From Planctomycetota bacterium (GTDB taxonomy: Bacteria > Planctomycetota > Phycisphaerae > WQYP01), in NCBI GenBank assembly GCA_021790385.1, contig JAJYDW010000005.1:34880-98879 (forward strand): a stretch of DNA of 64,000 nt. Reading direction: 5' to 3'. Position 1 is the stretch's first letter, and each line of letters opens with the position of its first letter. Positions 1 to 64,000 of this stretch are shown piece after piece. Under the pieces are notes generated by a model. The model was given only the letters and a program-made list of their open reading frames with translations. It searched no databases and was not told the DNA's origin. Both the position numbers and the translations under genes were made by a program.

Positions 1-1
1 C

Positions 2-3000
2 AAACCAGATACTCTGGCGGCCCAACGGCTGCTGCAACTGCTGGAGTTAAATCCGGGTCAGATGGCGAAGGATGCACTGCGCTTTCGGCCGCAACTGGTG
101 CAGGTTTCCAAACTATATTCAGCCGGGCACTATCGCCGGGCGCTGGACACTTTTTACAGTTATTACCTAAGCAAGTTTACGGCCCCGCAGAATTATGGTC
201 TGCCCAGTGCATTGGCCAGTCCGTATCTGGCGTGGGGTTGCCGGCCTTTTTACTGCGTTCCGCCGCTGTTTAGCGCCCACACGCCGCCAAAAACAATTGT
301 GGCTGCGGCCAATGATCTGGTCAAAGGTATCATGAACCTTAATGGGCAGGAGGTTCATATCGGTCCGCCGGGCACAGTCAACTGGAATTATCCATTTCCC
401 GCCGGCCAGCGTGTACCGGCCATGTTAAAGCATCCGCAATTGCATCACTGGCAGGTGAATCCTAATCCGGAGCTCTTCACGCTGGGTGGATTTAATCCAC
501 TGGTCCAAGCCTACATGCTTACCCATAAAAAGATATACCTGATAACCTGGGCGGCATACCTGCAGGATTGGTGTACGCATTGTCATTACCTGGGAGAACT
601 CAATCCGCTGTTTGTGCCGGATGGCGTTAATGCCCAACTCGGCGCAATGCCCATCAGCTTTATGCGCTTGCTGGAAGGTATAAAAAGTGTGAATCCAGAT
701 ATTCAAAAGTATGTGCCGCCGGCGCTTTTTGCGGTGGCTTTGCGAAAAATGTACCTGGAATGTCTGCTGCCCGGCGTAGCTTATATTCGTTCCAACACTC
801 ACAATTGGACACCGGCTTCCAGTGCTGGCCTGATTAACCCGGTTGTGTTTGACGAGTTTAGCGGATCGGCCACGTTGTTTCGCAACATTGCCCGGCGCAG
901 CATTGAAAATGTGGAAACCACACAAGCGTTCCGCGACGGCTCGGAAACGCAGGAAGACCCCTGGTATGATCAATTTGATTATGCCAATATCTGGTGGATG
1001 ATGCGACTGCTGGATTCACGCTGCCTGATGGTGCCACCCTGGCAGATGATTTCCTGGGAATCGGCGGTGGCCAACAATCCATTTTTTCATCAGGATGTGC
1101 AGCGTCTGCTGCGCCGCAAAAATACATTTTTAACACATCTGCAAACTCCGCAGGGTGAGTGGCCCATCACGTTCCGAGGAGATCAGCGTCGGGCCGGTGC
1201 AATGCCCTACCCATATGCGCCTCAGGCCTGGAATAATCCGGTAAATGCGGCGATTATGGAGGCCATCTTTAATCCTACGGCGGGCGTTGCGCCGCCGTAT
1301 ACCTGCGATTGGTTTCCTTATATCGGCTTGGCCATTATACGCGATGGGTGGAAGCCCACCAGTAGTTATGGAGCCTTGTTTTGCTCGCCGCATCCGCCGG
1401 GTTACGGAGCTTATCGTGGTCGCAGTGATAACAACAGTTTTGGCCTGGCAGCTTATGGTCAGGACTTGCTGGTGAACAATACCACCGGCCATTATATGTA
1501 CCCAACTTCGCCGATGAAAGTGAATGGTTTTAACCAGTTTTTTGAGACCGGCATCTATAAAGTTCCGTCGCCGGAAGGCCATAAATCTTATGAAGTTCAC
1601 GCCTGGCACACTCCGGCTCCCTGGCTGTGGTATGCCTCTTCCACGCTGAACCTGGCCGAGGGCATTTACGCCGGCCGCTGGGGCGATTTGCAGCGTCCGC
1701 GCACCGTGGCCGGCCCGTACGGCCCGGATCAAAGTATGCAGGGCACCCTGACCAAGGCCCAAACCTTTGGCGGGGTGATATTTCAGCGACAGGTGATGCA
1801 GGTACGCCGGGCAAAGCTGTGGATTGTTACCGATCGGCTGCTTACCAAAAAGAATAACCACTACACGCAGATCTGGCGTTTGCCGATTTCGCCGACGCCT
1901 TCTTCATATCCGAGAGCATTTAAGCTATCGCATATTCATATCAATGCGGCGGACAGGTCCATCATCACGGACCAGCCCAATGGGCATGGCAAGTGGAGGC
2001 CGATTCCCAAGGCCAATATGCAGTTGTTGCAATTCAGTCTGGCCCATCTGGCTTATTCTTCAAAGTTGGTCGTTCAGCCGCCCATGGTCTGGAAAACACG
2101 CAAATTTTATGTTCATCCAAACCTGGATCGCATTGCCGTGAAATGGCATGGCAGGGGTAACCAGCAAATTGTTACGGCGATTCTGGTGGTGCCACCGGGA
2201 TCCACCCAGGGCATGAAAAAACTGCATCAAATCACCAGCGGCAAACAAGGAATTGGTTTTCAGGCGGTAACACCCGATGGCCTGCAGGTGGCGTATCTGG
2301 CTTCGCCCAGGGCGGAGGATGTTTTATCTTTGCCGCAAATGACGATCCATGGACGGGCGCTGCTTCTGGCCGGCAGCCAGGGCATGGCCCTGGGTTGCAG
2401 CAGCATCAGCGTGGGAGGGAAAGCGGTGCATGCAGGCTACCGCAACTTTGCATTCCACCTGGTGGGCGGCAGATTAGCCGACGTGCATCCGATTCATCGG
2501 CCGATTGTACCGGTGAAAATTATGCCTGATACCACGGCCTTTGTTGGACACTTGAAAGTAACCCTAAGTACACCTACTGCGGGCGTAGAAATTCGGTATA
2601 CCACCAATGGGGCCAATCCAACGCCACAATCACCTTTGTACACCAGGCCCTTTACCCTTGATCACACCGCCAAGGTGCAGGCCCGGGCCTATCGACCGGG
2701 AGTAACATCCAATCCGATGACCTTAAGCGGCATCCATGCCACCCCTGCTACCGAGGCGATATTTCATAAAATTCACGTGCAGCCGGCATTGCCTTTCTGG
2801 ATGGCCAGAGTTTGTAAGCCTGGCGTAGAATGTGCATATTATCAGGCCGGCTGGCAACAGATGTGGTTGAACCTGCAAAATCTCAAACCCCAGAAAACCG
2901 GCGTGGTGGGCCACCTGTGGGCCATGAAATTTATTCCCGCCGACAATCCGCCGGTGGGAATGGCGGCAGCCCCGCGCAAAAAGTATTACGCGCTAGTGTA

Positions 3001-3373
3001 TCATGGTTATTTAAACGTGCCGACAACCGGGGTGTATACCCTGCATGCGCCCAAAGTTTATTACATTGCCAGCACAGATCCTGGCTACCAGTTGCGGGTA
3101 TATGTAGGCCAGCAGTTAATCGAGTGGAATCCATCCGAGCGCGTTCACGCTTTTGGCAACTGGAGCGTGGCTTTGGCCAAAGGGATGCATAAGTTTAAGA
3201 TTGTGTATATCGATTACCGGACGAATTCAACCGAGCGGCTGAATTATCCGGGCATCCGCGATTACATCTGGGATGGGGTCAGGCCGAACCTGGAGATTTC
3301 CGGTCCGGGTGTAAAGAAACAGCCAATCCCTACGACCTGGCTGCAATACCGTCCGCAGAAGACGGGCAAGTGA
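2..3373 (+). CDS. Heparinase II/III-like exoprotein with chitobiase-type and PA14-like C-terminal domains (5' partial)
   Basis: The frame is open to the left edge, so the true start and any signal peptide lie outside the window; the first in-frame ATG is at 62. The first ~350 residues are helical, Trp/Tyr-rich and resemble the alpha/alpha toroid of polysaccharide lyases. Around 1320-1520 comes the segment that in heparinase II/III enzymes starts the beta-sandwich (IIRDGW, then DNNSFGLAAYGQDLLVN). Near 2510-2710 is a chitobiase/hexosaminidase C-terminal-like module (EIRYTTNGANPTPQSPLY). The last ~130 residues resemble a PA14-like carbohydrate-binding fold. The usual His-x-His-x-Asp motif before the NSF strand reads Tyr-Arg-Gly-Arg-Ser-Asp, so catalysis is uncertain. 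It lies 150 bp upstream of a fucosidase gene on the same strand, which fits a glycan-degradation locus. Family placement is by motif; the substrate is not determined. Confidence 0.7.
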   Translation, partial: KPDTLAAQRLLQLLELNPGQMAKDALRFRPQLVQVSKLYSAGHYRRALDTFYSYYLSKFTAPQNYGLPSALASPYLAWGCRPFYCVPPLFSAHTPPKTIVAAANDLVKGIMNLNGQEVHIGPPGTVNWNYPFPAGQRVPAMLKHPQLHHWQVNPNPELFTLGGFNPLVQAYMLTHKKIYLITWAAYLQDWCTHCHYLGELNPLFVPDGVNAQLGAMPISFMRLLEGIKSVNPDIQKYVPPALFAVALRKMYLECLLPGVAYIRSNTHNWTPASSAGLINPVVFDEFSGSATLFRNIARRSIENVETTQAFRDGSETQEDPWYDQFDYANIWWMMRLLDSRCLMVPPWQMISWESAVANNPFFHQDVQRLLRRKNTFLTHLQTPQGEWPITFRGDQRRAGAMPYPYAPQAWNNPVNAAIMEAIFNPTAGVAPPYTCDWFPYIGLAIIRDGWKPTSSYGALFCSPHPPGYGAYRGRSDNNSFGLAAYGQDLLVNNTTGHYMYPTSPMKVNGFNQFFETGIYKVPSPEGHKSYEVHAWHTPAPWLWYASSTLNLAEGIYAGRWGDLQRPRTVAGPYGPDQSMQGTLTKAQTFGGVIFQRQVMQVRRAKLWIVTDRLLTKKNNHYTQIWRLPISPTPSSYPRAFKLSHIHINAADRSIITDQPNGHGKWRPIPKANMQLLQFSLAHLAYSSKLVVQPPMVWKTRKFYVHPNLDRIAVKWHGRGNQQIVTAILVVPPGSTQGMKKLHQITSGKQGIGFQAVTPDGLQVAYLASPRAEDVLSLPQMTIHGRALLLAGSQGMALGCSSISVGGKAVHAGYRNFAFHLVGGRLADVHPIHRPIVPVKIMPDTTAFVGHLKVTLSTPTAGVEIRYTTNGANPTPQSPLYTRPFTLDHTAKVQARAYRPGVTSNPMTLSGIHATPATEAIFHKIHVQPALPFWMARVCKPGVECAYYQAGWQQMWLNLQNLKPQKTGVVGHLWAMKFIPADNPPVGMAAAPRKKYYALVYHGYLNVPTTGVYTLHAPKVYYIASTDPGYQLRVYVGQQLIEWNPSERVHAFGNWSVALAKGMHKFKIVYIDYRTNSTERLNYPGIRDYIWDGVRPNLEISGPGVKKQPIPTTWLQYRPQKTGK

Positions 3374-3523
3374 ATGCTGCCGGCGGCAGCGAATTTGCAC
3401 GCCAAGGAGTATTTTGATGCCTTGGGGAAAAGCTTAAGGAATGTGGACGCTGGCTGCCGGCGATTAGGCGGTCTTGACGCGGTGTTGAAAAAAGTGGTTA
3501 CTACTCTTGAAGGAGTTATCATA

Positions 3524-4918
3524 GTGTTAAAATTTCGGAAATTGAACGTAGTTGCGGTGTCGGTAATTATATTGGCCCTGGCTGGAGGCAGCGCGTGCCG
3601 GGTGGCCCAGGCAGCAAGCCCTGCCGGCAGGGAACATACCGCAGATATGCGCTGGTGGAAGCAGGCTCGCTTTGGCATGTTTATTCACTGGGGTATTTAC
3701 AGCCAGGCAGCGGGCTATTGGCAGGGCAAATCCATACCTGGAGATGGCGCGTGGATCATGGATCAGGCTCATCTGACACGGAAAGCCTAAAGCACGCTGC
3801 CTGCACAGTTTGATCCGGTTGATTTCAACGCGAACCGGTGGGTCCGCATGGCCAGGCGGGCGGGGGTCAAATACATCGTGATCACCTCAAAACATCACGA
3901 CGGTTTTTGCATGTTCCATACCAGGGCCACGCATTTTAACGTAGTCGATGACACACCCTGGCACAAGGATCCGCTGGCCATGCTGGCGAAAGCCTGCAAA
4001 AAATACGGCATCCGCTTTTGCACCTATTATTCGATTCAGGACTGACATAGCCGCTACACGCTGCCGGCTATCGGCAATCCGAATCAGGGGCATCCAACGT
4101 GGCAGCCCATGCGGTTTACCGCCAATGGCGGCGGTGAAAAGTACGTGCATTATGTGCAGCGGCAGGTGGGCGAATTGATCCGCCAATACCATCCAGGCAT
4201 CATCTGGTTTGATAATTTCTATGTGAAACCGTGGGTAACACGGCACGGCCGGCATATTGCCGGCTGGACCTATTCCTATGCCAAGCAGGTGTTTGATGAT
4301 GTGCGTAAGCTGGATCCAACGGTGATTGTCAACAATCGGCTGGATTATGGCTTGGGAGATTACAAAACTCCGGAACAGCACATTCCGCCACAGGGCTTGC
4401 CGGGCGCGTGGGAAACCTGCATGACCATCAACGGGACCTGGGGTTATAAACGCGATGATCATCACTGGAAAACGCCGGCAATACTAATTACCAACCTGAT
4501 CAAATGCGCCAGCGGAGGCGGAAATTTTCTACTGAATGTAGGCCCCACGGGCAAAGGCCTCATCCCGCAACCGGAAGTTCAGCGGATGCGGGCGATAGGT
4601 AAGTGGCTTAAAGTAAACGGCCAGGCCATTTATGGTTCGCATCGCACGCCATTTGCCAAGGCTTTACCATTTGGTTATGCGACGCAAAAACCGGGAATGC
4701 TATTTTTAGAAGTTACCCGCTGGCCTCATCACCAGCCACTGCTGGTGCCGATACGCAATAAAATACAAAGAGCGTATGTACTTGGGTTCCCGCAAGTGAA
4801 AGTAAAAGTGAAAAATGAACCACGCGGCTGTTTGTTGTATCTGCCCGGCAAAATGCCCGATCCTGTGGCCACGGTTATCGCTTTGAAAATATCGGGTGCG
4901 CCGCATCCGTTGCCGTAA
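3524..4918 (+). pseudogene. GH29 alpha-L-fucosidase gene with two in-frame stop codons
   Basis: Reading from a GTG at 3524, preceded by the Shine-Dalgarno GAAGGAG (3509-3515), gives a signal peptide (cleavage near AQA|A) and then the GH29 hallmark MRWWKQARFGMFIHWG. The frame is interrupted by TAA at 3788-3790 and TGA at 4043-4045, yet continues in the same frame with strongly conserved GH29 blocks (YIVITSKHHDGF, IIWFDNFY with the nucleophile-type Asp, NFLLNVGPTGKG). The TAA falls where the family usually has an aromatic residue and the TGA follows YYSIQD, where GH29 normally has Trp, so each could be one substitution. No frameshift is seen. Full length would be 464 residues. Either a recent pseudogene or two sequence errors. 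Confidence 0.85.
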
Positions 4919-4993
4919 AATCTATCGCCGCTGGAGGTATGGGCTGCTTCAATAACGGCTTTGGCTGACTTTGGCCAGGCTATGATGAGAACG

Positions 4994-5016
4994 GGCGAAA
5001 ATAAGGCTTTTTCGCC
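4994..5016. terminator. Bidirectional terminator-like hairpin between convergent genes
   Basis: A perfect 8-bp inverted repeat, GGCGAAAA then a 7-nt loop then TTTTCGCC, lies between the end of the fucosidase pseudogene (plus) and the end of the GH-A gene (minus). The A/T part of the stem gives a U-rich 3' arm in both directions, as expected for a shared terminator of convergent genes. Confidence 0.6.
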
Positions 5017-5024
5017 TGGGCCGG

Positions 5025-6323
5025 TCAGCTATTTTCGTCGGCCACCGCCTTAAACCATTGCACCAGTTTGTAATTGGGTTGCCATTGGCCATGCGCTGGT
5101 ACCACCGTGGCGTTGGCATAGAGCATGGTCAGTGCATACTGAGCATATTTGGCGGCGCGCACGGGGTTGCCGATAATTTTATATTGTCGTCCGCCGGAAT
5201 AGGCGCTAAGCAGCACGCGATTCCGGCGCATCAATTGCCAGGACTTTTGCATAAAGGTGGGGCTTAGCGGGGCGGTGGCCATGAAATCATTCCATTGTTC
5301 CAGAACTACGGGATGTTGCATGCAGGCGAGGGTGTAGTCGGCGTTAGTGAGTTTGGCGGGCTGTTTCCAATGAGAGGCAAAATGACCATCGAGTGGCTTT
5401 TTGATCCAGTCATTGAGTACCGGGCTTTGGCTCCATTCGGTACTTAGGAATGGCTTATCGGTGAGTGTACGGGCGAAGGTTAGTTGCCGGTGCATGGAGG
5501 CAACATCTTTAACATAAAGATGCAGGTCCAGGGCGGAAATATGGCTGTTGCGATTGGTCCACGCGCACAGGTCATGGGTAAAACCGGTACAAGCCTTGAT
5601 CCAGTTGGTAGAGGCGGCGTTGCAGCTCATCACCTGCGGGAGAATGTTAATGGCCGGGGCAGAAATTGGCAGGGTGGGGCGGATTTTGTGGATTTCCCGG
5701 GCCACGGCGGAGTACCAGGTCAATACAGGAATGGTGCCGTTGGCAGATCGGTGCCAATTGGACTCTTTAAGAAAGGTTAAAGGTTCGTTATCCAGTGTTA
5801 CGTAGTAGAGTTGATCACCCATGATGTGCATGAATTGCCGAACCAGTTGCAGCCATTGCCGGCCGCGGGGTGAATTCACTGCGGGTATAGGCAAGGCTTG
5901 TCCCCAATTGCCCCACAAAAACGTTACCACCGGTTTGATACCCGCCTTATGGAGAGCCCGGATGACCGCAAAGGACCAGGGCCACGGGCCATGGCCGGCC
6001 TGGGCCGTCAGTGCCTGCGGAAGTATTTTTTGCAGCACTACAATGGGCACAATCAACCGTACCGCATGGGCGTCAATAGCCCGGGCCTCATGCAGAGATG
6101 GCACATCAAAGCCACCAAATATGGTTGAGTGTGGCAACTTGCGTATGGATGCCTCAAGAGGTGGGGAGGCAAGAGAAGCTACAGATAGTGCGGTGCCGGT
6201 GGCGAGCATTTCGCGTACAAAATGGCGGCGGGAAACCGGTTGAGTCGTCATGACGGGCTGGCCGGAATTTTCCGGTGTTATCTGGAGCATTGTGGACGGT
6301 AAAGGAATTTGAGAGATCGTCAT
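5025..6323 (-). CDS. Exported glycoside hydrolase of the (beta/alpha)8 GH-A type
   Basis: The product is 432 residues. The ATG at 6323 is chosen because GGAG (6333-6336) sits 9 nt upstream; an in-frame ATG at 6365 lacks this. About 40 residues in is a Tat-like signal (SRRHFVREMLATG followed by a hydrophobic AlaSer-rich stretch), so export is likely. Beta-strand ends carry LDNEP (candidate acid/base Glu, ~residue 185) and FLSTEW (candidate nucleophile Glu, ~residue 310), the two-glutamate layout of clan GH-A retaining hydrolases. No family within the clan is assigned. It is convergent with the fucosidase pseudogene and divergent from the PEP-CTERM gene, sharing the regulatory region 6324-6733. 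Confidence 0.6.
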   Translation of the reverse strand: MTISQIPLPSTMLQITPENSGQPVMTTQPVSRRHFVREMLATGTALSVASLASPPLEASIRKLPHSTIFGGFDVPSLHEARAIDAHAVRLIVPIVVLQKILPQALTAQAGHGPWPWSFAVIRALHKAGIKPVVTFLWGNWGQALPIPAVNSPRGRQWLQLVRQFMHIMGDQLYYVTLDNEPLTFLKESNWHRSANGTIPVLTWYSAVAREIHKIRPTLPISAPAINILPQVMSCNAASTNWIKACTGFTHDLCAWTNRNSHISALDLHLYVKDVASMHRQLTFARTLTDKPFLSTEWSQSPVLNDWIKKPLDGHFASHWKQPAKLTNADYTLACMQHPVVLEQWNDFMATAPLSPTFMQKSWQLMRRNRVLLSAYSGGRQYKIIGNPVRAAKYAQYALTMLYANATVVPAHGQWQPNYKLVQWFKAVADENS

Positions 6324-6525
6324 GGTGTTATTCTCCAAAAGATATTTTCCGGGCTGCAGGACCATTTGAAAACTCCAACGACAGCGTTTGCGGGCTGCGG
6401 ATAAGCTGCTAAGCGGTGGCGGTTATACCCAATTCGACCACTGGTAATAGCTGTGGGCCAGGTTCGCAGCCGCAATCGAACGAACCAATCATAACCTGCA
6501 AAAATGACAATGCAAGCGCAATATA

Positions 6526-6545
6526 TTGGAATAATCTTATTCCAA
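6526..6545. promoter_or_regulatory. 20-bp perfect palindrome, candidate operator
   Basis: TTGGAATAA and TTATTCCAA are perfect 9-bp inverted arms around a 2-bp centre. The site ends 30 bp upstream of the -35 element at 6576, and lies about 200 bp upstream of the divergent GH-A gene. The size and symmetry fit a dimeric repressor or activator site. The half-site word GGAATAA also occurs at 13990-13996 in front of the lacI-family gene of the same locus. The bound protein is an inference. Confidence 0.5.
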
Positions 6546-6575
6546 AATAATATTTATTTTTTGGAGTTTTTTTGC

Positions 6576-6604
6576 TTGACACGGCGGTGATTTTGTGTTA
6601 CATT
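6576..6604 (+). promoter_or_regulatory. Sigma70-type promoter of the PEP-CTERM gene
   Basis: TTGACA (6576-6581), a 17-bp spacer and TACATT (6599-6604) give a perfect -35 and a 4/6 -10 element. The start codon is ~130 bp downstream, so the mRNA would have a long leader. An AT-rich stretch with the palindrome at 6526-6545 lies just upstream. Confidence 0.55.
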
Positions 6605-6733
6605 TTGGACATCCATGGCAGGCTGATGTGGCTTGCTGACGTTTTGTAGTTGTTGGTCTTGGTCTGAGGGCAATGCACAGTCGTGTCGAGTGCCAGGGTT
6701 GGACCAGTGGACCCAGGAACAAGGAGTTTAATT

Positions 6734-7546
6734 ATGCGAAGCAAGAAACACACGATGACGGGCCAGAAGATGGCGTGGTTGGCGGGAGTGGCCGGAGCGG
6801 TGTCGCTGGCGGCGGGAGCCGGAATGCCGGGGCAGGCGCGGGCCACGGTTTACCTGAGCAACAACTTTAACAACAACGGCACCGGCTTAGGCGCAGGCTG
6901 GACTGCACCAAACGGCGATGTTACAGACACCGGCACTGAGTCGGCATTTACCAATATCACTGGCGGCAACAGCGCGTTGTTGGACTCATCGGCGAACACG
7001 GGGTTGCTCTCGCCAACACTCAGCGGGTTTACGACCAGTGATCCAATCCAAATAAGCTTCGATTTTGACATTACAGCAGCCAACCAAAGCAACAATGACA
7101 CCTTTTTGTTAAACAACAGAAACATCATTTTGAATTTCGGTTCTTCAGCAACCAAAATACCCAATACACCCTCGGCAATGGTGTACAAGAATGGGAGCAA
7201 TGCTGTCACAGCAAGCTTTACTCCCAGTCTTAATACGTGGTACCGGATTATACTTGGCCTTTCAGCCGAGAATGCCGCCCTTCCGTCATGGAACCTTAAC
7301 GTTATTAACATCTCGGGCCAATCGTTGTATTCTGCAGCAAACATCCATTTCTCCAACACTCTGGCACCTTATAGTTCGTTTAACTATTCCTTCAACGTGC
7401 CAACCCCTGTTTCTGGGGCCTCGTTTCAGATCGACAATGTGCTGGTCCAGTCGCCGGTTGTTCCCGAGCCGGCGGAGATTTCGCTGGTGGGTTTGGGCGG
7501 CTTGGGCCTGCTTATTTTAAGCCCACGCCGGCGGGCACGGAGGTAA
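6734..7546 (+). CDS. PEP-CTERM sorting-domain exoprotein
   Basis: The product is 270 residues. The ATG at 6734 has AAGGAG 8 nt upstream. An N-terminal signal peptide (basic start, then GVAGAVSLAAGAG, Ala-x-Ala near residue 38) is followed by an Asn/Ser/Thr-rich beta-sandwich-like body. The C-terminus has the sequence PEP, a Gly/Leu-rich membrane segment (VGLGGLGLLIL) and a terminal Arg cluster. That tripartite tail is the PEP-CTERM signal recognised by exosortase, which removes the tail and releases or anchors the protein at the cell surface. No exosortase lies in the window. The body has no catalytic motif I recognise; a glycan-binding or matrix role fits the surrounding locus but is inference. 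Confidence 0.85.
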   Translation: MRSKKHTMTGQKMAWLAGVAGAVSLAAGAGMPGQARATVYLSNNFNNNGTGLGAGWTAPNGDVTDTGTESAFTNITGGNSALLDSSANTGLLSPTLSGFTTSDPIQISFDFDITAANQSNNDTFLLNNRNIILNFGSSATKIPNTPSAMVYKNGSNAVTASFTPSLNTWYRIILGLSAENAALPSWNLNVINISGQSLYSAANIHFSNTLAPYSSFNYSFNVPTPVSGASFQIDNVLVQSPVVPEPAEISLVGLGGLGLLILSPRRRARR

Positions 7547-7547
7547 T

Positions 7548-7670
7548 ATGAGCGGATGGCTTAACACTGTGGTTGGTGCGGGCCGGTTGTGGCGATTTGA
7601 CAGAAACGGAAAGAAGAACCGGTCCATCCCCAAGGTGGTTTTGAGCTGGCGGAGATCAGGCTGTTGGTGA
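7548..7670 (+). CDS. Possible 40-residue basic small protein
   Basis: An ATG at 7548 follows the stop of the PEP-CTERM gene by one base and has GGAGG 5 nt upstream, inside the end of that gene. The frame encodes 40 residues, rich in Arg, Lys and Trp, with no similarity I recognise. The ribosome-binding site is the only real support; chance is the main alternative. Confidence 0.25.
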   Translation: MSGWLNTVVGAGRLWRFDRNGKKNRSIPKVVLSWRRSGCW

Positions 7671-7799
7671 TGTTGACAGGCACCACTGCCAATGTGTGGG
7701 CTATTGAAGGAATTGCAGACGGTACCGCCAGCCAGATCCGGTGGTGTGGTGGGTTTTGTGCAGTGAGTCATCAGCTTACACCTTACAAGGAGCCTGGCC

Positions 7800-8828
7800 A
7801 TGAAACGACGCACCATTTCAGCGTTTACATTAATTGAATTACTGGTGGTAATTTCCATCATCGCAATTTTGATTGCGTTACTTCTGCCGGCTTTGGCTGC
7901 GGCAAGGCAGGATGCAGACAAGGTGGTATGTGCAGCCAACTTGCGCAGCAATGTGCAGGCTATGATCACTTATGCTCAGGCCAATAATCAGATGTTTCCG
8001 GCCACTCCCGGTCCGTTACCGGGCGATTTATTTAACAATTTCCCCTCCGATCCGACATATTGGTATGCAGGCCAAACCGCGAATTCGGTGATTAAAGACT
8101 GGTACGGCGGTGGCTATCCGGGCAGTTATGGCGCGCTGACAGTTAATGATTGCGGCAATCCGCTGGCATGTATGTGGCTGTTGGTGCTGGATGGCCAAAC
8201 CACACCGCAAACGTTTATCTGCCCGTCAGACCCCATCGCTTTGGCACCATCGCTGTTGTATATTCCCAACAATCCAGGGGCTGGTGGGGCCTATGGGGAC
8301 TTTTGCGTTACCGCTGCCGTGGCTGCAACCGGCAAGGACATGAACTACACCGGAGTTGGCGAAAGTTATTCTATTGCCTATCCATGGCAAACCTCGCCCA
8401 CCACAAGTGCCGAGCCTATCGGCAATTGGTGGATGAATAATAATTTATCCAACCTGCCGCTGATGTGTGATATGGCTCCTGCCAACAGTCAAAACGGAGT
8501 GAACACCAAAACCACGTTGGCAGACGACACGGCCGGGCCGATTATTTTTAGCTCCGGCAACCATGCCGGCACGGGCGAAAATGTAGCGTTTGGCGATGAT
8601 CATGTGGTATGGGAGGATAATCCATACTGCGGACAGCACCATGACAATATTTTCACCATGGATGTCATTGAGCCGCCTACGACCGACGATCAAACACTAT
8701 CGTACGACCAAATCGGCATAGGAGAAGGTGCCCCCCCATATTTTTCCAAAACGCCGCTATTGCCGCAGCAACAGCCTTTTGACACGGTCATGGTTCCGGT
8801 ACGTAACACCACCAGCGCCACGTGGTAA
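7800..8828 (+). CDS. Prepilin-type N-terminal cleavage/methylation protein (pseudopilin-like, DUF1559-like layout)
   Basis: The product is 342 residues; AAGGAG lies 10 nt upstream of the ATG. The N-terminus is a type IV pilin-like signal: a short basic leader, the prepilin peptidase site before FTLIELLVVISIIAILIALLLPAL, then a long helix with the conserved Glu at +5. The C-terminal half has Cys-containing loops, and a GNHAGTGENVAFGDDHVVW block near the end resembles the H-x9-DG signature of planctomycete DUF1559-type proteins. These are abundant, secreted or surface proteins of poorly known function. It follows the PEP-CTERM gene by 253 bp. A matching prepilin peptidase is encoded at 35151. 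Confidence 0.8.
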   Translation: MKRRTISAFTLIELLVVISIIAILIALLLPALAAARQDADKVVCAANLRSNVQAMITYAQANNQMFPATPGPLPGDLFNNFPSDPTYWYAGQTANSVIKDWYGGGYPGSYGALTVNDCGNPLACMWLLVLDGQTTPQTFICPSDPIALAPSLLYIPNNPGAGGAYGDFCVTAAVAATGKDMNYTGVGESYSIAYPWQTSPTTSAEPIGNWWMNNNLSNLPLMCDMAPANSQNGVNTKTTLADDTAGPIIFSSGNHAGTGENVAFGDDHVVWEDNPYCGQHHDNIFTMDVIEPPTTDDQTLSYDQIGIGEGAPPYFSKTPLLPQQQPFDTVMVPVRNTTSATW

Positions 8829-8961
8829 TCGATCCTCCTCAGCCGGCATTTGGGTAAATGGCTGGGGCCGGCGTCTGGCGGCTGGTGGTACCTGGCGGTA
8901 CGTTGGCGCATGCAAAAGCAGCCTGTGAATTTGATCCTGATGGTTGATTGATAATAGCAAG

Positions 8962-9864
8962 ATGAAAATAATGCTTGCTCCAAACCCTGCATTTTTTTCT
9001 TATCAGATAGCCATGGCGTATGAGCCGTGCGTCACGCGGCGCGACCCGAGTCCGGTGATACGTGTGGGCGATAAATATTTTGTGTGGTACAGTAAATCTC
9101 TGACCGATTCGAGCGGGTATAACGCTACCATATTCTTTGCGACGTCTACAGATGGTCTAACCTGGCGGGAGTGTGGTGAAGCCCTGGGCCGGGGGGCCAA
9201 GGGAGCCTGGGACGAGCATGCCGTGTTCACTCCGACTATTCTGGCAGCCGAAAAGCGCTTTTATCTTTATTACACCGGCGTACCGGAGCCATTTGACAAC
9301 GACAACGGCGGCTCGCAGGCTACACCCACCGCTATCGGCGCAGCCTGGGCCGAAAATCCGCAGGGGCCATGGCAGCGATGTGGTGCCGATCCGGTGTTGC
9401 AGCCCGGTAGAGAAAAGACATTTGATTCGCATCGTGTGGATGACGCGTGCCTGATTGTACGAAGCGGTGGTTACTGGTTGTATTATAAGGGCCGGGCCGC
9501 CGGGCGTTCACCGCTGGAAACAAAAATGGGCCTGGCGATTGCCAACCATCCGACGGGGCCATACATTAAATCCGCGCTAAATCCGTTGATTGATGGCGGC
9601 CATGAGGTGTGCGTGTTTCCCCGGGAAAGCGGCGTGGCGGCGCTGGTGTCGCCGGTTGGCCCGGCCGGAGCCACCCTTCAGTATGCCGCCGACGGTTTGC
9701 ATTTTCAGCAACTCTATGGGCTTATGCCTCCGGCAGCGCCAGGGCCGTACCGTGAGGATCATTATCGGGATGGCGTTGGACCAGGCATTCGTTGGGGACT
9801 TAGTCATCAGGCTGATCCCCGACAAACGCCCCGGCCGTACTTGTTGCGTTTTGATTGTCATTGA
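8962..9864 (+). CDS. Five-bladed beta-propeller glycosidase, GH43/GH117-like
   Basis: The product is 300 residues from ATG 8962; a TTG at 8944 and an ATG at 8971 are alternatives and none has a clear ribosome-binding site. Motifs typical of the GH43/GH117 propellers are in order: RDPSPVI with WYS (blade 1, candidate base Asp ~residue 30), WDEHAVFTPTI (blade 2), DSHRVDDACLIV with YYKG (blade 3), GHEVCVF (blade 4) and DGVGPGIRWGLS (blade 5). The WDEHAVFTP and DGVGPGI blocks point towards GH117 (anhydro-galactosidase) rather than classical GH43, but that subfamily call needs a profile search. No signal peptide is seen, so it probably acts in the cytoplasm on imported oligosaccharides. Confidence 0.6.
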   Translation: MKIMLAPNPAFFSYQIAMAYEPCVTRRDPSPVIRVGDKYFVWYSKSLTDSSGYNATIFFATSTDGLTWRECGEALGRGAKGAWDEHAVFTPTILAAEKRFYLYYTGVPEPFDNDNGGSQATPTAIGAAWAENPQGPWQRCGADPVLQPGREKTFDSHRVDDACLIVRSGGYWLYYKGRAAGRSPLETKMGLAIANHPTGPYIKSALNPLIDGGHEVCVFPRESGVAALVSPVGPAGATLQYAADGLHFQQLYGLMPPAAPGPYREDHYRDGVGPGIRWGLSHQADPRQTPRPYLLRFDCH

Positions 9865-10548
9865 AAACGTGGACAGCGCAAGGACAGGCAGGATGTGTTT
9901 AACCCGGATATTTAACAGGTTTCAGCCAGAAGTAAGCTGACGGCAATGGTCAAAGGTTATTCCGGATGAATTTTTCAAGTAAGCGCGTTCGGCACGTTAG
10001 GCTCTGGCCCCCAACATCTTTACCTATATTTTTGTTTCATGCGTCAATCCTGTAACCGTTCACGGCCATGCCGACAGACCAGCATTACGGTAGTTACGGC
10101 GTAGCCAGTATCGCATGGCACGTGCGATAATTCGGCCAGGTGACCGCAGGATAGATCGCCCCGGCTTGTGCCAGCCACGCTTTTATCCCAACCGCGATTG
10201 CTCTCCTGATCCTCTGTTCCATTTTCACCGGCTCTATTTTGGCCAACGGCCATATTTATGTACACCCCTTGTGATACAGGCTTGCAGCCTGCCCGGTCGC
10301 CACTTTTGTAAACGGTTACGCAATCCTTTCTTTCCTGGTGGCCTGTTACGGTTTAACCGCTCATTGGTTTATCGACCGACACTGTCGTTAGTCTACCCAG
10401 CCGTTGGCAGACCAGTTTGAACAACTCCTGCGGTATATAAGCTCTCGAAAGGTGCAGCACCAATGAGCGTACACTGACTTTTACCACCGCGCCGATCTTG
10501 AAGAGTTTGAGTCGGATCGTATCCACCTGCGTGGCAAAGATGTGGAAC
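9865..10548. other. Intergenic stretch without a supported gene
   Basis: No open frame here has a recognisable domain or a convincing start. Between about 10150 and 10390 one plus frame, broken by stops, spells two hydrophobic segments (IALLILCSIFTGS and GYAILSFLVACYG), which could be remains of a membrane protein. This is a weak impression only. Confidence 0.4.
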
Positions 10549-12405
10549 CTATCTGCTTCCCGTAACGCCCGGTGTCCAATAGGGCTGGCCTTGTTGGTAC
10601 GCGCCTAAATCGGGAGGTCGGCCGTGCACTAAAGGCGCAATACCGGCAACCATGTGGCCGGCATGAAGCGCCGGAGCGCCTGGCCTGAGCCGAAAATTGT
10701 TTCGTCGCGGGTCGATCAGTTGCCGACCGGGATTTTTGCCCAGATAAAGATTGTTCATGCTCTGATAATGGACTCCCACCGGCCAATGTATCTGATTCGC
10801 CGGCGTTCGGGAAACCCACATCCGCGAGCCAACCGGCAAACAATTAAAAAGCGTGTTATTGACGATCATTTCGTTGGCACATGGGCCATTAATACGTACG
10901 CCGGCATCACCGGGACAATTCCATATTACATTGTGATCCACAATGAAATTGCGGCAGCCGTTGTCCAGATATACTCCGGGATCCGGACCGGAATTGCGAT
11001 TGCCATGAATCCAGTTAAAGGCGATCCTGGTGTGGCCGCCGTTGGTACCCCATGCATAAATGATCCCCAGATCATGACACAGCAGACCGGCATGGTAAAA
11101 GTTATTAAATTCAATCACATCATGGTGGGGGTGAGAAAATTGAAGTATATCGCGGCCGGCATTGAAAACGGTATTGAACAAAACCAGGTTGTGGCGCCCG
11201 GCGAGAAGCTGCAGCGGGCAGGCATAGGTACCGGAATAATCGATATCCCGGATAACATTGCGACTGACGAGGTTGTCATTTCCGTGAATAACGATGCCAT
11301 TTCCGGCAGACCATGCGAGCCGACATTTTCGAATCGTGTTATGGTTTCCGATGACTACGATACCACATGCCTGTGGAGTTTTGTTGTGTAGATAGGCTTG
11401 GCGAGGCCAATTATATTGCCCTGGATATCGGCACCGGCAATGGGTTATAATACAATGACTGCCATCTAGACGTATAGCACCTGCGCGCAGAGAAAACCCG
11501 CGAATTATAACCCAGGATTGTCGCCGGATGTCCACACACCATGTCCGCTTTTGAACGCTGATGCGGTATCGGGCTGGTGATTTGCCCGGTGCCAGTCCCA
11601 GGAACAATCGACCAGCATGATACGCCCACTCGTCAGGCAGGCCCAGAAAGCGACGAAGGCCTATGAGGTAGCCATGGCCACGTCCGGCAAACCACCAAAG
11701 TGTGCGGTTGGCAACATTCAGGAATCCAGTACGACGGGACGATTTTACCCAGGCCGTTTGTACAGACCAGGCCGGTCCAACCCAACCCACAAAAAAGGCA
11801 CCGTGAAAATAATTGCGGCGGCGACCCGCAAATTGCGGGGCATATATCCGCCGGGTGGTAGCAAACCGGTGTTGGCCTCTGGCAGGTACCGTAACTTGTG
11901 CATCACCCATGCGAAATGGTGTGACTGCGGCTTGTGGCGGATAGCGGGCGGGTAATATCAAACGTCCATTGAGAAACACCTGCATTAAGCCGGAGCCAGA
12001 TTTGTGAGGCACGAGAGCAGAATAGATATGTTTGCAGTATTGCTGCCAGCCGACGATGGTATTCGCGGCATCGATCACAACGTGGTTATGGAGATAAGGT
12101 TCAAACGTGATGGGCTGTCCGGCACGGCCCGAATGGACAATCGTCAATGTTTGATGGTATACGCCGGTAAAGATGCGGCAGGTATCGCCTGGGCGCATTC
12201 GCCTGACGGCCGCGGCAAAAGTGCGCAAAGGCCGGCTGGAATTCAGGCCGGAATTCGTATCACTGCCGTGTTTTGAGATATAAAAGACACGTCCGGTGGC
12301 CGAACCCCCGAAGGTCAACGAAAACGCCATCAATACTATAAAATACGCGATCCATTGCCAGAACTGCGAATTGGAGCGGGGCGTATCAGATACGTAATGG
12401 ATCAT
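10549..12405 (-). CDS. Secreted right-handed parallel beta-helix protein
   Basis: The product is 618 residues. A hydrophobic N-terminal signal (residues ~16-38) precedes FYISKHGSDTNSGLNSSRPL, the entry strand typical of DUF1565/pectate-lyase-like beta-helix proteins. From ~residue 300 on there are short repeats rich in Asn, Gly and His (NHNTIRKC, GNDNLVSRN, HHDVIEFNNF, CRNFIVDHN), each a coil of the helix. Such proteins are polysaccharide lyases, epimerases or glycan binders; no catalytic set is identified. The ATG lies inside the end of the upstream sulfatase gene (20-bp overlap, AAGGA upstream), indicating translational coupling and a common substrate. Confidence 0.75.
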   Translation of the reverse strand: MIHYVSDTPRSNSQFWQWIAYFIVLMAFSLTFGGSATGRVFYISKHGSDTNSGLNSSRPLRTFAAAVRRMRPGDTCRIFTGVYHQTLTIVHSGRAGQPITFEPYLHNHVVIDAANTIVGWQQYCKHIYSALVPHKSGSGLMQVFLNGRLILPARYPPQAAVTPFRMGDAQVTVPARGQHRFATTRRIYAPQFAGRRRNYFHGAFFVGWVGPAWSVQTAWVKSSRRTGFLNVANRTLWWFAGRGHGYLIGLRRFLGLPDEWAYHAGRLFLGLAPGKSPARYRISVQKRTWCVDIRRQSWVIIRGFSLRAGAIRLDGSHCIITHCRCRYPGQYNWPRQAYLHNKTPQACGIVVIGNHNTIRKCRLAWSAGNGIVIHGNDNLVSRNVIRDIDYSGTYACPLQLLAGRHNLVLFNTVFNAGRDILQFSHPHHDVIEFNNFYHAGLLCHDLGIIYAWGTNGGHTRIAFNWIHGNRNSGPDPGVYLDNGCRNFIVDHNVIWNCPGDAGVRINGPCANEMIVNNTLFNCLPVGSRMWVSRTPANQIHWPVGVHYQSMNNLYLGKNPGRQLIDPRRNNFRLRPGAPALHAGHMVAGIAPLVHGRPPDLGAYQQGQPYWTPGVTGSR

Positions 12406-13783
12406 CCAGATTCCTTTGTAATTGCCGGAGGACTCGCCAAAGTTTTCTGCGTACGCCGGTGTAGCGGGCCGACGGGCTTAGATTGGTGGTCTCCCATGGA
12501 TCGCGTTGGAGATCAAAAAGCTGCACCATATCCACATGAGGATAATAGATTAATTTGTGCTCCCGGGTTCGCACCGAGCGCTGAAAATCACGGTAGCGGC
12601 AGAACAAGGCCTGATGCATATTTCGCGGCGGGTCGTAAAGCAGTTCAACCAGACTTGGAAACTCCACGGTGCCCGGTACAGGAAGACCAAGCAACTCATG
12701 TACTGTGGAAAAAATGCTGTGCTGATAGACCGGTACATCCACGATTTTTCCGACTGGTATACGGGGGCCGCGAAAGATCAACGGTACACGTACACTGCAA
12801 TCATAAAGATTCTGCTTGCCCATCAGACCATGCTCGCCGACGGCCAGGCCATGATCGGATGTAAAGATGACAATGGTATTAGCTGCGTGGCCTGATTTAT
12901 CCAGCGCTGCAAGCACTCTTCCCACGGCCGCATCGAGTTGCGTTACGGCAGCATAATATTCTGATCGATGCAGCCGCACGGCCTCCGGCGTCCGTGGAAA
13001 TGGCGCCAGCAGTTCGTCCCGGATGTGAAAATCTCCCTGATCGAATGGATGGCAGGGCCGGTAATTTGGAGGCAGCACCTGTTGTCTTTGCGGATAGAGC
13101 TGGACATATTTTCTTTCCGCCTGCCGTGGATCATGTGGCATATGAAAGCCCACGTACATACAGAACGGCTGATGAGCACCGGCTCTTGTGGATAAATATT
13201 CCTCTGCGGCCATCGCCCATACCAGGGCGGAGTGGGCGATCTTATCCGGTCCATGGCCCAGATAGCGGCGCATGTTAATCCAGTTTCCTTTTTGACTTTT
13301 ATCCCAGGGCTTCCAACGATTGCCCGGACCTGGGCGATGGTAGGCGGGGCCATTGACAGGACTGGATTCAAACATTCCGGCCGGTCCCAGAGGCCCAAAA
13401 GTGTGAAAGGCCTGTTCCAGACGCGCCTGGGACAGATGCCATTTGCCGATAAGGTGCGTATCGTAGCCTGCTTGATTCAACGCTTCCGGCCACACGGGTA
13501 CGTTTTCGGCGGCAGATTCCGCATGAAATACGGTCAAGCCAGTATGCAACATTGTACGACTGGCAATACATACCGCTGGGGTCCAAGAACCTTGATGGAA
13601 CGCATGGGTGAACGCACAACCGTCTGCAACCAGGCGATTCAAGTTGGGTGTATGCACCATTCGGTTGTGCAATACACCAAGGGTACGGTAAGTCATATCA
13701 TCGGCAATCATCAGCAAGATGTTGGGCGGACCGGCCAACGCGGGCTGCGGTACCGATTTATGCGGCATTTGTTTTATTTTCAT
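12386..13783 (-). CDS. Type I (formylglycine-dependent) sulfatase
   Basis: The product is 465 residues. NILLMIADDMTYRTLG supplies the N-terminal metal-binding Asp pair, and HTPNLNRL follows as in alkaline-phosphatase superfamily sulfatases. The active-site signature is CIASR (~residue 72), in which the Cys would be converted to formylglycine by a maturase. Later blocks FHMPHDP, VIFTSDHGLAVGEHG and GKQNLYDCSVRVPLI (start of the second metal-site region) are intact, so the enzyme should be active. No clear signal peptide is seen, although one could be missed if the start lies elsewhere. It is transcribed away from the LacI gene and overlaps the beta-helix gene by 20 bp. Sulfate removal from the glycan handled by this locus is the likely role. 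Confidence 0.92.
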   Translation of the reverse strand: MKIKQMPHKSVPQPALAGPPNILLMIADDMTYRTLGVLHNRMVHTPNLNRLVADGCAFTHAFHQGSWTPAVCIASRTMLHTGLTVFHAESAAENVPVWPEALNQAGYDTHLIGKWHLSQARLEQAFHTFGPLGPAGMFESSPVNGPAYHRPGPGNRWKPWDKSQKGNWINMRRYLGHGPDKIAHSALVWAMAAEEYLSTRAGAHQPFCMYVGFHMPHDPRQAERKYVQLYPQRQQVLPPNYRPCHPFDQGDFHIRDELLAPFPRTPEAVRLHRSEYYAAVTQLDAAVGRVLAALDKSGHAANTIVIFTSDHGLAVGEHGLMGKQNLYDCSVRVPLIFRGPRIPVGKIVDVPVYQHSIFSTVHELLGLPVPGTVEFPSLVELLYDPPRNMHQALFCRYRDFQRSVRTREHKLIYYPHVDMVQLFDLQRDPWETTNLSPSARYTGVRRKLWRVLRQLQRNLDDPLRI

Positions 13784-13914
13784 AGTATATTCCGAATTAT
13801 TTTCATCCCATGCCAGAAATGTGAACTGCCCCCCGCTTCAATCATCAAGGTTGCCTGGTGGTTGGCTAACAGTTATTCAATCACACATTTTGCGGCAGCC
13901 TATTTCACATATTA

Positions 13915-13944
13915 TCAAATAATTTTAGCTGAAATTTAATTTGA
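13915..13944. promoter_or_regulatory. AT-rich dyad in the sulfatase/lacI divergent intergenic region
   Basis: TCAAAT and ATTTGA form perfect 6-bp outer arms of an imperfect 30-bp dyad (inner parts AATTTTAG and CTGAAATTTA). The right arm overlaps the -35 element of the lacI-family promoter at 13941. A LacI-type dimer bound here could regulate both directions. Low-complexity AT richness makes chance symmetry possible. Confidence 0.35.
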
Positions 13945-13968
13945 CATCAACGCCACTTTAGTTGTAAT
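13941..13968 (+). promoter_or_regulatory. Promoter of the lacI-family gene
   Basis: TTGACA (13941-13946), 16-bp spacer, TGTAAT (13963-13968; 5/6 to consensus). The start codon is 58 bp downstream of the -10 element. Confidence 0.5.
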
Positions 13969-14025
13969 ATGGCTTTATGGAACATCAATGGAATAAAAAT
14001 AAAATGACTTTTAACAGGAGTTCTC

Positions 14026-15123
14026 ATGGGTAGCGCCACTATTTTGGAAGTAGCGCAGGCTGCAGGTGTGGGAATCGGAACCGTATCCCGCGTGATCAAT
14101 CATCCGGACACAGTTAAGTCCGCCACCGCCCAGGCCGTCCATAAGGCTATGGCCGGGTTGGGATACACTCCTCCGACTCCAGACAAACGCCGGGGCAGGC
14201 GGATCGGGCAGGTTTATCCACGAAAAGCCCCTGCTAATTTGCTGCTGTTGATTGTGGGCGAGCAAGGTCTGCGCTGGATGTTGAGTATGGCTCCGATTTA
14301 TTCCGCAGTCATTGATGGTATCGAGAAAGGTGCAGCAGCACACGGCATGAATATGCTGGTCCGGCAAACCTCCAACTGGAATGATCTTACGGCGGTGGTT
14401 GAAGACAGTACCGCCCGCGGTGCCATTCTTTTTGGTTCCCATGAGCCTCTTGGTCTTCCCCCCGGCGTACTGCAAAGAAAACCGGCGGTCTGGGTAATGG
14501 GTAGCCCGGAACATTTTTCCGGAGATCATGTGCAGCCGGACCATACCAAAATCGGCGTTTTGGCAGCGGAATATCTCCGCCAGCGCAAACACCTTCACTG
14601 TGCGTATCTGGGATCCAGTGAAGGCACGCCTCAGTTTCACATCGGCTATCGGGCAACCGCTTTTCGCTGGGCCATGGAAAATGCGGGTGGTAGCGTGGAC
14701 ATGTTGGTTAACCCGGCGATGGTTATCAATGATAAGGATCATAACGCTCCCAATGAACCGCTTATCGCCAAGCTGCTGCAGCGACTTGTCGGCCTGAAGC
14801 CCCGTCCGTCGGCGCTGATGCTGGAAGCCGATATGCTGGCACCAGTTACCTATCGACTGCTGCAATCGCACGGTGTGGTCCCGCAAAAGGATATTACCAT
14901 TGTAACCTGCAATAATGAACAGCCTTACCTGCTGTCCCTGTATCCACGGCCCGTGGTGATTGATCTTCAGGCACTGTCCATTGGCAAACGGGCAGTGGAT
15001 CAATTGCTGTGGCGCAGCGAAAACCCACGTGAGCCATCGGTGCGGGTCATGGTAGAGCCTGCACTGGTGGAACCGGGTGTGAACGGTCATGCCGTTCCGG
15101 CCGCACGGCACAATGGGCACTAA
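14026..15123 (+). CDS. LacI-family transcriptional regulator
   Basis: The product is 365 residues; AGGAG is ~8 nt upstream of the ATG. Residues 5-50 are a LacI helix-turn-helix (ILEVAQAAGVGIGTVSRVIN) followed by the hinge helix segment (AVHKAMAGLGYTP). The rest is a periplasmic-binding-protein-like ligand domain, here with a clear dimer core (AYLGSSEG, GYRATAFRWAMENAG). It is divergent from the sulfatase/beta-helix pair and upstream of the esterase and symporter genes, so it is the probable local regulator with a sugar effector. The 20-bp palindrome at 6526-6545 and the dyad at 13915-13944 are candidate operators. Confidence 0.92.
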   Translation: MGSATILEVAQAAGVGIGTVSRVINHPDTVKSATAQAVHKAMAGLGYTPPTPDKRRGRRIGQVYPRKAPANLLLLIVGEQGLRWMLSMAPIYSAVIDGIEKGAAAHGMNMLVRQTSNWNDLTAVVEDSTARGAILFGSHEPLGLPPGVLQRKPAVWVMGSPEHFSGDHVQPDHTKIGVLAAEYLRQRKHLHCAYLGSSEGTPQFHIGYRATAFRWAMENAGGSVDMLVNPAMVINDKDHNAPNEPLIAKLLQRLVGLKPRPSALMLEADMLAPVTYRLLQSHGVVPQKDITIVTCNNEQPYLLSLYPRPVVIDLQALSIGKRAVDQLLWRSENPREPSVRVMVEPALVEPGVNGHAVPAARHNGH

Positions 15124-15186
15124 GCCCGGGCCAGAGTTGTGGAACAAACATGGCCGGCAAGCCACAAAAAAAATGGGAAACGCTCT

Positions 15187-16281
15187 ATGCTGATTCATCA
15201 AGACGTTGGCTTGCACAACGTGACGCAACTCGAACCGGCCGAGGGTGGCGGTCTGTATCTGCGGCGTTTCCCCGCTACGGTACGCGGCAAATTTATTCCA
15301 TTGGGGCGCATGGTTGCCGCGGAGTCCTCTGGAGTAGAGTTGCGTTTTGTTACCGATTCACCAAACTTTTGTCTATCTGTCGGCAGCCGTCCTTCGGTGC
15401 TGGCCCCTTTCGAAAAACACCAGCAGGATCTGTTTATTTTCCGGGGAGCCTTCCTGCATTCGCATCACCGTTTGGATCCGGGGAAAATCAACCACATCAA
15501 CGTGGTGAATATTGGAAATCTCGATAAGTTCGATGAAATAGCGGAATCGCAGCGTCTGGCCTGCGGATTTTCCTGGAAAGTGTGGCGGATATTTTTCGGG
15601 CGGTACCCGGCAATTTATCTGGAATTGGATACGTATGGCGCACCGCGGCGACCGCCGCAGCCGGCAGAGGTACCGGCCTGTCGCTGGCTGGCCTACGGCT
15701 CGTCTATTACGCATGGGGGGGCGGCGACGCTGCATCATGGTGCATACATCTACCATGCGGCCCGTGTGGCCGGCGTGGATGTGTTCAATCAGGGGCTTTC
15801 CGGTTCGTGCCACTGCGAAGCGCATGTGGCAGATTATTTTGCAGCGCGCACCGACTGGGACATCATCACCCTGGAGATTGGTGTGAATCTGCGACCATCT
15901 ACCAGTCCAACTGAGTATTGCCGACGCGTCAGCTATATGCTGGAAAAGCTGCGGCAGACGCATCCTGCAGCACCGATTGTCCTGCTGACCATTTTTCCTA
16001 ATGCCGCCACGGCAGGCTACACCGCCGGCACCAATGCGGCGAACACCCAGAGCGAAGGCCGCTTTAACGACATCTTGCGGGAGCTTGCAGGCCGTAGCGC
16101 ACCGGCCAATGTACATTTCATAGAAGGCCATGAACTCCTCGATAACTTCGGCGACTTAAGTGTCGATCTGATCCACCCCAGTGATTATGGGCACGTGCGT
16201 ATGGGGACGAATTTGGGATTGCGGCTGCGTCAAATACTTAATGCCGCCTTTGCAAAACCGTTACCTGCAACAGAAGGATAA
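15187..16281 (+). CDS. SGNH/GDSL-type hydrolase (probable carbohydrate esterase)
   Basis: The product is 364 residues from ATG 15187; a GTG at 15139 in frame would add 16 residues of low-quality sequence. The first ~160 residues are a beta-rich domain like that preceding SGNH domains in SsfX3-type esterases. Then comes WLAYGSSITHG (nucleophile Ser in block I), FNQGLSGSC (block II Gly), the acidic block III region (EIGVNLRPS) and DLIHPSDYGH (block V, catalytic Asp-x-x-His). Removal of acetyl or similar groups from glycans is the usual role of such proteins in glycan loci. No signal peptide is visible. The gene is 5 bp from the symporter gene, so they are co-transcribed. Confidence 0.8.
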   Translation: MLIHQDVGLHNVTQLEPAEGGGLYLRRFPATVRGKFIPLGRMVAAESSGVELRFVTDSPNFCLSVGSRPSVLAPFEKHQQDLFIFRGAFLHSHHRLDPGKINHINVVNIGNLDKFDEIAESQRLACGFSWKVWRIFFGRYPAIYLELDTYGAPRRPPQPAEVPACRWLAYGSSITHGGAATLHHGAYIYHAARVAGVDVFNQGLSGSCHCEAHVADYFAARTDWDIITLEIGVNLRPSTSPTEYCRRVSYMLEKLRQTHPAAPIVLLTIFPNAATAGYTAGTNAANTQSEGRFNDILRELAGRSAPANVHFIEGHELLDNFGDLSVDLIHPSDYGHVRMGTNLGLRLRQILNAAFAKPLPATEG

Positions 16282-16286
16282 TTTTG

Positions 16287-18113
16287 ATGAACCTTGCCAT
16301 GGTCCGCGGCTTTACCGATTGGGATTATGCCGTCATTGCCTTTTATTTTACCTTCATGGTCAGCATTGGCCTGGTCTTTCGGCACTACAGCAAAAATATA
16401 AGCGATTATTTCCGTGGCGGCGGGTCTATGCTGTGGTGGATGAGCGGGGCTTCGGCCATGATGGGGGCGCTAAGTGCGTGGTCTTTTACGGGTGGTGCCG
16501 GCGAATATTATAAGACAGGGCTTTTGCTGTATCTGGGGGTATTTTTGCCTGGTAACATAATCGGTGGATTGATCGGCATTTTTTATACTTCTTATCGCTT
16601 TCGACAGATGCGCGTTATTACCTCCGTTCATGCCATCCGCCGACGGTACGGCCCGGTCAACGAACAATTTTATGTGTGGTGTCAGGTTCCCATTAACCTG
16701 TTTTACGGCGGGCTGGTGCTCAATACGCTTAGTGTGTTCCTATGTGCGGCGTTCGGGACAAATTTGTTGGCCACCGTAATTACCACAGGCGTTATTGTAT
16801 TGTTTGTAGCGTCTGCTGGAGGAGCGTGGGGCGTTATTGCGGGAGATTTTGTGCAGATGCTGGTGATGCAATCGGTGGTGCTCACCACCGCCTTTCTCAC
16901 ATTGCATCTGCCCCAGATTGGAGGTCTTGGGGGCTTGCTTCACCAATTGCCGGCATCGGCCTTCCACTGGACTATGTTGGTTCGCCCGCAGGTGTTGTAC
17001 TTATGGCTGGGATCGATGATTATTGGTGGAATAGTGGGTTCTTTTGACTTATCCAACGGAGCCGCCCGATTTATGACGGTCAAGGATGGCCGTAATGCGG
17101 TCAAGGCTGCCATCATGATGCTGGTCATCGGATCTTTTGGAGGCATATTTATCATGATACCGCCACTGGCGGCACGGGTGCTGTATCCTCACCTGCATCA
17201 GGTGGTTCCCAATCTGCATCACCCTTCAGAAGCAGCATATCTGGTGGTGGCCATGCGTGTGCTGCCAGATGGCATGTTAGGACTGCTGGTAACGGGGCTT
17301 TTTGCGGTAACCATGGCCAACATGGACACCGGTTTGAATCGCAACGCCGGGATTTTTATTAAAAATTTTTACAACCCCATCCTGCGTCCGCACGCTACGG
17401 AGCGGGAACTGATGCTGGCCAGCCGCGTATGCTCAATTATTTTTGGTCTTCTGATTATTGGTATCGGCATTTTGATAGCACTGTTCCGCACGGCCAATTT
17501 GTTCAACTATGTGATTGTGTTGGGGGTGTTGCTGGGTGCTCCCCTGACGGTACCGTTGGCCTGGGGCATGTTAATCAAGCGCACGCCGCCGTGGGCCGCA
17601 TGGAGTACGGTTCTGGTAGGCTTTTTCGTTGCCGCCATGTTTCGCTTTGCCATACCCGCGACCTGGTTTCCATACCTGATGGGATGGCATCGACCGCTTT
17701 CACCGACAGCTTCTCAGGATGTGATGTTTTTCAGCATGACCTTGGTCGTTCTGATAATCGCATCCGGGTGGTACTTGTTTACGATGAAATTTGCCGACCG
17801 CTCGCCGGTGCCGTACAAAAAGGATGTGGAAATGTTTTTTAAGGATATGAATACGCCAATTGATCCGGTGGCTGAAGGTGTCCCAGGAGAGGATTATCGG
17901 CAGTGCCGCGTAATCAGCAGGTTATGTCTGGTCTACGGCTCGGCCATGCTGCTGGCTATGTTGATTCCCAACACCTTGGGGGGGCGATTATGTTTTATGG
18001 CTATCGGTACCGCCATTCTCACCATTAGTTTGTTGTTGCATCTGGCGGGGCGCAAGGCCCGGCGAACGAATGTCATAGCAGCGCCCGATTCGGAGGTATC
18101 AATACACTCGTAA
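16287..18113 (+). CDS. Sodium:solute symporter (SSS family)
   Basis: The product is 608 residues. ATG 16287 has AGAAGGA 8 nt upstream, within the end of the esterase gene. About thirteen to fourteen membrane segments are present. The SSS features include WWMSGASAMMGALSAWSFTGG early on and GLFAVTMANMDTGLNRNAGIF (with Asp and Asn in the sodium-site helix region). The last ~90 residues are a cytoplasmic stretch plus one or two more helices (AMLLAMLIPNTLGG). It would import the monosaccharide or oligosaccharide released by the locus together with sodium. Clear family, substrate unknown. Confidence 0.92.
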   Translation: MNLAMVRGFTDWDYAVIAFYFTFMVSIGLVFRHYSKNISDYFRGGGSMLWWMSGASAMMGALSAWSFTGGAGEYYKTGLLLYLGVFLPGNIIGGLIGIFYTSYRFRQMRVITSVHAIRRRYGPVNEQFYVWCQVPINLFYGGLVLNTLSVFLCAAFGTNLLATVITTGVIVLFVASAGGAWGVIAGDFVQMLVMQSVVLTTAFLTLHLPQIGGLGGLLHQLPASAFHWTMLVRPQVLYLWLGSMIIGGIVGSFDLSNGAARFMTVKDGRNAVKAAIMMLVIGSFGGIFIMIPPLAARVLYPHLHQVVPNLHHPSEAAYLVVAMRVLPDGMLGLLVTGLFAVTMANMDTGLNRNAGIFIKNFYNPILRPHATERELMLASRVCSIIFGLLIIGIGILIALFRTANLFNYVIVLGVLLGAPLTVPLAWGMLIKRTPPWAAWSTVLVGFFVAAMFRFAIPATWFPYLMGWHRPLSPTASQDVMFFSMTLVVLIIASGWYLFTMKFADRSPVPYKKDVEMFFKDMNTPIDPVAEGVPGEDYRQCRVISRLCLVYGSAMLLAMLIPNTLGGRLCFMAIGTAILTISLLLHLAGRKARRTNVIAAPDSEVSIHS

Positions 18114-18126
18114 CTTGCCGGGCAGG

Positions 18127-18321
18127 TTACCCGAACGTCGAACGTTCCGTGCCGGTGGCCAACGCGATGGGCACAGTGCTCTTGCGATCCAAAGCAGCCA
18201 TCTGCCCCGGCCAATAGCTGCGAAAATACCAGGAGGTGTTGTGTCGCTTCAAACAAAGCCAATATCCCTTGATATACGCCTCCAACGCCTGGACCAATGA
18301 CTGCAATTGTTGGGCATCCAT
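18127..18321 (-). pseudogene. N-terminal fragment of an IS701/DDE_5-like transposase
   Basis: A 64-codon frame starts with a helical segment and continues with WYFRSYWPGQMAALDRKS followed by TVPIAL. This matches the N-terminal region of IS701-type transposases, where FRxYxxGLLxxxxRKSxEPIAL precedes the DDE domain. The frame stops 16 residues later and no DDE domain follows, so only a relic remains. No terminal inverted repeats could be identified. It lies between the symporter gene and an integrase fragment. Confidence 0.6.
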
Positions 18322-18386
18322 GCGGTCTCTCCTTGCATCTGTCCTTGCTCATCGGTCATCCAAAATAAAATCTTCCACTTTTATAG

Positions 18387-18623
18387 CGATGTCGTATTAG
18401 TCAATTTACGAACCCCAATGGTTGCCGTCGTACCATCCGGCTGGACAAGATGAATGGACGGATGGCTGAAAATGTCCGGCGCTATATTGAGGATTTAATC
18501 AAGGCCGGGTTAGCCAATGTCGCCATAACCAATGAAACCGCTGCCTGGCTGGGTGGATTATATGATGATCTGTAGAGCCAATTGGTAGATGTGGGGCTGG
18601 CAAAGCTACGGGCCAAGAATGCA
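18387..18623 (+). pseudogene. Tyrosine recombinase (integrase) N-terminal fragment with amber stop
   Basis: The plus frame from 18387 reads CRRTIRLDKMNGRMAENVRR, then an ~50-residue helical stretch ending TAAWLGGLYDDL. TAG at 18573-18575 interrupts it and the same frame continues with SQLVDVGLAKLR. This is the layout of the N-terminal arm of planctomycete site-specific integrases (TIRL-K-x-x-R-x-A-E-x-V..., then TxxWLxxLxDxLxxxLxxVGL), in which Trp often stands at the position of the stop. The core-binding and catalytic domains are missing; the frame passes directly into a phytanoyl-CoA dioxygenase-like fragment. Confidence 0.6.
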
Positions 18624-19109
18624 CCCCAGCATGAGGATTCCGCCTACTGGAAAGGCCGGCTGGAGCCCATGGAAGTTGTCACCGTGTGGCTGGCCATCGA
18701 CCCTTCCACACCAGCCAACGGCTGCATGCAGGTAATTCCCCGCACACACCACAATGGCTTTTCCCAATATCAAAACGTTTCCGATCCAGAGCGTGCCGTA
18801 TTCTCGGCGGAAATCAAAGCCGAGGAGTTCGATGCCTCCAAGGCTGTGGATTGCGTGTTGGAGCCGGGCCAATGCTCCTTGCATGACGGCCGGCTGATTC
18901 ACGGCTCGGCGGCCAATACGGGGACCATGCGCCGTTGCGGCTATACCATGCGCTACATACCCACCACCTCGCGGTTTATCGCCAATGGCCTGCACCAGAT
19001 TTATCTGGCGAGTGGCAAAGACCGTGCGGGTAACACTTACGGCGATCCGACAAAGCCCAACAAGGACTGGCTCGACGCCTATCCGGACGACCAGCCCGCG
19101 GGGCATTGA
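18624..19109 (+). pseudogene. Phytanoyl-CoA dioxygenase (PhyH)-like gene, N-terminally truncated
   Basis: The sequence begins at the iron-binding HED of the PhyH family (QHEDSAYW at 18627-18650) and runs through MEVVTVWLAIDPST, NGCMQVIP, the distal HDGRLIHGSAAN (second His) and a normal C-terminus (~160 residues). The ~100 N-terminal residues of the fold are absent and replaced by the integrase remnant, in frame. Both metal-binding motifs survive, but a fold lacking its first strands is unlikely to be active. Any translation could only begin at a TTG (18582) or later. Best seen as a recombination scar. Confidence 0.7.
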
Positions 19110-19243
19110 TGTCGGCAGCCGATGCTGCTAAAACGGCCACAGTCGGCTTTGGTATAAGGCCCCGGAACCCGCCTATTTGACGAAACGCCCACCAGGCCGT
19201 ACCTTACGGCCGTTGGTTTGCTGTTGTTTCAGGAGCAATCGAA

Positions 19244-19324
19244 ATGCCTAAACCTCGTCGTCGCCGTAAAATTGGCAGTAAGAAGCGCCACGCCAAGTGG
19301 AAGGCTCGGCATCACGTTCAATGA
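19244..19324 (+). CDS. 26-residue highly basic small protein
   Basis: AGGAG lies 8 nt upstream of an ATG that opens a 26-codon frame beginning MPKPRRRRKIGSKKRHAK; fourteen of the 26 residues are Arg or Lys (or His beyond that). Very short Arg/Lys-rich proteins of this type occur in bacteria as ribosome-associated peptides (for example the AURKAIP1/COX24-like and bTHX groups). Similarity to either is only in composition. The good ribosome-binding site and the non-random composition favour a real gene. It ends 32 bp before the convergent leuA gene's stop. Confidence 0.5.
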   Translation: MPKPRRRRKIGSKKRHAKWKARHHVQ

Positions 19325-19356
19325 TCGCCGCCGAGATGGGCTTTTTCGTCACATCC

Positions 19357-20952
19357 TCATTGCTCCAACGATGAACCCTGCGTAATGGTACGTTTGGCCA
19401 TGGTGCGAATGCGATTGATCGCAGCCAGGTACGCCTTGGCCGAGGCTTCCAGAATATCGGTACTAAAACCGCGTCCACGCACCTTGCGGCCATTGTGAGT
19501 AAGTTCAACCATGACTTCGCCCTGGGCCTCACGGCCGCCGGTAATGCTGCGCACCTGGTACGATTCCAGCCGGGCGCTGATACGCGTGATGCGCTGAATA
19601 ACGGCGAACATGGCGTCAATCGGGCCGTCGCCGGTGGCGGCATCGGTAATGGCTGCATCCGAGGAATCCATGAGAGTAACGGTGGCGGTGGCTACACCCT
19701 GGTTGCTCGCCATCACCTGGAGATTTTTAAGGCGAAACAGCGGAGCGGATGTTTCCAACTGCTCTTCGACCAGGGCTTCCAGGTCTTCATCGTAGATTTC
19801 CTTTTTCTTGTCGCAAAGAACCTTGAACCGCTCGAAAGCTACATCCAAAGCGGACTCCTCCAACTTCAAATCCAATTCCTCCAGGCGCTGGCGAAATGCA
19901 TGGCGTCCGGAGTGTTTGCCCAGGACCAGCCGATTCTGGATTAACCCTACATCCGACGGAGACATTATTTCGTAGGTGCTGCGCTCCTTGAGAATGCCAT
20001 CCTGATGAATGCCGGCCTCGTGGGCGAAGGCATTTTCTCCGACAATGGCCTTGTTGCGCTGCACCTGAAGACCGGTCAACGAGCTGACCATGCGCGAACA
20101 GGGCACAAGTTTTCGGGTGTTAATGCCTGTTTCATACGGGAAGTCCGCCTGCCGCGTGCGTATGGCCATGACGATTTCCTCCAGAGCCGCGTTGCCGGCG
20201 CGTTCACCGATTCCGTTGATGGTACATTCCACCTGCCGCGCCCCACCCGCGACAGCCGCCAGGGAATTGGCCACGGCCAAACCCAGGTCGTTGTGGCAAT
20301 GGGCGCTGAAAATAACCTTGGAGGCGCAAGGCACGTGCTGCATCAGGTATTCAAACATAGCCTGATATTCCGCCGGCAAGGCATAGCCCACAGTATCGGG
20401 GCAATTGATGGTGGTAGCTCCGGCTTCAATGGCGGCGCTAACCACTTCCGCCAGAAAATCCAATTCAGTACGGCTGGCATCTTCCGGCGAAAATTCCACA
20501 TCCTGCACGTAGCTGCGGGCCAGCTTTACGCTTTCTACAGTCAGCCGGATAATTTCATCCTTGGCCTTTTTAAGTTTGAACTCGCGATGAATTTTACTGG
20601 TGGCACAGAACACATGAATGCGGCCATGCGCGGCCCGCTGTACCGCTTCGCCGGCGCGGCGAACATCCTTTTCCGTGCATCGGGCCAGGCCGGCAACCGT
20701 GGCCCTGGTAATTTCCGAGGCGATGGCCGCTACGGCCTCAAAATCGCCGGGACTGGTGATTGGAAATCCGGCTTCTATAACATCCACCCCCAGTTGTTCA
20801 AGCGAACGGGCGATTTCCAACTTTTCATGCAGATTCAGCGAAGCCCCCGGCGATTGCTCGCCATCACGCAGGGTGGTGTCAAAAATTCGAATTCGTGGAC
20901 GATTCGCAGCAATGTCCGCGGTCACTGGTGATGGGTTTGCTTGGGTGGTCAT
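19357..20952 (-). CDS. leuA: 2-isopropylmalate synthase
   Basis: The product is 531 residues and makes 2-isopropylmalate from acetyl-CoA and 2-oxoisovalerate, the first committed step of leucine synthesis. The N-terminal TIM barrel shows FDTTLRDGEQSPGASL (metal-binding Asp and catalytic Arg), FSAHCHNDLGLAVANSLAAV (HxH metal ligands) and NGIGERAGNAALEE. The C-terminal ~140 residues form the LeuA allosteric (leucine-binding) domain. Length fits the long bacterial form. GAGG is 9 nt upstream of the ATG. Its 5' leader holds a leucine attenuator (21007-21156). No other leu gene is adjacent. Confidence 0.97.
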   Translation of the reverse strand: MTTQANPSPVTADIAANRPRIRIFDTTLRDGEQSPGASLNLHEKLEIARSLEQLGVDVIEAGFPITSPGDFEAVAAIASEITRATVAGLARCTEKDVRRAGEAVQRAAHGRIHVFCATSKIHREFKLKKAKDEIIRLTVESVKLARSYVQDVEFSPEDASRTELDFLAEVVSAAIEAGATTINCPDTVGYALPAEYQAMFEYLMQHVPCASKVIFSAHCHNDLGLAVANSLAAVAGGARQVECTINGIGERAGNAALEEIVMAIRTRQADFPYETGINTRKLVPCSRMVSSLTGLQVQRNKAIVGENAFAHEAGIHQDGILKERSTYEIMSPSDVGLIQNRLVLGKHSGRHAFRQRLEELDLKLEESALDVAFERFKVLCDKKKEIYDEDLEALVEEQLETSAPLFRLKNLQVMASNQGVATATVTLMDSSDAAITDAATGDGPIDAMFAVIQRITRISARLESYQVRSITGGREAQGEVMVELTHNGRKVRGRGFSTDILEASAKAYLAAINRIRTMAKRTITQGSSLEQ

Positions 20953-20965
20953 GGTTGGTTACCTC

Positions 20966-20994
20966 AAAAAAAAGCCACGGCGAAAAGACCATGG
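20966..20994 (-). terminator. Second hairpin plus T-tract in the leuA leader
   Basis: Reading the minus strand, CCATGG, an 8-nt loop, CCGTGG (one wobble pair) and a run of eight T lie ~15 nt upstream of the leuA ATG. It looks like a weak second intrinsic terminator or a structure that modulates ribosome access. The stem is short, so this is tentative. Confidence 0.3.
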
Positions 20995-21006
20995 AAAATC
21001 AGGCCA

Positions 21007-21156
21007 TAAAAAAACCCCGCGAGGATCGCTCGCAGGGTTAGAAAGCATATTGCAGACAATACCACCCTACCAGCGTCCAGGCCAAAGGCCGGCCAGCCCC
21101 AGATTCAACAGGGTAAGCGACAGATACGGGAGCGTATTGGACAATCCAAATTTCAT
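21007..21156 (-). promoter_or_regulatory. Leucine-responsive transcription attenuator of leuA
   Basis: Four segments can be read on the minus strand. Segment 1 is ACCCT at 21114-21110, within the leucine codons of the leader peptide. Segment 2 is GTAGGGT ending at 21064, overlapping the leader stop codon. Segment 3 is ACCCTGC from 21038 down. Segment 4 is the G-rich CTCGCGGGGTT. Segment 2 pairs with 1 or with 3 (7 bp including one wobble; a 6-bp TATTG/CAATA-type hairpin stacks inside). Segments 3 and 4 form an 11-bp terminator stem with a 5-nt loop (21013-21039), followed by a T-tract (21008-21014). Ribosome stalling at leucine codons would mask segment 1, favour 2:3 and allow leuA transcription. 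Confidence 0.8.
21067..21156 (-). CDS. leuL: Leucine-rich leader peptide of the leuA attenuator
   Basis: A 29-codon frame runs from ATG 21156 to TAG 21069-21067. Nine residues are leucine (positions 5, 9, 12, 14, 16, 17, 19, 21, 24), encoded by CTG, TTG, CTC and CTT. The centre is the cluster LSLTLLNLGLAGL. There is no Shine-Dalgarno sequence; the -10 element of the promoter ends 8 nt before the ATG, so the transcript probably starts at the A of the ATG (leaderless). The stop codon overlaps the segment that pairs with both alternatives of the attenuator. The peptide itself likely has no function other than sensing Leu-tRNA supply. Confidence 0.75.
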   Translation of the reverse strand: MKFGLSNTLPYLSLTLLNLGLAGLWPGRW

Positions 21157-21163
21157 GCCATTT

Positions 21164-21192
21164 AGTGTACCGCATGTTTTTGTTCTCGTCAA
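21164..21192 (-). promoter_or_regulatory. Promoter of the leuL-leuA transcript
   Basis: On the minus strand TTGACG (21192-21187; 5/6), a 17-bp spacer and TACACT (21169-21164; 4/6) form a sigma70-type promoter. The predicted start falls at or next to 21156, the first base of the leader peptide. Confidence 0.55.
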
Positions 21193-21275
21193 GTCAAAAA
21201 CCGCCCTCGAAAAATAGATAAAAAAATCGCCGCATTGAAACGAGTCGTACACTTTCAAAATCAACCGGAGCCTTT

Positions 21276-21281
21276 TATAAT
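21276..21281 (+). promoter_or_regulatory. -10 element for tRNA-Leu
   Basis: A perfect TATAAT lies 15 bp upstream of the mature 5' end of tRNA-Leu. The -35 region 17 bp upstream (TTTCAA) is poor. Confidence 0.45.
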
Positions 21282-21296
21282 CGTTCGTGGCCGATC

Positions 21297-21380
21297 GCCG
21301 GAGTGGCGGAACTGGCAGACGCGCCGGACTCAAAATCCGGTTCTCGCAAGAGAGTGTGGGTTCGATTCCCTCCTCCGGCA
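21297..21380 (+). tRNA. tRNA-Leu(CAA)
   Basis: The acceptor arms GCCGGAG and CTCCGGC pair fully, with discriminator A. The anticodon arm is CCGGA-CTCAAAA-TCCGG, giving anticodon CAA for UUG leucine codons. A long variable arm (TTCTCGCAAGAGAG) and the TTCGATT loop are typical of the leucine class. The 84-nt gene does not encode CCA. It is divergent from the leuL-leuA unit, whose leader peptide contains two UUG codons. Confidence 0.95.
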
Positions 21381-21386
21381 TTGGCC

Positions 21387-21422
21387 CAGACGATAACCCA
21401 GACGATAACCCAAACGATAACT
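21387..21422 (+). repeat. Three tandem copies of a 12-bp unit downstream of tRNA-Leu
   Basis: CAGACGATAACC occurs twice in tandem and a third copy follows with two substitutions (CAAACGATAACT). The array starts 7 bp after the tRNA and ends just before the ribosome-binding site of the next gene. Confidence 0.8.
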
Positions 21423-21432
21423 AGGAGTGTTC

Positions 21433-21735
21433 ATGAAAACCCACCGGAAGGTGAAAGGACTACCCACCGCCAAAAGCCCCCTGACGGTCCAAACCGTTGA
21501 GCTGCCGTCCGCCCCGCCCAAGGCCAATGCCCGACGCGTGCAGCAGGTACGCAAGGGGTTGGGCATGTCCCAGGCGGTCTTCGCGGCGACGCTCAATGTA
21601 TCCGTTAAACTGGTTCAAGGTTGGGAACAGGGCTTGCGTACGTGCGGTCGCGGTGAACTGCGGCTGCTGGAAATGATGGCCAAGCACCCTGAATTATTCC
21701 AGAATATTGCCACAACCTCGGCCCCCCGCCGCTGA
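21433..21735 (+). CDS. Small XRE-type helix-turn-helix protein
   Basis: The product is 100 residues; AGGAG ends 5 nt before ATG 21433. A basic N-terminal arm (~35 residues) precedes RRVQQVRKGLGMSQAVFAAT and LNVSVKLVQGWEQG, a Cro/C1-type helix-turn-helix as found in HigA- and NadS-like antitoxins. The last part (ELRLLEMMAKHPELF) is a dimerisation helix typical of those proteins. No toxin gene is beside it, so a stand-alone regulator is as likely as an orphan antitoxin. Its stop is one base from the stop of the convergent radical SAM gene. Confidence 0.75.
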   Translation: MKTHRKVKGLPTAKSPLTVQTVELPSAPPKANARRVQQVRKGLGMSQAVFAATLNVSVKLVQGWEQGLRTCGRGELRLLEMMAKHPELFQNIATTSAPRR

Positions 21736-21736
21736 A

Positions 21737-22630
21737 TCACCAGAAACATTCCAACGGCACCCCCGGCAACCGCAGTTTGACGATCTCTAAGATCGCAGTC
21801 ATTTCCTGGGGCGATAACGGCGCGACATAATTTTCCGCGGTCTTCCGGGCCACGGTATAAAGCTGCACCAGCTTGATTCGGCCGCCGGCAGCGATGATAT
21901 CCGCAATCCGCTGCGCATAGGCGTGTATTTCTTCCGGCGGCGGTGGTTGGCCATGAATTTTCATCAGCAAGGTTTGAATCACGGTGGGCCGCACCTGTGC
22001 ACACCAGGTAATATTGGCCAAAATCCGCGCCAAGCCCACACCCGGCCGATCTACCAACTGATAATAAGCGGCAGTGCCCGCATCCAGCTTGGCCCAGATT
22101 TCCCCGCCATGTTGATCCAGATATTCCAAAGCCTCGCGCACAGATCGTCGGCCAAACATGGTGGCATTGGTTATCAGCACCAGTTTCACTCCGGATAATC
22201 CTGCCCTTTGCAGTTCCTGCGCGGCAATGTGGCAACATGGACCGAACACCGGGCAAGTGGTCGGCTCACCATCACCGGAAAAGGCGATGTCATTCAGGCG
22301 CATCAAATCCGGCCTGATGGATGCAAAATCCGGCAACCTGAAAATCTCTCCGGAAGCGGCCAGGGCCAGCATATGGCGCAATTCCGTGCGAACCACGGCC
22401 GTCTCCACGCGCCCGGTCTGGCCGGGCACACTCCGCTCGACACTGCAATAAATGCAATCAAAGTTGCAGACTTTATCCGGGTTCAAATTGATGCCGATAC
22501 TTAAGCCGCCGCTGCGTCGCGACACCACCGGGTACACATAGCGATTGCCGGCCCAGGCACGTGAATGGCGGGAAAAAGCCAGTCGCGTAGCTGCCAATAT
22601 TTTCGAGTTTTGGAGCACTTTATCATCCAT
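21737..22630 (-). CDS. Radical SAM protein (COG0731-like)
   Basis: The product is 297 residues from ATG 22630, where AAGGGA is ~8 nt upstream; in-frame starts further up lack such a site. The cluster motif is CNFDCIYC (~residue 59), followed by SGDGEPTTCP, the strand VKLVLITNATMF and WAKLDAG, as in the wyosine-related COG0731 radical SAM group. It binds a [4Fe-4S] cluster and cleaves S-adenosylmethionine; the substrate of bacterial members is not known to me. Nothing nearby suggests a pathway. Confidence 0.8.
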   Translation of the reverse strand: MDDKVLQNSKILAATRLAFSRHSRAWAGNRYVYPVVSRRSGGLSIGINLNPDKVCNFDCIYCSVERSVPGQTGRVETAVVRTELRHMLALAASGEIFRLPDFASIRPDLMRLNDIAFSGDGEPTTCPVFGPCCHIAAQELQRAGLSGVKLVLITNATMFGRRSVREALEYLDQHGGEIWAKLDAGTAAYYQLVDRPGVGLARILANITWCAQVRPTVIQTLLMKIHGQPPPPEEIHAYAQRIADIIAAGGRIKLVQLYTVARKTAENYVAPLSPQEMTAILEIVKLRLPGVPLECFW

Positions 22631-22937
22631 TGCAGATCCCTTTTGGGGTGCCGCCGAATCAGGACCTGATGCCGGGGTCCAAGCAATTCTGACCGCCGAT
22701 GCATCCGTCGGCTGCACCGGCCGACTGCGGCCATTTGACGCAAGCCTATCCGCTCAACTAGAGTACGGCTTGGGAAATTGGCCCAACGGGCCAGAATTCC
22801 GCCTGCGCCTGGCGGTTTTTCACCCGACCGGCAGATGCCCCGGGCTGGTACGATCCGGGCGGGCGGACTTTCCCCGGGAACCAGCATAACGTTTTGCGGC
22901 CCGTTGTAGAAGACCCGATGCAGGAATCACCGCGACT
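22631..22937. other. Divergent intergenic region, nothing recognised
   Basis: This separates two divergent genes (radical SAM, minus; metallophosphoesterase, plus). It is GC-rich, with open frames but no ribosome-binding site or domain. No clear promoter or structured RNA was seen. Confidence 0.5.
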
Positions 22938-23813
22938 TTGGATGAAAAATCAGAACATCTCACCGGGCTTTCCAGTATCCGCAACGCGCATGAAGCCAAC
23001 ACGACCGATCCTGTGTCGGCTGCGCCCGCGGCACAGGCAGATGCAGGCAATGGACAATCGGACTCCCTGGCGATTATTTCCGATATTCACGCCAACCTCG
23101 AGGCCCTGACCACGGTACTGGAGAATATCGCCAAACGGGGCATCCGGAAGATTTGCTGCCTTGGAGATGTCATTGGCTACGGCCCCAATCCTCTGGAATG
23201 TATTGACCTGGTGCTGGAGAATTGCCAGTTTACCATTATGGGCAATCATGATTTTGCGATATTTTATGAACCTTATAATTTTAATACCGCTGCTGAAAAC
23301 GCAGCTTTCTGGACGCGCCAGCAGTTTGAAACTGATCCGGACAAGCCGCGCCGCAATCGGCGCTGGCGCTATCTGGGATCCATGCAAACCCGCATGTTAA
23401 ACGAAAAATTTCTGGCCGTGCATGGATCCCCCCGGCGACCGATCAATGAATATATTTTTCCGGACGACATTTATTCCGCCACCCAAAAACTCTCCGGCAT
23501 TTTTGACCGCGTGCCCCACTTGTGCTTCGTGGGCCATACCCATGTGCCGGGGGTATTTGTGGAGCACCCTGATTTTTATTCGCCGGCCGATCTGGACAAT
23601 CGTTACACCATCAGCAGCGAAAAAGCGGTTATTAACGTTGGCAGTGTAGGCCAGCCGCGGGACCACGATCCACGGGCGAGCTTTGCCATTCTTCACGCGG
23701 ATGCCGTCGAATTCGTCCGGCTGTCCTATGATGTCAACGCCACGGTGGAAAAGGTGAGATCCATAGATGCACTCGACAACTTTCTGGGGCAACGCCTGCT
23801 GGAGGGCGTTTAG
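22938..23813 (+). CDS. Calcineurin-like metallophosphoesterase
   Basis: The product is 291 residues. The only in-frame start that keeps the whole domain is TTG 22938 (AGGA ~12 nt upstream); no ATG precedes the catalytic motifs. These are SDIHAN (Asp-x-His), GDVIGYGPNP, GNHDF and GHTHVPG, with VGSVGQPRD near the end, the layout of the YfcE/MJ0936-like phosphodiesterase group. Two metals would be bound. The first ~40 residues are low-complexity and probably disordered or not translated. The substrate cannot be told; a diesterase acting on a nucleotide or phospholipid intermediate is possible. Confidence 0.82.
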   Translation: MDEKSEHLTGLSSIRNAHEANTTDPVSAAPAAQADAGNGQSDSLAIISDIHANLEALTTVLENIAKRGIRKICCLGDVIGYGPNPLECIDLVLENCQFTIMGNHDFAIFYEPYNFNTAAENAAFWTRQQFETDPDKPRRNRRWRYLGSMQTRMLNEKFLAVHGSPRRPINEYIFPDDIYSATQKLSGIFDRVPHLCFVGHTHVPGVFVEHPDFYSPADLDNRYTISSEKAVINVGSVGQPRDHDPRASFAILHADAVEFVRLSYDVNATVEKVRSIDALDNFLGQRLLEGV

Positions 23814-23956
23814 TGAAGATGTAATACTAGTCCCCCGCCGCCGACAGGATCCCGGAGATCATCCGCAAGCAGTACCCTTGGTACCGGTGGGTTTAACGAT
23901 ACGACGGTTGCCATGACCTGGCCAAGCCTTTACCGCATACGTAACTGGAGGTTTTG

Positions 23957-25912
23957 ATGAACGGTAAAAAACTGCTCAATTTTCTAATGATTTTCGTCGT
24001 GGCTTTTCTGGCCATGAACCTGTTCACGCATTTCTTTTTTAAGCCCAAAGGCAAGCCTCACGCCCGCCCGCAAGGCGGCACGGAGGCAACGGGCGGTGCG
24101 GCCACAGGATATCAAAAGGTGGTACCTGTCAATGTCGTGCAACCCACCCGCATTACCCTGGGTAGTGCGGTCAAGGGCCAGCCGTATCTGCTGGCGGTTT
24201 CGGTGAGCAATGTTTCCGCGGGTATTGAAAATGTCCAGCTCAACGCGGCCCAATATCGGCAACATATCGGATCTGATCAACCGCTGCTGCTGCTGACCGC
24301 CCGCCCGTCTTCGCCACTCCCGTTTGCTACCACGGGTGTCGTCATCAACGGAATCAGCTATCCGCTGGAGCACGTCGTGTGGGGCGTGCTGCCGACCCCG
24401 GCAATCCTCAGCCGGCTGAGTACCACGCTCAGCGTAACCGTGGCGGATGCCGCCGGCCATCCGTTGGCCCGCATCGACAAAACTTTTCGCATTAACCCGA
24501 CAACCTATGATGTGCGCATCAGGCAGAAAATTTACAACTTAACTTCCCAGCCGATACGCGTTGCCGTAGATCAACTTGGACCAACCGATCTGCCGCTGCA
24601 GGACCGGCAGGAAGACATGCGCACGTTTATGAGTGCCGGCTATCGGCAACAAAGTCATTATCTGGATACCAGCGGTTTTCCTGAGGTGTATCAAACCGCC
24701 ATGGCCGAATCTGGTGCCAAGCCGGTAAAACTCGGGCTATTTACCGGCCAAAACCGCCTCCTGTGGATCGCCACGTCCAATCGTTTTTTCACCGCCATTG
24801 TAAGGCCTCTGCCGTATGGTCCCATTCACTGGGATCCATTGGATAACGGCCAGCAGATTCCGCGCATTACGTACCTTCATTCCGCCTGGGTTAAGCGTAT
24901 AGGCTCAGAAAACAGCAGTGCCGAACCACGCGGAATTGCCGCGGTGGTGCTGCACGGCGCGCCTTTGCTTATCCCCGCGGGCGGCCACACCGCCATGCCC
25001 CTGAGCGTTTATTTTGGCCCGAAAAAGCGTTCCCTGCTCGCCGGATCAGCTCATGCCAAGCCGGGTACCCCCGCCTACGAATACAACCTGTTTCATTACC
25101 TGGCGGTCATACAATTTAATCAGGGAAGCTGGTGTTCTTTCCTGACGTTTGCGTGGCTGGCCCTGGCCATTCTCAAAATTTTGACCTGGCTGCACGCCCT
25201 GATTCCCAATTACGGCATCGCCATTATGATCTTTGTGCTGCTGATCCGTCTGCTGCTGCACCCCTTGACGCGCTACGGGCAGGTCACCATGACTAAAACC
25301 CAGCGGAAAATGGCGGCGCTGGCCCCCGATCTGGAACGCCTGCGCACCAAATACGCCAAGGACAAGGCCCGTCTTCAGCAGGAAACAATGGCGTTATACA
25401 AAGAACGCAACGTGAATCCGGCCAGCAGCATACTGGGTTGTTTGCCCATGCTGCTGCAAATGCCCATCTGGATAGCTCTGTATTCAGGCCTGGCTGTGGA
25501 CATAGACCTGCGCCAAGCGGGCTTTATTCCGGGCTGGATTACGAATTTATCCAACCCCGATACCATCTTCAGCCATCAGATCGGCTTTCATATACCCATT
25601 CTCGGCTACCAGTTTGAAGGACATAATTTCATCGCGTTTAATCTGCTGCCCCTGCTTTTAGGCGTGGTTTTCTATCTGCAGATGAAAATGCAGATGAAAC
25701 TGGCTCCACCCCCAACCGACCCCCAGCAGCGGCAGACACAAATGATCTCGCAGTACATGATTCTGCTGTTTCCGCTGTTTTTGTACAACGCTCCCTCCGG
25801 GTTAAACCTGTACATCTGCGCCAGTACACTGGGAGGACTGGTGGATTCCTGGCTGGTGCGACGTCACTTGCGTAAGATGGACGCTGCGGCAGCCCTGGCC
25901 GGTGCCAAATGA
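23957..25912 (+). CDS. yidC: Membrane protein insertase YidC
   Basis: The product is 651 residues. GGAGG sits 6 nt upstream of ATG 23957. A first membrane segment (LMIFVVAFLAMNLF) is followed by a ~350-residue periplasmic domain as in Gram-negative YidC, then the conserved C-terminal insertase part: NYGIAIMIFVLLIRLLLHP, the cytoplasmic coiled hairpin (MTKTQRKMAALAPDLERL), NPASSILGCLPMLLQMPI and the final membrane helices. It inserts membrane proteins alone or with Sec. mnmE follows 35 bp downstream, a pairing conserved near bacterial replication origins, but rpmH and rnpA are absent here. Confidence 0.95.
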   Translation: MNGKKLLNFLMIFVVAFLAMNLFTHFFFKPKGKPHARPQGGTEATGGAATGYQKVVPVNVVQPTRITLGSAVKGQPYLLAVSVSNVSAGIENVQLNAAQYRQHIGSDQPLLLLTARPSSPLPFATTGVVINGISYPLEHVVWGVLPTPAILSRLSTTLSVTVADAAGHPLARIDKTFRINPTTYDVRIRQKIYNLTSQPIRVAVDQLGPTDLPLQDRQEDMRTFMSAGYRQQSHYLDTSGFPEVYQTAMAESGAKPVKLGLFTGQNRLLWIATSNRFFTAIVRPLPYGPIHWDPLDNGQQIPRITYLHSAWVKRIGSENSSAEPRGIAAVVLHGAPLLIPAGGHTAMPLSVYFGPKKRSLLAGSAHAKPGTPAYEYNLFHYLAVIQFNQGSWCSFLTFAWLALAILKILTWLHALIPNYGIAIMIFVLLIRLLLHPLTRYGQVTMTKTQRKMAALAPDLERLRTKYAKDKARLQQETMALYKERNVNPASSILGCLPMLLQMPIWIALYSGLAVDIDLRQAGFIPGWITNLSNPDTIFSHQIGFHIPILGYQFEGHNFIAFNLLPLLLGVVFYLQMKMQMKLAPPPTDPQQRQTQMISQYMILLFPLFLYNAPSGLNLYICASTLGGLVDSWLVRRHLRKMDAAAALAGAK

Positions 25913-25947
25913 TGTGTTGATGGGGCCACAGCCCTTCGCGAGCCATC

Positions 25948-27309
25948 ATGATTACCACAGATACCATTGTCGCCGTCAGCTCGCCACCCGGTCGTGGAAC
26001 CAGGGGAATTATCCGCCTCAGCGGCCCGGACTCTCATCGCCTGGCGATGCAGGTCGTAGAAATTCTGCAACCTTTGAACACCGGCTTTTGGCTTGCGGCG
26101 CAGGTGCGCAGTGTCAAGGCCCCGGCGGGCGTTATTTTTCTGGAAAAACCGCGAAGTTTCACCGGCCAGGCGATGGTCGAACTTCATCTGCCTGGATCCC
26201 CCGTATTACTCCAGATGGTTATGGCGGAACTGCTCCTGGCCGGCGGCCGGAGCGCTCAACCCGGGGAATTCACAGCCCGGGCATTTTGCGGCGGCAAATT
26301 TGACTTGACGCGTGCCGAGGGTATTGCCGCGACCATCGCCGCCCGCAATCGTCGACAACTCCGCGCCGCTGAAAACCTGCGAAGCGGAGAATTGTTTCGT
26401 TGGACGCATAACCTGGCGGACCAACTGGCGGAGCTTTTGGCGCTCGTGGAGGCCAATATTGATTTTACCGAAGAGCCCGATGTCAGTTTCATCTCCGCTG
26501 CAGCCCTGCACCGGCAGTTGGAAGCTCTGGGTGATAAAATCGCCGCACTGGTGGATAGCGCCGGCCGGTGGGAAGATTCTGATTGCCAACCGTCGGTGGT
26601 CATGCTGGGCCGACCCAATGTCGGCAAAAGCTCACTTTTGAACGCCCTGCGCGGCGAACACCGGGCCATTGTTTCAGACCTGGCCGGCACCACACGCGAC
26701 GCGATCTCGGTGAGCCTCTGCCACAAGGGGCTGCACTTTCGCCTGACCGATGTTGCCGGCACAAGTGATCACCCATCCCCGTTGGGGCTGCAAATGGACA
26801 TGGCTCGCGAGCAATGTCTGCAGACTGCCGATGTCATTTTACTGGTAACAGCTCCACCGGAAGATCCACGGTTGGCCGCGAAAGCCCTGGCCGACACTAT
26901 GGAAAAATACAGCGTACCGCTCATTTTGGTGCAAAACAAGGCTGATCTTCCTGCATTTTCTGCCGTAGATGCCCATCATTTACCCTGGCCGACTATCAAC
27001 GTTTCTGCCCGCACCGGCCAGAATATCGATCCGCTCCAAGACCTGATAACCAGTGCCATCAACCAGGGACCTGCGTTGACCGGCGACCATATCGCGCTGA
27101 ATGCCCGTCATCGCGTGGTGCTGCAGCAGGCACTTGGCTCCATGCGGGAAGCGGAAAAACTCTGCTCCACCACCGCTGGTGATACCATGCCGGAACTGCT
27201 GGCCGGAGAACTGCGGCAGGCCTTGCAGGCCCTGGGCGAAATTTCCGGGGCCATCAGCGCCGATGACCTGCTGGGTAAAATTTTCGGCCGATTCTGCATC
27301 GGCAAATAA
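25948..27309 (+). CDS. mnmE: tRNA modification GTPase MnmE
   Basis: The product is 453 residues. With MnmG it makes the 5-carboxymethylaminomethyl modification of U34 in some tRNAs. The N-terminal folate-binding domain begins TIVAVSSPPGRGTRGIIRLSG. The G domain has GRPNVGKSSLLNAL (G1), GTTRD (G2), DVAGT (G3; usually DTAG) and NKAD (G4). The C-terminus is FCIGK, with the conserved Cys. Family length is normal. The DTAG-to-DVAG change is a small deviation. It is co-directional with yidC (35 bp). Confidence 0.96.
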   Translation: MITTDTIVAVSSPPGRGTRGIIRLSGPDSHRLAMQVVEILQPLNTGFWLAAQVRSVKAPAGVIFLEKPRSFTGQAMVELHLPGSPVLLQMVMAELLLAGGRSAQPGEFTARAFCGGKFDLTRAEGIAATIAARNRRQLRAAENLRSGELFRWTHNLADQLAELLALVEANIDFTEEPDVSFISAAALHRQLEALGDKIAALVDSAGRWEDSDCQPSVVMLGRPNVGKSSLLNALRGEHRAIVSDLAGTTRDAISVSLCHKGLHFRLTDVAGTSDHPSPLGLQMDMAREQCLQTADVILLVTAPPEDPRLAAKALADTMEKYSVPLILVQNKADLPAFSAVDAHHLPWPTINVSARTGQNIDPLQDLITSAINQGPALTGDHIALNARHRVVLQQALGSMREAEKLCSTTAGDTMPELLAGELRQALQALGEISGAISADDLLGKIFGRFCIGK

Positions 27310-27316
27310 CGCCTCT

Positions 27317-28168
27317 CTATGCCACCGCGGCCAGGGAAATTACCTGCTCGCACAAAGCGGACACCGTGTATTGCCGGGCCAGATCGATCGCCACCACCGC
27401 ACCGTGATTGTGCGACGAATCAATCAGAAACAAACGCTCGGCCATATCACCAAACCCCTTTTCCCGGGGTTGATGTCCACAGATAAAAATCTCTGCAAAC
27501 CACAGGCGGGAAAGTTCCCGGAGCACCCCCACAGTCTGATGGCGCCCCCAAATCATGCGGTAAACCGAGCCCATCCGGGCATAATCACCGGCGCCAAGCG
27601 GGCGCGTGAGAATGCCGGGGTCGAAATGGGCCATATCCGTCGGCCCGGGCAGCGAATGACTGACCAAAATACCATTCACCGTAATACAGGCCAGCGGTAA
27701 ACTCAGCACAAACGCCCGAAACGCCGCCGCCACCTCCGCCGCCCGCGAGCCGAAATGCACACTTATCGCCCGGTTAAAGCGATCCGTCAGGTCGTATCCA
27801 TCCTTGAGAATAGGCATGCCGAAAATCTGCGCCCAGTCGTGATTAGACAAGATAAAATGCACGCGTCCGGGAAACTTCAGGGACCAGGCAATGGCTTCCA
27901 TAAGTAAATCCAGACTGTTGTCCTCGCCGTGCGCCCCCAAGGCTCCACCATGAATTAATTCCTGCAGCACAACATGCCGTTGGGTGAAAGAGTCTAAAGC
28001 AGAAAGCGTGACGATCCGCTCAAAATTGCGGCGGTGATTGTGCAGATCGCCGGTGACTATCAACTCACCTTCTGCAGGTAAATGCAAAAGCTGGCTGTTT
28101 CGCAGCGGGTTGCCCACGGCCTGTCGGGCTGCCTGCATCAATAAATCAATCGTGTGACTGGTCTTCAT
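27317..28168 (-). CDS. Metallophosphoesterase, PPP-like
   Basis: The product is 283 residues. Metal-binding motifs in order are TGDLHNH (Asp-x-His), a degenerate second motif (GGALGAHGEDN), LSNHDW (Asn-His-Asp), VSHSLPGP and CGHQPREKG. This order is that of calcineurin-like enzymes, with the region between the second and third motifs (HGEDNSLDLLMEAI) unlike the first metallophosphoesterase in this window. It follows the kinase gene on the same strand by 104 bp, so a kinase/phosphatase pair is possible but not shown. It is convergent with mnmE (7 bp between stops). Confidence 0.75.
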   Translation of the reverse strand: MKTSHTIDLLMQAARQAVGNPLRNSQLLHLPAEGELIVTGDLHNHRRNFERIVTLSALDSFTQRHVVLQELIHGGALGAHGEDNSLDLLMEAIAWSLKFPGRVHFILSNHDWAQIFGMPILKDGYDLTDRFNRAISVHFGSRAAEVAAAFRAFVLSLPLACITVNGILVSHSLPGPTDMAHFDPGILTRPLGAGDYARMGSVYRMIWGRHQTVGVLRELSRLWFAEIFICGHQPREKGFGDMAERLFLIDSSHNHGAVVAIDLARQYTVSALCEQVISLAAVA

Positions 28169-28272
28169 ATAAAGCGTCCGCCGCGAGAGTGCTTCAGGTG
28201 TTTTATACTACCAACCTGGTTTATCGCCAACATCCATCCCGCCTGGCCGCACCCGGGTTGACACTTTTTTAG

Positions 28273-29169
28273 TTACGTAACCGTATCGTCCTTATTGCCG
28301 GTAGCGGCCGGGCTGGTACCGCCCAAGCCGAGGGTATCATCCAGGCGCAGGGTGGAGCTTAAGCTTAATACCAGTTCCAACCGGGAAATCACCTCATCCA
28401 TACTGGCCGGGCGATCCGATGGACGATTTTCAATACATTCCAAAATGAGTTTGGAAAATGACACGGGAATACGCGGATTGATTTCATGCGGAGAAACCAA
28501 TTCGCGCGAGGATACCGCGGCCAATCCCTGCCGGCGCTTGGGAATGACCGTGGGAACGTGCCGATCGGTGACGCACCAGTAAAAGGTGGCCCCGAAATTG
28601 AAAACGTCGGTGGCCGGGGTCAGCGGGCCCAAGGCCACCTGTTCCGGGGCGATATAATCCGGAGTTCCCTGGATGCGGGATTTGACCGTACCGATGGTAC
28701 AACTCTGGCCGAAATCAATGATCTTGCAGTGGCCATCCGGGTTGACTAGAATGTTGTTAGGTTTGATATCTGCATGTACATAGCCCAACTTATGCATGGC
28801 CCCCAGCCCGCGCGCGACCTGGCAGGCGATGGACAGCAAATCCCGTAAATTGGCCGGCCTTTCGGAGTCCAGCGAGGTGCCATCCACCAGATCCATCAGC
28901 AAATGCAATTCAACGGTGGTCAGCAGTTTGCGTTTTTTAATCAGCCGGTGGCTTTTACGCAGGGCTGGATGGTCAAACTGGCTACTGATCTGATATTCCT
29001 GGCTGGCCTGTTCCAGGAATCTATCATCTTCGGCACTGCGGCGTATAACCCTTTTGAGAGCATAGACCTGGCCCGTCCGGTTTTCGCACACGGCATAAAT
29101 AGTGCTTCTTGCTCCGTAGCCGAGACACGAAAGCACTTCAAAATCTGATATTTCCGGTAACGGTTCCAT
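28273..29169 (-). CDS. Hanks-type serine/threonine protein kinase, soluble
   Basis: The product is 298 residues and consists almost wholly of a kinase domain. It has a glycine-rich loop (CLGYGARSTIY), ATP-binding Lys (YALKRV), catalytic loop HADIKPNN (His-Ala-Asp instead of His-Arg-Asp, as in many planctomycete kinases), IDFG (metal-binding Asp) and GTPDYIAPEQV (activation segment). No membrane segment or sensor domain is present; the last 30 residues are Thr/Asp-rich and could be autophosphorylated. It probably phosphorylates cytoplasmic proteins. It is followed by a metallophosphoesterase gene. Confidence 0.92.
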   Translation of the reverse strand: MEPLPEISDFEVLSCLGYGARSTIYAVCENRTGQVYALKRVIRRSAEDDRFLEQASQEYQISSQFDHPALRKSHRLIKKRKLLTTVELHLLMDLVDGTSLDSERPANLRDLLSIACQVARGLGAMHKLGYVHADIKPNNILVNPDGHCKIIDFGQSCTIGTVKSRIQGTPDYIAPEQVALGPLTPATDVFNFGATFYWCVTDRHVPTVIPKRRQGLAAVSSRELVSPHEINPRIPVSFSKLILECIENRPSDRPASMDEVISRLELVLSLSSTLRLDDTLGLGGTSPAATGNKDDTVT

Positions 29170-29333
29170 TAAATTTAATCAGGTCCTTTTTCCGTCAGGG
29201 CGGCGCCCCCATAATCCATCGGCCAAAAACAACCGGTAACATGCCGATAATTACCAACATCCAGGCCAATAGAGCAACGCGGCAGAGCTATGAGCATTGC
29301 CGCGGCGTCAAGGTCTGGATATGCCAGACCTGT

Positions 29334-30062
29334 TTAACGGCCCAACAACCCATTGAATTGGCTGGAGAGAGATGCTTCCTGCGGGGTGGAATCGCTGGCA
29401 ATATCCCATTGAAACTTCACCCGTGAATCCGGAACATTGTACTTGCGCTGAAGCTGCTGAACCAGGCGCTGCAAAGTCGCCACCTGATTCCGCGAAAAAG
29501 GCTGGACATTTACATTACCTATAAGACAAATACCAATGGCTTGCTTATAAACGGTATAATGATGATAGCGAGGATCGGGCCACTGGCAATAGGGTGCGGC
29601 GAACTCCTGATGCAGCCAAGTTGTTCCAATTTCAACATTTCCATCCGCCTTGTCGGCGCTGTTGTGCCCATTGTCAATTACAAAATGAAAATCAGCAGGT
29701 ACCTCCTGAAGCACCCGGCCGCCGGCGACACCGGGACCATGGGTATCTTCCAACAAACGTCCACGCTCCAGCTCCGCCGCATCACCCGCGGAACTATGCG
29801 ACTGATAAATAACGATGTATTTCCACCGCCGCGCCGGCACCAAGGGGGCCAGATGCCGCAAAGTCAGGTAATCAAGGTTGACGCGATTGCTTGCAGCCAG
29901 CAGGTTATACCGGCTGACTCCGGCAATCGGATGACCTTCCAGCAACAGCAGCATGCCGGCACACAACGACAGACTGAACACCAGACTGACCAGCACTGCA
30001 AAAACACGGCTGTAAGTTACCGGCTGTTTGCGTGATCGACTTTTACCAGTACTGGCGGCCAT
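29334..30062 (-). CDS. Amidase_2/PGRP-fold protein, zinc ligands apparently degenerate
   Basis: The product is 242 residues. An N-terminal membrane anchor or signal (residues ~20-40, AVLVSLVFSLSLCAGMLLLL) precedes a peptidoglycan-recognition-like domain: YIVIYQSHSSAG (strand 1, usually VIHHSAT), FHFVIDNG, HHYTVYKQAIGICLIGN and a C-terminal QLQRKY. In active amidases a GHRD motif and a later Cys complete the zinc site. Here the equivalent strand reads VKFQWDIASDS and no Cys follows, so at least two ligands are missing. It may bind peptidoglycan without cutting it. It probably faces the periplasm. Confidence 0.65.
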   Translation of the reverse strand: MAASTGKSRSRKQPVTYSRVFAVLVSLVFSLSLCAGMLLLLEGHPIAGVSRYNLLAASNRVNLDYLTLRHLAPLVPARRWKYIVIYQSHSSAGDAAELERGRLLEDTHGPGVAGGRVLQEVPADFHFVIDNGHNSADKADGNVEIGTTWLHQEFAAPYCQWPDPRYHHYTVYKQAIGICLIGNVNVQPFSRNQVATLQRLVQQLQRKYNVPDSRVKFQWDIASDSTPQEASLSSQFNGLLGR

Positions 30063-30393
30063 GGACCAAACCTTATGAAATCCCTAAACCCCACTATCGG
30101 ACAATCAAGGGCATATTCATCAATTTATCACAGCAACGTGATTAAATCCAGTCTCATGGCCTCCGGTCCGACTTATTTGTTAATCCGACCGGCGGATAAA
30201 TTTCGATATGCTATTGACCAAAGACGTCCGGATGTCTACCATATGTGTGTTTGGCATTTCTGGGTGAGAAAGCCGGATGACGCTATGGGTGCTTCCGGGG
30301 TTTAGTTGGTCTTAAAAAAGTTCCCCGCTGGCAAAGCAGTTGCGGATGCTGTGGAATTCAGCAAGCGGTACAATAGAGACAGGAGTATGAATT
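30063..30393. other. Divergent intergenic region, nothing recognised
   Basis: It lies between the amidase-like gene (minus) and the membrane coiled-coil gene (plus). A plus frame at 30075-30305 lacks a ribosome-binding site and any domain, so it is not called. TACAAT at 30369-30374 could be a -10 element of the downstream gene but no partner -35 is evident. Confidence 0.4.
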
Positions 30394-31422
30394 ATGAACG
30401 TCGAAGCCGCCCTTCTCCACGCCAAACGAGTTCTGTTTGTATTCTTGAGTCTGGGTCTTTTAATCCTGATACTGGGCATTGTCTGCCTGGCCATTACGCT
30501 CAAAGAAACCGCTGTACACGTGGGCGGCTGGCAGGCGTTTGACCAGGCCGCGCCCAGTCTGGCCATTATGCTGTTCGGCCTGATGATTACCATTACCGTC
30601 GGCTTCATCGAGCCGCTGCTGGCCATTCGACTGCAACAGACCGCCGCCGAGCACTGGCGCTATGAACAGATCCGCGGAGCCATGGAAAGTCAGCGTCAGC
30701 AACTGGAAGCCATCCGCGAAAGTGTTTCGCTTTCTGATGCGGCCAAACAGGTGGCCTACCGCCATAAGGATCGCGAGGCCCTCCGCCATGCGATCCGTGA
30801 GGATATTGATAAAAATGACTACGAAGCGGCCTATTGGCTGACCAGCGAAATGGAACGCCGCTTCGGCAGCAAGCAGGAAGCAACCCAATTGCGCGACATG
30901 ATCGAAAGCGCTCGCCGCAAATTCATCGAAACTGAAGTGCGCGAATCGCTGGTACATTTTGATCAACTGCTCAAACGCTACGACTGGGCGTCCTGTTACC
31001 GGGAAATGGAACAACTCATGCGCATGTTTTCATCGCATCCTGATATCCAGCGGCTGCCCGAGCGACTCCAGGCCTCCCGTGAAGCCCACAAACGATCTCT
31101 GCTGCGGGAATGGAAGGATTCCGTTTCCAAGGATGATGTGGATCGGAGTGTGGAACTCCTCAAGCAGTTGGATCAATACCTTACCCCGGGTGAAGCGGAA
31201 GGTTACAAGGAAATAGCGCGTGATGTATTTAAAAAGAAACTCCAGCAGCTTGGTGTACAGTTTGCCCTGCACGTCAATGATAAAAACTGGCCCGACGCTC
31301 TTCGCATCGGCCAGCAGATTATCGACGAATTTCCCAACGCCCGCATCGCCTCGGAAGTGCGCGACCGGATGCCCATTATCAAGGAAAAAGTCCAGCCGAC
31401 CCAGCCGTCGCTTGCCATCTGA
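30394..31422 (+). CDS. Membrane-anchored helical/coiled-coil protein of unknown function
   Basis: The product is 342 residues; AGGAG is 8 nt upstream of the ATG. Two hydrophobic segments near the N-terminus (VLFVFLSLGLLILILGIVCL and SLAIMLFGLMITITVGF) place the rest in the cytoplasm. That rest is almost wholly helical and charged, with heptad-like stretches (EQIRGAMESQRQQLEAI; the segment near residue 155), followed by TPR-like pairs of helices (NDYEAAYWLTSEM, DVDRSVELLKQL, KNWPDALRIGQQI). I do not recognise the family. A scaffold that carries repeats on a membrane anchor is the best description. fmt follows 81 bp downstream. Confidence 0.7.
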   Translation: MNVEAALLHAKRVLFVFLSLGLLILILGIVCLAITLKETAVHVGGWQAFDQAAPSLAIMLFGLMITITVGFIEPLLAIRLQQTAAEHWRYEQIRGAMESQRQQLEAIRESVSLSDAAKQVAYRHKDREALRHAIREDIDKNDYEAAYWLTSEMERRFGSKQEATQLRDMIESARRKFIETEVRESLVHFDQLLKRYDWASCYREMEQLMRMFSSHPDIQRLPERLQASREAHKRSLLREWKDSVSKDDVDRSVELLKQLDQYLTPGEAEGYKEIARDVFKKKLQQLGVQFALHVNDKNWPDALRIGQQIIDEFPNARIASEVRDRMPIIKEKVQPTQPSLAI

Positions 31423-31503
31423 AATAGCAGTGCCTATGCCGTCGGACCGGTCGGGGACAATTGCGCCATGGCCATGGAACGGCGCGCCGGGAGTTGCTCT
31501 CGG

Positions 31504-32469
31504 ATGAACATTGTCTTTCTGTCTTCCGGTGCTTTTGGCATTCCCACCCTGAAGCTTCTGCTTGGCGGCCGCCATCGGATACTGGAGGTGATTTCGCAAC
31601 CAGACCGACCGGCCGGCCGCGGGCGGCATTTTACACCCACCCCCGTGGCGGAATTTGCACGGGACCATGGTCTGCCCGTCACCACCGCCGCCAATATTAA
31701 CGATCCGGAATCGCTTTCCCGAATGGCCGATCTGGCGGCAAACGTCATGGTGGTTATAGCGTTTGGACAGAAGCTATCGGATCACCTGCTGGCACTGGCA
31801 CCCCACGGAGGAATTAACCTGCACGCATCGGTGCTGCCGGATTTTCGCGGAGCCGCCCCGATTAACCGAGCCATACTGGCCGGACTCACGCACACCGGAG
31901 TATCGGTGATTCGAGTTAGCAGTCGCATGGATGCCGGCGATATTCTCGGGGTTTGCCATACACCAATTGGAGATACCGAAACCGCTGGCGAATTGCATGA
32001 CCGCCTGGCCGTACTGGGGGCCCCCCTGCTGGTGCAGGTTTTGGACCAGTTGGAAAGTGGAGCCTTGATCCCGGCCACCCCGCAGGATGAATCCCGCGCT
32101 TCCGCGGCACCCAAACTCAGCCGCGCCATGGGCTGGGTTGATTTTACGCGCCCCGCCACCGTAGTTTCCGCAAGAATCCGCGGCTTGTCGCCATGGCCCG
32201 GCTGTGCAGTAGACGTTTTCACCACCGAAGCGAAACTGCGCACCGGGGCCATCGTCCACAAGTGCCGCGCCAACGCCGATGCACCGGTACCGTCCGGTAC
32301 AGCCCCCGGAACCGTATTGCCGGACCTCACCATAGCCTGTGGTACGGGCACACTTTCCATCCTCACCCTGCAACCCGCCGGCCGCAAAATGATGGATCTA
32401 CCCTCATTCATCAACGGCTACGGCCTGGCAGCCGGTTACCAGCTCCAATCATTGCCGCCCACTGGCTGA
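31504..32469 (+). CDS. fmt: Methionyl-tRNA formyltransferase
   Basis: The product is 321 residues. It transfers a formyl group from 10-formyltetrahydrofolate to initiator Met-tRNA. ATG 31504 starts the conserved strand MNIVFLSSGAFGIPTLK; in-frame upstream codons are not conserved. The active-site loop INLHASVLPDFRGAAPINRAI (Asn, His) and RMDAGDI (Asp) are intact. The C-terminal OB-like tRNA-binding domain starts near RGLSPWPG. No def gene lies next to it. The following response-regulator gene starts 29 bp after its stop. Confidence 0.95.
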   Translation: MNIVFLSSGAFGIPTLKLLLGGRHRILEVISQPDRPAGRGRHFTPTPVAEFARDHGLPVTTAANINDPESLSRMADLAANVMVVIAFGQKLSDHLLALAPHGGINLHASVLPDFRGAAPINRAILAGLTHTGVSVIRVSSRMDAGDILGVCHTPIGDTETAGELHDRLAVLGAPLLVQVLDQLESGALIPATPQDESRASAAPKLSRAMGWVDFTRPATVVSARIRGLSPWPGCAVDVFTTEAKLRTGAIVHKCRANADAPVPSGTAPGTVLPDLTIACGTGTLSILTLQPAGRKMMDLPSFINGYGLAAGYQLQSLPPTG

Positions 32470-32498
32470 ATTTCGCCAATGACGTTATTTTATTGTCC

Positions 32499-33920
32499 AT
32501 GAGTCGCGAAAATTCCATCCGGGTTCTGATTGTTGATGACGAAGTGGATCATGCGGATGCCATCAGCGAGGCCATTGCCCGTATCGGCTTGCCGGTCAAA
32601 CAGGCTCACAATCTAGTCGATGCGAAGCGTTTTTTTACCGAGGATGAATTTGATCTGGTCATCACCGATTTGCGCATGGACAGTCTCCGCGACGGTTTTG
32701 ATCTGCTGGAATTCGTCCGCCGCACGCGCCCCGGCACCGAAGTCATTGTGGTAACCGCACATGGAGATGTTTCTACGGCGGTGGAGGCAATGCGTAACGG
32801 AGCTTGGGATTTTATTCAAAAACCGCTGGATCTGGATATCATCCGGGCCCAGGTGCGGCGGGCGGCCGAAAAGATCCGCCTCCACAAACAAAATTCCCAG
32901 TTTCAGATCGCCCTGGATCAGAAATTCGGCATGCAGGGAATTATCGGTAACAGCGAACCCATGCGCCGCGCCCTGCAGATGGTGCGGCAAATAGCCCCTA
33001 CGGATATCAGCGTGCTGATTCTGGGTGAATCCGGCACAGGCAAGGAACTCATCGCCCGGGCCATTCACCAGAATTCCCGACGCAGCGCCGGCAGGTTCGT
33101 AGCCCTCAATTGCGCCGGCCTCAACGAAAGCACCCTGGAAGATGAACTGTTCGGTCATATCCGCGGGGCCTTTACCGACGCCCGCGGAGATCGCGAAGGC
33201 CGCTTTGAATATGCCGACGGCGGCACCCTTTTCCTCGATGAAATCGGCGATATGCCCCTGACCATGCAGGCCAAGCTGCTGCGGGTTCTGCAGGATCGCC
33301 AGATTGTGCGCATCGGTTCCAATGACCCCATTGATGTGGATGTGCGTTTTGTGGCCGCCACCAACAAAGACCTTGAGCACGCCATACGTATCAAGGAATT
33401 CCGTGACGATCTTTATTTTCGCATCAAAGGGGCGACCATTCACCTGCTGCCGCTGCGTCTGCGCCGTGAGGATATCCCACCCCTCATCAACCACGTCATC
33501 GAGAAAAGCGCACAACGCCTCGGCAAGAGCATTCGCGGCATTGAACCCGAAGCCCGCAAAACGATGGTGGCCTACGACTGGCCCGGCAATGTCCGGCAAC
33601 TGGAAAATGTCATTGATAACATGATTGCCCTGGCTACCGGTCCGCTGTTGACCATGGCCGATGTGCCGGCGGAAATTGTCGGTCCCTATTCGGTGGAAAC
33701 TCTGTCCACCACGGCGCTGGTGCCCGTGAATCACCTGGATACCGGCCCAGGCTCGGCCATCACCAACGTGGTCGGCATGACGCTGGCGGATCTGGAAAAG
33801 CAGGCCATCGACAAAACGCTTAAAATGTTCAATGGCAATCGGGAACAGGCCGCCCGGGCACTGGGTATCGGCGAAAGAACTCTTTACCGCAAAATCAAAG
33901 AATACGGCATTAACGAATAG
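32499..33920 (+). CDS. NtrC-type sigma54-dependent response regulator
   Basis: The product is 473 residues from ATG 32499, at the start of the receiver domain (VLIVDDE acidic pocket, phosphoacceptor Asp in VITDLRMDS, Thr/Lys in VVTAH and IQKPLD). The AAA+ domain (~residues 140-370) has GESGTGKE (Walker A), FLDEIGDMP (Walker B) and a sigma54-contact loop reading GAFTDA instead of GAFTGA, a variant also known elsewhere. A Fis-type helix-turn-helix (EQAARALGIGERTLYRKIKEYG) ends the protein. No partner histidine kinase is in the window. ispF starts 8 bp after its stop, suggesting an operon. Confidence 0.93.
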   Translation: MSRENSIRVLIVDDEVDHADAISEAIARIGLPVKQAHNLVDAKRFFTEDEFDLVITDLRMDSLRDGFDLLEFVRRTRPGTEVIVVTAHGDVSTAVEAMRNGAWDFIQKPLDLDIIRAQVRRAAEKIRLHKQNSQFQIALDQKFGMQGIIGNSEPMRRALQMVRQIAPTDISVLILGESGTGKELIARAIHQNSRRSAGRFVALNCAGLNESTLEDELFGHIRGAFTDARGDREGRFEYADGGTLFLDEIGDMPLTMQAKLLRVLQDRQIVRIGSNDPIDVDVRFVAATNKDLEHAIRIKEFRDDLYFRIKGATIHLLPLRLRREDIPPLINHVIEKSAQRLGKSIRGIEPEARKTMVAYDWPGNVRQLENVIDNMIALATGPLLTMADVPAEIVGPYSVETLSTTALVPVNHLDTGPGSAITNVVGMTLADLEKQAIDKTLKMFNGNREQAARALGIGERTLYRKIKEYGINE

Positions 33921-33927
33921 GCTTTTT

Positions 33928-34410
33928 ATGCATGAATATCGCGTTGGCCTCGGCTACGACCTGCACCGCACCCAGGGCGATCGCCCACTGGTCTTGGCCA
34001 ATATCTCCATACCCCATGAAACGGGCCTGGTTGGCCATTCCGATGCCGACGTGGTGATCCACGCTCTTATTGACGCTATCACCGGTGCCGCCGCCCTGCC
34101 TGATGTCGGCGAAATGTTTCCCAATACCGATGCGCGGTATCAGGGGATTAACTCCGCGAACCTGCTGGACGCCGTGATGATGGAATTGGCTAAAACCCGC
34201 TGGCGTCTGGTTAACGTTGATATTGTTGTCATTGCCCAACGCCCCAAACTTGCGCCGCACAAACCCGCCATGCGCAACCGTCTTGCCGAACTGCTGAAAA
34301 TTCCGCTAAATTGCGTCAACATCAAAGGCAAAACCAATGAGCGGATGGATGCCATCGGAGAGGAAAAAGCCATTGCCTGCCATTGCGTAGCCCTGCTGGC
34401 AACCGCGTAA
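33928..34410 (+). CDS. ispF: 2-C-methyl-D-erythritol 2,4-cyclodiphosphate synthase
   Basis: The product is 160 residues and makes the cyclic diphosphate of the MEP isoprenoid pathway. The start (MHEYRVGLGYDLHR) contains the Asp-x-His zinc ligands; GHSDADVVIHALIDAI contributes the substrate loop and the third ligand; ALPDVGEMFPNTD and KGKTNERMDAIG are conserved. Length is normal for the trimeric enzyme. The genes fmt - regulator - ispF - ruvC are spaced 29, 8 and 21 bp, so they are probably co-transcribed. Confidence 0.96.
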   Translation: MHEYRVGLGYDLHRTQGDRPLVLANISIPHETGLVGHSDADVVIHALIDAITGAAALPDVGEMFPNTDARYQGINSANLLDAVMMELAKTRWRLVNVDIVVIAQRPKLAPHKPAMRNRLAELLKIPLNCVNIKGKTNERMDAIGEEKAIACHCVALLATA

Positions 34411-34431
34411 CCCCCTGCCATGGAGCGGCAC

Positions 34432-34914
34432 ATGCGAATTCTTGGCATTGACCCCGGCTTGCATCTCACCGGCTATGCACTGCTGACGCTGCACCCCCGT
34501 GGCCCGGCCCTGGAAGAAGCCGGAGTTTTACGCATTGGCACCAAAGAACCTCTGCCCAACCGTCTGCATCAACTGCACCTCCAGATGTCCCAATTACTGA
34601 TCGAATATCCCTGCGATCACATGGCTGTGGAGCAATTATACGCCCACTACAAACATCCGCGTACAGCCATTCTCATGGGCCATGCCCGCGGCGCGATACT
34701 GCTGGCCGCCGCCCAGGCCAATATCCCCATCACCAGCCTGTCCAGCACGCTGGTAAAAAAAATGGTCACCGGCAACGGCCACGCCACAAAGCGGCAGATG
34801 CAATTAGCCGTGGCTGCTTTGTACCGGCTGGCCCGACCACCTTCGCCCCCCGATGTTGCCGACGCCATCGCCATCGCCTGGACCCTGGCCGCCAAGCTCC
34901 AACAACACCGCTGA
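34432..34914 (+). CDS. ruvC: Crossover junction endodeoxyribonuclease RuvC
   Basis: The product is 160 residues from ATG 34432. It resolves Holliday junctions with RuvAB. The acidic residues are in place: GIDPG (first Asp), VEQLY (Glu) and a C-terminal PDVADAIAIAW (two Asp). HPRTAILMGHARGAILLAAAQ is typical of the family. A GGAG 6 nt upstream supports the start over the in-frame ATG at 34420. No ruvA or ruvB is adjacent. Confidence 0.95.
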   Translation: MRILGIDPGLHLTGYALLTLHPRGPALEEAGVLRIGTKEPLPNRLHQLHLQMSQLLIEYPCDHMAVEQLYAHYKHPRTAILMGHARGAILLAAAQANIPITSLSSTLVKKMVTGNGHATKRQMQLAVAALYRLARPPSPPDVADAIAIAWTLAAKLQQHR

Positions 34915-35150
34915 CTTATGAATCAGCCATCACGTCTACATCTCCTACGGGCCGGTGCCCGGGCCAACATCATTTCACTGCCGGCCAAGGTAAGTGTCGT
35001 CTCTATAACCCCGGCTACCATTCGTAATTGCACCATGAGAATCTGCTGCCGCCGCTAGCAAAAGTACAAAGCGATGGTATTGGAATTCACTCCAGCCACT
35101 TATCCCCCGATGGGTGGATAAACCAGCGGCGTTGGCCCATAATACCCAGC

Positions 35151-36632
35151 ATGCTGCTGAATCCCATCCTTACCGGCACTGCCTTATTTGTACTTGGGGC
35201 GTGCATCGGCAGCTTTTTGAACGTGATAATCTGGCGATCAGCTTACCTGGGTCAACCGGTAACGTTTGGTGGCAAAACCGCCGGCCTTAGCCTAAGCTGG
35301 CCGCCATCGCATTGTCCGCATTGCAACTGTGCAATTCGCTGGTATCAGAATATACCGGTGTTGGCGTGGGTGTGGCTGCGGGGACGGTGCGCGAAGTGCC
35401 AGGCCAAAATTCCCGTCCGCTATCCACTGGTGGAACTGGCAACGGGGCTGGCCTTTGCAGCATTGTACGTAGCCTATTTTCATACCGGATGGGGCCACCA
35501 GCCGGTGGGCTTGGCTGGTGCCGGGATATGGCACATGGTCGCAGCCGTTTTTGGAAACGGTGCAGGCAATCAGCAATTCAGGAGCATGTTCAACGGTGGC
35601 ATTACGTTGGGGCTGGATATGTTTTTGGTAGCGGTGCTTTTTGCCGCCTCCGGTATTGACGCAGATTGGTACGAAATTCCCACAGCTTTAACGAATATTC
35701 TTATCGCAGCAGCTTTGCTCACGTCGCTGTTTGGTTTACAGCCCGGTTTGCCGGCTCTAAATCCATCCGGTATGGGGGGGCGCATGGCGGTGGGCGGCAC
35801 GGCGGGACTGCTGGTATCGCTGGGTCTGTTATGGCGGGGCATTTTGCCGCGAAGTTTTTCGCAGGTTGTCTTTGTCCACGCTACGGACACTGCCGCAGCC
35901 GACAGCCATATACCCCAGCGCTCCATTGCTCCCATGCCTGGGCCGCAGAAAAGCTGGCCGTCCGTGGTTGGCACTGTTCTGATTCTGCTGGCGGTGGCGG
36001 CAAGCTGGCTTTGGACCTCCGGCCGCGCCGCTGCGCTGCTAACGCTGATGGCCGCGCTGGTCATTTTTCTGCTGGGTGTGCTGCCTCGCTCCAGCGAAGC
36101 GCCGGATGAATCTGCGCAGGTGCTGGAAGAATCGGCTGCGCCCAACGTGCGAGTGGAAATTCTCAAGGAATTGCTTTTTCTCATGCCGCCGGTGGTGCTG
36201 GCACTGGTAGCGGCATCTATTCCATTTTCGCTGCCTCATCCGGCGTGGTTGCAGCGGCTGCTGGGTGTGCTGCTGGGGCTGCTTTTTGGTGGTGGCTTGA
36301 TCTGGCTGACCAGGATTTCAGGCTCGCTGGCGTTTAACAGGGTGGCCATGGGTTTGGGAGATGTGCATCTGATGGCCGCCATCGGCGCGGTGGTGGGAGC
36401 CAGACTGGTGCTGCCCATATTTTTTATAGCTCCGGTGCTGGGATTGCTGTGGGCAATTGTGTTGAAATTTATGGGCAAACGTAATGTGTTGCCTTATGGC
36501 CCCTGGCTAAGCATGGCCGCCATTCTGGCCTTGCTGGTTGGCTGGCCGATTGAGCATTGGTACCTGTTAAAGATATCAGGCTCGTCCACGGCGCCCGTTA
36601 CCATTCCGATGCATTGGCCGGGGACACCGTAA
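35151..36632 (+). CDS. Prepilin peptidase (A24 family) with a long central insertion
   Basis: The product is 493 residues from ATG 35151; family members are usually 200-290. The N-terminal N-methyltransferase-like part has GSFLNVIIWR and the paired CPHC ... CAKC zinc motif followed by YPLVEL. The two catalytic Asp are in GIDADWYEIPTALTN and MGLGDVHLMAAIGAV (the family's GxGDxKL; here His for Lys). Between them lie ~200 residues with Pro/Ala-rich and charged linkers and about three extra membrane helices. It would process the pseudopilin-like protein encoded at 7800. No secretion genes are adjacent. Confidence 0.85.
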   Translation: MLLNPILTGTALFVLGACIGSFLNVIIWRSAYLGQPVTFGGKTAGLSLSWPPSHCPHCNCAIRWYQNIPVLAWVWLRGRCAKCQAKIPVRYPLVELATGLAFAALYVAYFHTGWGHQPVGLAGAGIWHMVAAVFGNGAGNQQFRSMFNGGITLGLDMFLVAVLFAASGIDADWYEIPTALTNILIAAALLTSLFGLQPGLPALNPSGMGGRMAVGGTAGLLVSLGLLWRGILPRSFSQVVFVHATDTAAADSHIPQRSIAPMPGPQKSWPSVVGTVLILLAVAASWLWTSGRAAALLTLMAALVIFLLGVLPRSSEAPDESAQVLEESAAPNVRVEILKELLFLMPPVVLALVAASIPFSLPHPAWLQRLLGVLLGLLFGGGLIWLTRISGSLAFNRVAMGLGDVHLMAAIGAVVGARLVLPIFFIAPVLGLLWAIVLKFMGKRNVLPYGPWLSMAAILALLVGWPIEHWYLLKISGSSTAPVTIPMHWPGTP

Positions 36633-36685
36633 ACCAGATGGTGCCGCGAGAGAACATTGCCGGCCGGCGATTACCAAAAAGCTTC

Positions 36686-38287
36686 TTATGGTTTGGAATG
36701 CGACCTGGCCGCAGGCAAAGGCAGAGGATCCAACAAGGCTGCGGTCTGGCCGGTAAGTTTGGCATAATACCATCCGGCTACGGCGCGAAAGCCATCACTG
36801 CGATCCACATTGCCAAGGGCTACATGAGCCAGAAGTGGCACAGCCTGTTTTGATCCTTCCCGGCCCAGAATAATTGCAGCACATTGGCCAATACGGCGAT
36901 CGCGATTTCTTAACAGCGACGGAAGCACCGACAGAATAAGCGGAGAAAAATGGTGCTGCCGGCTGCGCAGCATACCGACCAGGACAGCTTCTACAATGCC
37001 TCGCTGCGGGGATTTCAAAAATCCGGCCAGCAGGTGGCGATCGGCGGGCGTATCGGTCTGAGCCAGTTGCTGCACAGCCAATACTGCCCGACCATAATCC
37101 TGGGTACGATCACCATCAACAATAGTAGACAATTTCACCAGTGCGGCCAGCAATGCAGTTTTGTGGGCTGTGGTCGGCTCACTGCAATAACTAAGAACCC
37201 AGTTGAGAAATATCGGCTGTCCTTGATTGATCAGGTGTAACAGAGCCGGGGTAGGATTTTTTTTAGACGCTACAATGATGGCGGTTTTGGCAATATCCCG
37301 GAGCAAGGGCGAACGCGTTTTTTCCAATGGGGCAATATCCGCGGCTTTGATCAGGTGCCCATATTGAATGGCGGCCAGGCCTGCTTCGATGCGATCGACC
37401 ACACCCCTGGCATCCCGGACGGCCTGACCGAGCAGTATCGCACCTGCAGGATCATTCATCTTCAAGAGTGCCCGGATGGCGCTAAGCCTGGTGCCAAATT
37501 CGCTGCGCGGATTTTTGGCAATAAGCTGCAACCATGGAATGGCAGGGTGAATTTTTTCGCTGGCAACACGCAACAGCAGCAACCGCTTGATGCGCCGCAT
37601 GCGAGGGCTATGGTGGCCGGCCAATTCCGCCAAAACCTCCAGACCTTTGCGAATCTGGGCTGGATTGGGTGTTTGCAATAACGTAAGGGCGGCATAATAA
37701 CGAACGCTGGGGCGGCTGCTGGCCAGTGTCTGATCAAGTATGGGCAACACCAGTTTGGGATGCTTCTTGACCAGCACTGCCGCGGCCATCATGCGCTGGG
37801 CTGGCTCGGGAGCTTTGGTCAGCAGATGCTGGAGTTGGGCCGGTGATAATTTTCCATCCTGCATGGCCTCGGCCAGGGCCGGGGTAATAAGCCGGGTATC
37901 CACATTTGCCAGCAACTTTCTCAGGTGCAGCAGCTTGGGATTTTGCGTTACATAATTGGCATCCACCAGCCCCAGCAGTTGCAACTGGGGGTCCTTGGAA
38001 GCACTAAGCCTTAGAAAAAAGGGAGCCAAAGCGGGATCGCGCGTGGAGCGCAGATTCAACAGTATCTGGGCACCAGAGACATTAAAGGTAAAGGCCTCAT
38101 TAAACAACTTTTGGGTTTGCAGAATAACCGGGTCGGTAGTCTTAGCAACGGGCGGCAAGGCCCAAGCACAGCCGCACCACAGCATGGCCCCGGCCGCAAT
38201 CAACAGTCGCACAGCCGTGATGCGATTCCACGGCCTGCAAATTGTTTTCCGGTCATTTGTTTGGTTGGGTGTTGCCAGGATGTTCAC
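36686..38287 (-). CDS. Exported HEAT-like repeat protein
   Basis: The product is 533 residues. The start is GTG 38287 with AGGAG 8 nt upstream. A signal peptide (VRLLIAAGAMLWCGCAWA, cleavage near residue 45) precedes an all-helical body of ~35-residue repeats typical of HEAT/PBS-lyase folds (VRYYAALTLLQTPNP, GTRLSAIRALLKMNDPAGA, IGQCAAIILGREGSKQAVPLL). No catalytic motif is seen; it is probably a periplasmic or outer-surface binding protein. It is isolated from the nrdJ operon by 90 bp, on the same strand. Confidence 0.75.
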   Translation of the reverse strand: MNILATPNQTNDRKTICRPWNRITAVRLLIAAGAMLWCGCAWALPPVAKTTDPVILQTQKLFNEAFTFNVSGAQILLNLRSTRDPALAPFFLRLSASKDPQLQLLGLVDANYVTQNPKLLHLRKLLANVDTRLITPALAEAMQDGKLSPAQLQHLLTKAPEPAQRMMAAAVLVKKHPKLVLPILDQTLASSRPSVRYYAALTLLQTPNPAQIRKGLEVLAELAGHHSPRMRRIKRLLLLRVASEKIHPAIPWLQLIAKNPRSEFGTRLSAIRALLKMNDPAGAILLGQAVRDARGVVDRIEAGLAAIQYGHLIKAADIAPLEKTRSPLLRDIAKTAIIVASKKNPTPALLHLINQGQPIFLNWVLSYCSEPTTAHKTALLAALVKLSTIVDGDRTQDYGRAVLAVQQLAQTDTPADRHLLAGFLKSPQRGIVEAVLVGMLRSRQHHFSPLILSVLPSLLRNRDRRIGQCAAIILGREGSKQAVPLLAHVALGNVDRSDGFRAVAGWYYAKLTGQTAALLDPLPLPAARSHSKP

Positions 38288-38377
38288 GAGCGATTCTCCT
38301 ATAAGCCGAACAGAGAATTGTCCCCGTGAACCGGCCGCACCGCAACTACCGGCTCCCGCAGCGGGCCGGTAGTTGTG

Positions 38378-41300
38378 TTATGAACATCCCATGGAATTAC
38401 CACAGTTCAGGCACTTGTAACAACTGCCGTTGCGCACCGTAATGCTGCCGCACGTACACGTCGGCGCATCACCCATCAACGTGGCCATTTGTTGCGAAAG
38501 TACCGCCGCCGCCGTGGTGGACTCCGGAAAAGTAATCCGGGAATTAGAAGCCATCACGGTTGCAGAGACTTGTGCCTGTCCGCCGGCACTGGTTTTGCCG
38601 GCCCCGGGATGGCCATCTTTGGAGCCATGACCGTTGCCGTTGCCATGGCCATTTTGGGCATCCGTTGCCGATGCCGCGGCGGCTGCGATACGGTTGGCCG
38701 TCGCAGCATCCTGCGCCAGGGTCTTTTCGTCGCCATTGCCGTTGTCATGACCGGCACCGTTACCGTCGCGGGAAGCTGGGGTTGAATCGGCAGCCGGGGC
38801 ATGATCGCGCTGCGGTGCATTAGCCGCGCGGTACCCTGACATAAACTGCATGCCCAGCCAGCGCACCAGATAATCTATGGGGCTTTTGGCAAAGGGCATA
38901 TCGGGATTGGCCGTCATACCGGATGGTTCAAAACGCATGTGTTCAAACTTGCGCACGATGGCTTCCAGCGGCACGCCGTATTGCAAATTCAAAGACACCA
39001 GGGTGGCAATGGTATCCATCAATCCACCGACGGTGCTACCCTGCTTGGCCATAGTGATAAACACCTCGCCCGGACTGCCATCTTCAAACAAACCGCAGGT
39101 GAGATAACCTTCGTGGCGATCAATGCTGAATTTGTGGGTAATGCTGGGCCGGGTATCAGGCAAGCGCCGGCGCATGGGGCGATAAACCACCTTTTCCACG
39201 ACGCGTTCCACGGTGGTTGCACCGTGTAGGGCGGTGGCTTTAGTGCCCAAAGTTTCGGCACCGCCCACGGGAATGGTTCCGTCACCGAGCAAACTCGGAG
39301 CAGGGTCGCCACAGACCGCGCAAGCGGCGACGGCTTCCACTTTCAGCGCGTCAATTTCCGCATCATCCGCGGCATCATCATCGGCGGTACTGTTCAGCGG
39401 CTGGCTGAGCTTGGACCCATCGCGGTAAAGGGCTACCGCCTTCAACCCCAGCTTCCAGCTTTCGCGGTAGGCTTCCTCAATGTCGCCGATGCTGACTTCA
39501 TTGGGCAAGTTGATGGTTTTACTGATGGCCCCGCTGATAAATGGCTGGGCCGCCGCCATCATTTTGATGTGCCCGTGATGATGAATGAATCTTTTACCTT
39601 TGCGGCCGCAACGGTTGGCGCAATCGAATACGCTCAGGTGTTCCTCTTTCAGATGCGGTGCGCCTTCCACCGTCTGGCAGCCGCAGATAACATCGTTGGC
39701 CTGGCGAATCTGCCGCTTGGTGAACCCCAAGGCCCGCAGCAGATTAAAAGAAGGATTACGCCACTGCTCGACTGCAAAACCCAGGCGGGTCATGGTAGCC
39801 TCACCCAGAGAAAATGGAGAAAAGGCGAAGGCCAGCTCGAAAACCGAAGGGAGGCATGCTTCGATTTTAGCCAGTTCGTCATCCGTGAAGCCCTTCGCCT
39901 TTAGTGTCTCCTGGTTGATAACCTCGCTGCCTTTGAGGGTCAGCGTACCTAACACGTACGTGAGAATGTCTTTTATCTGTGCGGGTGTGTAGCCCAGATT
40001 TTTCAGGGCCGGCTCAATGGACTGGTTGGCAATTTTGAAATAGCCGCCCCCGGCCAGTTTTTTGAATTTCACCAAGGCAAAATCCGGCTCCACGCCGGTG
40101 GTGTCGCAGTCCATCAGCAGGCCGATAGTGCCGGTGGGCGCAATGACGGTGGTCTGGGCATTGCGGTAACCATGTTGTTCGCCCAGCGTCACGGCCCGAT
40201 TCCAGGCTTCCTGGGCGGCTTTGAGCAGCGCTGCGGTGGCGGGTGCGGCATTAAATTGGGCCGCATCAATTTCCACCGGCTTGATCACCAGCTTCTCATA
40301 CTGGCCGGCGGCCTGAGCCGCTGCCCGGTGATTGTGCATGACGCGCAGCATATCCTGCCGATTGCGGTGATATCCGGGAAACGGCCCGAGTTCACGGGCC
40401 ATTTCGGCGGAAGCAGCATAACTTTCCGCCGTCATCAATGCCGTGATGGCTCCGCAGATGGCCCGGGCTTTTTCGCTGTCATAGGCAATACCCGCTACCA
40501 TCAGCATCGTGCCGATGTTGGCATAACCAAGACCCAGCGTGCGGTATTCGTAGCTTAGACGGGCGATTTCCCGGCTCGGATAGGCCGCCATAAGCACCGA
40601 AATTTCCAGGACCATCGTCCACAGGCGGCACGCGTGCTGAAACCCGGCGATGTCAAATTCGCGGCTTTCCGAATTGAAAAATTTCATCAGGTTGATGGAC
40701 GCCAGGTTGCAGGCAGTGTTATCCAGAAACATATATTCGCTGCACGGGTTGCTGGCATTGATGCGGCCGCTTTGCGGACAGGTATGCCATTCGTTGATGG
40801 TGTCATCGTATTGCACGCCGGGGTCCGCACAGCGCCAGGCGGCAAAGGCAATCTGCTGCCACAAGTCGCGGGCTTTCATGGTTTTGTGGAGTTTTTTGTC
40901 GGTGCGCCGGATTAAATTCCACGAGCCGTCCTTTTCCACCGCATCAATAAAGCGATGGGGCACGCGCACAGAATTGTTGGAATTCTGGCCGGAAACGGTG
41001 GCATAGGCTTCACCATTAAAATCATAATCCAGGCGAAGGTGCAGCTTTTCCGCGATCTCCCGCTGCTCTTTGGGCAGGTGCTTGACACCTTCCACCATGG
41101 CCGCAACCTTGATCTCTTCCCGCACTTTCCAGTTGATAAAGTCTTCAATGTCCGGATGATCCAGATCCAGGCAGACCATTTTCGCGGCGCGGCGCGTGGT
41201 GCCGCCCGATTTAATAGCCCCGGCGGCACGGTCGCCAATTTTTAAAAAGCTCATCAGGCCGGAAGATTTCCCGCCGCCGGACAGAGCTTCATTTTCACCG

Positions 41301-41968
41301 CGGACCTTGGAAAAGTTGGCTCCGGTCCCGGATCCATACTTAAAAAGCCGGGCTTCGCGAACCCATAAATCCATGATGCCGCCTTCATTGACCAGATCAT
41401 CATCGACGCTCTGGATAAAGCAGGCGTGCGGCTGCGGATGGGTGTAGGCGTCGGCAGCCTGTTCCAACTGATGGGACTTGGGATTCACGTACCAATGACC
41501 CTGGGACGGACCGGTCATGCCGTAGGCAAAATTCAGCCCGGTGTTAAACCATTGCGGCGAATTAGGAGCCGCCATTTGATGCAGCAGCATATGGGCCAGT
41601 TCGTCATAAAAACACTGGGCATCTTCGGGCGAATCAAAATAGCCATAATCCCGGCCCCACTGCGTCCAGCAACCCGCCAGGCGATGGACGACCTGCCGGA
41701 CGGATTTTTCCGGGCCTTTTTTCTGGCGGCCCTGGTCATCGAGAACCGGATCTCCGTTGGAATCCACCTGGGGAACCCCGGCTTTGCGGAGGTATTTGCT
41801 GACCATAATGTCGGTAGCCAGTTGCGACCAGTCCGCGGGGACTTCAGCGTCTTTCATTTCAAAGACCACCGATCCATCCACATTGGTGATGCGGCTGGAG
41901 CGGCGGGAAAATTCTACTGTGGAATAAACATCCGTGCCGGCTCTGGTAAAACGACGGGAAATTTTCAT
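38378..41968 (-). CDS. nrdJ: Adenosylcobalamin-dependent (class II) ribonucleoside-diphosphate reductase
   Basis: The product is 1196 residues. It reduces ribonucleotides to deoxyribonucleotides without oxygen. The barrel contains the redox Cys (ACFIQSVDDDL, ~residue 186), the loop SNPCSEYMFLDNTACNLASI (active-site Asn, Cys, Glu, ~residue 410), and GTGANFSKVRG. A TSCPD-like domain (GYLTCGLFEDGSPGEVFI) lies near residue 965. A ~90-residue linker rich in Gly, Asn, His and Asp follows it. The C-terminal tail CTCGSITVRNGSCYKC ending CLNCGNSMGCS probably shuttles electrons or binds zinc. No intein is present. It is the second gene of a dcd-nrdJ operon (35-bp gap). No cobalamin riboswitch is visible upstream. 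Confidence 0.95.
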   Translation of the reverse strand: MKISRRFTRAGTDVYSTVEFSRRSSRITNVDGSVVFEMKDAEVPADWSQLATDIMVSKYLRKAGVPQVDSNGDPVLDDQGRQKKGPEKSVRQVVHRLAGCWTQWGRDYGYFDSPEDAQCFYDELAHMLLHQMAAPNSPQWFNTGLNFAYGMTGPSQGHWYVNPKSHQLEQAADAYTHPQPHACFIQSVDDDLVNEGGIMDLWVREARLFKYGSGTGANFSKVRGENEALSGGGKSSGLMSFLKIGDRAAGAIKSGGTTRRAAKMVCLDLDHPDIEDFINWKVREEIKVAAMVEGVKHLPKEQREIAEKLHLRLDYDFNGEAYATVSGQNSNNSVRVPHRFIDAVEKDGSWNLIRRTDKKLHKTMKARDLWQQIAFAAWRCADPGVQYDDTINEWHTCPQSGRINASNPCSEYMFLDNTACNLASINLMKFFNSESREFDIAGFQHACRLWTMVLEISVLMAAYPSREIARLSYEYRTLGLGYANIGTMLMVAGIAYDSEKARAICGAITALMTAESYAASAEMARELGPFPGYHRNRQDMLRVMHNHRAAAQAAGQYEKLVIKPVEIDAAQFNAAPATAALLKAAQEAWNRAVTLGEQHGYRNAQTTVIAPTGTIGLLMDCDTTGVEPDFALVKFKKLAGGGYFKIANQSIEPALKNLGYTPAQIKDILTYVLGTLTLKGSEVINQETLKAKGFTDDELAKIEACLPSVFELAFAFSPFSLGEATMTRLGFAVEQWRNPSFNLLRALGFTKRQIRQANDVICGCQTVEGAPHLKEEHLSVFDCANRCGRKGKRFIHHHGHIKMMAAAQPFISGAISKTINLPNEVSIGDIEEAYRESWKLGLKAVALYRDGSKLSQPLNSTADDDAADDAEIDALKVEAVAACAVCGDPAPSLLGDGTIPVGGAETLGTKATALHGATTVERVVEKVVYRPMRRRLPDTRPSITHKFSIDRHEGYLTCGLFEDGSPGEVFITMAKQGSTVGGLMDTIATLVSLNLQYGVPLEAIVRKFEHMRFEPSGMTANPDMPFAKSPIDYLVRWLGMQFMSGYRAANAPQRDHAPAADSTPASRDGNGAGHDNGNGDEKTLAQDAATANRIAAAAASATDAQNGHGNGNGHGSKDGHPGAGKTSAGGQAQVSATVMASNSRITFPESTTAAAVLSQQMATLMGDAPTCTCGSITVRNGSCYKCLNCGNSMGCS

Positions 41969-42003
41969 GGATTGAATCCTTTCACACTAAATCGCTGACT
42001 CAC

Positions 42004-42558
42004 TTAATCCACACGTGGGAGAGTCAACCCGGGTTGATCCTGATATTTACCGCTCTTGTCGGCGTAACTGGTTCGACACGTCTTCTCGCCGCGGAGAAAA
42101 ATGATCTGGGCAATGCCTTCGTTGGCGTAGATTTTTGCGGGCAGCGGGGTGGTGTTCGATATTTCGATGGTGATGCGACCTTTCCATTCCGGCTCCAGCG
42201 GGGTCACATTGACAATAATGCCGCAGCGGGCGTAAGTACTTTTGCCTACACAAATAGCCAGCATGTCGCGGGGAATTTCAAAATACTCCACGGTTTCACA
42301 AAGGGCAAAACTGTTGGGTGGAATCAGAACATGGCCCACGGTGCCGGCATCCACATCCACAAAACTTCTCGGAGAAAAGTTTTTCGGATCCACCACTTCC
42401 GAATTAACATTGGTAAAGATCTTAAAACTAGGCCCCACCCGCACATCATAGCCGTAGCTGGAAACACCATAGCTGATTTTGCCTGCCCGTTTCACGGCCT
42501 GCTCGAACGGCACTATTTTTACCAATTCTTCGATTTGCGTATCGGCGAGAATGCCCAT
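42004..42558 (-). CDS. dcd: dCTP deaminase
   Basis: The product is 184 residues. ATG 42558 has AAGG ~10 nt upstream and starts the conserved MGILAD; an in-frame start further upstream is not conserved. Substrate-binding motifs are present: [13 protein letters not shown], the catalytic-strand [21 protein letters not shown] and the catalytic Glu in [15 protein letters not shown]. It supplies dUTP for thymidylate synthesis. It precedes nrdJ by 35 bp on the same strand, linking two steps of deoxynucleotide supply. The family also has bifunctional DCD/DUT members; monofunctional is assumed. Confidence 0.95.
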
Positions 42559-42747
42559 GTTTTTTACCTTCGCTTGATGTTTGGCATTTGTTAGCATATC
42601 TTATTTTCACACACGAGGCAAATTTCGGCTAATGACCGACCACCGCCTGTTATCATCCATAGCAACTCTCTAGCCATCGTCCGCAACCATTTTAACGTGC
42701 CGCCGGAATTTGTTTACACTCGTACTGGCGAGCACAAGTGTCAGTCT

Positions 42748-42875
42748 ACCACTACAAATTGTGGTGTCAATCACACATCACGCTAATTGTTGTGCAACAG
42801 GTTATCCACACTCATAACCCAATTTATTCACAAGACTTGTGGTGTAATAAAAAAAAACCACCAGCCCTTGTGGTT
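42748..42875. promoter_or_regulatory. Divergent regulatory region of dcd-nrdJ and mutY: two CAC-N8-GTG dyads and two DnaA-box words
   Basis: ACCAC-TACAAATT-GTGGT (42748-42765) and AACCAC-N8-GTGGTT (42856-42875) share the arm pattern and the spacing of the NrdR box (CAC-N8-GTG), though the second core is GC-rich. Between them are TTATCCACA (42802-42810), a perfect DnaA box, and TTATTCACA (42824-42832), a consensus-compatible one, in the same orientation. NrdR controls ribonucleotide reductase genes in many bacteria, and DnaA controls nrdAB in E. coli; transfer of these roles to this site is inference. Confidence 0.5.
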
Positions 42876-42964
42876 TCCCCACGCAGCGCGTTAACCTACC
42901 CGCGTTAAGTATTTTTGATCTTTTAGCCAAGCTTTGGTAAAATTTATTTTTCGGTTGTATCTTA

Positions 42965-44116
42965 ATGCAAAATAAAGACTTACAAAAATACGCTCCAGCT
43001 TCATTTAGCCCATCTACGCGCAAAAAAAAATGGTCGCTGCTGCAAAAATCATTGTCAAACCGCCTGATTTCGTGGTTTTCAGCTCACCAACGACCGCTTC
43101 CCTGGCGGCAAACCACCGATCCTTATGCCATCTGGGTATCAGAAATTATGCTCCAGCAGACGCAGGTGGCCACTGTTGTGCCCTATTTTCAGCGATTTAT
43201 GGCCCGTTATCCCACAGTACGTATGCTCGCCGCAGCTCCGCTGGAAGAGGTGCTTTCGCTTTGGGCCGGCCTGGGTTATTACTCCCGGGCCACGCGCCTG
43301 CACCGCTGCGCCCAGTTCATCTGTACGTACCGTAACGGGCAGTTTCCGTGTACACGTACTGAGCTTATGGCGCTGCCCGGCATCGGCAGGTATACCGCTG
43401 GAGCTGTTGCCAGCATGGCCTTTGGCCAAAGCGTGCCGGTACTGGATGGCAATGTTATACGTGTACTTACCAGATTGCTGGCCATCTCTGACAATATCGC
43501 CGCGACCGCCACCCACACGTTGCTCTGGGCCATCGCCGAAACACTCGTCCCCGTTGCCGATGCGGGTACGTATAACCAGGCCATCATGGAATTGGGGGCC
43601 ACGGTTTGCCTGCCGCGCCATCCGCATTGCAGCCGGTGCCCGGTACAGGACCTTTGCCAAGCCCGTCGGCGGAATCTGCAAAGCACCCTTCCGGTCAAGA
43701 CTGCCGCGCCCCGGCCCCAGAGGTCTCATTGCCTGGCGGTGGTCATTGAAGCCGCGGGAAAATTCCTTTTGGTCAAACGTCCGCCCGGCGGCCTTTGGTC
43801 GAGCCTGTGGGAATTTCCGACTTTCCATACCTCCACCAGGCGCAGCACCGAAAAGCACGTTCTGCGAATCATGGAACGATCCTTGGGGCTAAGGGTAAGC
43901 GCAATCCGGGCCATCGGCCCCCTGCGCCATCAACTTACGCATCGCACGTTTGATTATCACATTTTTCACACCCGGATAGATGCCGCACCGCCAGAGCTTC
44001 TGCTGCCGGAGTCTGACCGCGGCCGCTACCAGGCCTTTGCCTGGGTCAAGACCATAGCCCAGCGCCCGTGCGGCACGATCACCCGGAAAATCGAACAGGC
44101 CATCAAGGCCGGATAG
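42965..44116 (+). CDS. mutY: A/G-specific adenine glycosylase MutY
   Basis: The product is 383 residues. It removes adenine mispaired with 8-oxoguanine. The N-terminal domain has PWRQTTDPYAIWVSEIMLQQ (catalytic Glu region), LPGIGRYTAGAVASMAFG (helix-hairpin-helix) and VLDGNVIRVLTR with the catalytic Asp. The [4Fe-4S] loop is C-x6-C-x2-C-x5-C (CLPRHPHCSRCPVQDLC). A Nudix-like C-terminal domain (LAVVIEAAGKFLLVKRPPGG, LWEFPTF) recognises 8-oxoG. There is no strong ribosome-binding site at ATG 42965. It is divergent from dcd-nrdJ. Confidence 0.96.
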   Translation: MQNKDLQKYAPASFSPSTRKKKWSLLQKSLSNRLISWFSAHQRPLPWRQTTDPYAIWVSEIMLQQTQVATVVPYFQRFMARYPTVRMLAAAPLEEVLSLWAGLGYYSRATRLHRCAQFICTYRNGQFPCTRTELMALPGIGRYTAGAVASMAFGQSVPVLDGNVIRVLTRLLAISDNIAATATHTLLWAIAETLVPVADAGTYNQAIMELGATVCLPRHPHCSRCPVQDLCQARRRNLQSTLPVKTAAPRPQRSHCLAVVIEAAGKFLLVKRPPGGLWSSLWEFPTFHTSTRRSTEKHVLRIMERSLGLRVSAIRAIGPLRHQLTHRTFDYHIFHTRIDAAPPELLLPESDRGRYQAFAWVKTIAQRPCGTITRKIEQAIKAG

Positions 44117-44298
44117 GTTGTGACTGCCCGCGCTCCCAACGGTTCGGCCAACCGGTAATGCCCACTCCCTTAAAGAAGCCCTCGTCGCCGACATCGCCAC
44201 GCGGTTCTGCCGCAGCCTCGGCGGTTGCCCAAGAGGTGGCAAAGATCACGTGACTGCCCCACGTTGCTGCTGGCACGTCGATTCAGCACGTCGGCCGT

Positions 44299-46143
44299 TC
44301 AGGATCCCGGAATTGTAGCCCCGCTGATTTGCGTTACGCCCGTGCCGACCAGGCGCACAAGTTCATGGGCCGCCGGTTCGCCGTTGACTCCCCGCATCGG
44401 AAAGGGACTTACCGGGGGAGAGTCCAAACGTTTAATTCGGCCCCAGCGCAAGCGCCAGGCCCAACCGAAGGTGCGACGAACCGTTTGGACCAGACCCATC
44501 ATACCGACGATCTGCATTCCGGCGGGTTTAAGCGATACCTTGCTGTTGCTGCGCACCAAAGCCACCGCCAGCCACAGTGGATTGTAAAAGTACAGGTAGC
44601 CGGCCAATAAATTAAGCTGCTTGCGCCACGGGCGCTGATGCTTCGAGGCAATCACATAATTGCCATCATACATATAGTTTTGCACCTGCCGTCCCGCGAC
44701 GTTGTCAAAAACCTGGCCGGAGGTAAATGTTTCGTCGTAGAGTCTGGTTCCCGGTGAAGGTGTGACCATCAAGACTTGCAGCGAAACCGCACCCGCCTGC
44801 CGGAGCAGCTTAATTTGATTCAGCAGGCCATAGGAGCTGTGCCGCGAATACAGGGGCTGACCGTCATGATGCATCATCATGGGCATGGGGCAGATACCCA
44901 CATTTCGCAGGCTGCGGAAGGCTTCGGTGGTTTTGTCCACGCTTTGGCCCTTCTTGACCAGGGTGGCCGTCATGTCCTCCACGCCCAGCCACAAGGCCCG
45001 ACAACCGGCCGTACGTACCAAGGGCAGATGCTCTTTCATCTGCAGGGTGTCATGCACGGTCACTTCGCTGTACCAACGTACATTTCGGCGCAGCGGCACG
45101 CCTTCAAATTCGGCCCGGGCCAGGGTTTCCACAATCTCCAGGGTCCGCCCCTTGTGGTTGAAAAAATTGTCATCCGTGCCGAAAAAGTACCTCAGTCCAT
45201 AGGTTTTATGGAGCCGCCACATTTCTTCCGCAATGCGTGCCCCGCTTTTTACACGGTGTTGGCGCTGGTTATACCCCGGAATCGGGCAGTAAGGGCACGC
45301 AAATTTACAGCCAAAAGTAAGTACCAGCGAACTGATGGGCGAAAGGCGGCGCACCCGCTGGGCCTCCACAGCCCGGGCGGCCAGACCCAGCCCGCGACTT
45401 GGTGCCTCCAGCAGCCCGTAACCCAACACCGAATCGGGCAGTTCGTCGAGGTTTCCCACCAGACGCTGCATGCCGGTGTCCACCAATTCACCCGTCGGCT
45501 GCCCCCGTTGGTATTGCGGATAAACCAAACCCGGTACCGCGCGGAGTGCTCCGGTTTGCCGGGCGCGATCAAACGCCGCCCGCATGGATTCGCCGGTGCC
45601 CCGCAAGGACAAGAGCACCTCCAGCAGGTTTAACAACACGTATTCTTCGCCGGTGACGGCCACATCCGCGCCGCAGGGGCCGTTTAGGCCGGCACGAAAT
45701 ACCTCGTAGGGTTGATACAAATTCAGTGAGCCACCCGCGATAATCAGCGGGCGATGACGCAACTCGATGCGCTGGGTATCGCGAATCAATTCCAGGCACG
45801 GGGCCAGATGCATGCCCATGCTGGAAATCATAAAAAGATCCGGTACCCGACCGTCGAGTTGCATCCGGCTCGGACGGAAATGGCGGTTCCACTGCTGCAG
45901 CACAATGCGCGTCTTTTCAAAACCCGCATCCACCATGGCCGAACCGATGGCCCGCACGCCGGCCGGAACCATGCGTGTATCGGCAAAGATGAACGGCAAC
46001 ATACGCGTGCGATGGTCAAAGGCACAGGCGATGACCGTGGCGAGATCATGCTTCGGGGCGATCCGCCGTATACGCCGCCGGATATCCGTCAATTCTCCGG
46101 GGCGGAGCAATTCGTCGCCGCAATCTCGACGGGGCAGTTCCAT
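44299..46143 (-). CDS. B12-binding-type radical SAM protein
   Basis: The product is 614 residues. The first ~200 residues are Rossmann-like, in the position of a cobalamin-binding domain in this class (RPLIIAGGSLNLYQPYEVF, DVAVTGEEYVLLNLLEVLL). The radical SAM core starts at LTFGCKFACPYCPIPGY (CxxxCxxC, ~residue 285) and continues with YFFGTDDNFFN and ALWLGVEDM. The C-terminal ~120 residues hold a hydrophobic stretch and basic residues. Such proteins act on lipids, methylthiolations or antibiotics; none is favoured. The amidohydrolase gene lies 39 bp upstream, so they are probably co-transcribed. Confidence 0.78.
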   Translation of the reverse strand: MELPRRDCGDELLRPGELTDIRRRIRRIAPKHDLATVIACAFDHRTRMLPFIFADTRMVPAGVRAIGSAMVDAGFEKTRIVLQQWNRHFRPSRMQLDGRVPDLFMISSMGMHLAPCLELIRDTQRIELRHRPLIIAGGSLNLYQPYEVFRAGLNGPCGADVAVTGEEYVLLNLLEVLLSLRGTGESMRAAFDRARQTGALRAVPGLVYPQYQRGQPTGELVDTGMQRLVGNLDELPDSVLGYGLLEAPSRGLGLAARAVEAQRVRRLSPISSLVLTFGCKFACPYCPIPGYNQRQHRVKSGARIAEEMWRLHKTYGLRYFFGTDDNFFNHKGRTLEIVETLARAEFEGVPLRRNVRWYSEVTVHDTLQMKEHLPLVRTAGCRALWLGVEDMTATLVKKGQSVDKTTEAFRSLRNVGICPMPMMMHHDGQPLYSRHSSYGLLNQIKLLRQAGAVSLQVLMVTPSPGTRLYDETFTSGQVFDNVAGRQVQNYMYDGNYVIASKHQRPWRKQLNLLAGYLYFYNPLWLAVALVRSNSKVSLKPAGMQIVGMMGLVQTVRRTFGWAWRLRWGRIKRLDSPPVSPFPMRGVNGEPAAHELVRLVGTGVTQISGATIPGS

Positions 46144-46182
46144 AAATGGTTACTCCATACGCGGACCAATCGGCCCGGGCCG

Positions 46183-47175
46183 TTACGAGTTAAAAAACTC
46201 TTCCGCATTGGTGCGATAAATTCTTTCCAGCACCGACGCCGGCAAGTCCAACCCCTTTAACGGTGCAACCCCGCCGGGGGCGTCCGGATCTTCAATTGGC
46301 GATGGTCCGTCATAACTGGTTTCCCATAAGTGCTGGTGGACCCAGTAACGGCTGGCATAATGGTCGTAGTTGTATTTATCGCCGACGACCAGATCGCTGC
46401 CGAAAAGGATGCGCTGCTGATAGCGTATAAAAAACTCCCGTACCCGCGGCACAGGCTGCTGGGCGATGCCGCGGACCATCCATTTCGTGGCGCTGGAATC
46501 GATGCGGTAATGGGGAAATCGATCCAGCCGCTGCTGCAAAGCGTCGAGAGCTTCAACAGAACCACCCATGTGAGCCCCCAAATGGGTGCGCCCCGGATAT
46601 TGTTCCAGCATCCGATCCAACATGGCGAACTGTTCGGCAAAACTTTTGTGCCCGTCCGATGGTTTATATTTCTTGTCCGGACCGAACCAATCTTTAGGAT
46701 CCCCCACATGAGTCATAAAATGGAAACCCAAATTCCAGGCGTGTTTCATCACACGCTGCAACTGCGGGTGATCCAGATCCATGCCCATGCGTTTTTGCGT
46801 ACCTGGGGCGGCGTGAAATTTCATCAGGCGGCTCCCCTTGGCTCGAAACCCATCCAGCCGCCGCAGCCAGTCATCAATAAAACTCTCCTGCGAGCTAAGC
46901 TCTTGCCACTTGGGAATGGCGATAAATTCAAACCGCCCCGGAAAGGCCGCCTGCATGGCATCCACATCTTCCAGCGGTGCCATCGTCCAGATTCGGCCGA
47001 TACTGTAATCATCGGCGGCCTGCAGAAACGCACGCGTCAGATCCACATTGTGGGCATGGGTATGGGCATCGGTGATAAGACCCGCAATTTTCCGTGGCGT
47101 AATATTACGGTAATCCAATCCCAACCGATTGTAAGGCGGAGTAGCGCGGATCGGGGTGGCGGCAGTTTCATTCAT
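46183..47175 (-). CDS. Amidohydrolase family 2 (TIM-barrel metal hydrolase)
   Basis: The product is 330 residues. ATG 47175 has GAGG 8 nt upstream. Metal ligands are visible as DAHTHAH (His-x-His, strand 1), FMTHVGD (His, strand 5 or 6), THLGAHMGG (His) and LFGSDL (Asp, strand 8), the pattern of ACMSD/4-sulfomuconolactonase-like amidohydrolases. WDWFGPDKKYKP and the long helices between are not diagnostic. It may decarboxylate or hydrolyse an aromatic or carbohydrate acid; the partner radical SAM gene gives no clear substrate. Confidence 0.82.
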   Translation of the reverse strand: MNETAATPIRATPPYNRLGLDYRNITPRKIAGLITDAHTHAHNVDLTRAFLQAADDYSIGRIWTMAPLEDVDAMQAAFPGRFEFIAIPKWQELSSQESFIDDWLRRLDGFRAKGSRLMKFHAAPGTQKRMGMDLDHPQLQRVMKHAWNLGFHFMTHVGDPKDWFGPDKKYKPSDGHKSFAEQFAMLDRMLEQYPGRTHLGAHMGGSVEALDALQQRLDRFPHYRIDSSATKWMVRGIAQQPVPRVREFFIRYQQRILFGSDLVVGDKYNYDHYASRYWVHQHLWETSYDGPSPIEDPDAPGGVAPLKGLDLPASVLERIYRTNAEEFFNS

Positions 47176-47289
47176 GGTAAACCTCACACGGCGCGGCATG
47201 GTCGCTTGGCTCTTATACCATTTTAGGCGATGATTTTCGAGTGGACATTAGTGCTCGGTCACAGCACTAACCAACGAAAAGGATCTGCC

Positions 47290-48069
47290 ATGACCAATAT
47301 CACCAGTTCCGCCATTGTCACCGGGTCTTCACGGGGAATCGGCCGCGAAATTGCCACTGCGTTGGGGAGCTTGGGCTTCAATGTGGTGGTGAATTATGCT
47401 TCCAGCCAGGCTGCGGCGGAACAGGCCGTGAAGGAGGTGCAAGCGGCGGGCGGCAAGGCGGTGGCCATTCAGGCGGATATAAGTTCCGCTGCGGACCGCC
47501 GGCGGCTTCTGGAACACGCCGTGTCCGCTTTCGGCCCTATCCACCTGCTGGTCAACAACGCGGGCATCGCCCCTTGGCAGCGCCGCGACCTACTCGAGGC
47601 CGACGAAGAAAGCTTTGATCGGCTCATTGGAACAAACTTGAAAGGGCCGTTTTTTCTTACCCAGGCCTGCGCTAAACAGATGCTCGACAATGTGCCCGAT
47701 ACAACGGGGCGGCGCGGCAACATCATTACCATTTCCAGCATCAGCGCCTACACCGCCAGTGTGAATCGGGCGGATTACTGCATAGCCAAAGCTGGACTGG
47801 CCATGATGACCAGTCTGTTTGCCGTTCGGCTGGCCGCTTCCGGCATCAACGTTTACGAAATTCGCCCCGGCATTATCCAGACCGATATGACTGCGGGAGT
47901 CAAGGAAAAGTATGATCGCCTCATCGCCAGTGGCCTCACCCCCATTGCCCGCTGGGGGCAACCCAACGATGTCGCCCGGGCTATAACTGCCATCGCCCAG
48001 GGTCTGCTGCCGTTTTCCACCGGCGAGGTCATCAATGTGGATGGCGGCTTTCACCTGCGCCAACTGTAG
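47290..48069 (+). CDS. Short-chain dehydrogenase/reductase (FabG-like)
   Basis: The product is 259 residues from ATG 47290, with AAGGA 7 nt upstream. TGSSRGIGR is the NAD(P)-binding motif, NNAG follows, and the catalytic Ser-Tyr-Lys is in [21 protein letters not shown]. The end ([15 protein letters not shown]) is classical. The overall look is 3-oxoacyl-ACP reductase, but no fatty-acid genes are near; sugar or secondary alcohol oxidation is equally possible. It is divergent from the amidohydrolase gene and convergent with the large glycosidase-like gene (15 bp). Confidence 0.9.
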
Positions 48070-48084
48070 GCCCGCTTGCGAGGC

Positions 48085-50040
48085 TCATCGTATGGTGAGA
48101 ATTTCGTGAATATCCACCCGGGGTACCTCCACCGTAAGGATGCCCCGAGCGAAACGAAAATCCACTTCCCTACCACCGGGTTCCAGTCGCACCTGCCGCG
48201 GGCAACCCCGATGACGTATGAACAGGCGCAGCGGTCCGACGGGCGCGATATGATCAAACGTGTACACCCCTTCATCCGCATGTGGGCCACCACTGTTCAC
48301 CAGATGCACCGCCAGCATTTCCCCCTGCCGCATGATGGTAACGTCCACCTCATGCGAGCCTTGCACCCGGACCATCGGCCTGGGCTGGGTCATCGCCAGA
48401 ACTTGGCCGATAAAGTCGCGCAGTGCCGTGGTCCGTGAATGTCGGTACACCTCGCCCACGGCAAGATAAATGCCCGCCATGGTGCCGCCACCATATTTTT
48501 TCATGGACGCGGCAATCTCTCCGTTCCCGCGCTGATTATTTTCCGCAAATACCCGGCCCAGCGGTATCACACCGGGCAGACATTTCACCGGAGCGAATGC
48601 GGAATTAATGGGGGCCAACATTCCGCCACCAGCAATGTACCAGCCCGTGGTGCCGAGGGTCTCATCCTGAACAATGCCCAGCTCCGAAGCCAAACCGAGG
48701 GTGGTCTCTCGCCCCACCGCCAGCAAGGTGCCTCCCGCCCGCACATAAGCCAGCAACGCGCTGCGAAACGCCGAGGTTAAACACTCACACTCCGGCAAAA
48801 CGATCAACCCATAATCAGACATGGGCCGCGTTTGAAAATGATGCTCGCTAAGCACATCCACATGACACTGGTTGTCCAGCATGGCATCGAGTATGCCGCG
48901 CAAAGCCGTCAACTGGCCTTCCCCTGGCGAAAACAGGCCTCGCGATTTGTGGTAATAATTGGTGGTCGAGTTGAGCAAGGCAATTTGCGGCACGGACTTT
49001 GCCCGGTGGGATACGCTCTGGCGGGCCCGGCAGAATTTGGCCACGTCCCCCATCACCTCCATCGTCCAATCATCAATGGCTCCATGGCGATTTTGTTTGA
49101 AATAGGTCTGAAAGCCCCCACCCAAGGACACCACCACAGCCGCCTCCTGCTGCAGTTGAATCGCGGTTTTGGTGGCGGCGAACTCCCTTTCCTTCCACCG
49201 CGCCGCAAAACCCCAGGCCATGAGATCCCACGGCTTGCCCTGCTGCATTAACACACGGGCTTCAAACCGGGCGGAGCGAAAGCTGTCCATCAGCGGGTAA
49301 TCACCCGAAAGAAAATCAACCTGGGCCGACACAGCCTCCGGCATATGCGAAGAAAACGCCCAGTTGCTGCAAATCTGAAATTGCGGATCGTGCGCATGCA
49401 AGGCGTCGACATAATGACGCAGGTAGCGGCGAAAGCCTTCGCGGCAAAACTCGGCAAATTCAAAATAATGCGGATCTTCCGGCCTGCGCGGAACTTGCTC
49501 GATACCCGTGGCAGACCGAAATGCCTCCAACACCCGCGGACCGTAATCACACGCAGCCGCCCAGCAGTCGCCGTCCACCCACACACCATCCACACCATAC
49601 ACGTCGCGCAGTTCCAGCAGTTGCGGAATCATTAACTCATCGACATAGGCACCAAATACCGAGGTTTTATCTTTATCGCGCCGCCCTTTTTCATCCACTC
49701 GGGCCCACGATGGATGCCGCTTAACCGCCTGCCCATCCCACACCCCCGAATAATGCATGAACAAGGCCACGCCAAAGCGGGCGGTTATTTTGCGCCACAT
49801 GGGCAGCGTGTCGCTCTCGAAACCCGGAGCCTGGCATCCCACCTTGGTGCGATAACTGGAAAAGCCCGAATGACCCTTACAATCAATTTGTATATAATCC
49901 GGATGAACCTTGCGGATAATGTTTCGCACCATCGCCTGAGTCACACCATGGCCAATACGCGTACAATCCTCACCAGCATGAAAATCAAAATGAACGCCCA
50001 GAAAGCTTTCGGAGCGACGAAGGCGAGTCGGCGGCAACAT
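48085..50040 (-). CDS. Large cytoplasmic glycosidase-like protein with a glutamine-amidotransferase-like middle domain
   Basis: The product is 651 residues. ATG 50040 has AAGGAA 8 nt upstream. The first ~350 residues form a barrel that reads like an alpha-amylase/fucosidase-related glycoside hydrolase (HFDFHAGEDCTRIG, DYIQIDCKGHSG, GVDGVWVDGDCW, LMAWGF). The middle (~360-480) resembles the trimerisation domain of beta-galactosidases (LNSTTNYYHKSRG, YGLIVLPECECLT, YVRAGGTLLAVG). The C-terminal ~90 residues are beta-rich and likely a sandwich. No signal peptide is seen. The substrate cannot be given, but the layout fits an intracellular enzyme on an oligosaccharide. Confidence 0.6.
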   Translation of the reverse strand: MLPPTRLRRSESFLGVHFDFHAGEDCTRIGHGVTQAMVRNIIRKVHPDYIQIDCKGHSGFSSYRTKVGCQAPGFESDTLPMWRKITARFGVALFMHYSGVWDGQAVKRHPSWARVDEKGRRDKDKTSVFGAYVDELMIPQLLELRDVYGVDGVWVDGDCWAAACDYGPRVLEAFRSATGIEQVPRRPEDPHYFEFAEFCREGFRRYLRHYVDALHAHDPQFQICSNWAFSSHMPEAVSAQVDFLSGDYPLMDSFRSARFEARVLMQQGKPWDLMAWGFAARWKEREFAATKTAIQLQQEAAVVVSLGGGFQTYFKQNRHGAIDDWTMEVMGDVAKFCRARQSVSHRAKSVPQIALLNSTTNYYHKSRGLFSPGEGQLTALRGILDAMLDNQCHVDVLSEHHFQTRPMSDYGLIVLPECECLTSAFRSALLAYVRAGGTLLAVGRETTLGLASELGIVQDETLGTTGWYIAGGGMLAPINSAFAPVKCLPGVIPLGRVFAENNQRGNGEIAASMKKYGGGTMAGIYLAVGEVYRHSRTTALRDFIGQVLAMTQPRPMVRVQGSHEVDVTIMRQGEMLAVHLVNSGGPHADEGVYTFDHIAPVGPLRLFIRHRGCPRQVRLEPGGREVDFRFARGILTVEVPRVDIHEILTIR

Positions 50041-50190
50041 CAAGGAATTCCTTTTTTTCGGACAACCCCTTGGCCTATTCCACATGGCGACAACAACTCC
50101 AGCCGTCGTCAGAGGCCATCTTCATGATAGCCCCTTAGCCGCCATTCGGGTAGGACTCCTGGAACTGTTCCGTCAAAGGATTACGACCAA

Positions 50191-51330
50191 TCATGACCTG
50201 CGTGACTGGCTTGGTCTTGGCTTGATCCGCTCATACGCCCGGTGCAGAATGGCCGTCACCGCCACAATATCGGAGCGGGTGGTGCTGCGCCCCAGCGACA
50301 AACGCACCGCCCCCAGCGCGATCGCCGGCGGGATTCCCATGGCCAGCAGCACGGCCGACGCCTTCTCGTCACCGGCATGGCAGGCCGAGCCTGTGGATGC
50401 CGCAACTTCCGGTGCGCCGGCCAACACCGCGTTTACCCGCACCCCAGGAAAACATAGGTTGAGCGTATTGGGCAGGCGCGCCGCGTTGGTCCACACGAGT
50501 TTCAATCCGGCAATGTTTTCGTAAAGCAGACCCCAGAGTTGGTCACGCAGCTCTTGTTGACGCCCGGATTCCACGGCGAGTTTTGCCCCAGCCAACTCAC
50601 AGGCTACTCCCAAACCGACGATGTACGGAACATTTTCAGTCCCGGGCCGCAGGCCGTACTCTTGCCCGGCACCACGTATTACGGGTGCCAAGGCCGTGCC
50701 ACGTCGGACATACAGGGCACCAATTCCTATGGGAGCGTAGAGCTTATGCCCGGCGATGGACAGCAAATCCACTGCCAGTTTCTTGACGTTCACCGGAATT
50801 TTTCCGACAGCCTGCGCGGCATCGGTGTACATGAAGGCTCCACACCCATGGGCCAGAGTTGCGATACGCCCAACCGGCATCAGCACGCCGGTTTCGTTCT
50901 ACGCCAGCATGATGGTCACCAGGGCGGTATTACAGCGCAAAGCCGTCCGGACCTCATTTTCGTTAATGCAGCCGTGTTGATCGACGGCAACGCGTGTAAC
51001 CGAAGCGCCTTTGCTTTCCAGCCACGCGCATGGTCGGGCCGTGGCCGGATGTTCCACCGTGGATGTTACGATATGGCGGCGGGCTTTGCTAAGCTCCATG
51101 ACTCCGCATATCACAAGATTGTTGGCCTCGGTGCCCCCTGAGGTGAAGACAACTTCATCTTCCGCGCAACCTAATAGTTCGGCGACCTGGCCGCGTGCCC
51201 GTTCCACCGCAGCGCGGGCGGGCCGCCCATAAGCGTGATCGCTGGACGGATTACCGAATTGCTTACGCAAAAATGGTAGCATGGAATCCAGAACTTCCGG
51301 TAATACCGGCGTCGTGGCATTGTAGTCCAT
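50191..51330 (-). pseudogene. Cysteine desulfurase (NifS/IscS-like) gene interrupted by an in-frame TAG
   Basis: The frame begins at ATG 51330 with MDYNATTPVLPEV, runs through FTSGGTEANN and VEHPA, reaches MLA and stops at TAG 50901-50899. The same frame goes straight on with NETGVLMPVG, AGHKLYAPIGIGALYVRRG (PLP-binding Lys) and STGSACHAGD (catalytic Cys). In the family the stop sits where MLANNETG reads its first Asn. The full reading frame would give ~379 residues. No frameshift is involved. Interpreted as a recent nonsense mutation or a sequence error; the conserved residues are otherwise intact. Confidence 0.8.
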
Positions 51331-52341
51331 GTAGATGGGACGCTTCTATTGGAATGCCATATTATCACCTGCAAAACGCCAAATTCGGAGGTGAGGCTGG
51401 CCATTCACTCGAAGGCTTCCATCCCCGAAGAGCAACCTTTTCAGACCAGGCCAAACCAAGCCGGCCCAACCGCATAACCGACGGCCCGCTGCACATCGGC
51501 AAAAGTATAGCCGCCTGCCGTTGTCAGCGGAACGCCCCATGACCGGGGCACCCCCTGTGCTAGTTCAGCCGGAATTGGACAATCAGTACCGGCACCTAAG
51601 GTACTGTTGGGTTCGGACGGTTGTGTTTTTTTAGGCATGAGGAGAATGCTCTGAATAGCATGTGTTACGCCAAGATTCGGCGTCGTCCTGCCGCCGGCGG
51701 CCATGCGTCGCATTTCCAACTGACTATGGTTGGCGAGTTGGACGCCTCCATTGCTCGCTTCCGTTTGATCGGCTGGAGTTATTATGCAATTCATCGTTGC
51801 TCCAAGCAAGTCTGTGGCCAGGCCGATTCGTAATTCTCGCGTAGGAGGTCTTGCTCGCCATCGCCGACGGGTATGGCCGGTTGTTGCTTCTGCCATCGCA
51901 GACGGCGAAGTTTGCGGTGTCCCGGTCTTTACTCTCATCACGGCGCCCATGGTATCGTCCATTACTGCAATATGCGCCGGCGGTAGCCGATGAACCGTCT
52001 TCATCACACCGCTTTACCCTTTCGGGGCGGCCCGCTGTAAGCCTCCGATCCATCCAACATTGAGTGGCCGGTCAATTTCCACAGCAGGGTTAAGCCAGCG
52101 TGATGAAAACTGCTGCTCACGGTGACTTATCTCAAACACGGCAATCGAATACAGCCCCTCCAGCCTGCTGGCGGTGTTGGCATGGTCGCTGTGGTATTAA
52201 ACCGTTGTTGCAATACGGTTCTGTCCCCTGACCAACCCACCTAAACTGGCCGCCAACTCAAGCCTAACTCCAGATTGCCTGCGATGGTTGGAAACGTATA
52301 ATAAACTAAAAGTGGCGAACTTAACTCCATACGAGAGAAAC
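51331..52341. other. 1-kb stretch without a supported gene
   Basis: A 188-codon minus frame (51441-52007) has no domain I recognise, no ribosome-binding site and an odd Thr/Ala/Pro composition; it is not called as a gene. The 52000-52290 part has short frames only. The stretch may contain decayed genes between the desulfurase pseudogene and the methyltransferase. Confidence 0.4.
52275..52302 (+). promoter_or_regulatory. Promoter of the methyltransferase gene
   Basis: TTGCCT (52275-52280; 4/6), a 16-bp spacer and a perfect TATAAT (52297-52302) lie 40 bp upstream of the ATG. Confidence 0.5.
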
Positions 52342-52950
52342 ATGCATCGCACAGAACATTGGGAATCGGTCTATACCAGCAAGGACGATACTCAGGTTGG
52401 ATGGTATCAACCTGATCCGGAAATATCTTTTCGCCTCATTGAAAAAGCTTGGCCGGGCATGGGAGCCGTGATTGACATCGGCGGCGGAACTTCCCGGCTG
52501 CCCGAAAAGCTGCTCAACCACGGATACAAACCGATTGCCGTGCTGGATATTTCCGCCGCGGCGTTGGCCAAAGCCAAAGCTCGACTCGCACAGCGTGCAG
52601 ACCTTATTCAGTGGATTCTCGGCGATATCACGCAAGTGAAACAGGTCGGCCATTTCGACGTCTGGCACGATCGCGCGGTCTTTCATTTTCTAGGCGCACT
52701 CTCCGATCGGCGACGGTATGTTGAATTGGCGGGCCACACGCTACCCAAAGGCGGGCGGTTGATTATCGGCACATTCGCCAAAGACGGCCCGCCGCGCTGC
52801 AGTGGGTTGGAGGTTTGCCGGTACGACGCAGCCACTTTGGCTGCCGAATTTGGCCCCGACTTTCGGGCTGTGGATGAAACGTCGCATCTTCACCATACCC
52901 CCAGCGGCAAACTGCAGCCTTTCATTTTTCTCACGCTGGAGCGGGTTTAA
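52342..52950 (+). CDS. Class I SAM-dependent methyltransferase
   Basis: The product is 202 residues from ATG 52342 with a GAGAGA stretch upstream. It shows HWESVYTSKDDTQVGWYQP at the start, the SAM-binding glycine motif VIDIGGGTSRLPEKLL, AVLDISAAALAKAKARL (motif II), and FDVWHDRAVFHFL (motif IV region). This is the look of small-molecule (thiopurine/tellurite-type) methyltransferases, in which the Trp-Tyr-Gln-Pro region closes over the substrate. No partner gene is near. Solid fold call, function open. Confidence 0.88.
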   Translation: MHRTEHWESVYTSKDDTQVGWYQPDPEISFRLIEKAWPGMGAVIDIGGGTSRLPEKLLNHGYKPIAVLDISAAALAKAKARLAQRADLIQWILGDITQVKQVGHFDVWHDRAVFHFLGALSDRRRYVELAGHTLPKGGRLIIGTFAKDGPPRCSGLEVCRYDAATLAAEFGPDFRAVDETSHLHHTPSGKLQPFIFLTLERV

Positions 52951-53015
52951 GCCTTAATTTTCAACTCGTGGCCTCGTCCGCCCCACCCCTGGAAACATCC
53001 GGGCGATCTGTAGCG

Positions 53016-53021
53016 TATAAT
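53016..53021 (+). promoter_or_regulatory. -10 element upstream of the TlpA-like gene
   Basis: A perfect TATAAT lies 58 bp before the start codon of the thioredoxin-like gene. No good -35 element is seen at the usual distance. Confidence 0.35.
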
Positions 53022-53079
53022 ACAAGCGGCTACAGTCGGCCAATTATTTGCGATCTGGTGCCGAGAAAAGGACGAATTT

Positions 53080-53664
53080 ATGTCGAATCAAAAAAAACAA
53101 ACGCCGCGCGGTGGAGGAATTGTCTTTGGTGCCTTGGCGTTAGGGGCGGCACTGACGGCTGTATTCATTGGCATCAACTATGGACATAGTCGCGGCCAAG
53201 CCGCAGGCTTAAACGCCCCCGCAGCGGGCAGGCACCCAATCACCATTCAAGGCCAAGTGCTCGGAGGAGGTCACTTCAGCACCGCCCAATGGAAGGGTAA
53301 GGTGATTATCGTGGATTTCTGGGGCACCTGGTGTCCATGGTGCGTAAAAGAAGCTCCGACCATCGCCAAGCTCTACGCCAAGTACCACCGTCACGGGCTG
53401 GAAGTTCTGGGCGTATCGCTTAACGATACCGCTGCCGCCGTTCGCCGCTACCGCAAGGCCAATCCGCAGGAAGCTTGGCCGCAACTTCAGGACATCCATC
53501 GCCGCAACGAAGCCATTGCCCAACGTCTTGGCATCCAGGGCCTGCCGACCGAACTGGTGATTGATCGCAAGGGCATGTTGAAATACACCTTGGTGGGTTA
53601 TTCCCCGCAGCACCTGGTGGCTGTTGTGCAAAAGCTGCTCTCGCCAGCCAAACCGGCACATTGA
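53080..53664 (+). CDS. TlpA/ResA-like thioredoxin, membrane anchored
   Basis: The product is 194 residues; AAAAGGA is 8 nt upstream of the ATG. One N-terminal membrane segment (IVFGALALGAALTAVFIGI) is followed by a thioredoxin fold with WGTWCPWCVKEAP (redox WCxxC) and, later, the cis-Pro segment GLPTELVIDRKG, placing the active site in the periplasm. Such proteins reduce disulfides, for example during cytochrome c maturation. It is convergent with the peroxiredoxin gene. Confidence 0.92.
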   Translation: MSNQKKQTPRGGGIVFGALALGAALTAVFIGINYGHSRGQAAGLNAPAAGRHPITIQGQVLGGGHFSTAQWKGKVIIVDFWGTWCPWCVKEAPTIAKLYAKYHRHGLEVLGVSLNDTAAAVRRYRKANPQEAWPQLQDIHRRNEAIAQRLGIQGLPTELVIDRKGMLKYTLVGYSPQHLVAVVQKLLSPAKPAH

Positions 53665-53720
53665 CCTTACGCGTCGTCCAGCGCCCGTCCCAAAGCGTCA
53701 ACGGACCGGCCCAACGCCGT

Positions 53721-54323
53721 TCACAAGCTGGGGCCGTGCTGGGCGAGATAATCCGCCACTCCGGCGGCATTGGCTTTCATGCCGGGTTTGCCTTTTTCCC
53801 ACCCGGCCGGACAAACTTCGCCGTGCTTTTCAAAAAATTGCAGCGCGTCCACCATGCGCATTGTTTCATCGACATTGCGGCCCAACGGCAGATCGTTGAT
53901 CACAAAATGACGAATTTTGAATTCACGGTCAATGAGAAACGTGCCGCGAAGTGCCACCGCTTCATCGTGGAGCACGCCGTAAGATCGGCCAATGTTTTTA
54001 TTCAGATCCGCGACCATCGGGTAATGCAGGTTGCCGATGCCCCCCTTGTTCACAGGTGTATTTTTCCAGGCCAGATGGGTGAATTGAGAATCCACGCTCA
54101 CAGCCACAACGCGGGTATCGCGTTTGGCAAATTCGCCATGCCGGTGGTCAAAGGCCAGAATTTCCGAGGGACAAACAAAGGTGAAGTCCAGCGGATAGAA
54201 AAAAACAATGCCGTAATGACCTTCCAGATAACTCCGCAAATGAAATTTGTCGTCAATGCTGTTGTCCGGCATTACGGCGGGAACGGTAAAATCGGGGGCC
54301 AAGTGGCCAATTAAAGCCTGCAT
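53721..54323 (-). CDS. 2-Cys peroxiredoxin (AhpC-like)
   Basis: The product is 200 residues from ATG 54323; an in-frame start at 54413 is not conserved. The peroxidatic Cys is in DFTFVCPSE and the resolving Cys in GEVCPAGW; FYPLDFTF and the middle loop (LNKNIGRSYGV) are typical of the Prx1/AhpC class. It reduces peroxides, using thioredoxin or AhpF-type reductants. It is convergent with the TlpA-like gene (57 bp between stops). Confidence 0.95.
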   Translation of the reverse strand: MQALIGHLAPDFTVPAVMPDNSIDDKFHLRSYLEGHYGIVFFYPLDFTFVCPSEILAFDHRHGEFAKRDTRVVAVSVDSQFTHLAWKNTPVNKGGIGNLHYPMVADLNKNIGRSYGVLHDEAVALRGTFLIDREFKIRHFVINDLPLGRNVDETMRMVDALQFFEKHGEVCPAGWEKGKPGMKANAAGVADYLAQHGPSL

Positions 54324-54468
54324 AAGTTGTATCCTTGTCCAAAATCTTTCTGGCGAAATCGCAACAGCGCGTCCGCGACCGGAAAATCCTATGCCGGATA
54401 GCCGTAGAGTCAAGCGACGGCCGCCAAACCAAGCTCATCGAACGCCAATAAACAAATGGCGGCACCGG

Positions 54469-55803
54469 CTAACCACTTGCAGTGCCGGCCGCGATTGTCG
54501 CACCTTTAGGACGCAGCCCCAGACTGATCAGTAAAGACAGCAGCACACCCGCCACACCCATGATCGGAATGCTTTGATATCCAAAGAAACGCACCAGCAC
54601 TCCGGCCGTGGGCGTGCCAATCACCGTAGCAATGGCGCTGGTGGAATTGTAAAGCCCCTGGGCTGCGCCCTGGCTGATAGGGCTAAGTTCCGAAGCCAAC
54701 TCCGTTGTGGTAACGCTTATAATGGGCCATGCTATGACGATTACGCCGAAGAACAACAGTGCCAAAGTTGCACTAAGCGGCCCACGGTGGAGCAGCACCA
54801 ACGCCACCAGCCCGATAAAGCCAGTCAATCTCAACAGCAATCCACCGGAATATACTCTGGACGTACCAAAGTTGCGGGCCAGACGCCCTCCGAGAGTATA
54901 AAAAATAATCGCCACTCCCGCCGCCACTGCATACGCCAACGACGTGGCGGCTGGAAGCACCCCAAAACTGTGGTGCAGAAAAATCGGGAAGTAAGCAAAC
55001 ACACCGGACACCCCGAAAAACATGCAGAAGACGGCCAACATTAATTTTCCAAAGCGGGTGGGCAGCAGTTTGGTTATATTTTTGAGGCCCTCAGCGTTCA
55101 ACGGATGAAAAAACCTCAGCATGCCACCACCCAGAAGTTCCACACGTGAAAATCTCGCCAAGGCGGTAAAATCCAGGTGCAGCCGGGCGGGGCTAAGCGC
55201 GTCACTCCCTAATTCCGATTTTTTGGGTAAACCAAAACCACCCAGGAGCAGCGCCGGTATCATCAGGCCCGCACCAATCCACAACCCCAACGGAATGTTG
55301 GTGGCAGCAAACACCCCAGCCAGCACCAGGCCAAGCACCTGCCCTACGCCATTAAAAGTTTGCAGCCAGCCAATGCGGGAAGTCCATTCCTCCCGCGGCG
55401 AAAACTCCACGATAAACAACGTGGCACAGGTGGAAACGGCGGTGCTGGCAATACCTGCCATTAAGGCCAGCGGCAGCCAGAATCGCAGATGATGGACCAG
55501 CGGAAACACGGCGATGGCGGCCATAAGAAAAACAAATCCGGCAAAAAAAATGGGACGGTACATGCGTTTCGATTCGGCCAGAGATCCCAGCATCGGTGAA
55601 GCCAGCGAACCCAGGTTAAATGCCCCCATCACATAGCCCACGGTGGAAAGATGCCTGGAGATCGCCACCATCATCAGCGGAATTAAAACCGGAATAAGGC
55701 CGGAGGAAAGCACTCCCAACAGCGTATACGCCCCGTACCATGGAGCTATCCAGCGACGCGGCGCGGTAAAAGTTTTCCAGACGATATTGTCAACCGAATT
55801 CAT
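54469..55803 (-). CDS. Major facilitator superfamily transporter
   Basis: The product is 444 residues, ATG 55803. About twelve membrane segments are visible, with a ~75-residue central cytoplasmic loop (around 190-265). The early loop PMLGSLAESKRMYRP corresponds to the MFS loop 2-3 signature, and the second-half equivalent is GGRLARNFGTSRVYS. The N- and C-terminal halves are similar, as in the superfamily. The substrate is not predictable; drug, sugar and amino-acid efflux are all possible. Confidence 0.88.
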   Translation of the reverse strand: MNSVDNIVWKTFTAPRRWIAPWYGAYTLLGVLSSGLIPVLIPLMMVAISRHLSTVGYVMGAFNLGSLASPMLGSLAESKRMYRPIFFAGFVFLMAAIAVFPLVHHLRFWLPLALMAGIASTAVSTCATLFIVEFSPREEWTSRIGWLQTFNGVGQVLGLVLAGVFAATNIPLGLWIGAGLMIPALLLGGFGLPKKSELGSDALSPARLHLDFTALARFSRVELLGGGMLRFFHPLNAEGLKNITKLLPTRFGKLMLAVFCMFFGVSGVFAYFPIFLHHSFGVLPAATSLAYAVAAGVAIIFYTLGGRLARNFGTSRVYSGGLLLRLTGFIGLVALVLLHRGPLSATLALLFFGVIVIAWPIISVTTTELASELSPISQGAAQGLYNSTSAIATVIGTPTAGVLVRFFGYQSIPIMGVAGVLLSLLISLGLRPKGATIAAGTASG

Positions 55804-56031
55804 GCACGTATTCCATGGCTAGACCGCGGGGCCTCACACACGCTCCCGCAGCCGCGGCTGGAACGCCCCGCGCCAGCGCCTATTCAGGAGTTATCCATTA
55901 ACACATTCTCCAGGGCATGGCAAGTTGCCCGTAGCCGTGGAATGGCCCCCGGCCGCCGTTGACCACCGCGTCCATCCCCACGCCCGGACTGCGGTTTTCA
56001 CCACGCGGCGGTGCCGCTAAGATAGGCTCTG

Positions 56032-56772
56032 ATGGAACAGGGCTTTCACATACTGGTTACCGCCGGCCCCACCCGCACCCCGATTGACGATGTGCGTTAT
56101 TGGGCGAATATATTTACCGGTAACACCGGCCTGCACATTGCCCTGGCCATGCGCGACCTGGGGCACGTAACACTGCTGACATCCAACCAAGATCATCTGG
56201 CCCGGTTTGGACCGGGTGGCGCGGACCATGATGCCCGTTTGTCCGTTATTCCATTTGTCACCTTTGGCGATCTGGACCTGACACTGGCAAAAATCGTTTG
56301 CAGTCAGAGCTTCACCGCGGTTTTTATGACTGCGGCGGTTTCGGATTACCAATCGGCTGGCGCGTATTGCATCGAAAGCAGCCGTCCCATTCCGGGTTCC
56401 AACCCGCTGCGCTTTGAATGGATTGTGCGTGATATTCAAAAGTCGAAAATCGCTTCCAACCATGCCGGCATCGCCTTTGCCGGTACCCGCACGCCCAAAC
56501 TCATCGACAAGTTTCGCCGGGAATGGAATTTTCGCGGGATGCTGTGCAAATTTAAACTGGAAGCGGGCATCTCGGAAGAAGAATTGATGGCCAAAGCCCA
56601 GGCCAGCCGCATACACAGTCAGGCGGACGTTATCGTGGCCAACACCCTGGAAATGGTACAAGGTGCCCATCCGGCGGCGTATATCATCGATGAGGCCGGC
56701 TGCCAGCGGGTAACTCGTGAAGCCTTGCCGGAACAACTCCGGGCCTATCTCTCCCGAACACTCGGCCGTTAA
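56032..56772 (+). CDS. Stand-alone phosphopantothenoylcysteine synthetase (CoaB-type) domain protein
   Basis: The product is 246 residues. HILVTAGPTRTPIDDVRYWA and NIFTGNTGLHIA are the start of the CoaB fold, followed by FMTAAVSDY and, near the end, DVIVANTLEMV with the conserved Asn. In most bacteria this domain is fused to CoaC in CoaBC; here no CoaC domain precedes it. The protein probably makes phosphopantothenoylcysteine or belongs to a related group. It is convergent with the HPP pseudogene (33 bp). Confidence 0.8.
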   Translation: MEQGFHILVTAGPTRTPIDDVRYWANIFTGNTGLHIALAMRDLGHVTLLTSNQDHLARFGPGGADHDARLSVIPFVTFGDLDLTLAKIVCSQSFTAVFMTAAVSDYQSAGAYCIESSRPIPGSNPLRFEWIVRDIQKSKIASNHAGIAFAGTRTPKLIDKFRREWNFRGMLCKFKLEAGISEEELMAKAQASRIHSQADVIVANTLEMVQGAHPAAYIIDEAGCQRVTREALPEQLRAYLSRTLGR

Positions 56773-56805
56773 CCGATGGCACTGGCTTCCCCGCATCCTC
56801 CCGTT

Positions 56806-57347
56806 TCAGGTTCTGCCATCGACCGATACCAACGGCCGCAGATATTCGGGCCAGCTTTTAATGGTCCGACCGAGTATTGCCGCACTGACCACCGCCAGAA
56901 CCATAAATGGCAACACGACATCCACTGCAAATAAAGGCCCCGGCCGCAGCAGCAGCGGATACATCGAAAGTGCAATCCCCGGCGGATGGTAGATTCTTAA
57001 CCGGTCCAGCAGCACCAACGTAATAGCCGCCATACAACCGGCATATAACGGTCCATGCACCAGCGGCGAAGCCGCACTACCCATCCCCGCTCCCAGCGTA
57101 GATCTAAAAATTACCGGTATCGGTTGGGCGATCGAACTTTGCGGCAGTAACACCAGAATGCTAAGCGTGCCGCAAATGGCGGAACCAGCCATAGATCATT
57201 GCCCCACGTATGCGCCCGACTCACAGCGTCCATGGCCACCAATATGCCGATCATTCCTGAAAACCACAGCAAAGCTGGCACGGACATGGTTCGCCCCGAG
57301 CGCCACTGCCGCCATGCAGCATGTAAAAATTCCCGGGGCCTGATCAT
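56806..57347 (-). pseudogene. HPP-family membrane protein gene with a frameshift
   Basis: The frame starting at 57347 spells MIRPREFLHAAWRQWRSGRT and two membrane segments up to NDLWLVPPFAA, then loses similarity. From about 57170 another frame takes over with TLSILVLLPQSSIAQPIPVI and the remaining HPP segments (GAGMGSAASPLVHGPLY, AAITLVLLDRLRIYHPPGIA). Adding one base near 57168-57170 joins the halves (VPPFAATLSILVLL), so a 1-nt deletion or a sequence error is likely. HPP proteins have four or five membrane helices and have been linked to nitrite or other transport; the role here is unknown. Confidence 0.7.
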
Positions 57348-57462
57348 GGCATCGGTTCCCGCTTGAGCATCCAGTCATGCACCCGCTGGAGGCCTTGCCT
57401 GCCATGGTAACGCCACGCCTCTCGTCCGATGCCGCCGGCACACCACAGGCCGTGGACTTTCC

Positions 57463-58878
57463 TCATCCTGGCTCTCCGTAGCCCGGATTCCATGTAACAA
57501 ACCGGGTATTGGCCGCCAAAAATGTCAGCTTGATCGTGTCGCACGGACCGTTGCGCTGTTTGGCGATGATTAACTGGGCTTCGTTGAGTTTGTCCGGATT
57601 GTTGTCCATCCATTCCTGATCGCCGCGATGCATCACGGCTTCGCGATGCAGCAGCATCACCACATCGGCATCCTGTTCAATACTGCCGGATTCGCGCAGA
57701 TCGCTGGTGCGGGGAAGCCGATTTTCGCTTTCCGACGCCCGATTCAACTGCGACAGGCATATCACGGGGCAGTTGAGTTCGCGGGCCAAAGCTTTGATGC
57801 CACGGCTGATCGAACTGATCTGCTGCTGACGATTTTCCTCCCGCGGCGCTTCCATCAACTGCAGATAGTCAATCACCACCATTTCGATGTGATACTCGCG
57901 CTGCATTCGACGTGCCTTGGTGCGCAGGTCCAGCACGGTCAGCGCGGGCGTGTCATCAATATAAATTTTTCCCTCCGCCAATTTGCCCACCGCCTCGCTT
58001 AAACGATCTCGATCCTGCCGCGAAAGCATATTGCGGCGCAAACTGTGCGAATCCACCCCGCTCCGCGAGCACAGCATGCGCTGGGCCAACTGCTGTTTGG
58101 ACATTTCCAGCGAAAACACCGCCACCGGTATGCCCAGGTCCACTCCCACATGTTCGACAATGTTCATCGCCAGTGCGGTTTTGCCCACGCTGGGCCGGGC
58201 GGCCAGCACAATCATCTCCCCACGCTGCAGTCCGCTGGTCAGATTATCCAACTCGGTAAAACCTGTGGCCATGCCGCTCAAATGCGAACCCGCATTGCGG
58301 TCAATCATCTCAAAGGTTTCATGCAGCACTTCAGAAAGCGGCACGATTACGCCCGATACTTTCTGCTGGGCTAAATCAAAGATTCGCTTTTCTCCCCGAT
58401 CCAGTACTTCCGTGGCACTGTCCGGGCTTTCATAACATTCTTGAATAGTTTCGCCACACGCCCCGATCAGCCGGCGCAGCAGTGCTTTATCACGCACCAC
58501 CGTGGCATAATATTCCGCATTAACCCCGGTGGGCACCGATTCTATCAGCGTTTTAAGATGGGCGATTCCCCCCGCCTCTTCCAGCACCCCACGATCGGTC
58601 AAACGCCCGATCAGGGCCGGCCCATCGATGGGAATGTTTTTTTCAAACATGTCCACCAGGGTCGCAAAGAGCACCCGGTGGCGATGATCAAAAAATATCT
58701 CCGGTGCGCTGGAGATCAGGCACACGCTGCCCATTTTTTCCGGCATCAGCAGCAATGAGCCTAAAAGTGCATGTTCGGCATCAGGATCACGGGGAGGCAG
58801 CCGCTCCAACCGCCGGGCGGGTGGATCAGATTCCACAGTCGGTGGCCGCGCACGGCCGGTGCGTGGTATTTCTTCCAT
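57463..58878 (-). CDS. dnaB: Replicative DNA helicase DnaB
   Basis: The product is 471 residues. It unwinds DNA ahead of the replication fork as a hexamer. The N-terminal domain starts at DAEHALLGSLLL; a linker follows. The RecA-like C-terminal domain has ARPSVGKTALAMNI (Walker A), FSLEMSKQQLAQRML, VVIDYLQLM (Walker B), LSQLNR and DLRESGSIEQDADVV. The downstream part ends normally (KLTFLAANTRFV). It is the last gene of the cluster transcribed from prs leftwards, 40 bp after rplI. No intein is present. Confidence 0.96.
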   Translation of the reverse strand: MEEIPRTGRARPPTVESDPPARRLERLPPRDPDAEHALLGSLLLMPEKMGSVCLISSAPEIFFDHRHRVLFATLVDMFEKNIPIDGPALIGRLTDRGVLEEAGGIAHLKTLIESVPTGVNAEYYATVVRDKALLRRLIGACGETIQECYESPDSATEVLDRGEKRIFDLAQQKVSGVIVPLSEVLHETFEMIDRNAGSHLSGMATGFTELDNLTSGLQRGEMIVLAARPSVGKTALAMNIVEHVGVDLGIPVAVFSLEMSKQQLAQRMLCSRSGVDSHSLRRNMLSRQDRDRLSEAVGKLAEGKIYIDDTPALTVLDLRTKARRMQREYHIEMVVIDYLQLMEAPREENRQQQISSISRGIKALARELNCPVICLSQLNRASESENRLPRTSDLRESGSIEQDADVVMLLHREAVMHRGDQEWMDNNPDKLNEAQLIIAKQRNGPCDTIKLTFLAANTRFVTWNPGYGEPG

Positions 58879-58918
58879 AGCGGCACTCTAACCAGTTGCC
58901 GGATTTCAACGCCCTGAC

Positions 58919-59452
58919 TTATTCCGTAGCGCCGGAGGTAGAGCCGGCGGCGGATTCGTCGGCCGCTGCCGCAGCCTGGGCACCTTCAGATGGTGCCTGG
59001 CCCTGGGCATTTTCACGCACCACCCACACCTTGATCTGGGTCTTTAGATCGGCTGCCAGTTGAATCGGCACGGTAAACGTATCAATGCGCCGCAACGGCT
59101 CATCAAGCTGCACGTCATCCGGCTGTACTGCAAAGCCCTGTTTCTGAAGCTCTTCGGACAGATCGCGCTGTGAAACCGAGCCGAACAGATGACCATCTTC
59201 ATTAGAGGCCCGGGCCACCGTTACTTCCACCCCGGTAAGCGAAGCCAGCAGTTTTTCGCGACCTTCACGCAACAACTTCAGCTTGGCCTCATATTCCTTG
59301 CGGGCGGCTTGTAAGCGCTCAATGTTGCCCTCGGTGGGTTCAATGGCCAGTTTTTTCGGCAGCAAATAGTTGCGGGCAAAACCATCGCTGACATCAATAA
59401 CCTCTCCCACTACGCCAATGCGTTCCAGCGTATCGGTTAACAGCACTTTCAT
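58919..59452 (-). CDS. rplI: Large ribosomal subunit protein bL9
   Basis: The product is 177 residues, longer than the usual ~150. GAGG is 6 nt upstream of the ATG. The N-terminal domain MKVLLTDTLERIGVVGEV and NYLLPKKLA are characteristic; a long connecting helix (LQAARKEYEAKLKLL) and the C-terminal domain follow. The last ~25 residues are an Ala/Ser/Glu-rich extension (AQAAAAADESAAGSTSG), probably disordered. ssb lies 93 bp upstream; the rpsR gene usually found between them is missing. Confidence 0.95.
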   Translation of the reverse strand: MKVLLTDTLERIGVVGEVIDVSDGFARNYLLPKKLAIEPTEGNIERLQAARKEYEAKLKLLREGREKLLASLTGVEVTVARASNEDGHLFGSVSQRDLSEELQKQGFAVQPDDVQLDEPLRRIDTFTVPIQLAADLKTQIKVWVVRENAQGQAPSEGAQAAAAADESAAGSTSGATE

Positions 59453-59545
59453 TTCATACCTCGTTACTAAAAAATCAACCTACACATAATATCGCCAATG
59501 GCCGGTACGCCCGACCTTCCGGCGATTGACCCGGCCGGCGCGGGT

Positions 59546-60064
59546 TCAAAAAGGAATATCGTCGGTGCTGGGCGGAGGATTTTCTTCATGAGAAGGCTCC
59601 ACCGGTGCGGCGGCATCCGGCGCAGGCCGGACCGGTGCACGGGCCGCTGGACGCGCCGCCTGGCGCATCGGTGCCCGGGCCGCCGGCTCACTGTCCGGCA
59701 TTTCGCCATCTGCCCCTCCGACTTCACCTGCGCCGCGCGAATCTATAAACTGGAAGCCCTCCAGCACCACCCGCATTTTGCTGCGCTTGGTGCCATCCTG
59801 AGCTTCCCATTGATCCAGCTTCAGCCGGCCTTCAATAAAAACCGGGCGGCCTTTCCGCAGGTACTTGCCCAGGGTTTCCGCCTGCTTGCCGTAGGCCACT
59901 ATGTCCACAAAACTCACTTCCTCCTTCTGCTGCCCATCCTGGCTGGTCCAGCGACGATTCACCGCCAGCCCTAATTCGCACACTGCCGTCTGGCTTGGCA
60001 GATAACTCACCTGCGGATCACGGGTCAAATTGCCCATGAGAAAAACTTTGTTGAAATTGGCCAT
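59546..60064 (-). CDS. ssb: Single-stranded DNA-binding protein
   Basis: The product is 172 residues. AGGAGG is 9 nt upstream of the ATG. The OB fold is visible as FNKVFLMGNLTRDPQVSYL, ELGLAVNRRW and GRPVFIEGRLKLDQWE. A ~70-residue Ala/Pro/Arg-rich linker leads to the acidic tip DDIPF, which recruits replication and repair proteins. It sits between rpsF and rplI, the usual neighbours. Confidence 0.96.
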   Translation of the reverse strand: MANFNKVFLMGNLTRDPQVSYLPSQTAVCELGLAVNRRWTSQDGQQKEEVSFVDIVAYGKQAETLGKYLRKGRPVFIEGRLKLDQWEAQDGTKRSKMRVVLEGFQFIDSRGAGEVGGADGEMPDSEPAARAPMRQAARPAARAPVRPAPDAAAPVEPSHEENPPPSTDDIPF

Positions 60065-60143
60065 AAGCTGATCCTCCTGGCAAAAGGTCCGTCACCCGGC
60101 ACCGGCGCAAAATTCGCCCCTTGCCGCGGAAACCCGGTTTAAT

Positions 60144-60596
60144 TTACTTGATGTCCTCCGGATTCGCGGCCACGGTATCCGTAGCGGCCGGAACCATGTC
60201 CCGATCACGGGGCGGACGCTCGCGCCGCATTGCCCTATGATCGTGCTCATCAATAATCGGCTGCTGCGGCACCATGGCCTCCATATCCTTCATGGCCAGA
60301 TGATCCGCCTTGATAATCAGCACACGCAATATACTTTCCGATATTTGCGCATCGCGCTCGATTCCCGCCACCTTCGTTCCATCGCAACGGAAAAAGGCCA
60401 GCACAAACAGTCCGCGCTTGCCACCGCTGATCGGAAACATCAACCGCCGTTCATCCCATTTCTTCAGATGCACGATCTCCGCGCTGGCCCGCTGAAGAAT
60501 ATGTTCCACTTCGGCTTTCGCCGTTTCCCAGTTGCCGCCGGCATGGGTGGCATTAAATAAAAACATCGCTTCGTATTGACGAACATGTGTGGCCAT
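60144..60596 (-). CDS. rpsF: Small ribosomal subunit protein bS6
   Basis: The product is 150 residues; typical bS6 is ~95-130. The ferredoxin-like fold starts at QYEAMFLFNATHAG, with VEHILQRASAEIVHLKKWDER and KRGLFVLAFFRCDG. The C-terminal ~45 residues are charged and probably disordered. It is the first of the rpsF-ssb-rplI-dnaB run; its stop is ~80 bp before ssb. Confidence 0.93.
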   Translation of the reverse strand: MATHVRQYEAMFLFNATHAGGNWETAKAEVEHILQRASAEIVHLKKWDERRLMFPISGGKRGLFVLAFFRCDGTKVAGIERDAQISESILRVLIIKADHLAMKDMEAMVPQQPIIDEHDHRAMRRERPPRDRDMVPAATDTVAANPEDIK

Positions 60597-60758
60597 TCAG
60601 GCACTCCAAAAACAATCCCCTTGGCGGCGAGCGAAGCAACCAGCTTCACTATGGGATTCACCACCCGGGTAAATTCATACCGGAATATCCGGCACTCTTC
60701 CAAAACAACTGTGGCTCTTGCCGCCACGCCAATGCCCGGTCCGCAACCCACGGCATCT

Positions 60759-61355
60759 TCATCCGGGTTCATCGGCGTTATACCGGTTCATGGCGGGGAC
60801 AAGCCCTTCCCCGATCCAGCATTTTACCGCTTCTGCCGCGCGATGCAAAGCGGCCTCCAGAATTTTCCACTGGGCCGGTGAAAAATCTTCCAGCACATAA
60901 GCCTCCAGAGGCACGCGCCCGGGGGAATCCACACCAATCCGGATCCGCGCAAAATCCCGCCCGCTTTTCTCTTCCTTAACGGCTTGCGCGGCCAGCGACG
61001 ATTCAATACTGGCCAACCCCCTGTGGCCGCCGGAGGTACCTGCCCCGCGAATCCGCAGCCCGCCACACCGCAACGCCACATCATCCACCACCACCAGCAA
61101 TTCCGCCAGCGACAGCCGAAAGTACCTTACAGCCTCCGCCACCGATTTACCGCTGAGGTTCATATATGTCATCGGTTTGAGCAGCAGCACTCGCTCCGAA
61201 CCGATGGCGGCCGGCATGATCAGACCATGGTGCGCCGATTGCCAAGAACCCTGGCCGCACTCTACCGCCAAGCGGTCCAGTGCCATAAAACCGGCGTTAT
61301 GCCGCGTGGCCGCATATTCCTTGCCGGGATTGCCCAGACCGACTACCAGTTTCAT
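60759..61355 (-). CDS. pth: Peptidyl-tRNA hydrolase
   Basis: The product is 198 residues. It cleaves peptidyl-tRNA that drops from the ribosome. MKLVVGLGNPGKEY starts it; the catalytic His is in TRHNAGF, the Asn and Asp are in the expected places (LKPMTYMNLSG, VVVDDVAL) and GAGTSGGHRGLASI is the conserved loop. rplY lies 66 bp upstream on the same strand, the arrangement seen in many bacteria. Confidence 0.96.
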   Translation of the reverse strand: MKLVVGLGNPGKEYAATRHNAGFMALDRLAVECGQGSWQSAHHGLIMPAAIGSERVLLLKPMTYMNLSGKSVAEAVRYFRLSLAELLVVVDDVALRCGGLRIRGAGTSGGHRGLASIESSLAAQAVKEEKSGRDFARIRIGVDSPGRVPLEAYVLEDFSPAQWKILEAALHRAAEAVKCWIGEGLVPAMNRYNADEPG

Positions 61356-61421
61356 GGACCATAACCTCGGACGTCCGATGCATCCTTATGGCGCAGCACC
61401 ACGGCCACCCTGCCGAAACTG

Positions 61422-62120
61422 TTACTTTTTCGCAGGAGCTTTCGCAGCCGCCGCCGCAGGCGCACCGGCAGCCGGTGCCTCGGCATCTTCTTCGGCCTTC
61501 TTACCGATCACTTCCGGCTCGGTCGCAGCGGCCTCCGTAGCCACCACCGCCACCTCTTCCTTCACGGTGCGCACCTGGGCGATAATCTGATCTGCCGGGT
61601 GCAGCAGTTTAGTCCCCGCCGGCAGCGGAATATCCTTGGCGTGCAGTATTTCATGCATATCCAGATTTTCCACGTTCACCCGCAAAACGTCGGGAATCTC
61701 CAGCGGCAATACTTCCAGTTCCACCTCCGATATCTGCACCTCCAGAATTCCACCCTGCTTGGTGCCTTTGGGGGTGCCGCGGAAGTCCAGCGGAATTTTA
61801 ACCTTGACCCGCTGATTCGGGTCAATCCGCAGCAGGTCCACGTGCTCTATCGTGCGCTGTAGATGATCATACTGAACATCCTTGATCAACACGTGCTCCA
61901 CCTGGCCGTTGACGCTCACATCCACCAGATGGGCCCCGCTGTGAATAGCTATTTCCGCCCGGGGCGCATCCAGCGTTACCGCCACCGTGCCACCCTTGAG
62001 GCCGTATATCACCGCAGGCACTTTGCCGCCTGCCCGCAGGGCCTGAGATTGACGACTGCCCCGCCCTTCGCGAATCTCCGCTTGCAGGATATGCCGTTGT
62101 TTTTCCGTTGCTGCCACCAT
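61422..62120 (-). CDS. rplY: Large ribosomal subunit protein bL25, CTC-type long form
   Basis: The product is 232 residues. GGAG is 8 nt upstream of the ATG. The N-terminal 5S rRNA-binding domain (EIREGRGSRQSQALRAGGKVPAVIYG) and the C-terminal TL5/CTC-type beta domain (IPLDFRGTPKGTKQGGIL, LDMHEILHAKDIPLP) are both present, so this is the long general-stress form. The last ~35 residues are Ala/Glu/Lys-rich. The 5' leader contains a hairpin (see 62149-62178). Confidence 0.95.
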   Translation of the reverse strand: MVAATEKQRHILQAEIREGRGSRQSQALRAGGKVPAVIYGLKGGTVAVTLDAPRAEIAIHSGAHLVDVSVNGQVEHVLIKDVQYDHLQRTIEHVDLLRIDPNQRVKVKIPLDFRGTPKGTKQGGILEVQISEVELEVLPLEIPDVLRVNVENLDMHEILHAKDIPLPAGTKLLHPADQIIAQVRTVKEEVAVVATEAAATEPEVIGKKAEEDAEAPAAGAPAAAAAKAPAKK

Positions 62121-62148
62121 TGAGTAAACTCCTTAAATTTCCCAAATT

Positions 62149-62178
62149 GAGCGAGCCTGTAACCGGTCGCTCTTTTTT
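62149..62178 (+). terminator. Plus-strand terminator-like hairpin in the rplY leader region
   Basis: GAGCGA (62149-62154), a 12-nt loop and TCGCTC (62167-62172) are followed by six T (62173-62178) on the plus strand. No plus-strand gene lies upstream, so it may end antisense transcription or, read on the minus strand, be a structured leader of rplY. Confidence 0.35.
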
Positions 62179-62312
62179 CTTTTTTTCATACCCGCCGGCA
62201 ACACCCCCGTGTCGCCGACACCCTGCAACCCGCAAGCCGGGCCTGCCATACTTTTACGCCGCAATGCCCCATATTGCAAACATTGCCGCACTTTTATTCT
62301 TCTATTTTCCGC

Positions 62313-63296
62313 TCATCGCTTGCCACCGTTGCCGTCTTTGCCAAACAAGATCGACACCGACTGATTCAGGTGAATTCTCCGAATGGCCTCGCCAAACAGG
62401 TCCGCGACCGATAATACCGTCAACCGATCGCGAATGGGCGCTATGCGATTATCCATCGGCACCGTATCTGTCACCACGATCCGGCTGATCGGACTTTTTA
62501 CCAGCCGTTCCACCGCCGGACCCGCAAAAACTCCGTGTGTAGCGGCAATATGAACCGCACGGGCACCGTGATCCATGAGAATGCGGCTGGCCTCCGCCAC
62601 GGTGCCTCCCGTGGTGATCATGTCATCAAACATCAGCACAGTTTTATCCGCCACATCACCCACAATCGTGGTCATGGCTACCTGCATCCCTGATTGCCGG
62701 CGTTTATCAATAAACGCCAGATCCGCACCCAACATTTCCGCGTAGTAACTGGCCGCCTTGAGATTACCCGGATCCGGAGATACCACCGCTATGCGACCAA
62801 GTTTCGGCAATTCCGCCCGGTAATACTCGGTGAACACCGGGGACGCCAGCAGATGATCCACCGGGAGATCAAAAAAACCCTGCACCTGCGCCGCGTGAAG
62901 ATCCATCGTAATCACGCGATCGACACCCGCAGCGGTAATGATATTGGCCACCATCTTGGCCGTAATGGGCGTGCGACCCTCGCTTTTACGATCCTGGCGG
63001 GCATAGCCAAAATATGGAATTACCGCGGTAATGCGTTTCGCCGATGCCCGCATAAGGCAATCAATCCAGATCAGCAGTTCCACCAGCGTATCGTTGACCG
63101 GCTGACACGTAGGCTGAATGACAAAGCAATCCCGCCCGCGGACATCTTCATCCAGTTTGACAATCAGTTCCCCATCCGGAAAACTTTCGGTCCGCGCGTT
63201 GCCCAGCGGAATTCCGACATGGCTGCATACCTTTCTGGCCAGTTCCTGGTTAGCCCGGCCGGCAAATACCTTCAGCGAATCTTTTAATTCCGTCAT
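62313..63296 (-). CDS. prs: Ribose-phosphate pyrophosphokinase
   Basis: The product is 327 residues. It makes PRPP for nucleotide, His and Trp synthesis. ATG 63296 starts MTELKDSLKVFAGRANQELA; an in-frame TTG at 63311 is weaker. NARTESFPDGELIVKL, the ATP site PYFGYARQDRK, TMDLHAAQVQGFF and the PRPP loop VLMFDDMITTGGT are all in place. There is no clear ribosome-binding site. rplY follows after 192 bp and the two are probably transcribed together. Confidence 0.96.
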   Translation of the reverse strand: MTELKDSLKVFAGRANQELARKVCSHVGIPLGNARTESFPDGELIVKLDEDVRGRDCFVIQPTCQPVNDTLVELLIWIDCLMRASAKRITAVIPYFGYARQDRKSEGRTPITAKMVANIITAAGVDRVITMDLHAAQVQGFFDLPVDHLLASPVFTEYYRAELPKLGRIAVVSPDPGNLKAASYYAEMLGADLAFIDKRRQSGMQVAMTTIVGDVADKTVLMFDDMITTGGTVAEASRILMDHGARAVHIAATHGVFAGPAVERLVKSPISRIVVTDTVPMDNRIAPIRDRLTVLSVADLFGEAIRRIHLNQSVSILFGKDGNGGKR

Positions 63297-63669
63297 GCCC
63301 GCACCGGCCAAATACCTTCATCCGACTCGACGCTGTGCGCCAAGCCTCACACCGAGTTTGCCTGCCATCATGCTTTGAACCACGCCCGATTATCGCACCC
63401 GCGGGAACCCGCTTACCCGCCGCCACGTTCGCCCTGGATACCATCCAGGTAAACGGTTCAAGGCCGCCATTTTGACCGATTTTCGCGAAATATTCAAACC
63501 AACTCTTCGCGCCATGGCAAAATAGCCGGCCAAACCCAATGCGACGGTACCAAATTTCGTGCGGCGGCACACGGAATTCCCCGCCATGCGGCATAGTGAT
63601 ACCTTCCGGCCCGCTCGCCATGGAATCGCACCGCCTGAATCATCACAGGCGGTGCCGACTCCGTAAAAA
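63297..63669. other. Intergenic region upstream of prs, nothing recognised
   Basis: Open frames on the minus strand (63250-63621 and 63390-63698) have no ribosome-binding site or domain and overlap the prs start or tRNA-Gln. A GC-rich inverted segment near 63400 (CGCACCCGCGGGAACCCGCT) is the only structure noted. No gene is called. Confidence 0.45.
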
Positions 63670-63740
63670 CTGGGGGATCTGGATTCGAACCAGAACAAGC
63701 AGAACCAAAATCTGCTGTGCTACCGTTACACCATCCCCCA
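63670..63740 (-). tRNA. tRNA-Gln(TTG)
   Basis: On the minus strand the acceptor arms TGGGGGA and TCCCCCA pair, with G as discriminator. The anticodon arm GCAGA-TTTTGGT-TCTGC gives anticodon TTG, decoding CAA. D- and T-arms (GTTCGAATC) are normal and CCA is not encoded. The 71-nt gene lies upstream of prs on the same strand. Confidence 0.95.
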
Positions 63741-63973
63741 AAGCGCGGTTCATCGGGACCTGCTGCTCTTTTTCCACGCCGTTGACTACATCGCACCCGC
63801 AACCCATTCGGGCTTATCACTTTATCCAATCGTTGTACGGCGGTCAAACCCGCACCAACATCCCGCAATTTCTGGGTGTGCCCGTTTTTGTCGGGATGTG
63901 AAAAAATGGCATAAATGCAGGATAATACGAGGTGTACTGGCAAGGAAGCTGGTGTTTTTTAAGGAGTTCGGCC

Positions 63974-64000
63974 ATGGAAGGGCTATCGGCAACAGACAAG
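63974..64000 (+). CDS. Start of a gene cut by the window edge
   Basis: AAGGAG (63961-63966) is 7 nt upstream of ATG 63974; nine codons (MEGLSATDK) are visible with no stop before the edge. The clear ribosome-binding site supports a real start. The product cannot be identified. Confidence 0.5.

Follow-up and report, generated by a model that had tools for sequence, protein, structure and literature searches.

A very probable leucine attenuator with a predicted leaderless leader peptide before leuA in a Planctomycetota bacterium

The classical attenuator of the leu operon (leuL of E. coli and Salmonella) combines a leucine-rich leader frame, rare leucine codons, a choice between terminator and antiterminator and a leader stop codon located near segment 2. 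Rare leucine codons are typical of the enteric leu leaders, and a 1:2 hairpin is a frequent, not a universal, feature of ribosome-mediated attenuators. The device described here resembles leuL in the four features named first. It differs in standing before leuA, likely in another phylum, in being predicted to be leaderless, in a 1:2 stem that is unsupported and in the lack of any Rfam match at threshold.

Other described systems share particular aspects with it. According to the accessible text of PMC11857589, the ilvBNC transcript of Corynebacterium glutamicum begins a single nucleotide away from the start codon of its leader, and its attenuation is translation-dependent; the title of a work of 2000 cited there refers to leader peptide formation without a ribosome binding site. 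The present locus would share both the transcript start at the leader start, predicted here, and the translation-dependent attenuation, whereas ilvBNC differs by its Ile/Val/Leu leader placed before ilvBNC, its three-hairpin model and its actinobacterial host (PMC11857589, partial text). Likewise, the RNA 5' end of Sinorhizobium meliloti trpLE(G) is the ATG of the leader peptide, as is predicted here; that system is unlike ours in its Trp leader and in an attenuated RNA and a peptide that also act in trans (PMC7298713, partial text). The LEU element of actinobacterial leuA displays a leader frame with a run of leucines before leuA, as here, and is distinguished by a pseudoknot whose base stem pairs the leucine codons with the leuA Shine-Dalgarno sequence, its authors doubting classical attenuation (PMC1262725, partial text). 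No leu attenuator of Planctomycetota was found in the open-access literature, among the matches listed and judged by title and start of abstract, which fits the statement of the earlier note on this DNA that its author was not aware of one; in the accessible portion of PMC4833913, leader genes of Planctomycetes are treated only statistically.

The DNA under study is a stretch of 64,000 nucleotides, referred to as the window, whose minus strand carries in order a sigma-70-like promoter, a leader frame, a terminator and leuA. The leuA gene (19357..20952, 531 aa) is assigned to 2-isopropylmalate synthase because its product scores 718 bits on the TIGR00973 profile (cut-off 598.7), and a GAGGT word at 20961..20965, found by eye, is its likely Shine-Dalgarno sequence. 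Promoter scanning placed a -35 hexamer TTGACG at 21187..21192 and a -10 hexamer TACACT at 21164..21169, with a spacer of 17 nt and a gap of 7 nt to the leader ATG. The leader frame (21067..21156, MKFGLSNTLPYLSLTLLNLGLAGLWPGRW followed by the stop), established by frame reading and by conservation in relatives and predicted to be leaderless, runs from the ATG at 21156 to the TAG at 21069-21067 and holds the 29 codons and nine leucines announced for it. Its likely control region, delimited by genus comparison and a fold model, extends over codons 12-24 (21085..21123). Segment 2, which includes the leader stop, provides the 5' arm of the antiterminator (GGACGCTGGTAGGGT, 21064..21078) and segment 3 its 3' arm (ACCCTGCGAGCGATC, 21024..21038), both being defined by duplex search and covariation. 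Segments 3 and 4 form the intrinsic terminator hairpin retrieved by a terminator scan (21013..21039; 11 pairs, loop of 5), followed directly on its 3' side by a T-tract (21008..21012); the stem and T-tract previously proposed are thus both present, as are the ACCCT/AGGGT words, which are found within the leucine codons, across the stop and in the arm of the terminator.

The surroundings contain further elements. A second terminator-like hairpin of 7 pairs with a T-rich tail lies past the attenuator, ahead of the leuA Shine-Dalgarno sequence (20994-20975, minus strand). A tRNA-Leu(CAA) gene (21297-21380, plus strand) is divergent from the leader, and a promoter-like site TTCAAA-16-TATAAT at 21254-21281 goes with it. 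This tRNA gene was considered as a part of the device and rejected: among 53 scanned loci, and apart from the window, only three have it next to leuA, namely L115, L116 and L033. Of these, L116 and L033 look like one genome, and the leuA product of L033 is 99% identical to that of the window. It was not found beside leuA in the short stretch examined of L114, a locus of the same genus.

With high probability, the leader and the mutually exclusive hairpins before leuA make up a leucine attenuator mediated by the ribosome, and the leader is predicted to begin at the first transcript base. The frame, the promoter spacing, the two possible helices and the conservation and covariation of these helices can be read in the DNA; from them we infer transcript start, translation, stalling and termination, which would be linked as follows. 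The ribosome would load on the 5' AUG of the leader transcript. When charged tRNA-Leu is scarce, it would slow down in the leucine codons and leave segment 2 free to pair with segment 3, so that the terminator would be blocked and leuA transcribed. When leucine is ample, the ribosome would reach the UAG within segment 2 and mask this segment, segment 3 would then pair with segment 4 and transcription would end before leuA.

Conservation of the leader was assessed on the leuA loci L113-L161 (n=49), from which L113 (a stretch from the other flank of the gene), L128 and L129 (both ending too soon) and L161 (without the motif) were left out; L142 was admitted by a looser motif, and G001, the genome of the dropped L113, was represented through L269. 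In 23 of the remaining 45 loci of the class, a leucine-rich ATG frame before leuA surpasses dinucleotide shuffles (p<=0.02), and no other amino acid does so on the sense strand in more than 4. The antisense control yielded leucine in 0/45 and lysine in 6/45, and this last figure makes the test somewhat noisy; the same unbiased test is missed at p<=0.02 by 22/45 loci, and since the loci are related, such counts are not independent. Hand curation gave 44 leaders, the window included, after L152 and L155 were set aside as lacking an assignable leucine-rich leader (a weak one was assigned to L155 in the later analysis of the G043 order). These leaders span 14-39 codons and contain 275 leucines in 1074 residues (25.6%), with TAG as the stop in 32/44; that of L138 begins with GTG, and those with few leucines (e.g. 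L122, L124, L144, L156, L160) were assigned with relatives and promoter taken into account. Within the genus, represented by five genomes including two pairs with near-identical leaders, the frame is always 29 codons long and leucine is invariant at codons 12, 14, 16, 17, 19, 21 and 24, all within the control region defined above. Codons 12 and 17 vary synonymously with leucine retained, while nine other codons change their amino acid, Leu5 and Leu9 among them. The leucine-rich frame is therefore kept among relatives, both across the class (23/45 loci) and at fixed positions in the genus.

Such hydrophobic, leucine-rich peptides could alternatively be functional small proteins, membrane-bound or acting in trans, for which peTrpL of Sinorhizobium offers a precedent (PMC7298713, partial text). 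This explanation, which could coexist with attenuation, is quite improbable in view of the many non-leucine residues that vary in the genus and of the class peptides, which share by eye little except leucine runs and short endings.

Codon choice in the leaders departs from that of the adjoining genes. CUA accounts for 39/275 leucine codons in the leaders versus 9/1299 in the leuA pieces belonging to these loci, an enrichment of about 24-fold (odds ratio; Fisher p about 1e-22 if codons count as independent), and occurs in 26/44 leaders versus 6/44 leuA pieces. The leader of the window itself has no CUA codon.

Of the 44 class loci to which a leader had been assigned, 40 were found to have an intrinsic terminator. 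The antiterminator was then defined, by score alone, as the best duplex that the terminator 5' arm can form with the 112 nt before it. This best partner covers the leader stop in 31/40 loci, 3.9 being expected from shuffles, and falls within 15 nt of the stop in 38/40, as compared with 10.5 expected. In the window, the resulting 2:3 helix spans 15 positions, 13 of them paired by hand count, and is longer than the earlier note had seen; the duplex itself is borderline against shuffles (p=0.05), and p<=0.05 is reached in 31/40 loci. Covariation was tabulated on 29 of the 40 loci, amounting to 20 distinct sequences, the other 11 being left out for a duplex off the stop (9) or for want of a usable GGG core (2). 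Among the 20 distinct antiterminators, 221/260 cells are paired versus 71-109 when the arms are slid by 1-3, a comparison in which the register was picked by pairing score and the unslid value is favored; the stop-codon test is free of this bias. The same 20 sequences contain 25 changes on both sides of the helix, with four positions at p<=0.002, so that compensatory changes are indeed found in relatives.

The third pairing of the scheme gave another result. The earlier note had proposed a 1:2, 2:3 or 3:4 choice, and its 2:3 and 3:4 members stand as conserved, covarying helices; the 1:2 stem does not exceed shuffles (p=0.46 in the window; p<=0.05 in 2/39 loci). Being no better than chance in the window and in relatives, the 1:2 pairing was rejected as a pause or protector hairpin. 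This missing support does not exclude the class of attenuators, the 1:2 hairpin not being universal among them, and the attenuator reading does not need the 1:2 stem.

The terminator could also be governed by a protein or a small-molecule riboswitch, the leucine-rich frame remaining unread. The actinobacterial LEU element, argued to be non-classical despite its leucine-rich frame, lends some credit to this possibility (PMC1262725, partial text), which we consider very improbable on several grounds. No Rfam family reached threshold on the window element, where only the neighboring tRNA matches, nor in 12 related loci (10 leuA, 2 citramalate synthase). Leucine identity is retained through synonymous change, the leaders are biased towards a rare codon, and the leader stop lies inside segment 2 in 31/40 loci. 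The relatives thus lend strong support to ribosome-mediated leucine attenuation, as originally proposed, through their conserved frame, a leader stop placed within the antiterminator, covarying pairs and a bias towards a rare codon. Judged from sequence comparison, the leucine attenuator is very likely genuine, and it is ordinary in principle.

The specificity of the arrangement was examined at two scales. The 64-kb scan returned four strong terminators (one on the plus and three on the minus strand) and three short ATG frames with their ends 8-60 nt ahead of them; of these, only the present one showed either a biased amino-acid content of the frame or a duplex across its stop. A core pattern of the element has one site per genome in 17/61 genomes, none being returned by the reversed-pattern control, and all 17 sites share a contig with a LeuA-dimer match, about 1.2 kb upstream of the match by coordinates.

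The switch was also explored with an equilibrium fold model in which the ribosome masks 11 nt past the A-site codon. With a stall at codons 18-21 of the window leader (Leu19, Leu21), the model gives an antiterminator of about 0.7 and a terminator of 0.00-0.03. The antiterminator mainly prevails for stalls at codons 3-13 and 18-21, the state is mixed at codons 1-2, 14-17 and 22-23, and the terminator reaches 0.93-0.97 from codon 24 through the stop. Three of the seven fixed leucines fall in codons 14-17, where the mixed state has a terminator of 0.41-0.54. Five other loci were modeled: L147 displays a clean switch, L125 and L139 a partial one, and L118 and L121 no clean equilibrium switch, the terminator register of L121 being doubtful. 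In both of the latter, an early antiterminator forms in the model at most leucine stalls before segment 4 is made.

Initiation of the leader is likely leaderless, with a predicted start at or next to 21156, a call made on the basis of promoter spacing. The window promoter has p=0.01 against shuffles, and promoter scores reach p<=0.05 in 41/44 class leaders. The gap between the -10 hexamer and the ATG is exactly 7 nt in the window, L114, L115, L116 and, by eye, G001, and its letters differ among these five genus genomes while its length is maintained. A leaderless leader, as the earlier note proposed, is a likely prediction that fits the promoter placement in five of five genus genomes. Across the class, the gap measures 6-10 nt in 20/44 leaders and at least 18 nt in 24/44, with none intermediate; for L140, L154 and L158 the start was picked by hand from the in-frame ATGs in the knowledge of the promoter, a choice that favors the leaderless count, and L142 was counted as non-leaderless despite a TATAAT 7 nt before its ATG. 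Shine-Dalgarno-like words are present in 3/20 short-gap and 11/24 long-gap leaders. In a study including a single Planctomycetes species, the phylum is among those whose non-Shine-Dalgarno genes lean towards leaderless and/or S1-mediated initiation (PMC5397173, partial text).

The long-gap leaders, 11 of them with Shine-Dalgarno-like words, raise the alternative of an attenuator on a non-leaderless mRNA, where transcription would begin elsewhere and the leader would be initiated without a Shine-Dalgarno sequence on a 5' untranslated region. For the window this is unlikely: its promoter stands at p=0.01 exactly 7 nt from the ATG, the gap keeps this length with differing letters in the five genus genomes, and scanning 20950-21300 for consensus promoters gave no other on the minus strand.

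Beyond the class, a phylum sample of 40 loci was analyzed, 39 of them testable and 38 outside the class. The leucine signal reaches p<=0.02 in 10 of the 39 testable loci, all 10 outside the class, and antisense leucine in 1. Other biosynthetic genes were inspected as well. Before the citramalate synthase paralog, Ile-bearing leaders were found in 3/11 loci (8, 5 and 3 Ile in 12 codons; counted without shuffle control), namely L169, L171 and L172 (e.g. MNIQNIIISIIINIGGD), where inspection by eye shows, further downstream, a terminator-like hairpin with a T-tract. No such Ile-bearing leader precedes citramalate synthase in the 6 loci of the window's family; four loci of this family (L164-L167) share by eye a short frame with a GTG start, whose ends (GTGCGGACAG and CTGTCCGCGC-like) could pair. 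No convincing Trp-rich frame was found before trpE in the 30 places read, out of 52 (420 nt ahead of the match, in each orientation; 8/30 loci reach contig ends and their windows may be off), and attenuation is consequently not shown to be general here.

A variant was observed in the order of G043, for which 44 loci were assembled (the 40 loci L277-L316 together with L142, L149, L155 and L158). A pattern search matched a leader and a hairpin at its stop in 39/44 of them; in 6 of these 39 the match fell on an overlapping string, and only the alignment reveals the hairpin. In 33/39 of these leaders the -10 gap measures at most 10 nt, the start being picked among in-frame ATGs by promoter score, and a terminator score of 14 is passed by only 3/39 loci. 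An alignment of 31 loci displays TGCGCC-loop-GGCGC at the stop (assessed without shuffle control) followed by a G-poor stretch; many of its rows contain a block resembling TTGAAA-17-CATAAT before leuA, and GCATAAT occurs in 24/39 loci. The G043 order thus keeps a leaderless-looking leucine leader, mostly without an intrinsic terminator, with an apparent hairpin that holds or abuts the stop. In L149, L158 and L277-L316, many leaders end in L-R-x-stop (LLLRP, LLLRR) or LALRG with differing codons, and these shared endings may hint at a constraint at the peptide level. The leaderless leucine leader could then be an old, class-wide module with exchangeable outputs, a proposal that we advance tentatively and judge to fall a little short of probable. 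In most families its output would be an antiterminator/terminator switch without pause hairpin. The G043 order would have lost the intrinsic terminator; there a stop-codon hairpin would close the leader, with unstructured sequence and what looks like a second promoter beyond it, and leucine would act through Rho or promoter interference.

The predicted device would extend amino-acid-sensing attenuation to a phylum for which the searched open-access literature, among the matches listed, holds no example, and the relatives give it an evolutionary support beyond the reach of a single sequence. In enteric attenuators, a pause keeps translation and transcription coupled in step. A likely leaderless start combined with an unsupported pause hairpin raises the question of whether ribosome loading at the 5' end replaces this pause. 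The G043 order, in which the leader is kept and the terminator is mostly missing, would permit the comparison of two outputs of one sensor.
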